Virus record (IMG/VR): IMGVR_UViG_3300011013_002204
Coordinates: 1 to 39,964 of that record
Source of the DNA: a virus
DNA: 39,964 nucleotides
Direction: 5' to 3' (one strand)
The first letter of the stretch is position 1; each line of letters begins with the position of its first letter. The notes below the pieces were generated by a model. The model had not been told where the DNA came from. It saw only the letters and a list, made by a program, of their open reading frames with translations, and did not search any database. Positions 1 through 39,964 of this stretch are shown in pieces. Position numbers and translations under genes: made by a program.

Positions 1-517
1 AAAGGGTTCACTCCTTCATGATGGTACTCTCATATTAAGGGGTTCACTCAAAGCATCGGGTACTCTCTTTTATGTGGGTTCACTCTGTTCGCATAATACT
101 TTCGGTGTATGGGGTTCACTCTCAAAATGTGGTAATCTCAAGCGTTAAGGCTCACTTTACTACTGTGTTACTTTCGGGAACCATGGTTCACTCATCTTCC
201 AGGATACTCTCCATACTCGGGGTTCACTCGTTTTCCATGATACTGTCCACTGTAGAGGTTCACTCTTTATAGTTAGTACTCTCTCGTATAGTGGTTCACT
301 CACCACATCTGGTACAAACTCATTTTCGGGTTCACTCATGTGTTGAGATACTCTCAATAGACGGGGTTCACTCTACCAAATTGGTACTATCGGTGGTACG
401 GGTTCACTCATTATTCATGCTACTATCATCACAACTGGTTCACTCTTAGAAGAAGATACTCTCTTTAGTTTTGGTTCACTCTGGGAGAATGGTACTCTCA
501 AATGATGGGGTTTACTC
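1..517 (-). repeat. TIGR-like array: alternating 9-bp repeats with 9-bp spacers, 36-bp period
   Basis: On the plus strand repeat A (GGTTCACTC) starts at 5, 41, 77 and every 36 bp to 509 (15 copies; 13 exact, variants at 149 and 509). Repeat B (consensus GGTACTCTC) starts at 23, 59 and every 36 bp to 491 (14 copies; only those at 23, 59 and 491 are exact, the rest differ by one to three bases). Every gap is exactly 9 bp, with no indel over 513 bp. The 28 spacers are all different: cttcatgat, atattaagg, aaagcatcg, ttttatgtg, tgttcgcat, ggtgtatgg, tcaaaatgt, aagcgttaa, tactactgt, gggaaccat, atcttccag, catactcgg, gttttccat, cactgtaga, tttatagtt, tcgtatagt, accacatct, tcattttcg, atgtgttga, aatagacgg, taccaaatt, ggtggtacg, attattcat, atcacaact, ttagaagaa, tttagtttt, tgggagaat, aaatgatgg. 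On the minus strand, the sense of the neighbouring gene, the repeats read GAGTGAACC and GAGAGTACC. The last A repeat (509-517) contains that gene's stop codon. The array is cut by the window edge. Period, dual spacers and neighbour match TIGR arrays, whose guide RNAs are about 36 nt with two spacers. Confidence 0.9.
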
Positions 518-1396
518 CATAGGCCAGTTAACTGGGGCTATGATGTGTGCGTGCCCCCGGTCAATGATGTAAGGCTTTGGTGGAGGTGTTCCATAATGTG
601 TCTCATAAGCAACGTGGTGCCAGTGAGCAAGGAATAACTTTGCAACATACCGTAAGGATGAGTTATGAATTTGTCCGGGAGGAATCTTTCCAGACTCCAA
701 CAAGGTTTTCAACTCCTTATCTTTAATGTTTTTCTTTTCTAGTTCCCGTGCAGCTCGTTCTGCATACTCTCCAGCTTCGTTCTTTGCTGTTTCGTATGCT
801 TTACGGGAGTCATAGAAGTGACCATACATATCCCCAGGCTTGTTACGGTTCTTCATAAAGACATCTGCCATCTTCCAACAGAGGGTCTTTAACTTTGCAT
901 TGTAGGGACGTTTCTGTCCTTTCTCCCAAACCATATCTGGGTTTAAACCTGCAAACGACCAAATGTGACCTACTGTTGGGGCTCTAGTAATATCTATATG
1001 TGCCAGTAACCCTGCTGAAATGATTGGTCCTACTCCAAAGATTGACTGGGACCAACGTCCTACTTCTTGGGCTGCAGCATATACACCCAAAGCCCCTTTA
1101 ATTTGAGTTTCTACTCTATGGGCGTTATCTGTTAACCAAGCTAGTAACTGATTAGGCTCATCTTCACCAGCGTATTCTGCTGCTGAGGAACGAACTATGT
1201 TTGCTGAACTTTTACGGGCTTCTTGCCAGGTATAGTAAAAGTCTACAAAGAAACGTGCCTGTGATGCTGTTAAGTCAGTTGCTGCTTTCTTAAGGTCCCG
1301 TGAAAGTAACTCTAATGGAAAGAATCCTAACTCAGCATATAGGTCAGACTCTGATTCTAGATCCTCTGCGTACTGAACTACCTCTTGTATAACCAT
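512..1396 (-). CDS. tasA: Tas-like protein (IS110 C-terminal/Nop-like domain, no nuclease domain), probable TasA
   Basis: 294 aa. The first ~110 residues are helical and rich in Ala, Glu and Arg, as in the coiled-coil of Nop-type proteins. Residues ~118-260 resemble the IS110 transposase C-terminal domain (Transposase_20): FGVGPIISAGLLAHID, then FAGLNPDMVW, a basic KRPYNAKLK segment, and VAKLFLAHWHHVAYE near the end. The RuvC-like DEDD catalytic domain of a real IS110 transposase is missing, and there is no HNH motif. In the TIGR-Tas family, Tas proteins have this Nop-like core. TasR adds RuvC, TasH adds HNH, and TasA has neither. The gene starts 3 bp after the preceding gene, and its stop codon lies inside the first repeat of the array. 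The predicted role is binding dual-spacer guide RNAs and, through them, DNA. A truncated transposase is the alternative, but the array argues against it. Function is inferred. Confidence 0.85.
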   Translation of the reverse strand: MVIQEVVQYAEDLESESDLYAELGFFPLELLSRDLKKAATDLTASQARFFVDFYYTWQEARKSSANIVRSSAAEYAGEDEPNQLLAWLTDNAHRVETQIKGALGVYAAAQEVGRWSQSIFGVGPIISAGLLAHIDITRAPTVGHIWSFAGLNPDMVWEKGQKRPYNAKLKTLCWKMADVFMKNRNKPGDMYGHFYDSRKAYETAKNEAGEYAERAARELEKKNIKDKELKTLLESGKIPPGQIHNSSLRYVAKLFLAHWHHVAYETHYGTPPPKPYIIDRGHAHIIAPVNWPME

Positions 1397-1399
1397 CTA

Positions 1400-1600
1400 C
1401 TAACTACTCCCTCTCTTACAGTTATTATGACCTAGTTCTAATAGTGATGTTTCCAGATTATTCCTAAAAGTAAAATCCTGCCATCGTTCTCCTGACTTGG
1501 ATGCATCAGTTCCTATAAAGCCCTGACACTTAAAACATTTATAGTATGTCTTAATTTCTCCCAGGCGTCTAAATACCTCTTTAAGGTCAGGTTGATCCAT
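1400..1600 (-). CDS. Small Cys-containing protein between nusG and tasA
   Basis: 66 aa, not recognised. It has CFKC near residue 22 and a further Cys near the C-terminus (HNNCKRGSS), so it could hold a metal, but the ligand set is incomplete. The start overlaps the nusG stop and the stop lies 3 bp before the tas-like gene, so it sits in one transcription unit with both. A role with the TIGR-Tas module is possible only by position. Confidence 0.7.
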   Translation of the reverse strand: MDQPDLKEVFRRLGEIKTYYKCFKCQGFIGTDASKSGERWQDFTFRNNLETSLLELGHNNCKRGSS

Positions 1601-2202
1601 TATAGTACTAACTGGTTAACAGGTATCTCTGTTCTAACATCTCTTCCCATTAAGGACACACTAACTGTAGCAGTCCCCTTTGTAGGATTAGTTGATAGGA
1701 CTGTTCCATTAAAGGCATCCATAGGACCACCAATTATAGTAACTAGGTCATCTTTCTGAAAGTTTGTCTCTGCCTTTTTAGTCATATCCTGAACATGAGA
1801 TATTATTCTAGCAGTCTCTTCATGACTTAGTGTTACTGGAGTCCACTGATCTGAATCAACAAAGTCTGGATTCTCTCCTGTAATGAATCCAGTTACTCCA
1901 GGCGTACCACTTACACATATATAGGTATTAGTCTCTAACTGCATATAAACAAGTATGTAACCAGGAAATAGTTTTTCCCTTCGAGTTCTCCGTTTCCCAT
2001 TCTTGAATACAACTTCTTCTTCTGTAGGTACTAAGACCTGAACTATCTTTTCTTGAAGGTTCAGGTTCTTAGCCCTTATCTCAATATTTTTCTTTACTTT
2101 GTCTTCACTACTTCCTAGTGTACTAATTATATACCAGTTGTATTCAATACTACTGGGAATGTTAACTGCTGATAAGGCTCTTGGTAATGTCATCAGTTCC
2201 AT
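1600..2202 (-). CDS. nusG: NusG-family transcription elongation factor
   Basis: 200 aa, near the usual bacterial NusG length. The N-terminal NGN domain begins at YNWYIISTLGSSEDKVKKN and continues through KLFPGYILVYM, GTPGVTGFITG and a helical linker. A C-terminal KOW domain starts near residue 150 (DLVTIIGGPMDAFNGTVLS, ending IPVNQLVL). NusG binds RNA polymerase at the clamp and suppresses pausing; the KOW domain links it to ribosomes or Rho. A phage copy probably alters elongation or termination on phage operons. It overlaps the genes on both sides and lies on the P1 unit that ends in the tas-like gene and array. Family assignment is firm; the phage-specific role is inferred. Confidence 0.93.
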   Translation of the reverse strand: MELMTLPRALSAVNIPSSIEYNWYIISTLGSSEDKVKKNIEIRAKNLNLQEKIVQVLVPTEEEVVFKNGKRRTRREKLFPGYILVYMQLETNTYICVSGTPGVTGFITGENPDFVDSDQWTPVTLSHEETARIISHVQDMTKKAETNFQKDDLVTIIGGPMDAFNGTVLSTNPTKGTATVSVSLMGRDVRTEIPVNQLVL

Positions 2203-2378
2203 CCATACTTTTCGACTTCAGTCATCCGATCCTGAATTTTGTCTAAGGCCCTTGCCATAGCTAATAGGGCTTCTTTAGAGTTTTCCTGTACCTGAGGATC
2301 ACTACCACACATAAGGTTAGTGATAAATATTTTAGCACTTACTTCCCATGATGGTACTATACTAATGTCTTCAGCCAT
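2193..2378 (-). CDS. Small acidic hypothetical protein upstream of nusG
   Basis: 61 aa, not recognised, with no Cys pairs or membrane segment. The C-terminal half looks helical (LLAMARALDKIQDRMTEVEKY). The start overlaps the end of a GTG-started gene and the end overlaps the nusG start by 10 bp, which suggests coupled translation. Confidence 0.7.
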   Translation of the reverse strand: MAEDISIVPSWEVSAKIFITNLMCGSDPQVQENSKEALLAMARALDKIQDRMTEVEKYGWN

Positions 2379-2544
2379 AGATATTAACTACCGTTCCTTT
2401 ACACTTATTACAATATAGGGGTATAGAGTTCAAACTTAAACCACACTCAGTACGCGGAGGTATAATTTGAGTAGGAGATGCAGGCAAATCCAGGTCTGCT
2501 CCACATCCTCCATTTACATACTTACCAGGTAATTTAAGATACAC
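2371..2544 (-). CDS. Small zinc-ribbon-like protein with GTG start
   Basis: 57 aa: GTG-TAT-CTT..., ending ...NIYG at a TGA that overlaps the ATG of the next gene. The start is supported by AGGAGG eight bases before the GTG (AGGAGGAAGACAAAGTG). Cys residues occur as GGCGAD, TECGLS and YCNKCKG, a plausible four-ligand metal site. It fills an otherwise empty stretch and overlaps the preceding gene by 11 bp. No family is recognised. Confidence 0.7.
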   Translation of the reverse strand: MYLKLPGKYVNGGCGADLDLPASPTQIIPPRTECGLSLNSIPLYCNKCKGTVVNIYG

Positions 2545-2830
2545 TTTGTCTTCCTCCTACCTGCTCATAGCAGAAATTCCGTAAGTCATCACCTAGGGAA
2601 ATTATACCTACTCCAACCAACCCATTTATTTCTATAACAGCCTCAATGACTTCAGTTAAAGTAAAGTGACCATGAATTAGTTCCTGTTTCATTTGCTCTA
2701 GTCTTACAGTTTTATCCCAACCTGGATTTTCCTGTAAAGGTTTACTAATCCTTCTTAAGGTACATACTGGACACTCTTCAGGAAAGCCCTGACCTGATAT
2801 GTAAACTTCACACTTAGGACATATTTCCAT
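2534..2830 (-). CDS. Zinc-ribbon hypothetical protein
   Basis: 98 aa. The N-terminus has CPKC (residues 4-7) and CPVC (20-23), a rubredoxin-like metal knuckle pair. The remainder is helical (LEQMKQELIHGHFTLTEVIE). Not recognised further. It lies in the P1 operon 4 bp after the gene above it and overlaps the GTG-started gene below. Confidence 0.75.
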   Translation of the reverse strand: MEICPKCEVYISGQGFPEECPVCTLRRISKPLQENPGWDKTVRLEQMKQELIHGHFTLTEVIEAVIEINGLVGVGIISLGDDLRNFCYEQVGGRQSVS

Positions 2831-2834
2831 TTAA

Positions 2835-3014
2835 CTACCTCTCACCTTGTTTCTCTTCTCTTGTATCAAAGTGGTCACCAGGATCTTCATAGTAGAATCC
2901 ACAGCTATCCCTACACTGATTACAGTAACCAGTGGCACCCCCATAAGGGATTGTACATATATCCACTTCTGTTCCACTTGCTGGACCTACATCACAGCAA
3001 TCAGACAACCACAT
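2835..3014 (-). CDS. Small Cys-rich protein
   Basis: 59 aa, MWLSDCCDVGPASG..., with AGGAGG six bases upstream of its ATG. Cys residues occur as DCCD, DICT, YCNQC and DSCG, arranged like a zinc or iron-sulfur binder. The ATG directly abuts the preceding stop (TAAATG). No family recognised. The ribosome site, the abutting junction and the Cys spacing support it as a real gene. Confidence 0.75.
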   Translation of the reverse strand: MWLSDCCDVGPASGTEVDICTIPYGGATGYCNQCRDSCGFYYEDPGDHFDTREEKQGER

Positions 3015-3206
3015 TTACTTCCTCCTATTCCTGAATAAAGGGTGACCATTCACTATAATCTCTCTACACGTTATTTCCTTAATCTCCACCATATAGGTTA
3101 GATCTACTGAATACCTAAAAATAGGTTTAACTAACTGTAAAGTTATTAAAGTTAAGTAGGCATTAAGCCTAGCGGTTTGATCTAGAAGACCTATTAGAAA
3201 GCGCAT
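3015..3206 (-). CDS. Small hypothetical protein
   Basis: 63 aa, not recognised. It is hydrophobic in the N-terminal half (LNAYLTLITLQLV) and basic at the end. AGGAGG lies 13 bases upstream, a long spacing. It overlaps the previous gene by 38 bp and abuts the next ATG exactly. The long overlap makes it less certain than its neighbours. Confidence 0.5.
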   Translation of the reverse strand: MRFLIGLLDQTARLNAYLTLITLQLVKPIFRYSVDLTYMVEIKEITCREIIVNGHPLFRNRRK

Positions 3207-3432
3207 TAGCTTCAGTAATCCTCCTATGTAAAGGCTTACGTCGTATAACTGATATGATAACTAATCCATGAAAGATAGTAACCATAACTATTGCTACACC
3301 TATTACACCACTGGCCTGTAGCTGAACTGAACCCACCATAGATAAGACCCAACTCATCATCCCCAAAAATAAGAATCCTTTTCTGGTCGTAAACTTGCCT
3401 AATTTTACTTTCTTCATTTTAGGTGGGATCAT
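3169..3432 (-). CDS. Small two-segment membrane protein
   Basis: 87 aa. A basic N-terminus (KMKKVKLGKFTTRKG) precedes two hydrophobic segments at about residues 20-39 (FLFLGMMSWVLSMVGSVQL) and 42-62 (GVIGVAIVMVTIFHGLVIIS), followed by a basic tail. This looks like a small inner-membrane protein of unknown function. GGAGG lies 11 bases before the ATG at 3432; an in-frame ATG at 3417 is the alternative start. Confidence 0.65.
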   Translation of the reverse strand: MIPPKMKKVKLGKFTTRKGFLFLGMMSWVLSMVGSVQLQASGVIGVAIVMVTIFHGLVIISVIRRKPLHRRITEANALSNRSSRSNR

Positions 3433-3670
3433 CTAAACTTAAATCCTCCAGTTCAGAATCCCAAGTCCAATTAAACTCATAACCCCTAGTATCTAACTCC
3501 AACTTCTCACAAATTAGGGTCCAACCCTTATCAGTCATGGTCTTTATAGGACCATTTATAGGATGAACTACCCAGTCCATATAGACTGGATTAGATGCAA
3601 ATTCACCCTTAGGGTCTATTAGTGCGACTAAGTCGCGGGACTGTCTAAAGTTCAGTATCCTCACAGGCAA
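3419..3670 (-). CDS. First gene of the P1 operon, hypothetical, TTG start
   Basis: 83 aa, not recognised, with an acidic C-terminus (SELEDLSLDDPT). The start is TTG at 3670 with GGAAGG five bases upstream. It lies about 20 nt after the transcription start predicted from P1. It overlaps the next gene by 14 bp. As the promoter-proximal gene of the unit that includes nusG, tas and the array, it is probably made early and well. Confidence 0.65.
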   Translation of the reverse strand: MPVRILNFRQSRDLVALIDPKGEFASNPVYMDWVVHPINGPIKTMTDKGWTLICEKLELDTRGYEFNWTWDSELEDLSLDDPT

Positions 3671-3695
3671 GTGTTCCTTCCTTTGTCAGACCTAT

Positions 3696-3724
3696 ATTAT
3701 AGCATAGACTTAATAAGATGTCAA
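3696..3724 (-). promoter_or_regulatory. Promoter P1, sigma-70 consensus
   Basis: On the minus strand TTGACA (3719-3724) and TATAAT (3696-3701) are separated by exactly 17 bp. Both hexamers are perfect. The predicted start is near 3689. It reads toward the small-gene/nusG/tas/array unit. An A/T-rich tract lies upstream. Confidence 0.9.
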
Positions 3725-3726
3725 CT

Positions 3727-3771
3727 GGGCCTATTTTTAATTTTTTGATAATTTTCAAAACAGGCCCGTTT
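3727..3771. promoter_or_regulatory. Inverted repeat and GGCCCGTTT motif upstream of P1
   Basis: Arms gggcctatttt (3727-3737) and aaaacaggccc (3757-3767) are inverted with one mismatch. They overlap the motif GGCCCGTTT (plus strand, 3763-3771). The same motif sits upstream of P2 and, on the other strand, inside P3. The element could be an operator or activator site. As RNA from the gene to its right it could also form a terminator-like stem. Confidence 0.55.
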
Positions 3772-3783
3772 CAAAATTTTAGG

Positions 3784-3804
3784 AAAAAATAAGCTAAAAG
3801 CTTA
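3784..3804 (-). terminator. Weak intrinsic terminator after the DnaQ-like gene
   Basis: On the minus strand TAAGCT-TTT-AGCTTA is followed by a run of six T. The 6-bp stem includes the stop codon of the exonuclease gene. The stem is short and A/T-rich, so on its own it would be weak; the GGGCC inverted repeat just downstream may help. Confidence 0.5.
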
Positions 3805-4422
3805 AACTGGCTCTTTAGTCCTTAAAGCTTCATAAAGCCTCTGTGTTACTACTACATCTGCTGCTGCTCTGTGAGCAATAACATCATCTGTTCTAACCTG
3901 GTTATCCTCACAGGCTGTTTTTAGATTATACTTAAGGCCTTTAACTGGTTGATCTAAAACCCTACTAGCATAGAGCATAAACTGTTCTCCATCCTTCATA
4001 GGTTTTTCCATCTTTATACCTTTATATATAACAGCAGTGTCAATTAGCCTTTTTATAGCAAGTTGTTCCTTTATAGGATGATTCATTCTTTTAGCAACTG
4101 TTAAAAGGAAAGGTTGGTCAAACCTAAAAACATTATGTCCAACTAAAGGATACTCATTATCTATAACCTTTGAAAACCAGTCAAGGGCATCTGTAAGATC
4201 TATACCTGAACTATCTAAATGGTTATTACTGATACCAGTAATCCTTGTTATATTTCTACTAACATACTTTCCATAAGGCATCTTTATAAGAGTAGAGTTT
4301 GAACTAATAGATTCTCCCTCTCTTACAAAAGAATAACCAATTTCTATTAGATGATCCCTATCTGGGGATAAACCAGAAGTTTCAATATCAAAGCATATAT
4401 AGGTAGAAGGTAAATTACTCAT
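3802..4422 (-). CDS. DnaQ-like DEDDh 3'-5' exonuclease
   Basis: 206 aa. Exo I is FDIETSG (11-17; D12, E14), Exo II is GHNVFRFD (95-102) and Exo III is HRAAADV (184-190; H184, D189). This is the DEDDh set of the epsilon/RNase T/oligoribonuclease class, which uses two metal ions to remove 3' nucleotides. Both polymerases in this window already carry an exonuclease domain, so this separate enzyme may serve repair, RNA turnover or host DNA breakdown. It is last in the replication gene block, with a hairpin on each side. Confidence 0.88.
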   Translation of the reverse strand: MSNLPSTYICFDIETSGLSPDRDHLIEIGYSFVREGESISSNSTLIKMPYGKYVSRNITRITGISNNHLDSSGIDLTDALDWFSKVIDNEYPLVGHNVFRFDQPFLLTVAKRMNHPIKEQLAIKRLIDTAVIYKGIKMEKPMKDGEQFMLYASRVLDQPVKGLKYNLKTACEDNQVRTDDVIAHRAAADVVVTQRLYEALRTKEPV

Positions 4423-4455
4423 ATTTCCATTTCACTAAAATTTCTTTCTTTATGA

Positions 4456-4493
4456 ACAGTAGTACTAACTAAAATAATAATTAGTACTACTGT
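4456..4493 (-). terminator. 13-bp inverted repeat between nrdJ and the exonuclease gene
   Basis: acagtagtactaa (4456-4468) and ttagtactactgt (4481-4493) are perfect inverted arms with a 12-base A/T loop. In the minus-strand transcript the stem falls just after the nrdJ stop and is followed by CATAAAGAAAG, without a good U-tract. It may be a partial terminator or an mRNA 3'-end stabiliser. Confidence 0.5.
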
Positions 4494-4505
4494 CCATTTG
4501 GTTAA

Positions 4506-6824
4506 CTAAGAACACTCACTGTACGCACAGGCTCTACAAACAGCACATCCTTCCTGATGTATTAAAGTATCCCCACATCTAGGACAAAGATTACCATTTT
4601 GCAGTCCTGCAACCAGTTCGTATGAACCATTTGTGGTAAAAGGTTTAGTAGCATGCCCATTACCATTTAGGGATAGTAACTGCATAGGAGGTTCATAATC
4701 TGCTAGGATTTTACCAAGGGCATCAGGAACTGATGTTACACTTACTCCATCTGTAAAAGCAGTATGTGGACAGGTAATTCCTTGTAACTGTTCTGCTAAT
4801 AAGTTAGGATCAACCCCTGATGATAAAGCAGTTGATAGAACCCTACCTAAAGCTTCTGTAAACGTATTTACACATCCACCAGCTTTACCCAAGTTAAGGA
4901 ATACCTCAGTAGGATGAGAATTACCTGAATTTATTGTTGCATAAAGTGTGCCATGTCCTGTCAGCATCTTAGTTGTTTCACCAAGAAGTTTATTAGGACG
5001 GTTCTGTTCTGGATCCCCAAAGTGATCAGCAACAGGAACATCACTATTTGTACTGGCTGACTGCAAAACCTGTACTGCTTTACTATTATTACGGTATACA
5101 GTTATTGCCTTACAATCTAGTTCATATGCAAGCATAAAAGCTTTTGATATGTCTTCTTTATTTGCATCTTCAGAAAGGTTAATCGTTTTAGAAACAGAAT
5201 TAGTTGTAGCCTTTTGCCATATAGCTTGCATCCTAACATGGGCTTCAGGTTCTATTTCCATTGCAGTTCTGAAAAGGGTTGGATCTAGACCATACTTTCT
5301 AAGTATACTAAACCTTGCTGCTTTATCTGAAGTTTCTGCAAGTTCTTTAATAAGGTCATCAGAATCATCTCTGACAACCTCTCTAATTATTTCAGGGCTG
5401 TCATATAACTGAAGTCCTGCCTTTTCAACACCCTCCCAAAGTACATTAGACCTCCAGGCAATGTCAAAGTGTGGCTCTATACCTGAAGAAGTACCTGCAA
5501 TACGGGAGATAGAACCTGTTGGGGCAATAGTTGTCACTGAAGAGTGTCTTATCCCCTTTTCAGTATCTATATCCAAGTCAATAAGACGTTTCTTAAGGGA
5601 ACCTAGACTCCATGCAGAGTTTTTATACTCTGGGAATGCTCCTCTTTCCTGTGCAAGCTCCGCAGATGCTATCAATGCCTTATCTAGAATAAACTTACCA
5701 ACAAAATCTGCTAGTACAAGAGCTGAAGGAGAATCATAGGCGAGACCCCTTTTGATAAGCATATCTGCCCAACCCATAACACCTAAACCAATACGTCGGG
5801 TCTTAAGGTTAGTCTCCCTTAGTTTAGGAACACCCATAGGAAAGGTATTTACTTCAATCACATTGTCCAGGAACCTAACAGCAAGAGATACTGTTTCTTC
5901 TAGTTCTTCCCACTCTACATCATGTCCATCACTAGTAACAAACTCTGCTAAGTTTATACTTCCCAAACAGCAGTTACCATAATCTTCTAGGAATTCTTCT
6001 CCACATGGGTTTGATGTTTGGATGTTTCCAAGTTGAGGATTAGGCTGCGTTTCGTGTATCCTATCCAAAAAGACCACTCCAGGGTCTCCAGTAGCCCAAG
6101 CACTTTCACAAATGGCATCCCATAACTCCTTATAAGTCATTGTCTTATCTACATGACCATTATGAGGATTAACTAACTCAAAAAGAGCATCTGGATTAGA
6201 CTTTAACTGTTGCATAAACCCATCAGTAACCTGAACTGATATATTAAAGTTCTTTAGCCCATCGTTTCCTACCTTGGATGTTATAAAGTCCATAATATCT
6301 GGATGGGAAATATGAAGCTGTCCCATATGAGCACCTGAACGGAAGGAACCCTGAGTTAGAAGAATTCCACCTTCAGAATAGTACTTCATTACTGCTACAG
6401 GGCCACAGGCTATACCATGAGTAGTGGAAATCTTATCACCTTTAGGACGAAGGTTAGAAAATCCAAATCCAATACCACCACCCCACTTCTCTACCATACA
6501 GGCATCATTTGCTACCTGTAAAATAGATTCAGCAGTATCTTCAGGTGACATAGTAAAGCAGGCTGATAGGGACCCACGTGCTTCTCTACCTGCATTAACT
6601 AAGGTTGGGGAATTGGGTAAGAATCTTAAAGAAGACATTAACTCAAAGAATTCTTCCTCATATAGAGAAACATCTTCTTCAGAACCAAAGTTCCTTTCAC
6701 CTAAAGCTATAGTCTTTGCTACCCGATGAAACATATCATCAGGAGTTTCACCTTCCTGTAGGTACCTAAGCCTAAGAATAGATACCGCGTTCTCAGTTAA
6801 AGTAGTTGCTTCTGTCGTCGTCAT
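4506..6824 (-). CDS. nrdJ: Class II (adenosylcobalamin-dependent) ribonucleotide reductase
   Basis: 772 aa. It reduces ribonucleotides to deoxyribonucleotides using a B12-derived radical, so no separate radical subunit is needed. Visible landmarks are RFLPNSPTLVNAGR (67-80), SACF (C89, first redox Cys), GGGIGFGFSNLRPKGD (115-130), the radical-site loop NPCGEE (N272, C274, E276), GNCCLGSINL, and PTGSISRIAGTSSGIEP. The C-terminus has CPRC and Cys-rich CAVCRACAYSECS, which fits the swinging Cys pair plus a zinc ribbon of NrdJ proteins. It supplies dNTPs for phage replication together with the dUTPase just upstream. The gene is intact. B12 would have to come from the host or its surroundings. Confidence 0.95.
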   Translation of the reverse strand: MTTTEATTLTENAVSILRLRYLQEGETPDDMFHRVAKTIALGERNFGSEEDVSLYEEEFFELMSSLRFLPNSPTLVNAGREARGSLSACFTMSPEDTAESILQVANDACMVEKWGGGIGFGFSNLRPKGDKISTTHGIACGPVAVMKYYSEGGILLTQGSFRSGAHMGQLHISHPDIMDFITSKVGNDGLKNFNISVQVTDGFMQQLKSNPDALFELVNPHNGHVDKTMTYKELWDAICESAWATGDPGVVFLDRIHETQPNPQLGNIQTSNPCGEEFLEDYGNCCLGSINLAEFVTSDGHDVEWEELEETVSLAVRFLDNVIEVNTFPMGVPKLRETNLKTRRIGLGVMGWADMLIKRGLAYDSPSALVLADFVGKFILDKALIASAELAQERGAFPEYKNSAWSLGSLKKRLIDLDIDTEKGIRHSSVTTIAPTGSISRIAGTSSGIEPHFDIAWRSNVLWEGVEKAGLQLYDSPEIIREVVRDDSDDLIKELAETSDKAARFSILRKYGLDPTLFRTAMEIEPEAHVRMQAIWQKATTNSVSKTINLSEDANKEDISKAFMLAYELDCKAITVYRNNSKAVQVLQSASTNSDVPVADHFGDPEQNRPNKLLGETTKMLTGHGTLYATINSGNSHPTEVFLNLGKAGGCVNTFTEALGRVLSTALSSGVDPNLLAEQLQGITCPHTAFTDGVSVTSVPDALGKILADYEPPMQLLSLNGNGHATKPFTTNGSYELVAGLQNGNLCPRCGDTLIHQEGCAVCRACAYSECS

Positions 6825-6833
6825 TACTTCCTC

Positions 6834-7271
6834 TTATCTTCCTGTAGAACCAAAACCGTCTGAGCCTCTAGTAGTTAATTTGAGGCCTTCCTCGACGTTT
6901 GTAAGGTTGACTCTTTGCACTGTAGCAATTACACCCTGTGCAATCCTATCACCATTACTGACTTTGAACCTTTCAGTTCCCAGATTTATGAGTATTACTC
7001 TTACCTCCCCTCGATAGTCACTATCTACTGTACCTGGTGAGTTCAGGACCATAATACCTTCTTTTGCTGCTAAGCCTGAACGTGACCTTACTTGAAGTTC
7101 ATAACCAGTAGGGACACTAAAATGCAAACCAGTAGGTATTATAGCTATGTCCCTACTTTCTATAAAGACCGGATTACTTATAAAGGCATGGATATCAAAT
7201 CCAGAGGCTCCTGCTGACTGGTACTTGGGTATCTGAACCTCTGGGTCATCCTTGAATACCTTAATGTCCAT
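6834..7271 (-). CDS. dut: dUTPase (trimeric type)
   Basis: 145 aa, the normal length. All five motifs are present: SAGASGFDI (19-27), RSRSGLA (62-68), PGTVDSDYRGEV (79-90), NGDRIAQGV (106-114) and RGSDGFGSTGR (135-145). It hydrolyses dUTP to dUMP and pyrophosphate, keeping uracil out of DNA and feeding dTMP synthesis. The ribosome site GGAGG lies in the last codons of the preceding tiny gene, and the ATG directly follows that gene's stop, so translation is probably coupled. Confidence 0.96.
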   Translation of the reverse strand: MDIKVFKDDPEVQIPKYQSAGASGFDIHAFISNPVFIESRDIAIIPTGLHFSVPTGYELQVRSRSGLAAKEGIMVLNSPGTVDSDYRGEVRVILINLGTERFKVSNGDRIAQGVIATVQRVNLTNVEEGLKLTTRGSDGFGSTGR

Positions 7272-7361
7272 CTATCCTCCAATTAGGGTTGATATAAGCT
7301 GTGCTAGGGCCAGTACTCCACCTATGACTAATAACACCATCCAGATTAAACACTTAAACAT
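7272..7361 (-). CDS. 29-aa single-pass membrane peptide
   Basis: MFKCLIWMVLLVIGGVLALA..., almost entirely one hydrophobic helix. The ATG directly follows the stop of the preceding tiny gene (TAAATG), and the stop abuts the dut ATG. Its last codons GGA-GGA serve as the dut ribosome site. Function unknown. It could be only a coupling leader, but the hydrophobic pattern looks like a real membrane peptide. Confidence 0.5.
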   Translation of the reverse strand: MFKCLIWMVLLVIGGVLALAQLISTLIGG

Positions 7362-7451
7362 TTACTGTAGGAAACATCCTGCTATAATTCCTACTCCAAC
7401 AGAGGCTAAAACTATCTTAATAGCAAGGTTCCTAATCTGATATATATCCAT
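7362..7451 (-). CDS. 29-aa single-pass membrane peptide
   Basis: MDIYQIRNLAIKIVLASVGVG..., with one hydrophobic helix and a short C-terminus ending GCFLQ. The upstream ribosome site is weak. It is followed without a gap by another 29-aa membrane peptide of similar layout. Function unknown. Confidence 0.45.
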   Translation of the reverse strand: MDIYQIRNLAIKIVLASVGVGIIAGCFLQ

Positions 7452-7452
7452 A

Positions 7453-7641
7453 CTAAGAACTACTCATAAGTGCTTTCTTTAGATAACAGGCTAAGTCTAG
7501 AGCTTCCTCATAGGCATTCTCTAGGGCAGATTTATTATTGTGACAGGCTTCTTCCACTGTTAATCTTGCTCCGTATTTCTTTTCTCCTAACTTAGCTCTT
7601 GAGTCTAAATCTGCTTTTACCATTTCAGTAATGTCTTTCAT
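7453..7641 (-). CDS. Small helical protein resembling phage MazG-like/dATP-dGTP hydrolase-associated proteins
   Basis: 62 aa: DLDSRAKLGEKKYGARLT followed by an acidic helix (ALENAYEEALDLACYLKKAL). The KYG...EEALD pattern is common in short phage proteins related to all-alpha NTP pyrophosphohydrolases, where the E-E-x-x-D helix binds metal. At this length it could be only half of a four-helix unit. It overlaps polB by 4 bp. The role is tentative. Confidence 0.6.
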   Translation of the reverse strand: MKDITEMVKADLDSRAKLGEKKYGARLTVEEACHNNKSALENAYEEALDLACYLKKALMSSS

Positions 7642-9386
7642 GCTAACTTAATAGGTTTAGTAGTTAAACCTATAATCTCTCTATTCTGCAAAGTAGAAGT
7701 ACGAATACTACGCTCCTTATGTATTGACGTTGTTTCTTTACCCCTGATAAGGTCACTGGGTGCAGTTAGTGTACTCCCAGGTGTAACAATTCTTAACTCC
7801 TCTCCATCTAAAAGGCTTGAGAACTGTTTTTCAGTTAACTTATATCCACTAAACCCAGAAGAACGTTGTCTTAAAGTTCCCTCACTATTTATAAAACCAT
7901 AGAACTTTCTCATTATAAAGTATGCACGAAGGGCCCGACCTATCAACTGTAAGTCTCCTGGTAAGTCACCACACTGTAACTGTGCTGTGGTATAAACAGA
8001 ATCTGTATCACAGTAGTATAAGCCTGTAGGGCCTACCTCTTCTTCTGCCTCTATCATTGCTCTATGGTGACGAATCCTTGCTTCTGCTCTTATTCTCATA
8101 GCAACAGCAGGTTTAAGGGTTTTGTTCATATACTTCTTTAAAGAAGAATTCATTAACCTTTCACCCTCAAGATACTGTTCATCAGAATCTATGAATGTCC
8201 ATCCTTCCATAGAACTTAAGGTTTCAAAAGTAGAAATATGCTTAATACGTGTCCTAATAGAATTCTGAGCAAACTTACCTACAAGTTGAACTCCTAATGC
8301 TTTCCACAATCTTGTAAGTTCATAGTTTTCTGCTTCTGTTGCCTGTTGACGAAGTCTTAACATAGTTTGACCAAATTCTTCTAATGCTGGAACTTCATCA
8401 CATTCTAACTGAATTTCAAGTTCTACTTTTACACCCAAACTATGAGCATATTGTAGTTCTTTCATATCCCACCAACCTTCAAACTTACCAACAGGAAACA
8501 GTAATGACGTATCTATATGATAAGGTAAAGGTCCTATGAACCAGTCTTCAGGAACATGAACTTTAGCACGAGCAAGTGTACCACGATTTATGTTCATTTC
8601 CCTTTTGCCTAGGAAACGCATTTCTCCAACAGGAATTTCAGTATTGTAACAACTTACATACATACTCCTAATATCGTATAGCTGTAAATCTTCTCCATAC
8701 CTATTATAGATTTCGTTCCTACCACCATATAATGCACTTCTTATCTGTGAGTGATACTTTTCATTAGAATCTATAGTATCTAGATTATAAAGTGCATCAT
8801 AGATCTTTAATGCTGTTTGACCTAAAGTAGATCCAGGTTCTGTAATATCGAAAGTTTCAAGAAGTTCCTTTACAAATAAAGTGTAAGCACCTGATAATGC
8901 TTTACAGTCCCTTTCTAAGTATGCTCTAAAAACCTGTAATCTATCAGAAGCCATTTCCCATGTGTTAACTGTATCTTTATGATTCCAGTCTAACTTTTTA
9001 TCTATACCAAATGCTTCACAGGCCCTATCTAAACTTGTTCTTAGTAATGGATAAGTATCCCTAAAAGATATTTTTGCTTCAATCCACTTTAAAGAACCTA
9101 AACCTGCAGGCATATCAATAGTTTGTTTATGCCTTATAAGACACTCTAAGATAAACTTGTTATCAAAACTTGTTGAGTTGTGAGCATAAAGAGTTACTTT
9201 ACCATAATAATCTCTTGCATATTCCAGGAACCTCCAAATAACATCATCATCTGGAGATTCCTTCAAAAAATCTTTATAGTTAGTACCATCAAATAGTCCT
9301 ACTGCTATAGGTTCACTCCAACCCAAGGTTTCTATGTCAAAAGTGTGGAGTTCTAGATTTCTTAGAACTTCATCCTTAACCTGCAT
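7638..9386 (-). CDS. Family B DNA polymerase, protein-primed (phi29-like) type
   Basis: 582 aa, close to phi29 polymerase (about 575 aa). Exonuclease motifs: FDIET (16-20), AHNSTSFDNK (68-77) and YLERDCKAL (156-164). The ALYGGRNE element (218-225) is typical of the DNA_pol_B_2 group. Polymerase motif A is LYDIRSMYVSCY (236-247), motif B is WKALGVQLVGKFAQNS (361-376) and motif C is YYCDTDSVYT (457-466). All catalytic carboxylates appear present, so both proofreading and synthesis should work. The relatives are protein-primed and strand-displacing, but the insertions needed for that cannot be judged by eye. A family A polymerase is encoded just upstream, so the division of labour is open. It overlaps the preceding gene by 11 bp. 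Confidence 0.9.
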   Translation of the reverse strand: MQVKDEVLRNLELHTFDIETLGWSEPIAVGLFDGTNYKDFLKESPDDDVIWRFLEYARDYYGKVTLYAHNSTSFDNKFILECLIRHKQTIDMPAGLGSLKWIEAKISFRDTYPLLRTSLDRACEAFGIDKKLDWNHKDTVNTWEMASDRLQVFRAYLERDCKALSGAYTLFVKELLETFDITEPGSTLGQTALKIYDALYNLDTIDSNEKYHSQIRSALYGGRNEIYNRYGEDLQLYDIRSMYVSCYNTEIPVGEMRFLGKREMNINRGTLARAKVHVPEDWFIGPLPYHIDTSLLFPVGKFEGWWDMKELQYAHSLGVKVELEIQLECDEVPALEEFGQTMLRLRQQATEAENYELTRLWKALGVQLVGKFAQNSIRTRIKHISTFETLSSMEGWTFIDSDEQYLEGERLMNSSLKKYMNKTLKPAVAMRIRAEARIRHHRAMIEAEEEVGPTGLYYCDTDSVYTTAQLQCGDLPGDLQLIGRALRAYFIMRKFYGFINSEGTLRQRSSGFSGYKLTEKQFSSLLDGEELRIVTPGSTLTAPSDLIRGKETTSIHKERSIRTSTLQNREIIGLTTKPIKLA

Positions 9387-9975
9387 TAGGCCTAGTTACC
9401 CTTGTGAATCCAACATCACCTGCTTCCCTTACTCCAGGTCCTAAACCTATACCAGATCTTATCCTGACAGAAACAACTAAATTAGTTACTCTAAAAGGGT
9501 TCTGCTGGTTTACATAGGCTCCTGGAGAACCTGTCTGATTCATGTTTATTATAGCTTCTGCTTTATGAGAAAGGGATCGGCCTCTTCCACCTAATTCTAC
9601 TGGATTCTCTCTTCCATCACCCCAAAGCATTGTATCAGGGTCTGCTGACATAGCAGCAGTATACCTCCTATCACTTTCCTGAGCTCTTCTCCCACCAGAA
9701 GTATTTAACCTTACTTGCCATTCAGCAAAGAAATAGTCAAACTCAGAATATCTACTACACTCATAACTTGCTGCTACAAGAAGTTGATCTACATACCTCC
9801 CAAACCTATCAGGCGTCATCCTCATAAGGTCAAAGACTATGTCTACTCCATCACTAGAGGAAAGCTCACCCCTATCAACTTGCCGAGGGGCACCACGTAT
9901 AGCTCCCTCAGTTATTAACTGACGTATGACGGGGTGAACTTGACTTCCTCTAGGGTACCTTTTGGGTACGGTCAT
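9376..9975 (-). CDS. Hypothetical protein between the two DNA polymerase genes
   Basis: 199 aa, not recognised. It is rich in Arg and Gly, with MTPDRFGRYVDQLLVAASY, a low-complexity middle, and a C-terminal half of short hydrophobic strands (FRVTNLVVSVRI). There are no Cys pairs. It overlaps the start of the phi29-like polymerase by 11 bp, the position that the terminal-protein gene often holds in protein-primed phages. That is only an inference from place. It might equally be a virion or DNA-binding protein. Confidence 0.7.
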   Translation of the reverse strand: MTVPKRYPRGSQVHPVIRQLITEGAIRGAPRQVDRGELSSSDGVDIVFDLMRMTPDRFGRYVDQLLVAASYECSRYSEFDYFFAEWQVRLNTSGGRRAQESDRRYTAAMSADPDTMLWGDGRENPVELGGRGRSLSHKAEAIINMNQTGSPGAYVNQQNPFRVTNLVVSVRIRSGIGLGPGVREAGDVGFTRVTRPNAG

Positions 9976-9979
9976 CCTT

Positions 9980-10105
9980 TTAACCTACTATTTGAACTGT
10001 ATTGTATACTACTAGTACGCCCATAATAGCAATTCCTATGAAAAGCAGCACCTTAATCTTCTGCTTTTGCTTATCAGTCATGCTAGGCTTACGAATGTGT
10101 ATCAT
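9980..10105 (-). CDS. 41-aa membrane peptide
   Basis: MIHIRKPSMTDKQKQKIKV followed by one hydrophobic helix (LLFIGIAIMGVLVVY). A basic N-terminus before the helix predicts the C-terminus outside. AGGGGG lies 5 bases before the ATG. It fills the gap between polA and the next gene. Function unknown. Confidence 0.65.
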   Translation of the reverse strand: MIHIRKPSMTDKQKQKIKVLLFIGIAIMGVLVVYNTVQIVG

Positions 10106-10114
10106 ATTCCCCCT

Positions 10115-12523
10115 TTAGACATCTATATCCATCTTACCCCAGGTTTTCCCCACTTTACCATCAACTTTAAAGGGCACAAGATTACCTGTTAGTTCTTCAG
10201 CATACCTTTGCATCTCCTCCTTAATAAATCCTACATTCTCTAGGGCCCCTTCTTTAAGGTCGAAGACGATGGAGTCATGAACGGGGAACAGTGGGGTTGC
10301 TCCTGTCTGCTCCATCAGAGAATACATATGAAGCATACAGTATAGATTTATATCTGAACCCATTGACTGTATGCCAAAGTTACCTGCCTGACGGTAGATT
10401 TCGTTTACGTTTTCTTTAGTAAGTAATGGGAAACGTCTTCTACGTCCAAAATAGGAAACTAATTCACCACGCTTATGAATCTGATTCCTTACCTTTTGAT
10501 GATAGGGATCCAAGTCAGGGAAAAACTCTTTAATAGTTTGTATTAACTCAACTGCTGACTCTTCATCTAATCTTAAACCTGCCTTAAATGATTCAAGACC
10601 CCTTCCATACATTTTTCCAAATACAGCTGCTTTTGCAGGACCCCTTTCTATCATTCGACCTGCACGTTGAGATGCTTCATTAGCAACAATAGAATGAATA
10701 TCTGTACCTTTTCTTAGTAAATCCCTATTATACTCATCTTCTGCTAGAATAGCATAACATCTTAATTCCATACCTGAAAAGTCAACATCTAAAATGTGAC
10801 CACCAGGATCTGTAGGAACATAGATATTCTTAATACCACCTCTTTTAGTGATATTCATTATAGAAGGATCTTGAGTAGAAATTCTTCCTGTAACTGTACC
10901 ATGAAGTTTTGTGAAAGGATGAACTCTTAAATCAGGACCTACAAATCTTGCAAGACCTCTTAAATAAGTACCCTGTAACTTTTTGAACTCCCTTGCTTCG
11001 ATAATCATCCTGATGCCTTCAATATCCAGAAAATGACTCATCCATTTCTTTGAACTAGTCATACCATACTGACGTGAAGGTTCTAATTTTAGATCTTCAT
11101 ACATATACTGTTTTACATCAGCAGGAGATGTAGGACTTAAAGGCCAACCAACTTCTTGATGAATCTGGTATTCTAAATCATCATACTCTTTATCAAAGTA
11201 GTCATCTAAGGTCATTATTTCCTTAATGTCTACTTTAATACCTCTATGCCTAATATCGTTAAACATATTAGTACAAGGCATTAGTAACTTTGCAAAGGTA
11301 CCATTACCATGTTCAGAAACAGATTCTTCAAAAATCTTTTTCAACTGATAAGTATAACAGACGTCACGGGCAGCATAAGGATAAAGTATATGATCTGGTA
11401 TATTATCATAGGATGCCTTCTTATTGGGTAAGTAAACTTTTAATGCTTCTTCCCAATCAGGAGCACCTAAATACTTTGCTGCTAATACCTTCAAACCATG
11501 TGCAAACTCCCTCTCATCAATTAGAAAGTGTGCCAACATAGTATCATAAGATATTACTGGATCAAATCCTTCCTGTTTAAGGAATCCACAGTCAAAGTGA
11601 CCATTATGATATATACCAGGTTTAGTATTTATAAGATGATGTACTCCAGGATGGTGAATTATATTATAAGGAAATATATAACCAACCTTTTCATCCGCAG
11701 AAACTGCAATACATCTAATTTTATCTGGATTTGCTCCATAAGGGAAAAATCCATCTGTAGTTGTTTCAAGGTCAACTACTATTTCAGAAGCCTGGTCTAG
11801 AGAATCAAGAACACTTACTATATTCGATTCATCTACTATTACTGTAATAGGATCAGAAGCAGCCCTATACTTACCTTGTGCATATAAAGCACTTACATCA
11901 AAGTTATGCTTAAGATCAGGAAACCTATCTGCTTCATGTAATACAGCAGCAGGCTGCATTGAAGGTACTATTACTGATTTAGGACTTATGTCACTTAAAT
12001 CCCCAATAGGCCCTGCAGGAAATGGAAGTGAATTTTCTGCTTCAGGAATAACACGTTGTTCCATTAAGGGTTTAAGTTCTCTGTTAGTCCTAAGAACTCT
12101 ACCCATAACAGACATTATACCAACATCGTGTCCTAAGAACTCCTGAGTTGGTACATTACCCAAAGGCATAATAACTTCAGGTGTGAAATGTTCTATTTCT
12201 GCCTTTAATCTAGGACGACAACACTGTGCTGCTCTACGAACCTGACTTTCTGTTGCTTCAGGAGGATAGTAACAAGAAAAGGTATTTGTTATATAGTAGT
12301 TGTCAAATCCTGCTGCTTCAGTTGTCTGCCTACCTAACTGACCTGAGGGCCCTGTCATAGGAGTCTTTTGCCTTAATTCTTCCTTAGCAGGAGATATACC
12401 TACTAACATTAAGGGTAAATCTCCCTGAGGTTCCTCACCTACAAGCACACCAGGAACACATCCTAACTTCTTCTTAGACTCCCTTAAAGGGCACTCTTCA
12501 CACTTACAAAGGTCCTCAAACAT
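10115..12523 (-). CDS. polA: Family A DNA polymerase with N-terminal uracil-DNA-glycosylase-like domain
   Basis: 802 aa in three domains. Residues 1-215 resemble family 4 UDG: C8xxC11 and C84-x16-C101 fit its 4Fe-4S ligands, and VGISPAKEEL (41-50) stands for the GEAPG loop. The usual His-Pro motif reads SMQPAAVL (188-195), with Gln in place of His. Residues 245-390 are a DEDDy exonuclease: DLETT (251), HNGHFD (306) and YAARDV (382; D387). Residues 400-802 are the polymerase: motif A LDVDFSGMELR (D581), O-helix R627/K631/F635/Y639, and motif C FPVHDS (H749, D750). UDG-PolA fusions are known in other phages. It should be a proofreading replicative or repair enzyme. The UDG part may only sense uracil or modified bases, given the substitution. 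Confidence 0.95.
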   Translation of the reverse strand: MFEDLCKCEECPLRESKKKLGCVPGVLVGEEPQGDLPLMLVGISPAKEELRQKTPMTGPSGQLGRQTTEAAGFDNYYITNTFSCYYPPEATESQVRRAAQCCRPRLKAEIEHFTPEVIMPLGNVPTQEFLGHDVGIMSVMGRVLRTNRELKPLMEQRVIPEAENSLPFPAGPIGDLSDISPKSVIVPSMQPAAVLHEADRFPDLKHNFDVSALYAQGKYRAASDPITVIVDESNIVSVLDSLDQASEIVVDLETTTDGFFPYGANPDKIRCIAVSADEKVGYIFPYNIIHHPGVHHLINTKPGIYHNGHFDCGFLKQEGFDPVISYDTMLAHFLIDEREFAHGLKVLAAKYLGAPDWEEALKVYLPNKKASYDNIPDHILYPYAARDVCYTYQLKKIFEESVSEHGNGTFAKLLMPCTNMFNDIRHRGIKVDIKEIMTLDDYFDKEYDDLEYQIHQEVGWPLSPTSPADVKQYMYEDLKLEPSRQYGMTSSKKWMSHFLDIEGIRMIIEAREFKKLQGTYLRGLARFVGPDLRVHPFTKLHGTVTGRISTQDPSIMNITKRGGIKNIYVPTDPGGHILDVDFSGMELRCYAILAEDEYNRDLLRKGTDIHSIVANEASQRAGRMIERGPAKAAVFGKMYGRGLESFKAGLRLDEESAVELIQTIKEFFPDLDPYHQKVRNQIHKRGELVSYFGRRRRFPLLTKENVNEIYRQAGNFGIQSMGSDINLYCMLHMYSLMEQTGATPLFPVHDSIVFDLKEGALENVGFIKEEMQRYAEELTGNLVPFKVDGKVGKTWGKMDIDV

Positions 12524-13303
12524 TTAACTATAAACTCCTAAGTATGATTCTAGGTTCTCTAAAATCAGTTCAGGAATATCCTCATCTAAGTAATCTAAAG
12601 GATCTGGAGCAGGTCTAATTTTACCTTCAGTATTTAACTTCTTTTCTGAATAGGCTAATCTACTAGGCATAGTGGACCAGCCTCCTTCAACTATTCCAGT
12701 ATCTATACTACCAACAGACTCCTGTAACTGAATAGAAGCAACTTCTCTCATACTGTCAAATACTTCTACCATGTATAGAGGTGTATCTAAACCATTAGGC
12801 TGATATATATCAGTAATAAACTTATGTCTAGGAACTACCTTCTCCATAGATGAAGGAAGGCCAAAACCCACTATTCTGTACTTATCCATAAGGGATTCAT
12901 ACTTCTCTAAACACTGATTAAGTTGTTCTTCATTAATACCCTGTATCATACCTATTACTGGAACATTACCTAACTGATAGTTCAGGAACTTTAAGGTATT
13001 CTCTGCTGCATCTAAAGTTCTGGATGAGTGTAAATCTGAATCAGGTAATATAACTGCTGTGGGCTTAATGTACTCAATAGAAGCCCTAAGTATAACTATT
13101 TTACCAATACCATCAATGAATCTAGGGGCTTTATGGGAATAGTCAAGTATGACTGTTTCACCTTTTCTAGACCTAGCTCTATAGAAATCTCTATAAGGTT
13201 TATACTGATGGACTAAATCAGAAAAACAGACATGAAAACCTGGATTGAATACTTTATCTATTCTAGATAATAACTTAATTGGGGTTATAATAGCACTTTC
13301 CAT
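12524..13303 (-). CDS. dpdA: TGT/DpdA-like protein, copy 1
   Basis: 259 aa. The pattern fits the phage DpdA branch of the tRNA-guanine transglycosylase TIM barrel: ETVILDYSHKAPRF near residue 49, PTAVILPDSD near 83, VPVIGMIQGINEEQ near 115 and RIVGFGLPSS near 144. DpdA proteins exchange guanine in DNA for preQ0 or a derivative. The gene starts 1 bp after an HNH gene and abuts polA. A second, divergent copy lies at 17871-18704 in the same block as all preQ genes. Catalytic Asp and metal-ligand assignments are not certain by eye, so this copy could have changed function. A structure search would settle it. Confidence 0.6.
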   Translation of the reverse strand: MESAIITPIKLLSRIDKVFNPGFHVCFSDLVHQYKPYRDFYRARSRKGETVILDYSHKAPRFIDGIGKIVILRASIEYIKPTAVILPDSDLHSSRTLDAAENTLKFLNYQLGNVPVIGMIQGINEEQLNQCLEKYESLMDKYRIVGFGLPSSMEKVVPRHKFITDIYQPNGLDTPLYMVEVFDSMREVASIQLQESVGSIDTGIVEGGWSTMPSRLAYSEKKLNTEGKIRPAPDPLDYLDEDIPELILENLESYLGVYS

Positions 13304-13304
13304 A

Positions 13305-13808
13305 CTACTTTAATCCCTGGTACTTGCGTGTAATATTATCAATGGAGTATTCCCTATAATCTATAGAATACTTTCTATCGTTACGAATCTGCATAGTATA
13401 AGATTTACTATTCAGATGTTTTAACCATTCTTGTTCGTCTACCTCATTTACTCTAATGAAGTGATACTTCAAGTCATCTAAATACTTAGCAGGAATTTTA
13501 CCTTTCCTGACTTCAGTTTGGGTCCTAAAGAAGTGAATGGTGTTATGACAGTCTTCACAGAGACTCATTAGGGAGACTAGGAACTGTGAGCGTTTCTTTT
13601 CATTAAAGCCCCAGTTCTCATGACAGTGAAGTACCTTAAAAGTCTGAAAACAGATTTCACATCTATTACCAGCTCTAGAGTAGACTTCCCGTCTTAGTTT
13701 GTCCCATATATCTTTGTAAAGTAGATGAGCTAAGTTATCTCCCCAGTTATTCCTAGGAGTAGGTTGAACCCTTAACTTCAGTCTTTCCCATTCAGGCTTC
13801 CTTGGCAC
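13305..13808 (-). CDS. HNH endonuclease-like protein
   Basis: 167 aa. A treble-clef zinc site is formed by CEIC (52-55) and CEDCHNTIH (84-92), with the HCHENWGF strand between them as the first His of the HNH fold. It lies between the queE and dpdA-like genes in one operon. HNH proteins in phages are homing enzymes, nicking partners of packaging, or host DNA nucleases. Nothing shows which applies here. No intron-like interruption is visible nearby. Confidence 0.75.
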   Translation of the reverse strand: MPRKPEWERLKLRVQPTPRNNWGDNLAHLLYKDIWDKLRREVYSRAGNRCEICFQTFKVLHCHENWGFNEKKRSQFLVSLMSLCEDCHNTIHFFRTQTEVRKGKIPAKYLDDLKYHFIRVNEVDEQEWLKHLNSKSYTMQIRNDRKYSIDYREYSIDNITRKYQGLK

Positions 13809-14552
13809 TTAGACACCTCTCTTGGCACCCCAAATGTACTTATGTGTTTGTAGATTTAGTTTGTACTGATACTTCTTACAGAATTCAGCACATCTTTGTA
13901 ACCATTCATTTTCAGTAGTTCCCTTAATAGGATTCCAAGGAGAAATTAGCACAGTACCTCTAAAATAGTTATCAGCTAATCTAGCTTCTACAAAATTAAG
14001 ATCCCTTTCAGTTTTAACTACGCACTTAAGCTGATCTTGATGCCTAAAAGAACTAAAATCACTATATACAGGTTCTTTATTAGCCTTAGCACTAGGACAT
14101 TTAAGATCAACGACCCAACTTTCCACATACTCATTTAAGTCAAAGGGCACAGGAACTAGGCCTGAAGTCTCAACTTCAATATTATAGTTTTGCTCATGTA
14201 GTTTCCTAACTAATCCAGAAAAGGCTTCAGGCTGTTCTAGAGGTTCCCCACCTGTAATACAGATCCAAGGCTTCTTTATAGAACTAGAGTTCTTAGTGTT
14301 ATGAAACTTACTAACTGTGTCTAGAACTTCTTGAAAGCTATGATACTGTTCAGTGTCATGTTTCCAAGTATACTTTGTATCACACCAGGTACAACCTAAT
14401 GTACAGCCTTGAAATCTAACAAAGACTGTAGGTTCACCTGTATAGTTACCTTCACCTTGAACTGAATAGAAGATCTCTGATATATTTACTACTGGATTAA
14501 GTATTTCCCCGTTTTCCTTATCAGTAGTTACCGGAATTTTAGAAGATTGCAA
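13809..14552 (-). CDS. queE: 7-carboxy-7-deazaguanine synthase, radical SAM
   Basis: 247 aa. SEIFYSVQGEGNYTGEP leads to the radical SAM triplet C50-x3-C54-x2-C57 (CTLGCTWC), followed by the GGEP motif (ITGGEPLEQ) and a DLKCPSAK segment typical of QueE. It converts 6-carboxy-tetrahydropterin to 7-carboxy-7-deazaguanine with SAM and a 4Fe-4S cluster, the third step of preQ0 synthesis. The start overlaps the preceding gene by 14 bp. With FolE, QueD, QueC and QueF in the same block the pathway is complete. Confidence 0.95.
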   Translation of the reverse strand: MQSSKIPVTTDKENGEILNPVVNISEIFYSVQGEGNYTGEPTVFVRFQGCTLGCTWCDTKYTWKHDTEQYHSFQEVLDTVSKFHNTKNSSSIKKPWICITGGEPLEQPEAFSGLVRKLHEQNYNIEVETSGLVPVPFDLNEYVESWVVDLKCPSAKANKEPVYSDFSSFRHQDQLKCVVKTERDLNFVEARLADNYFRGTVLISPWNPIKGTTENEWLQRCAEFCKKYQYKLNLQTHKYIWGAKRGV

Positions 14553-14829
14553 AGTAAATAAGTGCTCCTATTAAAAAGCATATAATGCCTGTAGTGCTTA
14601 ATCTTGCCCAACGAGGCCAGTTTGGTAATGTATCCGCTATAATGTTCCCAGTTAACTTTCTAGTACTAACTTTCTTCTCTTTTACTTTACCTAGTTTCTG
14701 ATGGTACCAGTCAAAAGTAACCCAGGACTCAAATAGTTTCCATTCCGTCTTACACTTAGAACAGATTCTCTTTGTTATCTGTCCATCACAGCCTTTATGT
14801 AAGATACGATAGTTACTCAGAAGAGACAA
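14539..14829 (-). CDS. Zinc-knuckle membrane protein, TTG start
   Basis: 96 aa from TTG 14829. That start is preferred because GGGAGG stands eight bases upstream and it gives a 17-bp overlap with queD. An ATG at 14883 would overlap by 71 bp. It has ICSKCK near the N-terminus, a basic middle and one C-terminal hydrophobic helix (GIICFLIGALIYFAIF). Probably membrane-anchored; function unknown. Confidence 0.65.
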   Translation of the reverse strand: MSLLSNYRILHKGCDGQITKRICSKCKTEWKLFESWVTFDWYHQKLGKVKEKKVSTRKLTGNIIADTLPNWPRWARLSTTGIICFLIGALIYFAIF

Positions 14830-15319
14830 ATTCAAAGCCTCCCATAGACTGTACTGGAATATTAAAGTAGTTAGAGGAGTCATCTATAACAGCACAAGCT
14901 TTAGTAGTTTCCCAGAATGTTACTTCTACATTCCCTTCAACTAAATCTAGGTAGACTCCATACTCATCCATTACCTTAGCATGAATCCATCCACCTAGTA
15001 GTTCTGCTGTAGGAGGCATATCTATAACTACTAGAGAGTCTGAATCCCCACACTCAACTAAAGCATTTATAACTGGGTCTCCTACTTCTAGTATAGTATG
15101 GTGGTCTAAAGTACTATTTAGCCACTTACCTATACCATCATCTAGATCCCCAAAGTCCATAACCATACCATTATCAGGTCTACTTTCATCTTTAATTACA
15201 GGACCTTCTATAGATATCCTAATCCTGGCGTTATGACCATGTAGACGGGCACATTTACCCTTATGATTCAGAAGTCTATGTGCATAACATACTTCGTATT
15301 CTTTTTCTATTCTGGCCAT
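14813..15319 (-). CDS. queD: 6-carboxy-5,6,7,8-tetrahydropterin synthase
   Basis: 168 aa. Zinc ligands are in CYAHRL (H14) and LHGHN (H27, H29), with catalytic Cys C23 in KGKCARLHGHN. GMVMDFGDL (51-59), LDHHTIL (71-77), PTAE and VTFWETTKACAVI complete the T-fold family signature. It makes 6-carboxy-tetrahydropterin from dihydroneopterin triphosphate, the step after FolE. It ends inside the membrane-protein gene before queE. Confidence 0.95.
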   Translation of the reverse strand: MARIEKEYEVCYAHRLLNHKGKCARLHGHNARIRISIEGPVIKDESRPDNGMVMDFGDLDDGIGKWLNSTLDHHTILEVGDPVINALVECGDSDSLVVIDMPPTAELLGGWIHAKVMDEYGVYLDLVEGNVEVTFWETTKACAVIDDSSNYFNIPVQSMGGFEFVSSE

Positions 15320-15329
15320 ACCTTACTCC

Positions 15330-16310
15330 CTAGTCTACAGTTGAGACTCTTAACTGAGTTACATCTATCTTGTTACAGTAACTATCATAGACATCCTGAC
15401 TATTAGTAGCAATAAATTTCTTACTATCAAACCTCTTCTGTTGAAAGGTATTACGCCTTACTCTTAAAGAGGAAGTAAGTAGTTCACTAGAGTCTCCCAT
15501 TGCTGAAGTAAATTCAGCTCGGGCCTCTTCTTCTAAGGCTTTACCAAGTTCCTGATAGGCTTTACCTTGCATCCATTTATCACTAGCATCTGTTAATTCA
15601 GCTGCAGTGAAGTTAGTAAAGTCAACAGTAGGAGTTCCCCAACATAGATTAGAGAATCTACATCCTTCACATAAAGGATTTTCTACTGGTTCAGGTTCAT
15701 ACCCATCTACTATAATAGAATCAACTGACTCAATTAAAGGAAGGGCAAAGTCAGAATCTTTCTTCTCTATAACATCAGCAAGTTTAACTGATTCTTTATG
15801 CTTAAAGATAACATGGGTTTCTTCCACTGGGTAAGGAAGGTTATTACCGTGCATATAGAGTTGAGTTTGAGCCCTAATTCTAGGGAAGGCTTCCATACCT
15901 TTTTCACTGAACTTCTTAAAAGCCTGATAGTTACGTGCTTTAATCTCTAACATAGCAGGCTTATTCTTAATTTGAGGTCCACCTAAGATGAATCCATCTG
16001 GATGACCCTTTATGCCTGATCTTCCTATAGTAACTTCTGCCTGATTATCGCCAACATAGTCTAAGTCAAATCCTGCTCTTACAAGAAGATCAACTATCTC
16101 AGATTCCTGATAATGTCCATCATCTAGGAGGAGTTGAAGTTGCAAGTCATAGTCTAAATCACTGGCTACCTCACCAGCATTAGTCATCTGAAACCTTTTA
16201 TAGTTATAGTATGTTTCTCTAGGACACGTACTGATACTACTTATACCAAAATAGTTCCTACGTTCCCTACCCCTATATATGTCAAGGACATTCTCTGTTA
16301 AGACACCCAT
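15330..16310 (-). CDS. Cas4/RecB-family PD-(D/E)XK exonuclease with Fe-S Cys set
   Basis: 326 aa. Nuclease motifs are GHPDGF (102-107) and LEIKA (121-125). Four Cys placed as in Cas4/AddB fit a 4Fe-4S cluster: C29 (STCPRE) plus C214, C217 and C223 (CEGCRFSNLC). A QTQLYMHG helix follows the active site. Such phage enzymes resect DNA ends for recombination, which fits the Rad52-like protein and UvrD-like helicase nearby. It may instead degrade host DNA. No Cas1/Cas2 or CRISPR locus is present, so a spacer-acquisition role is not suggested. Confidence 0.88.
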   Translation of the reverse strand: MGVLTENVLDIYRGRERRNYFGISSISTCPRETYYNYKRFQMTNAGEVASDLDYDLQLQLLLDDGHYQESEIVDLLVRAGFDLDYVGDNQAEVTIGRSGIKGHPDGFILGGPQIKNKPAMLEIKARNYQAFKKFSEKGMEAFPRIRAQTQLYMHGNNLPYPVEETHVIFKHKESVKLADVIEKKDSDFALPLIESVDSIIVDGYEPEPVENPLCEGCRFSNLCWGTPTVDFTNFTAAELTDASDKWMQGKAYQELGKALEEEARAEFTSAMGDSSELLTSSLRVRRNTFQQKRFDSKKFIATNSQDVYDSYCNKIDVTQLRVSTVD

Positions 16311-16849
16311 GATAACCTACTCTTTGGTGTTTCTTTAATTAAGGGAAATAGATTTTCCTGGTCAGTATAAACCCACCTAGTAGCAGGTGTAAACTTCATA
16401 TCTTCAAAGGCTTCTTCTAAACTATCAGGAACTGGGTTATTAAATAGAATAACATCATTCTTACCCAGACCATGGTAGTTTATATTACCTGAATTAGTGT
16501 AGTTAACTACTACTGTTTTAGGCTTATTTATCCAAGCAGGTGAAGTAGATCCACTTGAAGGTAAAGTAGGATTAGAAATATGTAAATCTATATCAAACTG
16601 ACAGGTAATAAGAGCAGTAATTAAACTTCCCATACCTGTAGGTATTCCATCATCACTGGTTTGTAGACAAAGCCAACGATTAGTCTTCCTCATATCAGGA
16701 GTAGTAATACTTAATGTGCCTGTAATAATACCTTCAACTAGTTCTTCTATTTTAGGGCCAGAAGTATTTTCCAGATCTATATGAACCATAGGAATACCTA
16801 GATTATGACCCCACTGCCTAGACTTAACCTCAAAATTAGTTGCTTTCAT
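16298..16849 (-). CDS. Hypothetical protein within the preQ gene block
   Basis: 183 aa, not firmly recognised. It appears alpha/beta, with WLCLQTSDDGIPTGMGSL, FDIDLHISNPTLPS, KTVVVNYTNSG and WVYTDQENLFPLI. The order of segments recalls the second half of QueE without the Cys triplet, but this is weak. It overlaps the Cas4-like gene by 13 bp and the following MazG/Nmad-like gene by 14 bp. A role with modified-base synthesis is guessed from position. Confidence 0.65.
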   Translation of the reverse strand: MKATNFEVKSRQWGHNLGIPMVHIDLENTSGPKIEELVEGIITGTLSITTPDMRKTNRWLCLQTSDDGIPTGMGSLITALITCQFDIDLHISNPTLPSSGSTSPAWINKPKTVVVNYTNSGNINYHGLGKNDVILFNNPVPDSLEEAFEDMKFTPATRWVYTDQENLFPLIKETPKSRLSWVS

Positions 16850-17186
16850 TTACTTCCAGCATCCTATAATACAAACTTGCATAAACCGCAATCATAAGAT
16901 TGTCCATAAACTCATCATCTAGTTTATCTTTACCTGCTTTACGCTCAATAAAGATATCCCATAGACGCATACCTTTTCTAAATGTACCAAATACAAGACC
17001 TGCAATACCTGTAGGTCTCCAATCTGAACCATACTGTTTTTGGTTTAACTTAACTGTATCTCTTATATCCTGAAATAAACCTTCTAGATGTTTATCAAAA
17101 TCAGGATGTCTAGTAAAAGGATCAACCCTTCTTGAAACTAAATCATTTATCTTGTTCTGAAAAGGGTCTTCCGGATAGGTGTTCAA
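16836..17186 (-). CDS. DUF1599/Nmad1-like protein, probable TTG start
   Basis: About 116 aa from TTG 17186, chosen because AGAGG lies 9 bases upstream; an upstream TTG at 17204 is possible. The core QKQYGSDWRPTGIAGLVFG followed by FRKGMRLWDI and a helical FMDNLMIAVYASLYYRML resembles the DUF1599 family (nucleotide modification associated domain 1). That family is often found with phage base-modification genes. It sits between QueF/MazG-like and QueE/QueD genes, which fits. Confidence 0.65.
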   Translation of the reverse strand: MNTYPEDPFQNKINDLVSRRVDPFTRHPDFDKHLEGLFQDIRDTVKLNQKQYGSDWRPTGIAGLVFGTFRKGMRLWDIFIERKAGKDKLDDEFMDNLMIAVYASLYYRMLEVNESN

Positions 17187-17436
17187 TATAGATTTCCTCT
17201 GCAAGTCTAAACGAAGTTGCTGCTACCTGAATTGCTTCTTTATAAACCTTGACTAGATCCCTATTATCAGCATTGATTTTAAGTTCATCCCAAAGTTCAT
17301 CAAACTCTTCCTTAATAACAGCATATGCCTCATGATAGGATCTGTAGTTACCGAATTTATTTACTCCCTTAGTTATCTCTTGATAAAATTCAGTAACTAC
17401 TTCATCCTGACGACCTGGGGACTCATATGTCGGCAT
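17143..17436 (-). CDS. MazG-like nucleotide pyrophosphohydrolase
   Basis: About 97 aa from ATG 17436; in-frame ATG 17448 and TTG 17451 lack a ribosome site. KFGNYRSYHEAYAVIKEEFDELWDELK carries the E-E-x-x-E/D metal helix of all-alpha NTP pyrophosphatases, followed by KEAIQVAATSFRLAEEI. Relatives cleave unwanted (d)NTPs to NMPs. Next to preQ genes it may remove canonical dGTP or its damaged forms, but this is inference. It overlaps queF by 14 bp. Confidence 0.78.
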   Translation of the reverse strand: MPTYESPGRQDEVVTEFYQEITKGVNKFGNYRSYHEAYAVIKEEFDELWDELKINADNRDLVKVYKEAIQVAATSFRLAEEIYIEHLSGRPFSEQDK

Positions 17437-17884
17437 ATTCACTCTCATCAAATAAAGGCCCTACTGATACTGATTCAGGAATACCACCTCTATTATTAAA
17501 ATCACCTCTTACATAGAGACGTTTGGGGTTTATTGCCTGATGAAAGTCAGTATAAATCTGATTGACTAATTCTTCATAGAAGTGACCTTCATTACGATAG
17601 GAAACTATATAGAACTTTGCTGACTTTAATTCAATGCACCAACCATCAGGTACATACTCAACATAGAGTTTACAGAAATCAGGTTGACCTGTTACAGGAC
17701 ATAAAGATGTTAACTCATCAGTTGTCCAAATTACTCTATAGTCATGTTGAGGAGCATTTTGAGGAGCAGGAAAGATATGTAATTCCTTTTCTCCATGTAG
17801 ATGTACTATCTCTACTTCTTTATCTGATAAAGTGTAAAGATTAGGATTAGCAACTCCTAGTGCAGGTATTTTAGCCTCTTCCAT
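17423..17884 (-). CDS. queF: NADPH-dependent preQ0 reductase
   Basis: 153 aa, the short unimodular type. The catalytic Cys is C62 in SLCPVTGQPDF. CIELKSAKFYIVSYRNEG holds the QueF family motif (E84, K86, S87) and substrate loop, and RGDFNNRGG follows near residue 127. It reduces the nitrile of preQ0 to the aminomethyl group of preQ1 using NADPH. Its presence beyond QueC means the end product here is likely preQ1 rather than preQ0. It overlaps the second DpdA-like gene by 14 bp. Confidence 0.95.
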   Translation of the reverse strand: MEEAKIPALGVANPNLYTLSDKEVEIVHLHGEKELHIFPAPQNAPQHDYRVIWTTDELTSLCPVTGQPDFCKLYVEYVPDGWCIELKSAKFYIVSYRNEGHFYEELVNQIYTDFHQAINPKRLYVRGDFNNRGGIPESVSVGPLFDESEYADI

Positions 17885-18704
17885 GTGATAAGGACCCCTT
17901 TAACATACAAATATTCCATAGCCAGTCTTCTTTTATATTCAGAAGTGTCTGTGCAGGAGTAAAATAGTCAAAATATACACCTTTAGGTACTAAAGGCTCT
18001 ATTCCAAACTTTCTACCATTAAGGGCGTTAGTAATAGGTGCTCCAGTATCTACACTAACTTCTGGACTTAACCCATTCCAGTGATTGGGACCATTCCAAA
18101 CAGTCTGGTCATTATAAATAGCAAACTCTTCTAAGGTATTCATCCCCAACAGATGATAACGGTTGAATGTTATGCCTGCTTTAGATAACTCTTTAATAGC
18201 TAAGATTCTAGTTCTACTAAGTTCTGCAAGGTTAGCTCTATTAGTATCATGTTCAGGTAACTTTGAACGGTGTGCTAAAGTTATATCATAGGGAATACAT
18301 ACTGTACTAAAACCCCAATCTTCCTTTAGAACTCTGCCACATTCAACTACTTCCTGATATGTAGTACCCTGAATAACAGGCCATACCTTATCTTTACCCC
18401 ATAAACTGACAGCATCATCTAAAATGCCTAGAGTTGCCTTTAAGTCGTTTAGATGATCTGGAGGTATTATATAAGTAGGATTTAGTACCTGATTAACTTC
18501 TTCCATTTCCTCTAAAGTTACAGGCTCACCCAGTTCATTAACTGAGTTATCTAAAACTACTTCCCTACCCTCTTTTACCATCTGTAAATAGTGAGCAAGG
18601 TACCTATCTTCTGTACATAGATGAGTTAAAACAAAGTCAAAGTCTGTTAGATGAGGTAATAGACTAAGGAGGCTTACTGGTGCCTCCATAGCTAAACTAA
18701 CCAT
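17871..18704 (-). CDS. dpdA: TGT/DpdA-like DNA 7-deazaguanine transglycosylase, copy 2
   Basis: 277 aa. The TIM-barrel TGT/DpdA pattern is clearer than in copy 1: EVVLDNSVNELGEPVTLEE near residue 47 (candidate catalytic Asp), PTYIIPPDHL near 76, DKVWPVIQGTTYQEVVECG near 104 and FSTVCIPYD near 132, with HLLGMNTLEEF in the second half. Phage DpdA enzymes insert preQ0 or preQ1 for guanine in DNA. The gene is tightly coupled to folE (TAATG) upstream and queF downstream, which supports a DNA-modification role. No tRNA-type C-terminal zinc site is seen. Confidence 0.75.
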   Translation of the reverse strand: MVSLAMEAPVSLLSLLPHLTDFDFVLTHLCTEDRYLAHYLQMVKEGREVVLDNSVNELGEPVTLEEMEEVNQVLNPTYIIPPDHLNDLKATLGILDDAVSLWGKDKVWPVIQGTTYQEVVECGRVLKEDWGFSTVCIPYDITLAHRSKLPEHDTNRANLAELSRTRILAIKELSKAGITFNRYHLLGMNTLEEFAIYNDQTVWNGPNHWNGLSPEVSVDTGAPITNALNGRKFGIEPLVPKGVYFDYFTPAQTLLNIKEDWLWNICMLKGSLSHGRG

Positions 18705-19234
18705 TAAAACGTGCCTCTACTCTGTTCAGTTGTAACAGGAGCACTCTGATGAGCACCCCTAAACATTAGACATCCATGTACTCCAGTAACTGATACTTTA
18801 ACCCCAATAGGATTTACTCTTGAGTATAGAGTATCAGCAAGTTCCCTAGTATACATTTCCTGCATAATAGGACGTTTACCTAATATAACTGCTATCCTAG
18901 CAAACTTAGAAAGGCCCAAAACCCTTCCATTAGGAGCATAACTAATATCTACAGAATATGTACAGGGAAGTAGATGATGAGGACATAAAGTTACTACATC
19001 TATATTAGATATAGTCATGAGTTCCTCATACTTGTCCTCAAACAACTTAGTATGCTGATCTAGTTCCTTATTTATTCTATTAGGTGTCCAGCAGAAGTCT
19101 GAAAACATCTTCTGTAAGCGTTCTGCTGTACCTTTAAACTGATTGGATCCCTCCCAACCCCCATATGTATGAAACAAACTACCTACCATATCAGTAAATG
19201 GTGCTTTAGGTAGATGAGTATGATTATCCGTCAA
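18704..19234 (-). CDS. folE: GTP cyclohydrolase I, TTG start
   Basis: 176 aa from TTG 19234. AGGAGG stands five bases before this TTG, and it leaves an 11-bp overlap with the previous gene; an ATG at 19372 would overlap by 149 bp. The FolE signature is CPHHLLPCTYSVDISYAPNG with GLSKFARI after it. The zinc ligands are the Cys and His of CPHH and a later Cys (GVHGCLMFRGA). It converts GTP to dihydroneopterin triphosphate, the entry to preQ0 synthesis. Expression is coupled to the DpdA-like gene. Confidence 0.95.
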   Translation of the reverse strand: MTDNHTHLPKAPFTDMVGSLFHTYGGWEGSNQFKGTAERLQKMFSDFCWTPNRINKELDQHTKLFEDKYEELMTISNIDVVTLCPHHLLPCTYSVDISYAPNGRVLGLSKFARIAVILGKRPIMQEMYTRELADTLYSRVNPIGVKVSVTGVHGCLMFRGAHQSAPVTTEQSRGTF

Positions 19235-19712
19235 AGATTCCTCCTCTTTTGATTCTTCCGACGCTCCAAGCATGTTCAATTGCATTTTGTACTTGCTCCG
19301 ATATTGTTGTCTCAGTTTCTTCATCGAAACTTGGGGTATGTAGTATATCCTCCGCCCTATCACTCCCCACACCTAGAACATCTAGACCCTGAACTTCACA
19401 TCTGGGACATTCAGCACCATCAGCAGGAGTTCCCCTTTCTAAACGAACAACACCTTCCACACGGCAGTTAGGACATCTTATAGTTATAGTATAGAATAAC
19501 TCTTTATAGAAGATCTTTGTTAGTTCTTCCCTATAAACCTCTGAAGCCTCCTGTCTTGAAGAAAATATCTTACTAGTTAAAGGATCTTCCTTTTCTTCAG
19601 GGTCTGACTCTACTGAGCCAAATTCTATCCCTTCAGAATAAGAAACTGAAGCTCTACGCTTACCTTTCTTCTGCTTAAAGGGATTGCCAAAGAGTGCCTT
19701 TTTAATATCCAT
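19224..19712 (-). CDS. Zinc-ribbon hypothetical protein
   Basis: 162 aa. The central CPNC and CPRC pairs, about 22 residues apart, form a zinc ribbon. The N-terminus is basic (NPFKQKKGKRRA) and the middle acidic. The C-terminal helix (EQVQNAIEHAWSVGRIKRGG) is amphipathic. No family recognised. It lies between queC and folE with overlaps at both ends. Confidence 0.75.
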   Translation of the reverse strand: MDIKKALFGNPFKQKKGKRRASVSYSEGIEFGSVESDPEEKEDPLTSKIFSSRQEASEVYREELTKIFYKELFYTITIRCPNCRVEGVVRLERGTPADGAECPRCEVQGLDVLGVGSDRAEDILHTPSFDEETETTISEQVQNAIEHAWSVGRIKRGGIFDG

Positions 19713-20416
19713 TAGTTATACTCCGTTGGATCTGCAATGCCCACTTCAGCAAAGGCTGATAACCTTATCTGACAGGAATCACATTCACCACAAGCTTTTT
19801 CACCCCCATTATAACATGAGTAGGTTAAGTCCAAAGGAGCCTGTAAGTCTAATCCCCACTTAATTATATCTACTTTACTCTTACCTATAATAGGAGTCTC
19901 AATAGTTATAGTGTGGCCAGTCTCTACAAATCTCTTTCTAGCTAAATTTAGGGCCTGGCTAGCAGCCAAAACAAATTCTGGTCTACAATCTGGATACCCA
20001 CTGTAATCAACAGCATTAAATCCAGTATAGACCTCATCTGCTTCTATTGTATCAGCATAACCAAAGGCATAGGTTAAGAACAGCATATTTCTTTGTGGTA
20101 CCCAGGTACTAGGTATTCCTTCTTCAGTTCCTGCTTTAGGTGGTGTAGGAACCTTAAATTCTTGTTTATCTCCTACTACAAGAGAAGTAGCACCATTAAA
20201 GAAGTTCTCACTAAAAGGAATTCTTACAAACTGGTGTGTCTTAACTCCTAAAGTCTTCCCAATAACCGAAGCCTGTTCAAGTTCTCTTGCTCCATGCCTT
20301 TGTCCATAAGAGAAACTCATAGCATGAAGGTCCTCCCCTTTGTTCAGGGCCTGTTTAGCAATACAGGATGTAACTGTACTATCTAAACCTCCTGATAGCA
20401 TGACCAACCTAGTCAT
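19712..20416 (-). CDS. queC: 7-cyano-7-deazaguanine (preQ0) synthase
   Basis: 234 aa. The ATP-binding PP-loop SGGLDST is at residues 8-14, followed by SFSYGQRH, TWVPQRNMLF and GFNAVDYSGYPDCRPEF. A C-terminal zinc site is formed by SCYNGG, ACGECDSC and IRLSAF. It converts 7-carboxy-7-deazaguanine to preQ0 with ATP and ammonia. It overlaps the following and preceding genes by 1-4 bp. Confidence 0.96.
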   Translation of the reverse strand: MTRLVMLSGGLDSTVTSCIAKQALNKGEDLHAMSFSYGQRHGARELEQASVIGKTLGVKTHQFVRIPFSENFFNGATSLVVGDKQEFKVPTPPKAGTEEGIPSTWVPQRNMLFLTYAFGYADTIEADEVYTGFNAVDYSGYPDCRPEFVLAASQALNLARKRFVETGHTITIETPIIGKSKVDIIKWGLDLQAPLDLTYSCYNGGEKACGECDSCQIRLSAFAEVGIADPTEYN

Positions 20417-20694
20417 ATAGAAAATCTCCTCTCAATATCGTCTAGCTTTAAAAAGGATGCTACCTCATGAATAAGGTTCATCTCTTTAGTAGTAAAAGAA
20501 CCCTGAGCCCAATCTGTTTTCATCTTACCCATAACTTCAGATAAATTACTGAACTCAGTTAAGCACTGCCTAGCAGTACCCCTGTCTAACTTAATAGACT
20601 TTTTATCCCCTTCTTCTGCTAAAAGTCCCTCTAGATAAGGAGCAATAGGTTCAATCCATTCTGATTTTATCACTACTGAATGTAGATTAGGCAC
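20413..20694 (-). CDS. Small hypothetical protein between helicase and queC
   Basis: 93 aa, not recognised. Mostly helical and mixed charge (LPNLHSVVIKSEW, later EMNLIHEVASFLKLDDIERR). It overlaps the helicase stop by 1 bp and queC by 4 bp, so it is certainly translated in this operon. Confidence 0.75.
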   Translation of the reverse strand: MPNLHSVVIKSEWIEPIAPYLEGLLAEEGDKKSIKLDRGTARQCLTEFSNLSEVMGKMKTDWAQGSFTTKEMNLIHEVASFLKLDDIERRFSI

Positions 20695-21686
20695 TATGTC
20701 CCCCTTGGAGTATATACATGCTCCTGTCTAAGATTAGGTACAAAAGCTTCAAGTTGCATTACTAGGTCAAACTCTGCTAAAGTTTCAGCATAACCAGAAA
20801 CAGCTCTTGAAACTGCTACATAGTATACATTCATTTCTTCAGCATCCCTTTTAGATACTCTACTACGTCCAAAAGTATAAGCTGGAGGGGACCAACCATG
20901 CAAGATAACATTAGAGAACTCTAAACCCTTTGCTTTATGTATAGTAGAGATCCTAATACCACTACTACCAAAGAAAGCAACTTCTCTACGACCCTGTCTT
21001 CTAATAGTATGTCCTATTTTCTGTGTCTTAAGAATCTCACTTGCTGACTGAACAGCATCATTTGACCTACACAGTATAGAAGTTATACCATTCTCATTTA
21101 TGCCTCTAGATAAAGTTCCTCTTGGGTAGATCCTATTTAACCTATCACATACTTTCTGAGTAGAACGATAGTTGTTCTTTAACTCAAAAGATTTACAGCC
21201 AGCCCCTATAAGTATATCTAGGGCTTCTGATCCCATAGCACCACCATACCCATATATACTTTGATAGGGGTCCCCTACTGCAAATAAGGAACCCCCAGGT
21301 TTAATTAGTGATAGTGCTACTTCCATCTGTTCAGGTGTTAGGTCTTGAACTTCGTCAACTAAAACCCAAGTGAACTTATCTTTACCCTCCATGATGTACC
21401 TTGCAAGTAGGTCATCATGATCCTTTTCCCATCCAACTACTGAATGACAGAAGGAATGAATCGTACCTGCAAGTACACCAGGAGTACGAGCACGAATTTC
21501 TGCTGCGGCTGCTCGAGTGAAGGTAAGACAGATTATATCACTAATACCTAAAGTCATTAGGTACTCAGCTTTTGCTGTCAGTGCCCTAGTTTTACCTGAA
21601 CCAGGACCAGCAATACACACAGTAGAGGAAGAATACTGTACTGTGTCTTGCTGATCCTGATCCAGATTAAGAGGAAGAGAAGACAT
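20694..21686 (-). CDS. Short UvrD/Rep-like superfamily 1 helicase
   Basis: 330 aa, about half of UvrD. Motif I is AGPGSGKT (26-33), Ia is CLTFTRAAAAEIR, II is VLVDEVQDLT, III is GDPYQSIYGY, IV is NNYRST, V is TIHKAKGLEFSNVILHGW, and VI is YVAVSRAV. All ATPase motifs are present, but the 1B/2B accessory domains are mostly missing. It likely unwinds or strips DNA 3'-5' during replication or recombination. The start overlaps the preceding small gene (TAATG). Confidence 0.93.
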   Translation of the reverse strand: MSSLPLNLDQDQQDTVQYSSSTVCIAGPGSGKTRALTAKAEYLMTLGISDIICLTFTRAAAAEIRARTPGVLAGTIHSFCHSVVGWEKDHDDLLARYIMEGKDKFTWVLVDEVQDLTPEQMEVALSLIKPGGSLFAVGDPYQSIYGYGGAMGSEALDILIGAGCKSFELKNNYRSTQKVCDRLNRIYPRGTLSRGINENGITSILCRSNDAVQSASEILKTQKIGHTIRRQGRREVAFFGSSGIRISTIHKAKGLEFSNVILHGWSPPAYTFGRSRVSKRDAEEMNVYYVAVSRAVSGYAETLAEFDLVMQLEAFVPNLRQEHVYTPRGT

Positions 21687-21859
21687 TAAAACTTTCTTAG
21701 GTGTCCTAGACTATTATAAGGTAAATTCATAAGTCTAGTACGTCTTGGTTTTGGTTTTGATTCTTTATCATCTGTTTCAGGCTTAGGTGGTGCTAAAACT
21801 GCCACTGGTGTTACTTCAACATGACCTGTACCATGACAGGTAGGACAAGGATGCGTCAT
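21686..21859 (-). CDS. 57-aa CxxCxGxG zinc-knuckle protein
   Basis: MTHPCPTCHGTGHVEV... begins with a single DnaJ-type CPTCHGTG knuckle. A Pro/Lys-rich linker and a basic C-terminus (PRRTRLMNLPYNSLGHLRKF) follow. AAGGGGG lies just before the ATG. The stop overlaps the helicase ATG (TAATG). Single-knuckle proteins of this kind are frequent in phages; the role is unknown. Confidence 0.75.
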   Translation of the reverse strand: MTHPCPTCHGTGHVEVTPVAVLAPPKPETDDKESKPKPRRTRLMNLPYNSLGHLRKF

Positions 21860-21879
21860 AATCCCCCTTTACTTGTAAA

Positions 21880-21990
21880 CAAAAAAGAAGGATGGTTGAA
21901 AGATGTCCACGATTACAGCTGGCCCCACACGTGACGGGAGGTAGTTTAGGGGAGGTTCCCTATGCCAGTTTCCCGATCTTTCAACCATCC
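21880..21990 (-). ncRNA. Pseudoknotted structured RNA with U-tail
   Basis: Plus coordinates of the pairings: outer stem 21890-21904 with 21976-21990 (15 bp, perfect); helix A 21917-21923 with 21964-21970 (7 bp, one G-U); helix B 21935-21939 with 21971-21975 (5 bp); hairpin 21947-21951 with 21958-21962. A and B cross, forming an H-type pseudoknot, and the arms A, B and outer stem follow one another without a gap (21964-21990). On the minus strand the outer stem is followed by TTCTTTTTTG, an intrinsic-terminator tail, which fixes the strand. It is not a tRNA and matches no RNA class I can name. It may be a small RNA, a riboswitch-like attenuator or a stable 3' end for the P2 transcript. Confidence 0.7.
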
Positions 21991-21995
21991 GAAAT

Positions 21996-22034
21996 CTCCC
22001 TTATGTACAGGAGGTGAGTGTCTGTACTCGGGAG
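21996..22034 (-). other. Second hairpin next to the structured RNA
   Basis: Stems ctccc/gggag (21996-22000 with 22030-22034) and gtacag/ctgtac (22005-22010 with 22022-22027), loop gaggtgagtgt. It lies between the DUF669-like stop and the pseudoknot, probably in the same transcript. There is no coding potential in 21991-22055. Confidence 0.6.
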
Positions 22035-22055
22035 TCAGGTTTTATTTAGTTGTAA

Positions 22056-22526
22056 TTAAAAGGCTGTTGCTTCGTCCCAGGTGTCTCTATGAGAAACACG
22101 GCGAGGACGGGAGCGTACAACGTCTTCATAGGTCTCGTTGCGGATGAAAACGACACATTCGCGACCGATATAGTTCTCAGGTTGAACCTTGAACATCTTA
22201 TCTTTCATCGCTTCTGCCTCTTCACCCAGCGCAGTCAAGGTCTGATAGAGTGAAAACAGAGCCTGAGGCTGCAGGCTGTAAGTCCTAAACAACTTACGTC
22301 CTGAAAACTCTGAAGGTTCTGAAATATTGAACTCTACATCAACCTTGCCTTGTCCAGATCGAGCCTTACCGGGTTCGAACTTGGTTACCATGCACAGGTA
22401 CGGAGCATCGTCAGGTAATGGATCTATATCCTGTACAGCACTGAAATCTAGAACGATCTCATCACTATCGGAATCAAGAGCATCTACGGGAATAGGCTCG
22501 TCTTGGGCTGCTTTACGCGTAGTCAT
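22056..22526 (-). CDS. DUF669-like phage protein, possible ssDNA-binding
   Basis: 156 aa. The N-terminus is acidic (DALDSDSDEIVLDFS). The core YLCMVTKFEPGKARSGQGK, SGRKLFRTYSLQPQALFSL, QTLTALGEE and IGRECVVFI resembles phage DUF669 proteins, which are found with recombination genes and thought to bind ssDNA or partner with annealing proteins. The neighbours, a Rad52-like protein and a helicase, fit. A 79-bp untranslated leader lies upstream. Confidence 0.7.
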   Translation of the reverse strand: MTTRKAAQDEPIPVDALDSDSDEIVLDFSAVQDIDPLPDDAPYLCMVTKFEPGKARSGQGKVDVEFNISEPSEFSGRKLFRTYSLQPQALFSLYQTLTALGEEAEAMKDKMFKVQPENYIGRECVVFIRNETYEDVVRSRPRRVSHRDTWDEATAF

Positions 22527-22605
22527 CTGAGTGTTTATTCCTTCATCGTGAGGTCATCACGGAATTTAGTATTAGGTTTCCATACCCCTTTAAACTACCT
22601 CTGGT

Positions 22606-22845
22606 TTACTCTACATCTCCTTGTAAGAACGTTAGGTCTTGGCATGTCTGACACATAGCTGATATATACCATTCCCTAATAGAAAGACTATCTCTTAGGT
22701 CTTTATCAGGGTCACAAGAGTTACCACACATAGAACATATGTGCTTTTCAACTGCTTCACTAGGACTTAAACCTACTGGGGACATAAGTTTTAACATCTG
22801 CTCAATAGCAGGATTTCTACCATTAGCCCCTTCCCCACTATACAT
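22606..22845 (-). CDS. Phage zinc-finger protein with two CxxC pairs
   Basis: 79 aa. CSMCGNSCD and MCQTCQDLTF form a zinc site around RDSLSIREWYISAM. The layout C-x2-C...F/LRD-LS-x-REW...C-x2-CQD is common in small phage proteins. A DNA- or protein-binding adaptor role is likely but unproven. It overlaps the Rad52-like gene by 8 bp. Confidence 0.75.
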   Translation of the reverse strand: MYSGEGANGRNPAIEQMLKLMSPVGLSPSEAVEKHICSMCGNSCDPDKDLRDSLSIREWYISAMCQTCQDLTFLQGDVE

Positions 22846-23614
22846 TAGCTTCTTCCTTCTGCTTTTCAGTATCCATCTTGACTAGAAGTCCTAGAAGTTG
22901 ATTAAGTTTACCTTCTGTCATTTCTTCCATAGGAGTCCCATCAGGATTTATCTCTTTATGGTTAATAACGAAGTCCCTAAGTCCATCTTCATCCATACCT
23001 AGGTTACCTGCCCTCATAATAAGGACTTTAAACCGTTTGGGATCAAATCCAGACTTTCCTACACCACTGTCAGCATGACCTCCATAAATGTCTGCTGCAA
23101 TGCCTAACATTGATGCTGCTTTCTTTAGGGCATCTGTAGATGCTGCTTTAAGGTCATCTGCTATATCAATAACCTGACCACCTTTAGCATTTCCACCCCC
23201 AAAGTGTTTTATATCAGCACCACCATAGGCTTCTTTTACTACTAAACCATCAGGACCTGGTCCCATACGAACAGTAAGTAAACCACGAACCCATACCTGT
23301 GACTGGCCTACTTCTTCTTTTTCTATTCTCCAACTCCAGTTCCTGTTAAAGAGGGCATTGAGTTGTTTTATCATCCACCAACCCTGGACGTAGTCAAACT
23401 GCATCTTACCACGTCCTTCCCTCTTATAAATAGCATCCTTAGGAGTCTTTTCATCTAGTAGACTTTCTAATGCTGCTTCAAACTCAGCCTGCTGTTTTTC
23501 TTTCCATCTGTCATAGTTAGAAGATCTTAGAATTAGTCCAGAATAAGCTCCTTCAGGTTCCTCATAATGTCCATTCCCATTACCATTTGTACTACCATTA
23601 ACCATTTGCTGCAT
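22838..23614 (-). CDS. Rad52-like single-strand annealing protein
   Basis: 258 aa. QFDYVQGWWMIKQLNALFN and WSWRIEKEEVGQSQVWVRG give the Rad52/Sak beta core. ADDLKAASTDALKKAASMLG matches the helix with the conserved A-x-TDA-x-KR-type signature. The N-terminus is a low-complexity Asn/Gly stretch. The C-terminal ~60 residues are helical and acidic. It anneals complementary ssDNA during recombination-dependent replication. The start at 23614 has poor ribosome spacing; ATG 23605 (GGAG ten bases before) is equally possible. Confidence 0.85.
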   Translation of the reverse strand: MQQMVNGSTNGNGNGHYEEPEGAYSGLILRSSNYDRWKEKQQAEFEAALESLLDEKTPKDAIYKREGRGKMQFDYVQGWWMIKQLNALFNRNWSWRIEKEEVGQSQVWVRGLLTVRMGPGPDGLVVKEAYGGADIKHFGGGNAKGGQVIDIADDLKAASTDALKKAASMLGIAADIYGGHADSGVGKSGFDPKRFKVLIMRAGNLGMDEDGLRDFVINHKEINPDGTPMEEMTEGKLNQLLGLLVKMDTEKQKEEANV

Positions 23615-23831
23615 TCTCCATGAGCAGTTCTTCTACTGAAATACTTCTAGTCCTAACTTTAGAACGTAGTATGCTTAAAGAGAGATCAATCCCAGGATTC
23701 TGTTCCACAAACTCTTTCAGTGCTAAAGTCACCGCTTTAGACCTCTGGGGAACTTGAAACCTATAGGAAATACCTAGTACTGTGACCTCCCATACCTCAG
23801 GTGCGAAGTAAGGTGTCTGCTCGTTTAACAT
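23598..23831 (-). CDS. First gene of the P2 operon, hypothetical, probably leaderless
   Basis: 77 aa from ATG 23831. The -10 hexamer of P2 ends at 23838, so the expected transcription start (7 bases on) is the A of this ATG; an in-frame ATG at 23837 would lie before +1. Not recognised. A beta-rich first half (VWEVTVLGISYRFQV) is followed by helices. It overlaps the Rad52-like gene by 17 bp. Confidence 0.65.
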   Translation of the reverse strand: MLNEQTPYFAPEVWEVTVLGISYRFQVPQRSKAVTLALKEFVEQNPGIDLSLSILRSKVRTRSISVEELLMENAANG

Positions 23832-23837
23832 ACCCAT

Positions 23838-23866
23838 ATTATAGCACGTCTTATGTCAGGTGTCAA
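23838..23866 (-). promoter_or_regulatory. Promoter P2, sigma-70 consensus
   Basis: Minus strand TTGACA (23861-23866) and TATAAT (23838-23843), both perfect, with a 17-bp spacer ending in TGC just before the -10. It drives the Rad52/DUF669 unit. Confidence 0.9.
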
Positions 23867-23888
23867 CTGGATCCTTATATAAAATTTA

Positions 23889-23928
23889 TTGAAATTTTCA
23901 AATGGGCCCGTTTATTTGAAAATTTCAA
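23889..23928. promoter_or_regulatory. 15-bp inverted repeat with GGCCCGTTT loop upstream of P2
   Basis: Perfect arms ttgaaattttcaaat (23889-23903) and atttgaaaatttcaa (23914-23928) flank gggcccgttt (23904-23913). It stands about 23 bp upstream of the -35. P1 has ATTTTCAAAA plus the same GGCCCGTTT at a similar distance. The arms are A/T-only apart from one C/G, which suits a protein-binding operator or UP-type element better than a terminator. Confidence 0.65.
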
Positions 23929-23940
23929 AAATAGGAAGAC

Positions 23941-23990
23941 AAAGATAGGTACTACGAACCAAAGGGGGAAGGAACGTAGTACCTACCTTT
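23941..23990 (-). terminator. 16-bp hairpin after the small basic gene
   Basis: aaagataggtactacg (23941-23956) pairs with cgtagtacctaccttt (23975-23990), one G-U, with an 18-base loop. In the minus-strand transcript it follows the stop of the 32-aa gene by 22 bases and is trailed by TGTCTTCCTATTTTTG. Probable terminator that ends the 24-34 kb unit before P2. Confidence 0.6.
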
Positions 23991-24012
23991 GAACAAGAAG
24001 GAGAGAAGAGGT

Positions 24013-24111
24013 CTAATTTTTTACACGAGTAGCTTTGACTCGTATCTTTTTACTCTGTCCTTTTACTTTACGCAAGAAACTTTTCCGAGCGTGTGTTTTT
24101 GCTTTAGCCAT
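24013..24111 (-). CDS. 32-aa highly basic peptide
   Basis: MAKAKTHARKSFLRKVKGQS then KKIRVKATRVKN: 13 Lys/Arg in 32 residues, no acidic residue. A strong GGAGGTGA lies upstream. It resembles ribosomal-protein-like or nucleic-acid-binding tails. It is last in its transcription unit, before the hairpin at 23941-23990. Confidence 0.7.
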   Translation of the reverse strand: MAKAKTHARKSFLRKVKGQSKKIRVKATRVKN

Positions 24112-24122
24112 ACTTCACCTCC

Positions 24123-24764
24123 TTATTTCCAGTCTAAATCTGATTTAATATCAAAGAACTGAAGAGCTCTGTCCCTAGTATAGGGATCCAGATTTAAGGT
24201 AGGATCCTCCTTATTAGCCTGTACCTTTCTTGCCACATCTAATACATCACTAACTGGGAAATTATCCTTACCAAAATAAAGTCTGGTCTGCCCAGCAGAA
24301 GAATGAGCAGTTTCTCTCCTTAAATATACTGCTTCTTCCCCATTAGGTCCAACACCCTCTATTATAAAGGTTTTTCTAGGGGCTCCAGGTTTAGTCATAC
24401 TCTTAGCATATCTAAGATTCTGTTGATGGTACTTCTTAGCTGTCTTTTCTAAACCCTCTTGGTCTAAAGAAGCATAATCTCCACGAGCTTTCCACTGGGC
24501 TACCTGTTCTTCAGGAGGTATTAAGTCGTCTAGATACTCCTTTACCTCCTCTGAACTCCATGCACGAGTAGCACTCCCAGGAACAGGAGTAACTGTTGCA
24601 TAGTCATCCCAGTCTATCCCAAGGTGATCACCTACTACTTGAAGGTTAGTTCTAGTTCTAGTATGAAGGTCAGAGATATCAATAGTATAACTATCTACTG
24701 AGGTATAGTGCCCTTTGTTAAAACCTCTACTCCTACTAACCTTATATTTTGGTTTTATAGGCAT
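24123..24764 (-). CDS. Hypothetical protein with GxGPxGExA motif
   Basis: 213 aa, not recognised. The second half has a strand motif IIEGVGPNGEEAVYLRRE, seen also in the genes at 25944 (PGKGPDGERAKAI) and 26433 (ARGRGPSGERVKYF). The N-terminus is basic. Domains of this type may be paralogous. It overlaps the upstream gene by 1 bp. Confidence 0.75.
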   Translation of the reverse strand: MPIKPKYKVSRSRGFNKGHYTSVDSYTIDISDLHTRTRTNLQVVGDHLGIDWDDYATVTPVPGSATRAWSSEEVKEYLDDLIPPEEQVAQWKARGDYASLDQEGLEKTAKKYHQQNLRYAKSMTKPGAPRKTFIIEGVGPNGEEAVYLRRETAHSSAGQTRLYFGKDNFPVSDVLDVARKVQANKEDPTLNLDPYTRDRALQFFDIKSDLDWK

Positions 24765-25204
24765 TAGTAATCAAAGTCCCAATCTTTCTTTCTATGTTTC
24801 CTTTCTGCATGACCCTGAGGGAAGTACTTTTCACATACCTCACAGTAGTCTGTCTGACTCCTATCTATAGGCATCACAAAACCTCTAGCAGGCCTGTCGT
24901 CAAGGACTTCCCTATCCTGAGATAGTACATACTCTATATTATCTCTGACTTCATAGTCAACTAAACAAGGTTCATTATAAGCATAGTTGTCTAAAAGAGT
25001 ACCGTCTTTAGGTTGAAAGTCCTGATCCAGTATCCAGTTCAAGTAGTCTACACCCCTAGCACTGGAAGCAACCTGCCTAATACTCTTCCCTTTATACTTA
25101 CCAAAGTTAAAAAGGGGATCACTAGCATCTTTATCATAGACACTATAGTAAACACAATCTTTAACTCTAGGACGGTACCTTCTACCCTTAAAATCTCCAG
25201 ACAT
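24764..25204 (-). CDS. Protein with DUF3820-like FGKYKGK motif and zinc finger
   Basis: 146 aa. LFNFGKYKGKSIRQVA (31-46) followed by YLNWIL (54-59) matches the short module found in DUF3820 proteins and attached to some phage exonucleases, where it probably contacts DNA. The C-terminus has CEVC (121-124) and HAERKH (132-137), a C2H2-like site. Probably DNA-associated; the activity is unknown. Confidence 0.75.
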   Translation of the reverse strand: MSGDFKGRRYRPRVKDCVYYSVYDKDASDPLFNFGKYKGKSIRQVASSARGVDYLNWILDQDFQPKDGTLLDNYAYNEPCLVDYEVRDNIEYVLSQDREVLDDRPARGFVMPIDRSQTDYCEVCEKYFPQGHAERKHRKKDWDFDY

Positions 25205-25941
25205 TATCCAAACTTCCTTTTCAGTGCATCTAGTTTAGACTTTAAAGCAGGATCTCCAAATGGGTCTGAAGACTCCTGCTGCATTCGACTGACTTCTTCC
25301 TGACCTTTTAGATACCTATCAGTTTGCTGTGAAGGACCATGTCCAGGTTTGAACATAAAGTGTAGTCCTCCATCTTCAGTAGACCATTCTATTGGGTGTG
25401 TTTCCCTAGCACACTCACTACATGAAACATAGCCTTTAGTTGTTATAGTACCTTCAGTATCAGGACGACTACATCTACTACAGGCTAAATAGTGAGCTCT
25501 TTCTGTAGTAAAGGCTCTCTCATCCTCTGTTATACTACCTGATAGTAAAGCTCCACCACCCCTTATTCTCTGCTCAACAGGTTCATCTTTAGTAGTATAG
25601 ATTATATCATGGTGTGCAGACTCAGTAGTATGTCCTACTCCATAGAATAGAGGCCCATAATCCTTATCACACTCAGGACAGTGCCTCTTTTCCCTAATAT
25701 AAGGAGATACTAAAGTAGGAGTTTCTGCTACACCTACTCTTTCTAACTCTGCTGGGTCATCACTGTGGAAAACAGAAACTAGCTTAAACCTATCTTCCTT
25801 AGGCTTTATCTGTTTAAGGGGTTCAGTCCTCTTTTCATACTCCTCTATAGCCCTGTCAATCCTGGCTAAATATTTCTTACGGTCCTGTTTGGCCTCAAGA
25901 AGTTTCTTAATATTCCTTCTTGCTTCTGATTTGTCTGGCAT
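25204..25941 (-). CDS. Zinc-ribbon hypothetical protein
   Basis: 245 aa. A basic coiled N-terminus (RRNIKKLLEAKQDRKKYL) precedes CPEC near residue 88, then CSRC and CSEC near 155 and 175, so three CxxC units with nearby His. A Gln/Asp-rich tail follows. Not recognised. It abuts the neighbours in the P3 unit. Confidence 0.75.
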   Translation of the reverse strand: MPDKSEARRNIKKLLEAKQDRKKYLARIDRAIEEYEKRTEPLKQIKPKEDRFKLVSVFHSDDPAELERVGVAETPTLVSPYIREKRHCPECDKDYGPLFYGVGHTTESAHHDIIYTTKDEPVEQRIRGGGALLSGSITEDERAFTTERAHYLACSRCSRPDTEGTITTKGYVSCSECARETHPIEWSTEDGGLHFMFKPGHGPSQQTDRYLKGQEEVSRMQQESSDPFGDPALKSKLDALKRKFG

Positions 25942-25943
25942 AG

Positions 25944-26429
25944 TTAATTCCAGTCTTCCTCTTCTATTAACGTAACAGGTAAGGACCTTTCCCTAAGATT
26001 TTCAATAGCTGCTTGTTCCCTTTCAAAAGCATATCTATCTGTCTTTATATCTTCTATTTCAACTACTATATTACTATCCCTAATAACCCATCTAGGTTTA
26101 ACAGGTACTGCTACTTGAGGATTTACTCCTACTAAAGCATAAGGTTCACCTTTTTCAGTATAACCTGCTATACCAAAAGACTTATCTTCAAACTCTACTG
26201 CTATTATAGCCTTAGCCCTCTCCCCATCAGGACCTTTACCAGGTAAGGTATAAGTCACAGCCTTATAAGGTAGGAACTCCATATGCCTAAAATCTTCTAG
26301 TATATAAGAGGCTGTTGAAGACCAAACTATACCCATATTCTCAGAGAACCAAACCAGTTCATCCTTAACATGGGAACTAAAAGTATGTAAAACCCTTCTA
26401 ATGGGAGCAGTACCCTGCTTACGAGGCAT
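25944..26429 (-). CDS. Hypothetical protein with GxGPxGExA motif
   Basis: 161 aa. It shares LPGKGPDGERAKAIIAVEF with the proteins at 24123 and 26433. The strand-rich core is followed by VKPRWVIRDSNIVVEIEDI. No known family seen. Spaced 2-3 bp from its neighbours. Confidence 0.72.
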   Translation of the reverse strand: MPRKQGTAPIRRVLHTFSSHVKDELVWFSENMGIVWSSTASYILEDFRHMEFLPYKAVTYTLPGKGPDGERAKAIIAVEFEDKSFGIAGYTEKGEPYALVGVNPQVAVPVKPRWVIRDSNIVVEIEDIKTDRYAFEREQAAIENLRERSLPVTLIEEEDWN

Positions 26430-26432
26430 AAT

Positions 26433-26792
26433 CTAAGTCCACTCTAAGTCAGGATCTGAATACGAATACTTATTTGTACCAGTCCACTGACTATTAAAGT
26501 TAACTAATTTAGGCATACTTTCTACAAAAGCATCTTCAGGAGTAACTTTATTACCATCTATCCAAAGTTGTATTCGTCTGTCTCCCTGACTGCCTTCCAT
26601 TGCAAAGTATTTTACCCTTTCTCCAGAAGGACCTCTACCCCTAGCAGTATACTCATGCCTTCTATAACCAGTTCTAATGTTCTTTACAGTGATAAAGTCT
26701 GTTGAAGGAAACTCAACATCAAACTCACTTATTAAGTAGCGTAAGTCTGAATAGACTCTTTCACTGGGAACATCAACAAGAGTAACTTTCAT
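26433..26792 (-). CDS. Hypothetical protein with GxGPxGExA motif
   Basis: 119 aa. YTARGRGPSGERVKYFAMEG is the shared motif, followed by RRIQLWIDGNKVTPEDAF, comparable to TRLYFGKDNFPVSDVLD in the 24123 protein. It therefore looks like a shorter paralogue. Function unknown. Confidence 0.72.
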   Translation of the reverse strand: MKVTLVDVPSERVYSDLRYLISEFDVEFPSTDFITVKNIRTGYRRHEYTARGRGPSGERVKYFAMEGSQGDRRIQLWIDGNKVTPEDAFVESMPKLVNFNSQWTGTNKYSYSDPDLEWT

Positions 26793-27238
26793 TAGTCGTC
26801 ACAGTAAGGACAGTAATCATCCTTAGAATGGTACTTCTGACACTTCTCACACCAAGTACCCTTATCCCTCTGATAATCTTCTTTCATTCTTGACCATTTA
26901 GCTTTCTGATGCATGTCCTTAGCCTCTTCAAGAGGTATAGCAGCAGGATTCATAGTCATAAGAATATTATCTTCATCATACTCTTGAACCTGTTCTAAAT
27001 ACCTAGCCTCAAAAAGACGTCTGACTATACGTTTGACTAAGTCCTGATTCAAGGGTTCTTCACTCCAGTAATAGTTATCATTATAGGCTAGACTATAAAT
27101 CCTATCTGTATCTATAACTGGGCCATGCACCTCAAATATAGAGAGAATGTTAGCAGCATCCTCCATGTCCTCTTCTCCGTGGGTATCCCAAGCTTTCCAC
27201 ATAAACTCTCTACCTGAATCTGTAATAGCCAGTAGCAT
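26792..27238 (-). CDS. Winged-helix-like protein with C-terminal zinc ribbon
   Basis: 148 aa. It begins MLLAITDSGREFMWKAW, the 'TxxG' motif shared by a run of small proteins up to 30.9 kb. A predicted helix-turn-helix with YSLAYNDNYYW and KRIVRRLFEARYLEQV follows. The end has CEKCQKYHSKDDYCPYC, a zinc ribbon. Perhaps a DNA- or protein-binding adaptor; unproven. Confidence 0.72.
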   Translation of the reverse strand: MLLAITDSGREFMWKAWDTHGEEDMEDAANILSIFEVHGPVIDTDRIYSLAYNDNYYWSEEPLNQDLVKRIVRRLFEARYLEQVQEYDEDNILMTMNPAAIPLEEAKDMHQKAKWSRMKEDYQRDKGTWCEKCQKYHSKDDYCPYCDD

Positions 27239-27618
27239 TAGTCTAAAGCCTCATTTTGTAGCCTTTTCTGGGCTCTCTTTAACTTCGTTATAATCTTACT
27301 GAGACTAGCCATAAATAATCTAGCCTTAGTAACTACAGGCCAGTATTCGTCCCCTATCTCTTCAGCCATTTCTTTATGTCTGCCTTCACCAGGCCCATAG
27401 CGATTAAAGAAGGCGAAGTCTAAGTCACTTTTAGCAGTCTCAGCTATTTCTATAAGTACATCTAAAGGCTGACTTTCCAGACTTTTTACTTCTTCTTCAT
27501 ATTCATCTAAGTTTCCAGCCAGAGCCCCAGTTTCCACAGCAAAGTCTACTGCTCTATAAAACTCAGTCATTTCTCTTTGATTAAGGGGAGAAAACAAACC
27601 ACCAAATCTTTGTGTCAT
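27238..27618 (-). CDS. Hypothetical protein, RFGG-LFS family, copy 1
   Basis: 126 aa. MTQRFGGLFSPLNQRE at the N-terminus is nearly repeated in the genes at 37722 and 39352. The rest is helical, with a C-terminal KARLFMASLSKIITKLKRA then RLQNEALD, close to the GLYRLQNEELR end of the 39352 protein. Three copies in one window imply a phage-specific family. Function unknown. Confidence 0.75.
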   Translation of the reverse strand: MTQRFGGLFSPLNQREMTEFYRAVDFAVETGALAGNLDEYEEEVKSLESQPLDVLIEIAETAKSDLDFAFFNRYGPGEGRHKEMAEEIGDEYWPVVTKARLFMASLSKIITKLKRAQKRLQNEALD

Positions 27619-27968
27619 TCTAAAACCTCTGAAGGTACTGAAGTACCTGTAAGAACTATATGGTTTTCCTTAATCAGATAAGTAATACCATTAGCTATAG
27701 TCCTATAGGATGTGCTTTGTAGCTCAGGATTCTCATCAATCCAACTAATAAGTTCTGAAAGTGAAATTGGATTAGACCTACCAGAAGACCATACACTTGA
27801 TGTGTTAAGATAGTCTAAGACTTCAAGGTAAACCCAGCCTTCTCTATGACCCCTAATACTACCAGTATCTTCTAATGCCTTCTCTAGCCTACTAAGTAGA
27901 CCTTTACCTTTACTAGTAATCTCAACTATTAGACTATCAGGTTTGGTATACATCCATTCGTTAGACAT
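27615..27968 (-). CDS. Winged-helix-like small protein
   Basis: 117 aa. LIVEITSKGKGLLSRLEKAL carries the TxxG motif. A helix pair and a C-terminal hairpin (ANGITYLIKENHIVLTG) follow, as expected for a winged-helix wing. It may be related to the other TxxG proteins nearby. Overlaps both neighbours. Confidence 0.68.
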   Translation of the reverse strand: MSNEWMYTKPDSLIVEITSKGKGLLSRLEKALEDTGSIRGHREGWVYLEVLDYLNTSSVWSSGRSNPISLSELISWIDENPELQSTSYRTIANGITYLIKENHIVLTGTSVPSEVLE

Positions 27969-28386
27969 TCTTTTTCCTATCCCTACGTTTCCTCTTTATG
28001 TTTGCGAAGGCCCTATCTACAGGACTATCTTCCTGAATCTTAAGTTCCTGTACAGATCCTTCTAAAGATTCAAAAACTTCTGCTTCACCACCCTGCCTAT
28101 AAGCAGAACGAAGAAGGTCTGAAAGCTCAGAGTGGAGATAGGAGGAGAACTCTAAACTTTCAGACCTTAGATAATTTTCTGCAACTTTATTGCCATTGTG
28201 GTATAAACGAGTTACTGTAACTCCAGGACTCTTAGGCTTTGCATAGGTTAAAATACTAAGTTTGAAAGGTCCTATATTAGATGTAAGAGTTCGTTTTGTT
28301 TTGGGAGCAGAGCCTTCACCACTTTTTCTAATTAAACTAGGTGGTAGAGGTTTATCCCCTTCTACACCAAAGAATCTCTGTAACAT
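27961..28386 (-). CDS. Hypothetical protein, basic C-terminus
   Basis: 141 aa, not recognised. Strand-rich centre (IGPFKLSILTYAKPKSPGV, TVTRLYHNGNKVAENYL), acidic helix, then a basic tail NIKRKRRDRKKNV. Overlaps the following gene by 8 bp. Confidence 0.7.
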   Translation of the reverse strand: MLQRFFGVEGDKPLPPSLIRKSGEGSAPKTKRTLTSNIGPFKLSILTYAKPKSPGVTVTRLYHNGNKVAENYLRSESLEFSSYLHSELSDLLRSAYRQGGEAEVFESLEGSVQELKIQEDSPVDRAFANIKRKRRDRKKNV

Positions 28387-28392
28387 AGTTCA

Positions 28393-28722
28393 TTACTGCC
28401 CACGCCTACGTCTACCTTTAGGGCGTTGTCTAGCTATACCCAGTAGGGCTTCTATCTCTCTGCGCTTTCTAGCAGAAGACATACCTTCAGTATCTAAAAT
28501 CTCCTGTACAGCAGCTATAAGGAGTTGACTTTCCCTTGAACTTTCATCATCTTCATCCCCAGGGAAACCCACTAAAGTAACACCAGGAGGTCTTCCACTA
28601 CCTGAACCCCCAGGAGCTAATTCAGGATGCTGAATTCTTACAAAGCTATGAGTACTATCTGTAGGAGGCTCTTTTAACCTTCTAGGTCTACTAGCACTGC
28701 CCCATTCCTCTGAATATGGCAT
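28393..28722 (-). CDS. Hypothetical protein, low complexity, basic C-terminus
   Basis: 109 aa. A Gly/Pro/Ser-rich first half (APGGSGSGRPPG) and a helical second half end in a strongly basic RRRRGQ. Not recognised. Likely flexible and nucleic-acid or virion associated, judged only from composition. Confidence 0.65.
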   Translation of the reverse strand: MPYSEEWGSASRPRRLKEPPTDSTHSFVRIQHPELAPGGSGSGRPPGVTLVGFPGDEDDESSRESQLLIAAVQEILDTEGMSSARKRREIEALLGIARQRPKGRRRRGQ

Positions 28723-28724
28723 AA

Positions 28725-28976
28725 CTAAAAATCATCCCTAAAGTCTTCTTCTTCAACCTCAGCTAGATAACCTCTTCTAAGAGCCCAGTTAAGAGCCCTT
28801 TCAGCTCTTTCCTTACCTACTTGTCCTATTAGAATACGGTTAGCCTTTTCAGCCTCTCCTTCCTTAATAAGGTAAAGCCAGTCTATTAGTCTATCTGCCT
28901 CTATCCCAACAGAACCAAGATCATGGGCGAACTTATATATAAAATCAGAACCCTGAGGAGTTATTTCATAGGACAT
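28725..28976 (-). CDS. Small winged-helix-like protein
   Basis: 83 aa. MSYEITPQGSDFIYKFAHDL has the TxxG start shared with neighbours. Helices DRLIDWLYLIKEG and RAERALNWALRRGYLAEV could form a helix-turn-helix and wing. The stop is 2 bp before the next ATG. Function unknown. Confidence 0.7.
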   Translation of the reverse strand: MSYEITPQGSDFIYKFAHDLGSVGIEADRLIDWLYLIKEGEAEKANRILIGQVGKERAERALNWALRRGYLAEVEEEDFRDDF

Positions 28977-29434
28977 TATTTATCTCTCCACTGTCTCATA
29001 GCCCTATCATAGCCCTCTTGGTAGGTCCTCTCTTTCCTTCTCTTACCAGAAGACATCCAACGATTAAAAGCATCTACCTCTCTAGTATCTGAGTCTAGAT
29101 CCTTACTATAATCAAGCATAGGATCAAAACTTATAAGTCCCTCTTTCTGCATCCTAGCTGCAAAATATTCAGCTTCGTGGTGGTCACGTCTAGTCTGCCT
29201 ACTATTAAAGAGGTCATTAGTTCTGTCTATATAAGCAACTCGAGTCTTAGGCTCTTGGTCAAATAAAGCATCAGCCCATAGTTCAAGTTCTATAGGAGGG
29301 AAACGTTCAGGCTCACTATTATAGATTTGGTACCCTTTCTGAGTAACATAGTACCTATTACCATAGAGTTGGTTTCCCCAACCATGTCTTCCACTATGGT
29401 AATAAGTATCTCCACTCTCTATAAAGTCAGGCAT
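28976..29434 (-). CDS. Hypothetical protein with TxxG motif
   Basis: 152 aa. An aromatic, Gly-rich start (YYHSGRHGWGNQLYGNRYY) leads to VTQKGYQIYNSEPERF. A helical EAEYFAARMQKEGLISF segment and a basic C-terminus follow. Member of the TxxG set. Unknown role. Confidence 0.7.
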   Translation of the reverse strand: MPDFIESGDTYYHSGRHGWGNQLYGNRYYVTQKGYQIYNSEPERFPPIELELWADALFDQEPKTRVAYIDRTNDLFNSRQTRRDHHEAEYFAARMQKEGLISFDPMLDYSKDLDSDTREVDAFNRWMSSGKRRKERTYQEGYDRAMRQWRDK

Positions 29435-29721
29435 TATATATCCTCGTACTCATAGCCTAAACCAGTACTTCTCACTATAAAACCTTTACTGTTAAGTATA
29501 TCAGTTTCATAAGCAAACTTTCTACTAGCCTGTTCAGGGTCACCAGGAGCAGCATCAACTAATGTGAAATAGATATCCTGAAGGTCTTCTCCACGGTTAA
29601 GATGGAATAGAATAACATTATGATGTAGTCTATTACTAGACACATCATTCATAAAGTCATTAGTTTGCATTAAAGACTCTAAGTGGTTCTGACCCTTATA
29701 AGTAACTTCTAGTTCTTGCAT
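29434..29721 (-). CDS. Small TxxG-motif protein
   Basis: 95 aa. ELEVTYKGQNHLESLMQTND at the N-terminus. Helices follow, then a C-terminal strand pair (SKGFIVRSTGLGYEYEDI) fitting a winged-helix wing. Overlaps neighbours by 1 bp at each end. Confidence 0.7.
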   Translation of the reverse strand: MQELEVTYKGQNHLESLMQTNDFMNDVSSNRLHHNVILFHLNRGEDLQDIYFTLVDAAPGDPEQASRKFAYETDILNSKGFIVRSTGLGYEYEDI

Positions 29722-30173
29722 CAGTAATTCAACTTTTCGTGGTGATGAGCCCTGCCCATATAGTCCTCACATGTAGGACAGTACTTAAACTTCTTAAAAA
29801 ACTCTTCCCTAGAAGGATATTCTTCCATTTTACGTTTTCTAGCAGCATCCTGGACGCGACGTTTCTTCTGCTCTAACCTACCCTCAGGACTCTTTTTATA
29901 CCTTGTTCTGCCCTCAGAAGCCTTAAAGTGAGCTAGTATAGCCTTTTCTTTCTCTTCACTACTTAAACTAGAGTCCTGTATGATTTCCACTATTGCTGCT
30001 CTACCACTTTCTGTAAAGACATACTTAATGGGTAAATGTAAGGCATCAGCTATAGTTCTAATATACTGATCTTCCCTGTACTGCTCCCTTGCATCTTCAC
30101 TAAGGTCTTCAAAAGGATTGTTTAACCAAGTACCACCTGCAGGATTATAATCCTTATGTCTAGGATCAAGCAT
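29721..30173 (-). CDS. Hypothetical protein with zinc site, TxxG-like segment
   Basis: 150 aa. YVFTESGRAAIVEIIQD near residue 50 resembles the TxxG motif but lies internally. A very basic region (EGRLEQKKRRVQDAARKRK) precedes a C-terminal CPTCEDYMGRAHHHE zinc site. Possibly a nucleic-acid binder. Confidence 0.7.
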   Translation of the reverse strand: MLDPRHKDYNPAGGTWLNNPFEDLSEDAREQYREDQYIRTIADALHLPIKYVFTESGRAAIVEIIQDSSLSSEEKEKAILAHFKASEGRTRYKKSPEGRLEQKKRRVQDAARKRKMEEYPSREEFFKKFKYCPTCEDYMGRAHHHEKLNY

Positions 30174-30181
30174 ACTAACCC

Positions 30182-30499
30182 CTACCCAACCTGAGCTGTC
30201 GGCATCTCTAGTTTTTCTACAAATCCAAAATCAACTAAACGGTTAAGGGCCCTTCTGACTATTCCTGGACCACCAATACTACCTGACTGTACTAAATGGT
30301 CCAGGTCAATAGCCACACCAGGAGTCCCACCGGATAGTTTATAAACCTGCTGAAGAACCATCTTAACTTGGTGTTCTGCATTTTTAGGCCAAACACCTGG
30401 GGTACTTATTGCCCTAGCACCAGTTTCAGTAAGGAGGACTTGATCTGCATCAATCTCCCCATAACCTATACCAGCCTCAGGAAAAGCTTCCATTGTCAT
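30182..30499 (-). CDS. Small winged-helix-like protein
   Basis: 105 aa. VLLTETGARAISTPGVW is the TxxG motif. Then VKMVLQQVYKLSGGTPG, IDLDHLVQSGSIGGPGIVRR and ALNRLVDFGFVEKLEM, a credible helix-turn-helix followed by a wing. The best winged-helix candidate of the set. Target unknown. Confidence 0.7.
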   Translation of the reverse strand: MTMEAFPEAGIGYGEIDADQVLLTETGARAISTPGVWPKNAEHQVKMVLQQVYKLSGGTPGVAIDLDHLVQSGSIGGPGIVRRALNRLVDFGFVEKLEMPTAQVG

Positions 30500-30517
30500 A
30501 ATAAATCCTACCTATTC

Positions 30518-30904
30518 CTAGATATCCCAGGGACCAAAACTCTCATCTTCACCACCCCAAACATCTGTTGGAGTTGCTGCATCCCTAGGATTATCACTAA
30601 GGAAACCTTGGTTTACAGCAGCGTTGAAAACAGCCATTGACTCATTTATAGTGAGTCTATAGCCCTTAATAGCTCCTGATTCTCCTACCCACTGTTTGGG
30701 TGTAACACCTCTTCTGTCACCACCCATCTCAAGAAGAAGTAAAACAACTTCCTGACTGGTTCGGGTTTGCTCATCAAAGACATCCCCCTCCCCAGTAGCA
30801 ATTCTATTCTCTATATCAAAGGCTAGTCTGAAACCCATATCAGTAGTATAGAACTTCTTACCACTATGTTCAGAAAAGCCTTTGCCTTTACTTCTTCTAG
30901 CCAT
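30518..30904 (-). CDS. TxxG-motif hypothetical protein
   Basis: 128 aa. A basic N-terminus (MARRSKGKGFSEHSGKK) precedes FYTTDMGFRLAFDIENRI. A helix RTSQEVVLLLLEMGG and another ESMAVFNAAVNQGFLSD follow. Most distal member of the TxxG run. Function unknown. Confidence 0.7.
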   Translation of the reverse strand: MARRSKGKGFSEHSGKKFYTTDMGFRLAFDIENRIATGEGDVFDEQTRTSQEVVLLLLEMGGDRRGVTPKQWVGESGAIKGYRLTINESMAVFNAAVNQGFLSDNPRDAATPTDVWGGEDESFGPWDI

Positions 30905-30906
30905 TA

Positions 30907-31545
30907 CTATCCCTGTCTACGCTTCTTAACGTCTGAAATGACTTTGTTCATATCTGCTGGATCTAGGCTAAGGAGAGATTCAGAAGCGATAGCCTGCTTC
31001 ATTTCTACCCAAAGACCAGAATCCTTAGCATCGTTGATAAGTTCCTTAACTTCATCAGTCATCTTCTTCCCACGCCTATCAACGTCCACATCGAAGTACT
31101 TAGTATAGAATCTAGGTAGTAAAGCAGGTCCTACCTGTTGATTCCTACGACGTAGTCTACCCCTAGCCCGGGCTGCTGACTTCCTAGCCGCATCCCGTTC
31201 ATCATCACTCTTTCTATCTCCCCTAGGAACAACAGAAACATTAACACCCATATCTAACAGTTTCTGCCTTTCTGCAGCTTGATCAGCAAGTTTCTTAGCT
31301 GCCTTGTCTTCCTTAGAAAGTTTAGCTGCGGGTCGGGGTTTTATACCAAGTATATACTGAGTCTGACGTGTTTTCCAGCCCTTTCCCTTACCCTCAGTAG
31401 CCCAAATAGCCTCAATAGCAAGAACGTTCTGAGAAACGACTTCTTCAGAAACTCCCATTGCCTCAGCCATCCTATCTACATCAATAGAGGCTACAGCTTT
31501 CTTACCACCTAAGCCTTTAGAACCAAAACCTACAATATCTGCCAT
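30907..31545 (-). CDS. Hypothetical helical, charged protein
   Basis: 212 aa. Gly-rich start, then helix VDRMAEAMGVSEEVVSQNVL, which could be a helix-turn-helix. A long Lys/Arg/Asp-rich linker (RDAARKSAARARGRLRRR) and a helical C-terminus ending VKKRRQG follow. Not recognised. Its composition suggests nucleic-acid contact. Confidence 0.7.
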   Translation of the reverse strand: MADIVGFGSKGLGGKKAVASIDVDRMAEAMGVSEEVVSQNVLAIEAIWATEGKGKGWKTRQTQYILGIKPRPAAKLSKEDKAAKKLADQAAERQKLLDMGVNVSVVPRGDRKSDDERDAARKSAARARGRLRRRNQQVGPALLPRFYTKYFDVDVDRRGKKMTDEVKELINDAKDSGLWVEMKQAIASESLLSLDPADMNKVISDVKKRRQG

Positions 31546-31555
31546 GACTACCTCT

Positions 31556-32986
31556 CTAGAATCCTTTCTTCCGTCTTCTTACTGGTTTACCTGTTACTGG
31601 AAGTCTAACTGCATCCTTCCTAGGATTAATACTTCCCTGACTACGTTTTATCCCACCAGCACCAGCAGCCCTTATCTTACCAACTGAAGGGTTCTGAATA
31701 CTTCTTAAGCTACCAAGATCTTCTCTACTACTAGTAACTGTTCTTCCTATATTTGACCTACTAGTAGTGTCTCCAATTTTACCCCCAAGAGCACCTGTAA
31801 ACTGATAACTCTTGGATATAGCTGCACCTAAACCTCTTCTAGCTTTTGTAACCTTACCAGGACGTAACTCTTTATATTCATCTTCCTGAGCTACTCTATA
31901 GTTTTTAGCAGTTTGAAGATTAGCTTTATGAACTTCTATTTCCTGAGATAGTTCTTGAACTGATCTAGGAATCTTAGTTCGTTCTGTAGCCGGTAATTCC
32001 GTATTACCCCATTTGCGGTCCTTTCTTACTTGTTCATCAGTAAGATCTGGATCTATTCCTGCGTCTCTTCTAAACTGCTGAAGATCTTCATCACCTAGAT
32101 GCCTTACCTTCCTGACCCCTCTACCCCCAGACTTATATAAAGGAATACCCAAAGCCTGGGCCTCATTCTTTATATCCTGCTCATACTTTATACCCTTACG
32201 AGCAGTCTCCATAGCCTTCTTCCTCATAGGTTTAGTCATCCTATCAAAGGAACCAGACCTTCTCAAAGAGTCATCATAAGCTTTACGTTTTGCAGGTTGA
32301 GGCTGATCAAGAAGATCCTGTTTAGCTTTATTTAGAAGGACCATAATATCTGCTGCTTCCTGACTAGGATTAACATCAGGAGAATATATTTTGGCCTTTG
32401 CCCTATAAGCCTTCCTTATATCTTCTGTACTAGCAGTATTACTAACTTCTAGGAGGGTATAGTGAGTATCTTGAGTAGTATCTTCAGTAATACCAAACTG
32501 TTCCTGAGCAATCCTTTCTGCTATAGGACGTGCTAACTCTTCTTCCTGTCTACGTCCATAACCAGGACGATGTTGGTAAATGCCTTTTAGTATCCCTTTA
32601 CCAACACCACCTACATTCCTAGTAATCCTGCCTTTCTTTGACTTCTTTGATTTTGAGTCTGTATCTCCATTTCCATTAGCAGGAGGACCATAAAAAGTAG
32701 TATGAGTACCACTCCTTACTCTAGGGCCACCATTACCCCCATTACCCCTTCGAGGCCCACCATTACCATTAACAATCTTTTCTAGATTTTTAGCCTCACT
32801 ACCAGAATCGTGAGTGTCATTATCTTCTAGATGTTCTTGAGGTGAACCTGGAAGTGCTTGTAGACCTCTTTTACCTTTTTTACCTCTACCACTACTAGGT
32901 ACCTGTTCATAGTGAGGTTCAATGGCAGCAGGACCTCTAGGGACTAAAGCCCCAGGACCAGCAGGAAGGGCAAACGGCTCAGACAT
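31556..32986 (-). CDS. J-domain protein with SPD in place of HPD
   Basis: 476 aa. The N-terminal ~170 residues are low complexity (Gly/Asn/Pro/Lys). Residues ~175-245 are a J-domain: HYTLLEVSNTASTEDIRKAY, AKIYSPDVNPSQEA, then a helix with KAYDDSLR. The HPD loop that activates Hsp70 reads S202-P203-D204. In known DnaJ proteins loss of that His abolishes Hsp70 stimulation, so this may bind but not activate host DnaK, or may be only structural. The C-terminal half is basic. Context of unknown phage proteins. Confidence 0.8.
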   Translation of the reverse strand: MSEPFALPAGPGALVPRGPAAIEPHYEQVPSSGRGKKGKRGLQALPGSPQEHLEDNDTHDSGSEAKNLEKIVNGNGGPRRGNGGNGGPRVRSGTHTTFYGPPANGNGDTDSKSKKSKKGRITRNVGGVGKGILKGIYQHRPGYGRRQEEELARPIAERIAQEQFGITEDTTQDTHYTLLEVSNTASTEDIRKAYRAKAKIYSPDVNPSQEAADIMVLLNKAKQDLLDQPQPAKRKAYDDSLRRSGSFDRMTKPMRKKAMETARKGIKYEQDIKNEAQALGIPLYKSGGRGVRKVRHLGDEDLQQFRRDAGIDPDLTDEQVRKDRKWGNTELPATERTKIPRSVQELSQEIEVHKANLQTAKNYRVAQEDEYKELRPGKVTKARRGLGAAISKSYQFTGALGGKIGDTTSRSNIGRTVTSSREDLGSLRSIQNPSVGKIRAAGAGGIKRSQGSINPRKDAVRLPVTGKPVRRRKKGF

Positions 32987-33705
32987 TAAATCTCACCTTT
33001 GGGGAACCTACTTTTAACAAACTTAGAGATTTTAGTCTCTCCAAGAGGACCACTATCTTTAAGAGAACCAGTAGGCATCATAGGAATGCGCTCACCAGGT
33101 TCTAACCCAGGAAGTTTCCTAGGCTTTCTACTAGGATGAGGCATCTGTTTAGAGGCTGTGTTAGGGGATGTTACAGGAATACGTTGACGTATGTTCTCTT
33201 GAACTTCATAGTCTTCAGGGAACCTTTGTAACTTTCTTCCTGTATATGTTGGAGGAGATTCCTCGTATTCAGGACGTCCTCCAAACTCAGATCTAGTAAC
33301 AGCTTGTCTTTCAGCACCACTATAGGCAGGCTGATCTAAGAACTCCTGTTGTTGGTAATAGTTAGTAGTACGAGCTTCTTCCTCATATTCGTAACCATTA
33401 TCACCATTTAAGTAGTCCAGGTAATCATCCTCATAGCCATTAGTAGCACCTGGGAAGTCTAGTTCTTCCTCAGGTATTTCTGGTTGTTGACCATAAGACA
33501 GTTGAATGTCTGTAGGAATCTGCCCAGGACTAATTCTATCTATTATGATTTGGTCCCGAAGATCATTTCGACCCCTCCAAGGAACTATCCCTGAACGGGT
33601 CAAATAATCTAAATAGACAGTACGTGCCTGCCTAGTAGAACCTGCTGTTACTTCTGCAGTAACTCCTGCATTTGGTAACGTAACGTAATAGGTACTTTCA
33701 GCCAT
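32986..33705 (-). CDS. Hypothetical low-complexity protein
   Basis: 239 aa. A beta-like N-terminal ~65 residues (STYYVTLPNAGVTAEVTAGS) is followed by an acidic, Tyr-rich, probably disordered region (DDYLDYLNGDNGYEYEEEAR) and a Pro/Lys tail. No family seen. Overlaps the J-domain gene by 1 bp. Confidence 0.7.
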   Translation of the reverse strand: MAESTYYVTLPNAGVTAEVTAGSTRQARTVYLDYLTRSGIVPWRGRNDLRDQIIIDRISPGQIPTDIQLSYGQQPEIPEEELDFPGATNGYEDDYLDYLNGDNGYEYEEEARTTNYYQQQEFLDQPAYSGAERQAVTRSEFGGRPEYEESPPTYTGRKLQRFPEDYEVQENIRQRIPVTSPNTASKQMPHPSRKPRKLPGLEPGERIPMMPTGSLKDSGPLGETKISKFVKSRFPKGEI

Positions 33706-33717
33706 GGTAAACCTATC

Positions 33718-34065
33718 CTAGTAAATTCCGCCCTTATTCTTTTTACTGGCTTTCTTAACTGCCTTGAAAATACCAGTCTTAGAAGGGTCTGAGTTACTTC
33801 CACCCAGTTTAACTGGACTTGCCATACCGCCTATTTTCTTAGCAGTCTTTCGAGCAGAGGCTCCAATGCCTTTGCCTTGACTGAAAAGTCGCTTGTTAAG
33901 ACCCTTAGTGCTTCCGTTTATTTTGCCACTCATTTTCTTTCTCCTCGTTCGTTTAGGTTGTGGTTGACTACCCAACATTGAGTCTGTGACTTTCATGACT
34001 ACGCCTGCTCCTACAACCATAGGAATCAGACCTGCCATAGCATCAAATCCTGCCATATCTTCCAT
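33718..34065 (-). CDS. Small membrane/basic protein
   Basis: 115 aa. A hydrophobic N-terminal segment (MAGLIPMVVGAGVVMKV, residues ~10-26) precedes a Lys/Arg/Gly/Ser-rich tail. The layout is frequent among phage proteins of unknown role. It overlaps the P3-proximal gene by 1 bp. Confidence 0.68.
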   Translation of the reverse strand: MEDMAGFDAMAGLIPMVVGAGVVMKVTDSMLGSQPQPKRTRRKKMSGKINGSTKGLNKRLFSQGKGIGASARKTAKKIGGMASPVKLGGSNSDPSKTGIFKAVKKASKKNKGGIY

Positions 34066-34382
34066 TATATAGTACCTCTAAAATCAAAGAAGTCCGCTGA
34101 TTCGTCTTTGTTACTTCTAGGGAAGGGTAAACCTGCAAAAGGATCAGTATGAATCCCACTTCCAGGTTGCTTTATTTTCTTTGGGGTTTTCTTTATCCCT
34201 GTACCATCAGCCCAAAAACTACAAAGGCCTTCTTCATCAATCTTCCCATGAACAATTCTACAAATGGGTGATTTATTTCTGTCTATAAAGTGAACACAGG
34301 TCCCACATTCATGGGGCCAATCACCTTCCCTGTAGTTACATTCTGCCTTAGTGTACTTATCCATTAAGCCCTTAATCTTCAT
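34065..34382 (-). CDS. Four-Cys HiPIP-like protein, first gene of the P3 operon
   Basis: 105 aa. CGTCVHFI, then CRIVHGKI and GLCSFWADG, plus an earlier Cys (AECNYREG). The order C-x2-C...C...C with aromatic residues resembles high-potential iron-sulfur-like or Cys-cluster domains common in phages. The C-terminus is Pro/Lys-rich and likely flexible. The start is 34 nt after the predicted P3 start, with AGGAAAC just before the ATG. Confidence 0.72.
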   Translation of the reverse strand: MKIKGLMDKYTKAECNYREGDWPHECGTCVHFIDRNKSPICRIVHGKIDEEGLCSFWADGTGIKKTPKKIKQPGSGIHTDPFAGLPFPRSNKDESADFFDFRGTI

Positions 34383-34397
34383 GTTTCCTGATAGAAG

Positions 34398-34419
34398 ATT
34401 ATGTCACCTTATTATGTCA
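34398..34419. repeat. Two 9-bp direct repeats just downstream of P3
   Basis: ATTATGTCA occurs at 34398-34406 and 34411-34419, a 13-bp step. The pair spans the predicted start region of P3, so it may be a repressor or regulator site. Confidence 0.5.
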
Positions 34420-34422
34420 TCT

Positions 34423-34451
34423 ATTATAGTATTTATAAACGGGCCTGTCAA
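34423..34451 (-). promoter_or_regulatory. Promoter P3, sigma-70 consensus, with GGCCCGTTT in the spacer
   Basis: Minus strand TTGACA (34446-34451) and TATAAT (34423-34428), both perfect, 17-bp spacer. The spacer begins GGCCCGTTT (minus strand, 34437-34445), the same 9-mer found near P1 and P2 but on the other strand. Confidence 0.9.
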
Positions 34452-34478
34452 TAAATGATATTGGAGAAACTGTAGTAT

Positions 34479-34925
34479 TTAGTACCATCCCTTTGCAGGG
34501 AGTGTCTTTAATTCATCCATTGCTTCTTCATCCAAGTCAAAGTAATCTCCAACTTCTATAAGGAACTGCTGTTCTTTCTTAGTTACAGGAATCTGTACTA
34601 TTTTCCCGTCTTCCATAGCCTTTTCAGGACCATCTTTTCCTGTAGCTAAACGAATCCTTTCTAAGATAAGTTTAGCATTACTTCTAAGTACTCTAGTTCT
34701 GAAGTCTAACTCTTTAGTACTCTCTCCCTCCTCATTAACTAGGTCGTCCATTGCTGCTATTTCTACCAAAAGGTCATAGAGTTCTAAACCCCAATCACTC
34801 CCAATATAAAGTAGACGATCTACACCCTTAGCCCCTGGATTAAAGGTCTTGCCTCCACCTCCACCACCTCTACTTCGTCTCTCTTCCCTCTGTTTACGAG
34901 CCTCACCAAAACCTGGAGTAGCCAT
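34479..34925 (-). CDS. Hypothetical protein, Gly-rich N-terminus
   Basis: 148 aa. Basic and Gly-rich start (RKQREERRSRGGGGGGKTF), then a helical body (LELYDLLVEIAAMDDLVNE, FRTRVLRSNAKLILERIR). It ends 28 bp before the P3 -35 box and has no clear terminator. Not recognised. Confidence 0.72.
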   Translation of the reverse strand: MATPGFGEARKQREERRSRGGGGGGKTFNPGAKGVDRLLYIGSDWGLELYDLLVEIAAMDDLVNEEGESTKELDFRTRVLRSNAKLILERIRLATGKDGPEKAMEDGKIVQIPVTKKEQQFLIEVGDYFDLDEEAMDELKTLPAKGWY

Positions 34926-34926
34926 T

Positions 34927-35154
34927 TTACCACCTACCTGCTAAACAGTAAAATCCGGGTCTAACACACTTAAAGTGCATTGACTTCCTTAAAGTATTAA
35001 GAGCAGCTTGATTACTCATATCAGTGAAATACTGAGTTCGTGCTAACTCCCCTAAAAGTTCAAAGTGCATAGGATCAGGGTCAATAGTTAGAAGTCTTAG
35101 TAATATCCTCTCATGTTCAGGATTAACACTATACTTCGGATTCCTCTGAGTCAT
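34927..35154 (-). CDS. Small hypothetical protein
   Basis: 75 aa, helical then a short hairpin end (FKCVRPGFYCLAGRW). ERILLRLLTIDPDPMHFELL and QAALNTLRKSM could be a small helix-turn-helix with a wing. Unrecognised. Confidence 0.65.
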   Translation of the reverse strand: MTQRNPKYSVNPEHERILLRLLTIDPDPMHFELLGELARTQYFTDMSNQAALNTLRKSMHFKCVRPGFYCLAGRW

Positions 35155-35163
35155 CTTATACTC

Positions 35164-35517
35164 CTATAAGTCTTTCATAAAACTAACTACAAGGAAAGCT
35201 AACGTAACACCTATTATTACTGAAACTACTGTACCAGTTAGTCTTCCCTTCTTATTTCTAAGTTTAGCCTGTTTCTTAAAATCTATATCTCTTTTCCTCC
35301 AATTACAGTTAGCACATAAAAGTTGATAACGCTTTGGGTTATCTACAACCTTCTTGTATAACTGACCTCTAGTTTCTCCAAATCTACGTTCTATATTACC
35401 ATCAGAGTTAACATGGTCTATCTGTAAAACCCTAGGATCCTTTTCTCCACACTTTTTACACTTTCCACCTAGGAGTTTATGGATAACTAACTTTCGTCTC
35501 TGATAGTAGGTCCTCAT
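35164..35517 (-). CDS. HNH-fold protein with C-terminal membrane helix
   Basis: 117 aa. CKKCG (20-24), LQIDHVNSDG (31-40) and LLCANCNWRKR form an HNH/treble-clef nuclease core. A hydrophobic segment near residues 93-112 (VVSVIIGVTLAFLVVSFM) is unusual for the family and would anchor it in the membrane. It overlaps the GmhA-like gene by 1 bp. Confidence 0.75.
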   Translation of the reverse strand: MRTYYQRRKLVIHKLLGGKCKKCGEKDPRVLQIDHVNSDGNIERRFGETRGQLYKKVVDNPKRYQLLCANCNWRKRDIDFKKQAKLRNKKGRLTGTVVSVIIGVTLAFLVVSFMKDL

Positions 35518-36035
35518 CAGACATTTGCTAACTTTCCTTTTATAAGTCCACTTAAATCATGAACCCATCTAAGTTGTAATTCCTGAACTCTAGGAGTATT
35601 TTCACTAGGTGGTTCAGGAGTAACTAAATAGTTACAGAAAGGTTCTAAATCCCTAATATCTTCTCCACCATTAAGCAAAATAGTCACTGCCCCTTTACAT
35701 TGAGCAGTTTCAAAAGCATTAAGTAAGTAGGGAGCACGTCCACTAATACTAAAGGCTATAACTACATCATTAGGACGTACTAAACCCTGAATCTGTCTAC
35801 TGAAAACAACATCCCATCCAAAGTCATTTGTAATAGCAGTTAAAACACTTATGTTGTCGTTAAGGCAATATACAGAGAGAGGATCTTCATACTGTTCATA
35901 CTTACCGGCCAGTTCTCCAGCAAAGTGAGTTGCAGTTGCTGCATTACCACCTACCCCAAATATGAATACAGACCCCTTTGATCCTAGCACATTAGAAAGT
36001 ATAAGTGCAAGATCTTCTATATTCGACTTTAGCAT
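35517..36035 (-). CDS. gmhA: SIS-domain phosphoheptose isomerase-like protein
   Basis: 172 aa. FGVGGNAATATHFAGELAGK is the phosphosugar-binding loop of GmhA. TAITNDFGWDVVFSRQ, VIAFSISGRAPYLLNA and a late VQELQLRWVH match the family, whose length is about 190 aa. GmhA converts sedoheptulose 7-phosphate to D-glycero-D-manno-heptose 7-phosphate. A transaldolase (a sedoheptulose-7-phosphate enzyme) and an HddA-like kinase nearby support that role over other SIS isomerases. Confidence 0.85.
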   Translation of the reverse strand: MLKSNIEDLALILSNVLGSKGSVFIFGVGGNAATATHFAGELAGKYEQYEDPLSVYCLNDNISVLTAITNDFGWDVVFSRQIQGLVRPNDVVIAFSISGRAPYLLNAFETAQCKGAVTILLNGGEDIRDLEPFCNYLVTPEPPSENTPRVQELQLRWVHDLSGLIKGKLANV

Positions 36036-36038
36036 TAA

Positions 36039-36314
36039 CTAATCTCCTATCCACCTTCTCTTCTTTACTTTGACTTTAGGTAAAAACTTTTTAGCCCTAG
36101 AACTAATATGTTTCACCTGTAAACTTGTTAGATCCTCAAATCCTATCTGCCTAAAACCTTTATTAGCCCCTGCAACCCCATACTCCTGGTAGAACCAGTG
36201 GTCATTAGCAGTCTTAGATAAACTATCATAAAAAGCCTGCATTTCAGGAGGGCTAGGGTCTTCAGTAGGAAAACTTATCTCAAGCAACCACTTACCACTT
36301 CTTTTAATTGTCAT
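36039..36314 (-). CDS. Small hypothetical protein
   Basis: 91 aa. Strand start (GKWLLEISFPTEDP), then a helix and a basic tail (KKFLPKVKVKKRRWIGD). Not recognised. Overlaps the next gene's stop by 4 bp. Confidence 0.68.
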   Translation of the reverse strand: MTIKRSGKWLLEISFPTEDPSPPEMQAFYDSLSKTANDHWFYQEYGVAGANKGFRQIGFEDLTSLQVKHISSRAKKFLPKVKVKKRRWIGD

Positions 36315-36556
36315 AGGTTTATACCTGGTCCTCTTTTCTTAGGTCTACCCTTAGATTTAGGGGCTAAAAGGGACATTGCAGGTTTATCCTGACCCTCAAT
36401 AGGCTCCCTAGGTACATCTATCTGGGTAAAGGCCTGCTTTTCCCTTATTGAGTTGTCAAACATCTGAGTCCTGCCACACTTCAAGCAGCTACCAGAACTA
36501 TTAGGACCATTGGCTATCTCTATATTCCAGTGATGAGTACAATCTTTAAGTTCCAC
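36311..36556 (-). CDS. Small zinc-binding protein
   Basis: 81 aa. CTHHWNIEIANGPNSSGSC then LKCGRTQMFDNS place Cys/His-His and C-x2-C ligands as in a single zinc ribbon. The C-terminus is basic (KSKGRPKKRGPG). Similar mini-ribbons are widespread in bacterial viruses. Overlaps the transaldolase stop by 11 bp. Confidence 0.72.
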   Translation of the reverse strand: MELKDCTHHWNIEIANGPNSSGSCLKCGRTQMFDNSIREKQAFTQIDVPREPIEGQDKPAMSLLAPKSKGRPKKRGPGINL

Positions 36557-37229
36557 TTACACCTGTCCTTTGCCCACTGAGTTGATCTACAGTTACATAG
36601 TCATTCTCAAACTGATTAGAAGTAAATATAGAGTACTGATGAGTAATCATCTTCTGTAAAACAGGGGGTGGCACAGTAACTATATGTGCTCCTGCTTTAA
36701 TACAGTCAAGGACATTACCAACTGTACGAACTGAACCAACTATAAGTTCACAGCCTTTATCAAAGAAGTTATTGTCTAAATAAATAACACAGTCCTTAAC
36801 TACTTCTCTATAATCCCCACCCTCATCATCTATCCTACCAGCAAACAAACTAACAAAGTTAGCACCTGCTTTAGATGCTAGAATAATTTGAGCTAAGGAT
36901 AACATAGCAGTACAGTTTACAGGAATACCTTTATCACTAAGTTCCCTAATAATATCTAAGTTATGATTTCCCTTAGTATCAAGGAACGGAACCTTAATTG
37001 CTAAATTACCATTTATAGGTGACAACCACTTATACAGAGTTTCTGCCTCTTTAAGAAAATCAGCACCTGATTCAACAGAAATATGCTTTCCATTTATATA
37101 AGCTGAAATTTCTTCTAAATCCCCACCTTCTTTCTTAAGGATTGAGGGATTTGTAGTAACACCAGAAATAACTGCACTCCAGTGTTTTATATCATCCAAG
37201 TTAGAGGTATCTAAAAAGATTTTAGACAT
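36546..37229 (-). CDS. Transaldolase / fructose-6-phosphate aldolase-like enzyme
   Basis: 227 aa, the short TalC/FSA type. MSKIFLDTSNLDDI, GVTTNPSIL (23-31), the Schiff-base Lys K79 in LAIKVPF, NCTAMLSLAQ, FVSLFAGRIDDEGGD and IVGSVRTV are all family landmarks. Transaldolase moves a dihydroxyacetone unit between sugar phosphates and can make sedoheptulose 7-phosphate. Phages often carry it to shift host pentose metabolism. Here the GmhA- and HddA-like genes suggest heptose supply. Confidence 0.92.
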   Translation of the reverse strand: MSKIFLDTSNLDDIKHWSAVISGVTTNPSILKKEGGDLEEISAYINGKHISVESGADFLKEAETLYKWLSPINGNLAIKVPFLDTKGNHNLDIIRELSDKGIPVNCTAMLSLAQIILASKAGANFVSLFAGRIDDEGGDYREVVKDCVIYLDNNFFDKGCELIVGSVRTVGNVLDCIKAGAHIVTVPPPVLQKMITHQYSIFTSNQFENDYVTVDQLSGQRTGVSGT

Positions 37230-37483
37230 TACCTGACCTCGACTATTTTATTATCTATAAGGAAAGTTAAGACTTGACTAAAATGAGGTTCACCAACCCC
37301 ACTTATCTGTTTAAGACGCCACCTTCTCAAACCCTTTGTAGGAATACCCTTATTAGTAAGTAACTCTACTAGGATAATAGGTGTATCTTCAGGAGAGTCC
37401 TCTGCAACACCTTCGTATATTGCTAGACTATCTTCTGTAGCCCGAATTAGGGACTTAGGACTTAGTTTAGAACCTTTTGCCAT
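37229..37483 (-). CDS. Small winged-helix-like hypothetical protein
   Basis: 84 aa. A helix-rich body ending GEPHFSQVLTFLIDNKIVEV, like a recognition helix and wing. Basic N-terminus (AKGSKLSPKS). Unrecognised. Confidence 0.68.
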   Translation of the reverse strand: MAKGSKLSPKSLIRATEDSLAIYEGVAEDSPEDTPIILVELLTNKGIPTKGLRRWRLKQISGVGEPHFSQVLTFLIDNKIVEVR

Positions 37484-37485
37484 AA

Positions 37486-37722
37486 CTAACCTCTCTTACT
37501 ACCTCTATGCTCCTTATAGAAATACTTTGCATCAGCCTGTGCAGCCTTCTTAGTAGGCTGATCCTGAGTAACATTTGCTAGAGCCTGTAGAGCACGTGCT
37601 GCTGAAAGGTTTGATTTGTGACCTTTCAAAGCAAGTGTTCTACGTTTCTTTGCAGGATAGGATTTCTTCCAACCTGTATGCTTAGATTTAGAACCTGCTG
37701 CCTTATACCACCTTTCAACCAT
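37486..37722 (-). CDS. Small basic protein
   Basis: 78 aa, very rich in Lys and Arg (KSYPAKKRRTLALKGHKS), then a helix AARALQALANVTQ and KKAAQADAKYFYKEHRG. Probably nucleic-acid binding. Similar in style to the partial gene at the right edge. Confidence 0.7.
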   Translation of the reverse strand: MVERWYKAAGSKSKHTGWKKSYPAKKRRTLALKGHKSNLSAARALQALANVTQDQPTKKAAQADAKYFYKEHRGSKRG

Positions 37723-38078
37723 TAGGAAATACCTGCCTTTCTAGCTAGTTTATTCCTTAAAGCAACAACCTTAGGATAGGCTTCCCTCCACTGTCCTACT
37801 AACTCCATATGTTCAGGATCTTCTATACTCTCAGGATTCATTAGAGGTCTGGAACCAAATTCCCAACGACCTTTACCACCCCATCTATTCTGAAGCATAT
37901 TCCCTAGAGTATCTATATAGTCATCTAACATAGAAATGATCTCTAGGTCACTCATAGTATGAAGGTTTGTCTCTTCATACATAGTTTGATAGAGAGGGAT
38001 GGTCAGTACTAACCTGTCTAAGAAAATAAACTCTCTCTGAGATAAGTTAGAAAATATACCACCAAACCTCTGAGTCAT
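37722..38078 (-). CDS. Hypothetical protein, RFGG-LFS family, copy 2
   Basis: 118 aa. MTQRFGGIFSNLSQREF matches the start of the 27238 protein almost exactly. Helical body, C-terminal QWREAYPKVVALRNKLARK. Function unknown. Overlaps the HddA-like gene by 1 bp. Confidence 0.75.
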   Translation of the reverse strand: MTQRFGGIFSNLSQREFIFLDRLVLTIPLYQTMYEETNLHTMSDLEIISMLDDYIDTLGNMLQNRWGGKGRWEFGSRPLMNPESIEDPEHMELVGQWREAYPKVVALRNKLARKAGIS

Positions 38079-39073
38079 TAGATAAAGACCTCCATCTGTC
38101 TTTCAGACATATGAACTATCTCTGTTCCAGTATGAGCCACCTTTATAGGAATTCCACCTATAGGTTCAAGAGACCTTTCACTATACATTAAGAAGTATCC
38201 ACCCCCACCTAAACCAATTAACTTTCCACCTAGAGCACCAGCATCTAAACACTTATCCCAGACTTCAGCCATTTCAGGTGTAGCAATATCAGGATCCCTA
38301 TCCATTTTAGAGCCCCAATGCTCAGAAAATAGTTTTGCTATCTCTTTATAGTTTTTAGTATAAATATGCCTTTCTATAAGTTTTCCTATCTCTTTAACTT
38401 TCTGTAAGGAAGCTAGCATATCTACATCAGATTCCTGAGTCTTCTCAATCTGCCTAGTTGCAATATCTAGATTAGGCCTAACCCTATTTGTAAATACTAG
38501 ATAAAGGTTCCTAGCAAACTGAGACACATCAACAGGAGAACTTCCACTAGGTTCTTCTAATCTTTCAGACCCTAAAATGACTGAATGAGATCCACCTCTT
38601 GAAGCAAAATACTGATCCTGCATACCACCAGGAATTCCTGCAGCCTCTCTTTCTACATGGAAAGACTCATTAAAAAGATTCTCTGTAGTATAAGACTCTC
38701 CACCTTTAAGTGCATTTAATCCTACTAATAGGGCACACGTAAAGGACGATGAACCACCTAACCCAGATGATTCAGGCACATCACTAAAAGTAGAAATTTC
38801 TAATCCACCCTTTTCAGGTAAACCTATATGTTTTATAGCCTCTGCTGCAACTCTATTTTCAAGTTGTTCTAAACCTTCAGAAGAACACTCAACTGACTCA
38901 TTCTTAGAGTACTTTAAGTGTATAACTGGATCTAGTATAGAATGTACCATCACATAGACATATAAGTCACAGGCAAATCCTAGAAAGTATCCACCATGCT
39001 CCTTATAGTAATTAGCAAAATCTGTTCCACCTCCACCTAAAGGTATCCTTAATGGTGCCCTACTTAAAATCAT
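38078..39073 (-). CDS. hddA: GHMP-family sugar kinase, HddA-like heptose 7-phosphate kinase
   Basis: 331 aa. GHMP motif 1 is RAPLRIPLGGGGTDF (5-19), motif 2 is DVPESSGLGGSSSFTCALL, and motif 3 is GALGGKLIGLGGGGYFLMY. EAAGIPGGMQDQYFASRGG is typical of HddA and related sugar kinases. HddA phosphorylates D-glycero-alpha-D-manno-heptose 7-phosphate at C1. Fucose- and other GHMP sugar kinases are related alternatives, but the nearby GmhA-like gene favours heptose. The 1,7-bisphosphate product would need a phosphatase and a nucleotidyltransferase, which are not in this window. Confidence 0.85.
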   Translation of the reverse strand: MILSRAPLRIPLGGGGTDFANYYKEHGGYFLGFACDLYVYVMVHSILDPVIHLKYSKNESVECSSEGLEQLENRVAAEAIKHIGLPEKGGLEISTFSDVPESSGLGGSSSFTCALLVGLNALKGGESYTTENLFNESFHVEREAAGIPGGMQDQYFASRGGSHSVILGSERLEEPSGSSPVDVSQFARNLYLVFTNRVRPNLDIATRQIEKTQESDVDMLASLQKVKEIGKLIERHIYTKNYKEIAKLFSEHWGSKMDRDPDIATPEMAEVWDKCLDAGALGGKLIGLGGGGYFLMYSERSLEPIGGIPIKVAHTGTEIVHMSERQMEVFI

Positions 39074-39352
39074 CTAGTTCCCCCTCTCTGCCTCAATTAT
39101 TTCCTGTACTATAGTATCACTTAGGGCCTCTAACTTATAGTAAAGTTCAGGAACATTAGGAGCAAAACCTCCACTCTTAGCCTCTGCTATAGACTGTTCC
39201 CTTACCATTCGTCTTAGGTTAATAAGATTGCCACTAGCTTGCCTACCATCAATACTTCCAGAATAGTAAGCATCTACTATATCCTTAGCCTGCTCTACAT
39301 ACCATTCATAGGAACCCTCTGGAATGTCTTCACTACTAAAAGATTGTACCAT
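39074..39352 (-). CDS. Small hypothetical helical protein
   Basis: 92 aa, acidic, helical (EWYVEQAKDIVDAYYSGS, ALSDTIVQEIIEAERGN). Not recognised. It abuts the HddA-like start. Confidence 0.7.
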   Translation of the reverse strand: MVQSFSSEDIPEGSYEWYVEQAKDIVDAYYSGSIDGRQASGNLINLRRMVREQSIAEAKSGGFAPNVPELYYKLEALSDTIVQEIIEAERGN

Positions 39353-39810
39353 TATCTTAATTCCTCATTCTGAAGTCTATATAATCCTCTTTCTAACTTC
39401 CCTATAATAGGATGTAGCCTTGCCATCCACCTACGACAGGAAGTTAGACGATTAAAGTGTCCAGGATGTAAAGGATCTTTAGTATAGGTCCCATAAGTTC
39501 CTATTTCATATTCCTGAGCTTCAGGCATACGCATCCTGTTACATTCATCTTTTAGTTCATTATACCAACCTTTTACAAATACTAAAACATCCTCAAGAGG
39601 CAAACTAAGTATATAATCTGTAGTTATGGAATCAGTTCCTGAACTTCCTGGTCTTTCGGATAGGTTAAAGCCTGCATCCCCTGCAAATATAATATCAGTA
39701 TCAGGACTAAGGTTCTCTTCCTGAACCCAAACCTCAAACTGTCTAAGAGTATTTACATCTCTTCCATTAAGTATAGAAAATAAGCCACCAAATCTATCTT
39801 TAAGTACCAT
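39352..39810 (-). CDS. Hypothetical protein, RFGG-LFS family, copy 3
   Basis: 152 aa. MVLKDRFGGLFSILNGRDV carries the shared start, and the C-terminal KLERGLYRLQNEELR resembles the end of copy 1. The middle is longer, with SERPGSSGTDSITTDYIL. Unknown function. Confidence 0.75.
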   Translation of the reverse strand: MVLKDRFGGLFSILNGRDVNTLRQFEVWVQEENLSPDTDIIFAGDAGFNLSERPGSSGTDSITTDYILSLPLEDVLVFVKGWYNELKDECNRMRMPEAQEYEIGTYGTYTKDPLHPGHFNRLTSCRRWMARLHPIIGKLERGLYRLQNEELR

Positions 39811-39838
39811 TATTCTATCCTTAGGACTTTAATTATAT

Positions 39839-39964
39839 TTACCACTTAACCTTATCAGCCCAGTATGCGGCTGACATCTTACCCTTAGCTATATTTTTAG
39901 CATGCCTAGCTTTAAAACTCTTCTGTCTAGCCTTCTGCCTAGCTGTAGTAGGATTAGACCCAGC
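39839..39964 (-). CDS. Partial CDS: C-terminus of a basic protein
   Basis: The reading frame is open from the window edge for 41 codons to TAA at 39839-39841. It is Lys/Arg/Ala-rich (ARQKARQKSFKARHAKN) and ends GKMSAAYWADKVKW. The start lies outside the window. The next gene starts 29 bp later. Not recognised. Confidence 0.7.
   Translation of the reverse strand, partial: AGSNPTTARQKARQKSFKARHAKNIAKGKMSAAYWADKVKW

What the first reader, a model, noticed from the sequence alone, without database searches (positions are those of the whole stretch)
1..1396. TIGR-Tas system: dual-spacer 36-bp array directly after a Tas-like gene in a phage
Seen: two alternating 9-bp repeats and 28 unique 9-bp spacers in perfect 36-bp register over 513 bp, beside a Nop/IS110-C-terminal-type protein. 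Known: TIGR arrays give ~36-nt guide RNAs with two spacers, and Tas proteins have a Nop-like core and use the guide to recognise DNA on both strands. No CRISPR or ordinary tandem repeat has this geometry. The 9-bp spacers are all different, as guides would be. Inferred: the locus makes dual-spacer guides for a phage-borne DNA-binding effector.
Basis: partly seen in the sequence, partly recalled or inferred. Interest (0 to 1): 0.96.

Follow-up and report, generated by a model that had tools for sequence, protein, structure and literature searches.

The report
Phage TIGR-TasA dual-guide RNA system
A phage carries a nuclease-free TIGR-Tas system, a recently described RNA-guided DNA-binding system with paired 9-letter guides; it is a real but ordinary member of a known kind, and its 200-odd relatives show how its guide RNAs pair their ends and how the guide arrays change.

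Summary
On the minus strand a 294-aa gene (512-1396) is followed, from its own stop codon, by an array with a perfect 36-bp register: edge GAGTGAACC, 9-nt spacer, loop GAGAGTACC, 9-nt spacer. There are 14 complete units before the contig ends inside the array. The two-repeat core matches 13 times against 0.04 expected. The protein is a Tas protein without a nuclease domain (TasA type): its profile finds TasR and TasH, and all 11 significant PDB fold matches of the AlphaFold model are TasH or TasR. About 200 phage relatives were fetched and nearly all carry such an array on the gene's strand. New at family level: within arrays, base pairing links the two ends of one 36-nt unit (edge i with edge i+1; about 80% Watson-Crick in informative cases), not positions within one repeat (about 38%), as expected if each unit acts as one RNA. 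Units turn over inside arrays, with no leader end. Natural targets stay unknown: tests were at chance, except one weak lead, an exact 18-base match in a phage sharing five genes with this one.

The parts
1..517 (-). TIGR array: 15 edge repeats (GAGTGAACC), 14 loop repeats (GAGAGTACC, degenerate), 14 complete units with 28 spacers of 9 nt; cut by the contig end
   Evidence: 13 matches vs 0.04 expected
509..517 (-). first edge repeat GAGTAAACC, overlapping the tas stop codon (512-514)
512..1396 (-). tasA gene, 294 aa; Nop/IS110-C-terminal RNA-binding fold, no nuclease domain
   Evidence: PF02371 3.9e-5; TasR 9mty 1.6e-14, profile 1.6e-25; AlphaFold pLDDT 88.2, all-helical; PDB fold matches all TasH/TasR
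1600..2202 (-). NusG-like antiterminator, two genes upstream on the same strand; possible co-transcription, not a conserved part of the system
   Evidence: PF02357 3.5e-20, phrog_6386 8.3e-23; no neighbour gene conserved across 87 tas clusters

Best explanation
This is a phage TIGR-TasA system. The tas gene and array are read as one minus-strand transcript (inferred from strand and overlap). A TasA dimer binds each unit; a host RNase trims the transcript inside the edge repeats to 36-nt guides (shown by others for TasA, TasR and TasH; here supported by end-to-end pairing of units across relatives). Each guide holds spacer A, the loop, then spacer B. In TasR, A pairs one DNA strand and B the other over about 16-18 bp (taken over by homology). 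Lacking a nuclease, the complex most likely binds and bends DNA and so blocks transcription or replication of a competing phage or plasmid (inferred, about 50%; the rest goes to regulation of host genes or another role).
For: Array geometry and chance test. Tas homology by sequence, profile and fold. 36-bp arrays on the tas strand beside nearly all relatives in IMG/VR and in six bacterial genome records. In 1738 distinct units edge(i+1) base 3 pairs edge(i) base 8 (97%) and base 4 pairs base 7 (94%); in informative cases Watson-Crick 79.8% and 81.0% against 40.1% and 36.5% within one repeat; observed 1834 and 1794 against shuffled-edge means of 1527 and 1457, sd 12. Salicola phage CGphi29, source of the published TasH, has near-identical repeats AAGCGAGCC/AAGACAACC in the same order and strand (PMC12045711).
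Against: No transcript, small-RNA or binding data. No target established: relatives' genomes, one host genome and three IMG/VR scans gave chance-level matches. The window's own edges are too uniform to show covariation by themselves. Loop repeats are degenerate, so some units may be dead. The base after the edge is C in 8 of 14 units here, whereas it is a purine in 95% of the family. The strand argument from G-U pairs is not uniform: pair 1-9 shows A-C far more than G-U.
Confidence: 0.85

Rival explanations
1. The same dual-guide complex regulates host or phage genes and does not fight rival mobile elements.
For: TasA has no nuclease, so binding a resident genome need not be lethal; one of seven Halomonas units has a 16-base match (gap 1) in its own host genome.
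Against: Six of seven Halomonas units have no match in that host, and the one match fails at both outermost bases. No enrichment of targets in tas-bearing phages themselves.
Confidence: 0.25
2. It is a remnant or a member of the IS110 transposase family with an unrelated repeat array.
For: Pfam Transposase_20 match and PHROG label 'transposase'.
Against: Only the C-terminal part matches; no IS110 DEDD domain family matched; model all-helical without a nuclease sheet; closest solved relatives are TasR and TasH, with IS621 far behind (1.6e-25 vs 4.7e-5); gene and array travel together.
Confidence: 0.02
3. The array is decayed: the gene is kept but most guides no longer work.
For: Only a minority of the 14 loop repeats are exactly GAGAGTACC; one unit has both repeats altered (AAGTGAGCC/GAGATTACC, about 122-157).
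Against: Register is perfect over 513 bp and 13 of 15 edges are identical. Loops vary in relatives too, and the gene is open with the family's invariant residues kept.
Confidence: 0.1

Closest known systems
TIGR-TasA (Faure et al. 2025, PMC12045711; e.g. Flavonifractor plautii FpTIGR)
   Same: Solo Nop-type Tas protein beside a dual-repeat array with 36-nt units and 9-nt spacers; such systems are common in phages.
   Different: Own repeat sequences and 14 new spacer pairs; array starts inside the tas stop codon; base after the edge mostly C. No parB-like partner gene seen among conserved neighbours.
TasH of Salicola phage CGphi29 (SpTIGR; PDB 21kl, 9w04)
   Same: Repeat pattern (AAGCGAGCC/AAGACAACC), order and strand; Nop core, best fold match.
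   Different: No HNH nuclease here; aligned part about 20-27% identical.
TasR (PDB 9mty)
   Same: Best sequence hit in PDB and same core fold.
   Different: No RuvC domain; TasR boxes are UG/CCA, here GA/CC.
IS110/IS621 bridge-RNA transposases
   Same: Share the C-terminal RNA-binding domain.
   Different: No DEDD transposase domain; an array of guides in place of one bridge RNA.

Membership tests
TIGR-Tas | Nop-domain Tas protein | tested here: met
TIGR-Tas | two alternating 8-12-nt repeats separated by about 9-nt spacers next to tas | tested here: met
TIGR-Tas | extra edge-repeat pairs between the two edges of one tigRNA, supported by covariation | tested here: met
   met in the relatives taken together; window edges alone are too uniform
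TIGR-Tas | array begins with a truncated edge repeat and ends with one before a terminator | tested here: inconclusive
   starts with an altered edge repeat at the tas stop codon; the far end lies beyond the contig
TIGR-Tas | array processed to 36-nt RNAs bound by Tas | not testable with these tools
   needs small-RNA sequencing
TIGR-Tas | tandem-spacer binding of both DNA strands | not testable with these tools
   needs binding assays; in-silico target searches were at chance
TasA (nuclease-less subtype) | no RuvC or HNH domain | tested here: met
   294 aa, only PF02371 matched above its cut-off; all-helical model
IS110 transposase | N-terminal DEDD transposase domain | tested here: not met
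   no such family matched, no beta strands in the model
CRISPR-Cas | single 25-36-nt repeats with similar-sized spacers and cas genes | tested here: not met
   two 9-nt repeats; the only near thing among the genes scanned is a Cas4-type phage exonuclease

The most novel reading that the evidence does not exclude
TasA arrays are a phage-against-phage interference system: guides aim at protein-coding genes of phages competing for the same hosts, and the stock of guides is renewed by exchanging whole 36-nt units inside arrays, without an acquisition machinery. One window guide pair matches 18 of 18 bases (gap 2) in the nuclease-like gene of a phage that shares DNA polymerase and a 7-deazaguanine gene set with this one.
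Probability: 0.15. Interest if true: 0.85.

Novelty: new member of a known kind. Interest (0 to 1): 0.45.

Why it matters
TIGR-Tas was described in 2025, and its natural targets, the job of nuclease-less TasA and the way arrays gain guides are open. The hundreds of phage TasA loci reachable from this one show that each 36-nt unit is under selection as one RNA with paired ends, that spacers A and B are inherited together, and that turnover is internal and not polarised. They also give groups of close relatives in which the question of targets can be tested.

Tried and rejected
Targets in tas-bearing loci (about 1.3 Mb): 3 exact 8+8 matches against 1-13 with partners shuffled. Codon-phase test of variable sites in related guides: looked striking in one family, not significant overall (same-phase pairs within a half 16 vs 11.1, P=0.056, and 36 vs 30.5, P=0.11). 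Peptide and junction likelihood tests: gap-0 peptide hits 3227 vs 3181 sd 20 with partners shuffled across arrays (a control that does not hold composition fixed), gaps 1 and 2 nothing; junction likelihood, shuffled within arrays, no signal. IMG/VR scan with a widely shared guide: 25 contigs, about 18 independent, spread over gaps 0-2 like chance. Halomonas host genome: 1 of 7 units, both outermost bases mismatched. Two window guides in IMG/VR: one contig each, about 1.6 expected from the first scan; the other window guides do not match those two phages beyond chance. Search for a conserved partner gene: none; the largest clusters are antisense or other frames of tas itself. In-place unit replacement as the sole mode of turnover: rejected, since intervals of unequal length are commoner than equal ones (133 vs 36).

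Full report
What is there. On the minus strand of this 39,964-base virus record an open frame of 294 codons (512-1396) is followed at once by an array that runs to the contig end. Read in the gene's direction each unit is edge repeat GAGTGAACC, 9-nt spacer A, loop repeat GAGAGTACC, 9-nt spacer B, exactly 36 bp. Fourteen complete units with 28 different spacers are present, and the first edge repeat (GAGTAAACC) contains the tas stop codon. The core of the unit matches 13 times, all in the array, against 0.04 expected from shuffles. Edges are almost uniform and loops degenerate.

The protein. Pfam gives Transposase_20 (C-terminal part only). The solved chains closest by sequence are TasR (9mty, 1.6e-14) and TasH (1.4e-10); a 60-member family profile gives 1.6e-25 and 5.1e-13, with IS621 at 4.7e-5. 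An AlphaFold2 model from that alignment (mean pLDDT 88.2, pTM 0.83) is all-helical, without the beta sheet of a RuvC-type or DEDD nuclease, and all 11 significant PDB fold matches are TasH or TasR. It is therefore a nuclease-less Tas protein, TasA in the nomenclature of Faure et al. 2025 (PMC12045711).

Relatives. Five close relatives, then 80 of 247, six in bacterial genome records including Halomonas, Acidobacteriaceae and Candidatus Propionivibrio, and three more clade searches. Array parsing found dual-repeat arrays in all but five of 215 loci (contig duplicates included). In the run that scored both strands every array above the threshold lay on the tas strand. Array consensus edges are GAGCGAGCC, GAACGAGTC, GAGTGAACC, GATCGAGAC and similar. 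The published TasH phage, Salicola CGphi29, uses AAGCGAGCC/AAGACAACC in the same order. In 95% of distinct units the first spacer base is a purine, mostly A, so in most relatives it belongs to a CCR box and the variable part is 8 + 8 nt; in the window it is C after the edge in 8 of 14 units.

Guide-unit pairing. Over 1738 distinct units the 5' half of edge i+1 pairs with the 3' half of edge i: base 3 with base 8 (97% paired; G-C, A-T and T-A), base 4 with base 7 (94%; C-G and T-A). Where neighbouring edges differ, pairing across the unit is Watson-Crick in 79.8% and 81.0%, against 40.1% and 36.5% within the same repeat and 38.3% and 39.2% for the opposite neighbour. Shuffling edges inside arrays lowers the counts from 1834 and 1794 to 1527 and 1457 (sd 12). 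Loop bases 4 and 7 do not pair. This fits the published finding that tigRNAs run from the middle of one edge to the middle of the next and that edge pairs form between the two edges of one tigRNA. The window's own edges are too uniform to add to this.

Array evolution. Spacers A and B of a unit are inherited together: 123 unit pairs differ at no more than 1 of 16 bases, against 0 after shuffling partners; changes are transitions 160, transversions 80. Related arrays share subsets of units in order, with retained units diverging at about the rate of the tas gene in the L002/L003 pair. Unshared units occur along the whole array: the fraction shared by fifths, 5' to 3', is 0.45, 0.53, 0.56, 0.63, 0.46, so there is no single growing end. 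Both swaps at fixed length and changes of length occur. No neighbouring gene is conserved across 87 tas clusters; gene plus array is the whole cassette.

Targets. From the published cut pattern (8-nt 3' overhangs and the C-5 rule) I inferred that the target strand reads spA, 0-2 bp, rc(spB). Searches of tas-bearing loci, a host genome and IMG/VR gave chance-level results. One window guide pair (CCGAGTATG + GT + ATCTTCCAG) matches exactly once in IMG/VR, inside an open frame that looks like a PD-(D/E)XK nuclease (own reading of the sequence, not scanned) of a 51.8-kb phage contig without detectable tas that shares DNA polymerase A, QueC, QueD, QueE and FolE homologues with the window. Of 25 contigs hit by another pattern, none shares more than one gene in the stretch held, but about 1.6 hits are expected by chance and the other 13 window guides do not match this phage beyond chance. 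It is a lead, no more.

Verdict. The system is a TIGR-TasA and a new member of a known kind. Guide production is strongly supported by homology and covariation, DNA binding by homology only, and the biological role is open.

Noticed in passing
window 1600-2202 (-): NusG/RfaH-like antiterminator two genes upstream of tas on the same strand; it could help RNA polymerase through the array.
   Followed up: partly
window 13809-20416 (-): Radical-SAM QueE-like, QueD, GTP cyclohydrolase I and QueC genes: a 7-deazaguanine pathway, as used by phages to modify DNA against restriction. Two unknown proteins in or near it (12524-13303, 17871-18704) both match phrog_20335.
   Followed up: partly
window 35517-39073 (-): SIS isomerase, transaldolase and GHMP kinase genes, perhaps for a heptose-type sugar.
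   Followed up: partly
PHROG phrog_4285 (window 512-1396): The Tas protein falls in a PHROG filed as 'transposase, integration and excision', so TIGR loci are probably hidden in phage annotations under that name.
   Followed up: no
L018 10850-13170, L019 11411-13480, L031 2326-4008: Very long TIGR arrays, about 47-58 units, against 5-15 usual in the published survey.
   Followed up: no
L244 8507-8526 (-), contig IMGVR_UViG_3300036795_000052: Exact 18-base match (gap 2) of window unit CCGAGTATG/CTGGAAGAT in a nuclease-like gene of a distantly related phage without detectable tas.
   Followed up: partly
L005 19525-20995 and L006 18693-19063: TIGR arrays about 7.5-8.5 kb from the tas gene on the same strand; L006 also has a short second array next to tas.
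   Followed up: no
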